DNA of 8,679 nt from NCBI GenBank assembly GCA_023150835.1, contig JAKLKB010000187.1, positions 1 through 8,679 of the forward strand, read 5' to 3'. The notes beneath the pieces are model-generated. The model searched no databases, had not been told where the DNA came from, and worked only from the letters and a program-made list of their open reading frames with translations. Source of the DNA: Myxococcota bacterium. Lineage in GTDB: Bacteria > Myxococcota_C > UBA6777. Below, one piece after another: positions 1 to 8,679 of the stretch. The translations under genes were made by a program, and so were the position numbers. Position 1 is the first letter of the stretch, and the number at the start of each line of letters is the position of its first letter.

Positions 1-36
1 CACGCTGTATGCACGACGCGCAGACGCTGCCCGTTC
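1..36. repeat. 36-base direct repeat, left copy
   Basis: This stretch matches 8644-8679 at 33 of 36 positions in the same orientation; the differences are at repeat positions 9, 17 and 18. It contains a small stem, GCAG/CTGC around acg (20-30). Both copies touch the window edge, so the true repeat may be longer on the outer sides. Each copy lies near a G/C-run hairpin. No recombinase is encoded between the copies, so a mobile element is not supported. Confidence 0.75.
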
Positions 37-42
37 CAACTT

Positions 43-60
43 CCCCCCGTTCACGGGGGG
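43..60. repeat. G/C-run hairpin
   Basis: CCCCCCG and CGGGGGG form a perfect 7-bp stem around the loop ttca. The reverse complement of the loop region (cccgtgaac) resembles the hairpin at 8578-8601, so the two look like inverted members of one dispersed intergenic family. There is no T-run to make it a classical terminator. Confidence 0.6.
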
Positions 61-133
61 ATTGAGGGGGGGCGACAAAAGAAACGGCGATCAGGCTAGA
101 CTATCCGGTGTTTCCACCTTAACAAGGCGCGTA

Positions 134-176
134 TGGGGCTTTGCCCCACACCCCACAAGGGGCCATAGTCCCCTTG
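134..176. repeat. Pair of adjacent intergenic hairpins
   Basis: Two stems lie side by side. TGGGGC (134-139) pairs with GCCCCA (143-148) over a ttt loop. CAAGGGG (156-162) pairs with CCCCTTG (170-176) over a 7-base loop. They are perfect inverted repeats in a stretch with no credible coding. They look like dispersed palindromic intergenic DNA; a role in transcript ends is possible but not shown. Confidence 0.6.
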
Positions 177-286
177 ACCCCCTATCGGCGGAACGGACAA
201 CAGTGTTTCACACCAACAACTCTGCCGCTTGAGGTGGCGCGAACACTGCTTTTCTAAACGGTGTAGCCACCCACTCTCCCCGCGTC

Positions 287-634
287 GCTCTCCGTAGCAA
301 ACCGATACACATTTTTTGGCTCTCGGTAACGTACCGACGCCCACGCCGCCACCCTCGGTAGCAAACCGATACACATTTTTTGACTCTCGGTAGCGTACCG
401 ACAACCACGTTGTCGCTCTCGGTAGCGTACCGACAACCACGCTGTCGCTCTCGGTAGCGTACCGGCAACCACGCTATCGCTCTCGGTAGCGTACCGACAA
501 CCACGCTATCGCTCTCGGTAGCGTACCGACAACCACGCTGTCACTCTCGGTAGCGTACCGACAACCACGCTGTCGCTCTCGGTAGCGTACCGACAACCAC
601 GTTGTCACTCTCGGTAGCGTACCGACGAACGGAC
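287..634. repeat. 32-bp tandem repeat array, 11 units
   Basis: Units start at 287, 319, 351, 383, 415, 447, 479, 511, 543, 575 and 607, exactly 32 bases apart; the last is cut short near 634. The common core is ctctcggtagcgtaccgac followed by aaccacgctgtc. Each standard unit holds two dyads: CGGTA-gcg-TACCG, and CGACA with TGTCG around a 7-base loop (the second is imperfect in units ending ctatc). Units 1 and 3 are a variant with gtagcaaaccgatacac and a run of six T. The array has no unique spacers, so it is not CRISPR. It ends about 10 bases before a candidate -35 box and about 130 bases before the lipoprotein start, so it could influence that gene, but no function is shown. Confidence 0.92.
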
Positions 635-645
635 ACGAAAAAGGC

Positions 646-674
646 TTGATCTGGGGAAGGGAGCGGCGTAGGAT
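646..674 (+). promoter_or_regulatory. Candidate sigma70-type promoter for the lipoprotein gene
   Basis: TTGATC (646-651) and TAGGAT (669-674) are separated by 17 bases. Each matches 4 of 6 consensus positions. The pair lies just after the 32-bp array and roughly 90 bases before the chosen ATG. It is a weak match and could be chance. Confidence 0.3.
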
Positions 675-751
675 GCGGGTTTTGGAGAGATGTGTTTGCG
701 CGAAGGGTGCTGAAAGGGCTTTTCTGCGAACACGACGCAAGCATCGAAGAC

Positions 752-757
752 AAGGAG
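752..757 (+). promoter_or_regulatory. Ribosome binding site deciding the lipoprotein start
   Basis: AAGGAG lies 8 bases before the ATG at 766. It supports starting there instead of at an in-frame upstream TTG (646), which would put an arginine-rich, non-signal sequence in front of the lipoprotein signal peptide. Confidence 0.8.
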
Positions 758-765
758 TTTTTTCC

Positions 766-2370
766 ATGAAGCATCGTTCTGTGTGGTGGTTTCCCTTCTT
801 GGGACTTTGGATGGCGTGGAGCCTTCCTATGGTACTCACAGGTTGCCCTCAACCGAGCGGAACCGAAGAAACTGTGCAAGACAGCGCCCCCAACGAACCT
901 CAACCCGAACCTCAACCCGAACCCCAGCCCGAACCTGTCGGAAAGCCCCCCAAAGGCGTCGGTGTGGATTGTACCCAAGGCCCGCGTGGAAACAACTGCG
1001 ACACCTCGGAAAGCCCGATGCTTTGCCTTGCTGTCGATGGGACCAAGTCCGTTTGCTATGAAAACTGCACCGCCAATGCAAAGTGCATGGACCCCAACGA
1101 AAAATGTCTTGAAGCCAATAGCGAAGGACTGCGTGGTTGCTTTATTCTCGCCAAAAAAGGCGATGCCTGCGGCCCTGCTCTACGTACACGTTGTGACGAA
1201 GATCTCGTCGATCCACCCGTCTACTGCGTCGAAGGCAAATGCACCGAACGCCCGAAAGATGGATGGGATGTCGGTCAATCTTGCCGTCCTCCACGCGGCA
1301 ACGAGCAAAGCGATTGCAAAGCAGGATTGATCTGCGTCGAATTGGCCAAAACCAACTACCGCTGCGTCAAGTCCTGTAACGCCACGACAGATTGCCCAAA
1401 CGGCGAAGTCTGCTGGGACGAACCCCTCGGCAAAAAAGTCTGCTTGATCGGCTCCAAAGAAGGTGGCCCCTGCAATCGGGACAAACGCCAATTCTGCAAA
1501 AGCGACGACCCCAAAAATTACCCGCTGACCTGCCGCGCCGACAAATGCGAATCCACCGTCGCCTACGTCAAACTCGGTGCCGCTTGTCAAAAAGATATCG
1601 ACCCCACCAAAAAACAAGGCAACTGCGAACCCGGCCTCTACTGCCTCGGCGTAAGCGAATTTGAGTCGCGCTGCCACAAGCCCTGCAAAGGCGCTTCGGA
1701 TTGCCCAAGCAGCGAGGTCTGCGCCCTCCATCCCAACCCCCCCAACGACCCCGAACAAGCCTGCGTCATCCCCGTCAAAAAAGACGAAGCCTGCAATCTC
1801 CTTGACCGAAAATACTGCTACAGCGGAACCACCCAGATCCTCCGATGCAAACGCGAAGAAAACAAAAACGACGGCCTCTGCATCGAAGTCAACGTCGGCG
1901 ACGCTTGTGTCAACAAAGATGGCTGTGGCCCCATGAGCTGCATCCCTTTTAGCGCCACGAACCTCTACTGCCTCTTCCCTTGCAATCCCAACACACCCCA
2001 ATGCCCCGGCAACGGAACTTGCGCAGCATTCGGACAAAACGGCCAACCTCCCTTCGCTTGTCTGCCCAACGGTCCGAAAAAAATCGACCAAGCCTGCAAA
2101 GCCATCAAAGCCGACGGACCCAAGATCGAAACCTCCGAACTCTGCGAAGGCTCACTTCTTTGTGCAGTCCCCCAAGGAGCCGCAGGCGGCGTATGCTACC
2201 AAACCGTCCCCGGCTGTACCGCAACAGCTTGCCAAGGGACCGTCAAGCGCGTCTGCATCCCCATCCAAAACGGCGGATTGTGCGCCAAAGATTGCTCCGC
2301 AGGTTCCGGCCAAACCTGCGATGGCGGCACCGCCTGCAAAGACTTCCAACAAGCAAAGATCTGTCTCTAA
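766..2370 (+). CDS. Cysteine-rich secreted lipoprotein with repeated 12-Cys modules
   Basis: The protein has 534 residues and a start fixed by AAGGAG and a lipoprotein signal peptide: MKHR, a Trp/Leu-rich hydrophobic stretch, then the lipobox LTGC with the lipidated Cys at 27. A Glu-Pro linker (EPQPEPQPEP type) follows, as expected for a tether away from the membrane. The rest carries 56 cysteines. They fall into four successive modules of 12 Cys, starting at VGVDC, VGQSC, LGAAC and VGDAC, and a last partial module of 8. Recurring elements are GLxC, RCxxxC, DCPxxEVC and a KxxxxC turn. This resembles the Dickkopf-like or EGF-like Cys-rich surface proteins common in myxobacteria, but no catalytic domain is visible. 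The even Cys count suggests full disulfide pairing outside the cytoplasm. A structural, adhesive or binding role is inference. The gene stands alone; the next gene starts 113 bases downstream. Confidence 0.9.
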   Translation: MKHRSVWWFPFLGLWMAWSLPMVLTGCPQPSGTEETVQDSAPNEPQPEPQPEPQPEPVGKPPKGVGVDCTQGPRGNNCDTSESPMLCLAVDGTKSVCYENCTANAKCMDPNEKCLEANSEGLRGCFILAKKGDACGPALRTRCDEDLVDPPVYCVEGKCTERPKDGWDVGQSCRPPRGNEQSDCKAGLICVELAKTNYRCVKSCNATTDCPNGEVCWDEPLGKKVCLIGSKEGGPCNRDKRQFCKSDDPKNYPLTCRADKCESTVAYVKLGAACQKDIDPTKKQGNCEPGLYCLGVSEFESRCHKPCKGASDCPSSEVCALHPNPPNDPEQACVIPVKKDEACNLLDRKYCYSGTTQILRCKREENKNDGLCIEVNVGDACVNKDGCGPMSCIPFSATNLYCLFPCNPNTPQCPGNGTCAAFGQNGQPPFACLPNGPKKIDQACKAIKADGPKIETSELCEGSLLCAVPQGAAGGVCYQTVPGCTATACQGTVKRVCIPIQNGGLCAKDCSAGSGQTCDGGTACKDFQQAKICL

Positions 2371-2390
2371 ACAACCGTTTCACCGCCCAA

Positions 2391-2424
2391 TCTACACCGC
2401 ATAAAGGCCTTTATGCGGCGTAGA
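2391..2424. terminator. 34-bp palindrome after the lipoprotein gene
   Basis: An almost perfect palindrome centred on AAGG/CCTT: a 17-bp arm (tctacaccgcataaagg) and its complement differ at one position. It starts 20 bases after the lipoprotein stop codon. There is no T-run on either strand, so it is not a textbook intrinsic terminator. It may still stop transcription, protect a 3' end or bind a dimeric protein. Confidence 0.45.
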
Positions 2425-2430
2425 AATCAA

Positions 2431-2450
2431 CGAATCGGGCGCTCGATTCG
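2431..2450. promoter_or_regulatory. Inverted repeat upstream of the GAF-GGDEF gene
   Basis: CGAATCG and CGATTCG form a perfect 7-bp dyad with a 6-base spacer, ending 33 bases before the GTG start. Position and symmetry suit an operator for a dimeric regulator or a leader hairpin. No matching regulator can be named. Confidence 0.35.
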
Positions 2451-2483
2451 CTCCAAACCATCCGAACACTTCGGGAGAAAAAC

Positions 2484-3578
2484 GTGCAAGAACAAAGCAA
2501 CCACACCGACCCAGATCGCTGGATCGTCAACCTGCTTCAACAACAACCGCTTTCAACGCCTCAACTCTTTGAAACGGCGTTTGAAACAGCCATGCACGTT
2601 GCGCAACTCCCCTTTGCGCGGGTGGTGCGACTGCGCCATGAAACACACTTGCGCCTTGATGCCGTCGCGGATACCGCAGGCTTTCGCTACCAAGCCGGCC
2701 AAGAATTCCCCGTCGATCACTTGCTTGATGGCGAAGTGATCCGACGACGCGATGCTTTGGCGATCTCTGACCTCGTCGCTTCTCCGCTTGCGCGCCACCC
2801 CGAAGTCCTCGCGGCGGGCGTCCGCAGTTATGTGGGCGTTCCCTTGTGGCTACGCAATCAACAGATCTATGGCGTCCTTTCGATGGCCTCACAAACTCCC
2901 CAACGATGGGGACCTGAAGTCCTTTTGCGCGCCGCCATGATCGGTCGCTGGCTTGGTCAAGAGATCGAGATCCGCCAGATCTCCCGCGAGCTTCACGCCA
3001 AAAGCCACCGCCTCGCCACCATGACCCAAGAGATGCAACATCTCCAAAGCCAGATCGAACAAGGATCGATCCGCGACACCGTGACAGACCTGCTCAACAA
3101 CCGCTACTTCAACAAACTTCTCCAAACCGAGGCCGCTCGCGCCCAACGACACGCTTATCCGCTCAGTCTGCTCTTGCTCTTCCCCGATGACTACTCTCGC
3201 GTCGGCCAACAATGGGGCCTTGACTTTGGCGCAACGGTCCTTCGCTCCATCGGCGTCTTACTCCGACGGCACTTGCGCACCATCGACAACGCCGCCCGCT
3301 ACACCGAAGAAATGTTCGCGATCCTCCTCCCTCAAACCGATATCTCTGGCTCCGCCATCGTCGCCAACCGTATCCGCACCACCATCGGCGGACATCGCTT
3401 TCAAGCCCCCAGCGGCGAAGTCTTCCAAACCTCCGCGAGCCTCGGGATCGCTGGACTTCATGTCCAAGACGACGATCCCGCAGCAGGAATGATCTCCCGC
3501 GCCCGTCGCGCACTCGAACAAGCCCGAAAAGCCGGCGGAAACCGCGTGATCGTCGCCTCTTCCTCCCCCCAATCCTAA
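2484..3578 (+). CDS. GAF plus degenerate GGDEF protein, probable c-di-GMP receptor
   Basis: A 364-residue cytoplasmic protein starting at GTG, with GGGAG 6 bases upstream; no signal peptide or membrane segment. Residues about 22-162 look like a GAF sensor domain (GVPLWL, IYGVLSM). Residues about 160-196 are a helical linker, probably coiled coil. Residues about 197-360 follow the GGDEF fold closely: DTVTDLLNNRYF (198-209), PLSLLLLFP, RRALEQARKAGGNRV at the end. The active site is lost: the RYGGDEF signature reads RYTEEMF (272-278), and the metal-binding DIDxFK reads FPDDYS. The inhibitory-site RxxD is kept as RTID (265-268) at the normal distance. Diguanylate cyclase activity is therefore unlikely. 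By analogy with PelD, PopA and the myxobacterial SgmT, c-di-GMP binding is likely. The output is unknown because no effector domain is attached. Confidence 0.88.
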   Translation: MQEQSNHTDPDRWIVNLLQQQPLSTPQLFETAFETAMHVAQLPFARVVRLRHETHLRLDAVADTAGFRYQAGQEFPVDHLLDGEVIRRRDALAISDLVASPLARHPEVLAAGVRSYVGVPLWLRNQQIYGVLSMASQTPQRWGPEVLLRAAMIGRWLGQEIEIRQISRELHAKSHRLATMTQEMQHLQSQIEQGSIRDTVTDLLNNRYFNKLLQTEAARAQRHAYPLSLLLLFPDDYSRVGQQWGLDFGATVLRSIGVLLRRHLRTIDNAARYTEEMFAILLPQTDISGSAIVANRIRTTIGGHRFQAPSGEVFQTSASLGIAGLHVQDDDPAAGMISRARRALEQARKAGGNRVIVASSSPQS

Positions 3579-3664
3579 ACCCCCACCTCCCTCACACATC
3601 CTTACCACCAAATCAACACAGCATAGGACTTATACAATATCCGAGTCATGTGTGTCCGAATGGT

Positions 3665-3723
3665 CGTGCGTAGACGCCCGATAATCAGGCAGCCACAGGG
3701 GGCTGCCCCTACCTCTTTGCGCC
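3665..3723 (+). repeat. Dispersed hairpin element, copy 1
   Basis: The element starts cgtgcgtagacgccc, has a perfect stem GGCAGCC (3688-3694) / GGCTGCC (3701-3707) around acaggg, and ends near ctgcccctacctctttgcgcc. The reverse complement of 7075-7132 shares the start, the GGGCAGCCACA and CTGCCCCTA blocks and the gcgc end. It resembles REP-type palindromic intergenic repeats. It lies between two plus-strand genes. Confidence 0.7.
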
Positions 3724-3812
3724 AACAGACCTCGTCGAGACTATCCGCACCGTGACAAACGGCTTACGAAAGCCTTATCCTGTTTCAAACGAGCAAGACG
3801 GACGGTTTTGAG

Positions 3813-3978
3813 GTGCAGACACGGCTTTTCTTGACCCCACCACTCCCCCCCAAACACCGCGCGCTGCAAGCCTTCCAACGATCTGTCAGAAGAGCCATCG
3901 TCAAAGCGTCTTACCCAACGAACGCTGCTGAAGCAGATCGACAAAATCGATCGTTCCCTTCAAAACGCCTTCCTTTGA
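3813..3978 (+). pseudogene. Possible frameshifted small ORF remnant
   Basis: From GTG at 3813 one frame reads a short peptide including PPKHRALQAFQRSVRRAI. A second frame, open from 3835 but without a start codon, then reads SSKRLTQRTLLKQIDKIDRS and ends at TGA 3976-3978. Joined near 3890-3910 they would make one lysine/arginine-rich helical protein of about 55 residues. This is a pattern guess: the ribosome binding site is poor and no family is recognised. It may be chance. Confidence 0.15.
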
Positions 3979-4024
3979 CTGCCCCCGCAGCAAAGAGCAG
4001 CCCCAACACAACAAGGAGCCAAAC

Positions 4025-6349
4025 ATGTCCAGTCCCCCCTCCAAACCAACACACGACCCCACACACCACATCCACACCACCCCAACAACCCTCACCACAC
4101 CAAAACTCCCCTCCGATCTCCCCGATATCGCTTCGTGGCAAGCACTGTACGAAAGCATCCAACAACGCCTCGAACAACTCCAACAACGTAGGACGCAACG
4201 CAGAACACAACTCCTTTCTGCGGCCTTGCACCTCTGCCAATCCCGCGCAGCGAACCTCCGAACTCAACTCCAACAACTCCACGATCTCGAAACAGAGATG
4301 CACCTCCTACACCCCCTACAGACCGAACTCGCAAACATACAACAGATCCGCACCGATCTACAACTCGCTCTCACTCAAACACAACAATACTTCGCTCACC
4401 TCCAAAACCTCCAACAACACGGCGTCTCCCACACTCACGACCTCCGTTGGATACTCGCCTTTTCTAAAACACCTCCCTCCACGCCCATCTCCGAACTCTC
4501 CGACGCTTCCGAACTCTCCGACGCTTCCGAACTCTCCCACGCTTCCGAACTCTCCCACGCTTCCGAAATCTCCGATGTTTCCGAAATCTCCCACGCTTCC
4601 GAAATCTCCGATGCTTCCGAAATCTCCCACACTTCCGAAATCTCCGATGCTTCCGAAATCTCCCACGCTTCCGAAATCTCCCACGCTTCCGAAATCTCCG
4701 ATGCTTCCGAACTCTCCGATGCTTCCGAACTCTCCGATGCTTCCGAACTCTCCGACGCTTCCGAACTCCCCCACGTTTCCGAACTCTCCGATGCTTCCGA
4801 ACTCTCCGATGCTTCCGAACTCTCTGCCTGCTCTCGGATCGGGGCTTCGGTTCCCTCCATCACACAGCAGTCCTTAAGCGGCACAGCTCTATCCCAAAAG
4901 CCAACGACGACTTCTATGCAAACGCCCGTTCCCACCGAGGCGATGCAGGCGATGAAACCTTCGGCTGAGATCGTCGAGCAAAAAGCCGTCTTGCGCCTCA
5001 AAGCACGCATCGACGATGTGAAGGAACGCAGTTCTTTTCGTTGTGTTGCCAACGAGCTAGTCCAAGCACGCCACCAGATCACCAACGAAAAAAAATGGCG
5101 AGATCTCGGAGTCGAGTTGGCCCGAAAAGCCAAACGATGCTGTATCGCCAAAGAAGAATGGTTGGAGTTCCCATTAATTGCAGGATTTTTCGACCACACC
5201 ACCACACCACCACACCACACCAAACGCAAACCGTCCCCCCCAACAGAACCCACCCCATCGGAACAAAAGCTACTTTCCACATTGCAAACCATCGCCTCTC
5301 GTCTGAGTCCTGAACATTCACGGCACACCCTCGAAGCACAAGCCTTTTTGGGACAAATCGATCGCATCCTTCGACAAGCCTCGATCCCCCCCTCTCATCC
5401 ACAACTTTTGAAAATCCTCCGCCCTTTCGCAGATTGGCTACACCAAGGCAACAAATATCGCCACATACGAAAACATCTCGTTCTATCAGCCACAGCATCC
5501 GCACAAACCACCGCAGCACTCAAACAAACCCAGCCCCCTGCGACTCTCTCTTCGTTTAGCGCCTCTTCCGCCGCACAAGAAGGAAGCACCCCTTCGACAA
5601 GCCTCCCCCCTTCTGTCTCGACAGACTCGCCCACGTCGCCGATCCCTTCGAAATCTCCGTCTCTCGACGAACTGCTCTCTGCATCGGAACATTCGGAACA
5701 TTCGGAGGCATCGGAAGATTCTGAAACATCGGAAGATTCATCCGAGGCTGCCGCCACAACGGCATCGCAGCAAGAAACCACGCTTTCGGCCCCGTTGACC
5801 AAAAAACAGCGCAAGCAACTCCAAAAACAACACAAGAAAACAGAAAAAGAACAAAAAACCAAAAGCAAAAGCCATCGGCTACTCCAGCATATGATGCTCA
5901 GCAAAAGCCTTGAGGAGGCGGACAAATTACTGTTTTCATTGTATGCCAAGCCCCCCACCGCCACAACGATGACCACAGAGCAGATGATCGATGCCTTGTT
6001 CCCACACTTTCAAGGAAAGCGTGTGGTCTTGGTAGGCGGCGATCCACGCGAACACTTGCGCGCCTCGCTCGAAAACAAACTCCAGCTTGCGGAGTTGTCT
6101 TGGGTCTCTTCCCAAGGCAGCGATGGGGGCCGTTCTGTCCAAAGCCTCGATGCACGACTTCACCAAGGCACCGTCCAGATGATGATCTTGCTCGCTCGTT
6201 TTTGCGGTCACCCCAAGATCGAAAAGCTGATCGCCACAGCCAAAAACACACAAACGCCTTTTGTTGTGATCACGACCGGATACGGAGAATCCAGCATCCT
6301 CCAAGCCCTCCTTCAAACTCTCCCCCAAAAACCTTCAGCGGGTGTCTAA
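4025..6349 (+). CDS. Large repeat-containing protein with DUF2325-like C-terminal domain
   Basis: A 774-residue protein whose ATG has AAGGAG 6 bases upstream. The N-terminus is Thr/His/Pro-rich. Residues about 34-140 are Gln/Leu-rich and helical, probably coiled coil. Residues 156-269 are 19 hexapeptides of the form SE[L/I]S[D/H]A. Residues about 316-395 form a charged helical region ending EFPLIAGFFDH. Then come Ser/Thr/Pro-rich stretches, a Ser-Glu run (about 554-575) and a lysine-rich helix (about 592-620). The end, about 664-760, reads KRVVLVGGDPREHLRASLE, a WVSS turn, MMILLARFCGHPKIEKL and TPFVVITTGYG; this pattern (VGGDP, RxSLE, arginine-Phe-x-x-His, PFV..G) matches my memory of DUF2325. 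Its role is unknown. There is no signal peptide, so it should be cytoplasmic. Gaps of 446 and 461 bases isolate it, so it is probably monocistronic. Confidence 0.85.
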   Translation: MSSPPSKPTHDPTHHIHTTPTTLTTPKLPSDLPDIASWQALYESIQQRLEQLQQRRTQRRTQLLSAALHLCQSRAANLRTQLQQLHDLETEMHLLHPLQTELANIQQIRTDLQLALTQTQQYFAHLQNLQQHGVSHTHDLRWILAFSKTPPSTPISELSDASELSDASELSHASELSHASEISDVSEISHASEISDASEISHTSEISDASEISHASEISHASEISDASELSDASELSDASELSDASELPHVSELSDASELSDASELSACSRIGASVPSITQQSLSGTALSQKPTTTSMQTPVPTEAMQAMKPSAEIVEQKAVLRLKARIDDVKERSSFRCVANELVQARHQITNEKKWRDLGVELARKAKRCCIAKEEWLEFPLIAGFFDHTTTPPHHTKRKPSPPTEPTPSEQKLLSTLQTIASRLSPEHSRHTLEAQAFLGQIDRILRQASIPPSHPQLLKILRPFADWLHQGNKYRHIRKHLVLSATASAQTTAALKQTQPPATLSSFSASSAAQEGSTPSTSLPPSVSTDSPTSPIPSKSPSLDELLSASEHSEHSEASEDSETSEDSSEAAATTASQQETTLSAPLTKKQRKQLQKQHKKTEKEQKTKSKSHRLLQHMMLSKSLEEADKLLFSLYAKPPTATTMTTEQMIDALFPHFQGKRVVLVGGDPREHLRASLENKLQLAELSWVSSQGSDGGRSVQSLDARLHQGTVQMMILLARFCGHPKIEKLIATAKNTQTPFVVITTGYGESSILQALLQTLPQKPSAGV
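4490..4831 (+). repeat. 18-bp tandem repeat encoding 19 hexapeptides
   Basis: The unit tccgaactctccgacgct recurs in strict 18-base register, 18 full copies and a diverged nineteenth. Variation falls into a few types: gaactc or gaaatc (Leu or Ile) and ccgac/ccgat or cccac (Asp or His). Codon-synonymous changes (gac/gat) mark subgroups. The 18-base period keeps the reading frame, so copy number can change without breaking the gene. Other frames also stay open across it and give false ORFs. Confidence 0.93.
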
Positions 6350-6810
6350 AAATAGGTTTGTTTGGGGGGAAAGGTGGTTCGCTTCGCGTGACCTCACCCC
6401 CCGACGCTTCGCGTCACCCCCCTCTCCACGCGGTCGAATCCAATCGTGCGGCTTGGATGGTTCCGCCAACAACTCCGCCGTGATCGCTGGTTTGTGTGAT
6501 CGAGCGCACCCTCGCCTGCCCACAAAGACAAACATCGTGTGGAATAAAAGACCGCGATCCGATGTATGGACAGCGTTACAAACCGCGCAGCGCAACAAGC
6601 CTCAAAAGAAAGGTTGATCTTTAAACATGAGTCTGATAGCGTATTTAGGTGACCGATAATTTGAGACCGCAATTCGAGACCCAAGATCGAGTAAAACTTT
6701 TGGCGCTTCACGGCGTCATAAAGAGCAGCTACTTCACACACACCCTGACAGGCGCAAAAGGAGATCGCGACTTGAGTGGGTAAAAAAGATGGAATGGACG
6801 GAGGTTCGCG
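6350..6810. other. 461-bp intergenic region
   Basis: No credible gene. It begins with the long hairpin at 6364-6402 and a directly repeated decamer, CGCTTCGCGT (6380-6389 and 6405-6414). A 6-bp dyad ATCCAA/TTGGAT (6438-6458) follows. From about 6460 to 6795 nothing recognisable was found: no tRNA-like fold and no clear promoter. The ribosome binding site of the small ORF lies at the end. Open frames on both strands over 6335-6617 run through the hairpin DNA and have no ribosome binding site. Confidence 0.6.
6364..6402. terminator. Long G/C hairpin after the DUF2325 gene
   Basis: GGGGGG (6364-6369) pairs with CCCCCC (6397-6402), followed inward by AGGT/ACCT across a 2-by-2 mismatch, with an inner CGC-ttc-GCG mini-hairpin. 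It starts 14 bases after the stop codon. A T-run is missing, so transcription termination is plausible but not certain. It also fits the dispersed G/C-hairpin style of this genome. Confidence 0.4.
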
Positions 6811-7053
6811 ATGTTAAAGAAAGACCAAAAGACGATCATCCAACAGCTTGTTCAAGAGAACATGACGTTTTCTCGAAAACTCCCCGAACAAGCCGACAAA
6901 ACACGGGCGACCGCACGCACATCGCAGACTTCGCTCCCAGCCATCTCTTTTAAACATATCCTGTCGGGACTCAACAACGACAAACAACAAGAACTCCCCA
7001 CCCCTTCCTTCAAAAGCCTCGCTGCCATCGCCTTCGAAAACACCTCCAAGTAA
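6811..7053 (+). CDS. Small hypothetical protein, 80 aa
   Basis: The ATG has GGAGG (6800-6804) 6 bases upstream, and codon choice (AAC, ATC, CTC, GAA, CAA preferred) matches the larger genes, so it is probably real. I recognise no family. The protein is polar: an N-terminal helix-forming part rich in Lys and Gln (KKDQKTIIQQLVQENM), then a Ser/Thr/Arg stretch, then two related motifs, LPAISFKHIL and LPTPSFKSLA, about 20 residues apart. No signal peptide or membrane segment is visible. It is separated from its upstream neighbour by 461 bases and faces the amidohydrolase gene. Confidence 0.62.
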   Translation: MLKKDQKTIIQQLVQENMTFSRKLPEQADKTRATARTSQTSLPAISFKHILSGLNNDKQQELPTPSFKSLAAIAFENTSK

Positions 7054-7074
7054 TACGAAATCCGCCCCTCATGT

Positions 7075-7132
7075 GCGCCAATATATAGGGGCAGACAGGT
7101 GTGGCTGCCCAACCGTAGGGCATCTACGCACG
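7075..7132 (-). repeat. Dispersed hairpin element, copy 2 (inverted)
   Basis: Read on the minus strand it begins cgtgcgtagatgccc, has the stem GGGCAG/CTGCCC (7105-7110 and 7089-7094) and ends near ggcgca, matching the element at 3665-3723 in layout and in its conserved blocks. The loop and flanks have diverged. It lies between the convergent small ORF and amidohydrolase gene, where it could end both transcripts. Confidence 0.68.
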
Positions 7133-7203
7133 ATCCTTTGATCACACATCTTGCGGATATCGTATCATCCCCTCCCCAGAACAGATCCCCCATCCAAACG
7201 AGA

Positions 7204-8370
7204 TCAAGGCTTCATCATCGCAAGCAAGCGCTCGGCATTTTCTGCGAACACCTTGCGCAACAGAGGTCGGTTTCCATCGTAAGCGATGCGCACTTTCGCC
7301 ATCGTTGCAACAAGCGGATACCAAGGCCAGTCCGTTCCAAAGAGGATGCGATTGCTGTCGAATTCCTTGGCGATGGCACGCAGAGAGGTGACGCCCTGAC
7401 CGTGAGTTTCAAGCCAGACGTTCTCGTGTTGTTTGGCGAGTTGAAGCGCTTCGCTGTGATCGCGTGCGCCTGCGTGCCCAAAGATGAACTGGATATCTTT
7501 GAACTTGGTCAGAGGCTCTTTATATTTCTCCATCTTGGCGTATTCACCGTTGTTTCCAGCCTCGATCCCTGCGCGCCCTGAGTGAAAGAACACCATCATA
7601 CCGAGCTTTTGGCACTCTTCAAAAAGCTCCATCGCGCTGGGGTCGTTGGGGGCGATGCTTTGGATGGTGGGATGGAACTTGATCCCGCGATAGCCTGCTT
7701 GGTGAAGCTCCCGCAACAATTGAACGGCGGTTTTGCCCTTGTAATGGGCTTCTTTGGGTTTGGGATGCACAGAGCCAAACAAGACGAAACTTTCGCGCTT
7801 TCCAGACTTTTCGATGGCGTCTTTCCATTGTTGGGCCATATCATCACGGCCAAAACCGAGGTTGACCGCGATCGGCAACAAGACCGCCTTTTTGACACGC
7901 GCCAACTCCATCTCTTCGAGCAGATTCGGGATCGTGTGCGTCTTGGCATCGACTCCCCCCGTCAGCCCAGAACGTGCGATCTCTTCGTCCACATGATCGA
8001 GCATCTTTGTGGTCGCGATCTTGTTGATGTAGTCGTCCATATTGAAGACGCACGCCGGATCTCGTGCGCCATCGCAGTCCATGATGTAAGCGACCTTTGC
8101 GGTCTTTTGCTGCAAATCCACGTCGGGCGATTGCCCCACCGCAAACGCCAAGTGGGCGTGAAAGTCGATCGCCATCGGAAGATCCGTGTCCGTAAATTTG
8201 AACTTTCCATCCGCCGTCACCTCCACAAAAGGCAACTCGGCCATCCCCTTGTACCCATCGAGCTGCATCTTGAATTCACGCGGCGGCGTGATCGGCTCGT
8301 TGCAAAACAACAACGTCGGCCCCAACGCCAACGCCCCCAACGCCGTCTTCAAAAACCTCCGCCGAGGCAT
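7204..8370 (-). CDS. Tat-exported metal-dependent amidohydrolase (Amidohydro_2 family)
   Basis: A 388-residue protein beginning MPRRRFLK, a twin-arginine signal with hydrophobic core ALGALALGPTLLF; a Cys at 23 follows, but Phe before it makes a lipobox doubtful. The mature part is a TIM-barrel amidohydrolase. Visible elements are the metal-binding HAH (71-73), IKFHP with K231 and H233, FFHSG with H263, FGHAG with H299 and the catalytic aspartate in FGTDWP (D347). All expected residues are present, so it should be active. Family members hydrolyse or decarboxylate small cyclic or carboxylated compounds; this substrate cannot be told. Folded export to the periplasm with metal bound is expected. 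An alternative GTG start at 8421 adds 17 residues and has a stronger ribosome binding site (AAGGAGG, 5 bases away); the ATG at 8370 has GGAGG, also 5 bases away. Confidence 0.9.
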   Translation of the reverse strand: MPRRRFLKTALGALALGPTLLFCNEPITPPREFKMQLDGYKGMAELPFVEVTADGKFKFTDTDLPMAIDFHAHLAFAVGQSPDVDLQQKTAKVAYIMDCDGARDPACVFNMDDYINKIATTKMLDHVDEEIARSGLTGGVDAKTHTIPNLLEEMELARVKKAVLLPIAVNLGFGRDDMAQQWKDAIEKSGKRESFVLFGSVHPKPKEAHYKGKTAVQLLRELHQAGYRGIKFHPTIQSIAPNDPSAMELFEECQKLGMMVFFHSGRAGIEAGNNGEYAKMEKYKEPLTKFKDIQFIFGHAGARDHSEALQLAKQHENVWLETHGQGVTSLRAIAKEFDSNRILFGTDWPWYPLVATMAKVRIAYDGNRPLLRKVFAENAERLLAMMKP

Positions 8371-8426
8371 CCCTTCCTCCGTCCCCACCCTCCCCGCATC
8401 CTTCGATTCTTTCTGAAACACGCTGG

Positions 8427-8433
8427 CCTCCTT
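8427..8433 (-). promoter_or_regulatory. Strong ribosome binding site for an alternative GTG start
   Basis: On the minus strand AAGGAGG stands 5 bases before an in-frame GTG at 8421. It would give the amidohydrolase a 17-residue longer N-region, which Tat signals tolerate. It also sits closer to the candidate promoter than the ATG does. Which start is used is open. Confidence 0.45.
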
Positions 8434-8454
8434 CCACAGTTGAAACAAACTTCG

Positions 8455-8486
8455 CTTATAGCACCGAGAACGTGCGCAATTGTCAA
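8455..8486 (-). promoter_or_regulatory. Candidate promoter of the amidohydrolase gene
   Basis: On the minus strand a perfect TTGACA (8481-8486) is followed by TATAAG (8455-8460), which matches 5 of 6 consensus bases and has an extended TGn in front. The 20-base spacer is longer than the usual 17, which weakens the call. The expected start of transcription lies about 25-30 bases before the GTG at 8421. Confidence 0.5.
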
Positions 8487-8577
8487 CCAGACTCGTGTCG
8501 TGGATTGTATTTGTCTTGATCTTGTGGGGCTTCACCCCATAGGCGTTAGGTGAAGCGGAGGAAAGCCCCCCACCCCG

Positions 8578-8601
8578 CCCTCCCCCGTGAACAGGGGAGG
8601 G
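8578..8601. repeat. G/C-run hairpin, right side
   Basis: CCCTCCCC (8578-8585) pairs perfectly with GGGGAGGG (8594-8601) across an 8-base loop containing gtgaac. Read on the other strand the loop matches the gttcac of the hairpin at 43-60. It lies upstream of the amidohydrolase promoter, in DNA with no coding signal. Confidence 0.6.
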
Positions 8602-8643
8602 AGCGAAAGTCGGAAGCAGCGGGGATTTTGTTTTTTCATGACG

Positions 8644-8679
8644 CACGCTGTTTGCACGAGACGCAGACGCTGCCCGTTC
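8644..8679. repeat. 36-base direct repeat, right copy
   Basis: Matches 1-36 at 33 of 36 positions in the same orientation and shares the GCAG-acg-CTGC mini-stem. It runs into the window edge, so its true extent is unknown. Confidence 0.75.

Follow-up and report, generated by a model that had tools for sequence, protein, structure and literature searches.

The window, meaning the whole stretch of DNA analyzed here, is the complete 8,679-bp contig C143 of genome G000 (7.56 Mb in 239 contigs), with genes called mechanically as open reading frames (ORFs). It starts inside a genus-specific dispersed repeat, a copy of which covers positions 1 to 253 on the plus strand (48 matches in G000 and 724 first-look candidates). 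This repeat also makes up the ends of many contigs and was not found in other genera of the family (G002 to G004). Measuring about 250 bp or more and present in tens to hundreds of copies, it occurs again at 8644 to 8679 of the window. A single-copy spacer (254 to 286) leads from the dispersed element to a plus-strand tandem array at 287 to 626, in which the core CTCGGTAGCGWACCGA occurs 11 times with a period of 32 bp (detected with TRF and checked unit by unit). The array is followed by a conserved plus-strand block (641 to 696) that contains a weak promoter-like motif, TTGATC-N17-TAGGAT (645 to 673). By eye, this motif agrees with 8 of 12 positions, below the scanner's threshold of 9 of 12, and it is kept in the sister species.

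About 140 bp beyond the array end lies the gene of a cysteine-rich putative lipoprotein of 534 amino acids (aa) (766 to 2370, plus strand). Its signal sequence and lipobox LTGC (recognized by eye) bear out the earlier note, which had placed the array upstream of a lipoprotein-type gene; no Pfam family was found for the protein. The next gene encodes a GAF-GGDEF protein (2484 to 3578, plus strand; Pfam), and the order of the two genes is kept in the sister species (G001) and in a related genus (G003). Elsewhere in the window, at about 3630 to 3720 and 7060 to 7160, the sequence belongs to another dispersed family, marked by GGGGCAG...CTGCCCC inverted repeats, which gave 64 and 38 BLAST hits across about 1 Mb. 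Members of this family were also seen at loci L040, L044, L057, and L119 and are sometimes tandem amplified, with periods of 26, 58, 66, 76, or 110. A 774-aa ORF at 4025 to 6349 carries a coding array of its own (4490 to 4824; 18-bp unit, 18.6 copies, encoding SELSDA/SEISHA), and its only Pfam match was a subthreshold one to low-complexity sequence.

The array had been described as eleven 32-bp units in perfect register. TRF found a period of 32 with zero indels at 288 to 401 and 319 to 626, and in the unit-by-unit check the 11 core starts ran from 287 to 607 at intervals of 32 bp without a slip. The register was thus confirmed, but the eleventh unit is a core only: the array is made up of 10 full units and a truncated terminal core, with unique sequence from about position 626. 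TRF detected no arrays in shuffled sequence. The units are arranged head to tail, and their size lies within the range of about 10 to 100 bp for minisatellites; in composition, the array is imperfect and G+C rich. Two unit types are present, with units 1 and 3 belonging to an AT-run type (ACCGATACACATTTTTTG) and units 2 and 4 to 10 to the other. The claim of few differences between units is accurate for units 4 to 10 (mean identity, 95%); across the ten full units, among them the AT-run units 1 and 3, identity falls to 81% and the claim fails. Likewise, the dyad CGGTA-N3-TACCG, thought to be in every unit, is exact in 9 of the 11, units 1 and 3 being the exceptions. The second dyad, CGACA/TGTCG, had been assigned to most units; we found it in 3 of 11 (units 4, 5, and 9), and even the shorter GACA/TGTC in 5 of 11. 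This second dyad is not conserved. The dyads are only mildly unusual, since 2% of shuffled units had as many dyads as the array 32-mer, and among 24 units taken from other noncoding arrays of G000, 3 likewise had two dyads. The longest exact repeat inside the array is 49 bp, which short reads can usually span, so a trivial collapse during assembly does not account for the copy number.

In the sister species, a metagenome-assembled genome (MAG) of the same genus, the array at the orthologous locus has 4 cores, compared with 11 in G000. The copy numbers were read from assemblies (a fragmented draft for the host and a MAG for the sister), with one genome per species, and the comparison is accordingly one between species only. 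It supports the earlier proposal of a variable copy number. The two arrays match in their first unit, second core, and last core, and the middle is absent in the sister species; such agreement at the ends around a differing middle is what slippage or recombination usually leaves behind. The flanks are closely similar in the sister species, with 33 of 33 positions identical at 254 to 286 and one mismatch at 641 to 696 (a block whose limits were picked after viewing the alignment), a higher conservation than that of third codon positions (87% identity) or of the following intergenic sequence (83%). We did not take the conservation of positions 118 to 253 as proof of a stand-alone regulatory element, because this stretch is dispersed repeat. 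Orthologs of the lipoprotein gene were found in the sister species (97%), G003 (49%), and G002 (41%). In G003, the gene adjoins the GGDEF gene (57%), and the array is absent. When 84,980 species genomes were scanned with a pattern, eight matches emerged, one of which was the sister species (Myxococcota bacterium KLAP109); the seven others looked like chance or unrelated repeats. The pattern had no match in viral contigs, and a literature search retrieved no publication on the array or on the sister MAG.

A search of G000 for the 16-bp core found it at two places, the window array and a second array on contig C154, in keeping with the earlier view that the unit is not strewn at random sites. 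Single dispersed cores elsewhere in the genome, including at promoters, were not above chance. The C154 array (9029 to 9431, minus strand) has 13 cores with a period of 32 and two unit types, and its spacers are unlike those of the window array. Between the two arrays, the core is identical at 14 to 15 of 16 positions and the spacers at 5 to 7 of 16. Variable columns cluster in one half of the unit (P of about 0.01 by permutation), a value biased by the fact that the C154 array was found via the core. A core common to both arrays beside nearly unrelated spacers points to a possible constraint on the core. At least five of the 13 C154 units carry an ACCGA-to-AGCGA substitution that breaks the dyad.

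Relative to the gene that follows downstream, the two arrays share one orientation. The C154 array lies between a gene of 263 aa and a gene that resembles the Rpn/transposase type (a likeness by eye, with no Pfam match). A neighboring paralog of the latter has no array, and the homology of the two copies begins only after the array. In the sister species, we did not find an ortholog of the C154 array, and the relative of the adjoining gene there is only 31% identical. The same contig (locus L002) holds two 85%-identical copies of an EGLEKGLEKG-type repeat gene family, at about 336 to 1289 and 2650 to 3240; the family resembles Rpn/DUF4351 proteins by eye, and the copy tested had no Pfam match.

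To place the array in its genomic background, we used TRF to count the tandem arrays with 2.5 or more copies in 1.0 Mb of G000 (about 13% of the genome). There were 180, of which 39 lay outside long ORFs. These 39 occurred in every gene arrangement, many of them between convergent genes (mechanical context list). Tandem repeat density in the sampled contigs of G000 is very high, at about 18 to 22 arrays per 100 kb; in a comparison based on small samples, G000 had 21.7 arrays per 100 kb and the sister species 15.5, against 4 for G003 and 7 for an unrelated genome. In a genome this rich in tandem arrays, the window array is unremarkable as a type of sequence, although its copy number is at the high end among noncoding arrays.

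We consider it probable that the array is a genus-restricted, noncoding variable-number tandem repeat (VNTR) that arose through slippage or unequal recombination and is situated just upstream of the putative promoter region of the lipoprotein gene. The in-register 32-bp units, the 4-core ortholog, the related C154 array, and the absence from a related genus support this explanation; the higher conservation of the core than of the spacers, the conserved flanks, and the shared orientation of both arrays count against a passive minisatellite. An ancestral short stretch would have consisted of an AT-run unit, a CAACCACG unit, and a terminal core, a form that probably persists as the 4-core array of the sister species. 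Units would then have been added by replication slippage or unequal recombination, processes that we infer from the copy difference and the in-register units, both of which are directly observed. The array occupies the interval from the dispersed repeat to the putative promoter region that precedes the lipoprotein and GGDEF genes. Gain or loss of units may influence this promoter slightly as a by-product, but the array would be mainly an outcome of a genome strongly prone to forming tandem repeats.

The main rival to a minisatellite is a regulatory effect of the array, which we regard as possible but distinctly less likely. Judged from the sequence, regulation via core copies is plausible. The array could be a multicopy operator, in which the TCGGT-N5-ACCGA dyad of each core would bind a putative dimeric protein and the number of cores would set repression or activation of the lipoprotein-GGDEF genes; we give this proposal the same tentative standing. 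Since 32 bp is about three helical turns, the cores would lie on one face of the DNA. Preservation of the core and the 32-bp period across two arrays with nearly unrelated spacers, the conserved flanks in the sister species, and the variable core number all fit such an operator, as do bacterial precedents at lpdA, cysG, and dop of Mycobacterium tuberculosis (PMC12817950) and hmw1A of Haemophilus influenzae (PMC8262952). Yet the dyad is broken in at least five C154 units, single-copy cores at other promoters do not exceed chance, and both the neighboring paralogous gene on C154 and the G003 gene pair do without an array. The presence of many arrays in all gene contexts and the poor conservation of the second dyad likewise count against a special regulatory role. 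A bolder version, in which both period-32 arrays would offer multisite landing platforms to an undescribed protein of this lineage that binds DNA, with helical phasing selected, spacers free, and copy number acting as a rheostat for the lipoprotein-GGDEF pair, seems to us improbable.

Still less likely, in our judgment, is a structured element, in which the array would be transcribed from an upstream start into a row of hairpins, or would form cruciforms, and act on transcription or mRNA. The array RNA does fold more stably than shuffled sequences (-118.1 versus -102.9 kcal/mol; z = -2.8), but this z value is modest for a sequence built of repeated dyads, the second dyad is intact in only 3 of 11 units, and the four unit types folded as DNA gave z values of -0.4 to -2.1. 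By eye, we saw no compensatory changes between unit types, and Rfam gave no match in the array and a single one outside it at chance level (E = 0.94, below the gathering score). Regular spacing and a conserved core at two loci might also suit a binding array of the maintenance type (iteron, parS, or other) belonging to a mobile or chromosomal element; with no replication or partition gene recognized in the window and no match in viral contigs, we think this very unlikely. The alternation of a conserved core with other sequence recalls CRISPR, but the spacers of a CRISPR array are unique, and here they are themselves repeated, with two types per array. Together with the lack of a Cas protein among the window proteins scanned with Pfam, this leaves a CRISPR-like array a negligible prospect, as the earlier note had concluded.

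Should the array prove regulatory, this tandem-repeat-rich lineage, known from metagenome assemblies, would possess a promoter VNTR, and comparison with the related second array would be a natural way to test where in the unit the constraint lies. Otherwise, the array serves as a useful marker and illustrates how mutation alone can yield regular-looking structures where tandem repeats are dense.

The M. tuberculosis VNTRs include a 58-bp tandem repeat in the lpdA promoter, and promoter repeat number changes at lpdA, cysG, and dop (PMC12817950). Like the lpdA VNTR, the present array lies just ahead of a gene, is built of noncoding units arranged head to tail, and differs in copy number among relatives; unlike it, the array has units that measure 32 bp, contain a dyad, and fall into two types, with 11 versus 4 copies between species. 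At H. influenzae hmw1A, 7-bp units overlap mapped promoters, and more repeats lead to lower expression (PMC8262952). Both systems place tandem repeats of changing copy number before a gene for a cell-envelope-type product, although an expression effect has been demonstrated for the hmw1A units, whereas for our array such an effect is a possibility. In its density of tandem repeats, within ORFs as well as between genes, the host genome resembles Borg elements (PMC9879509); Borg repeats, however, are perfect and enriched in A, whereas the array described here is imperfect and rich in G+C.
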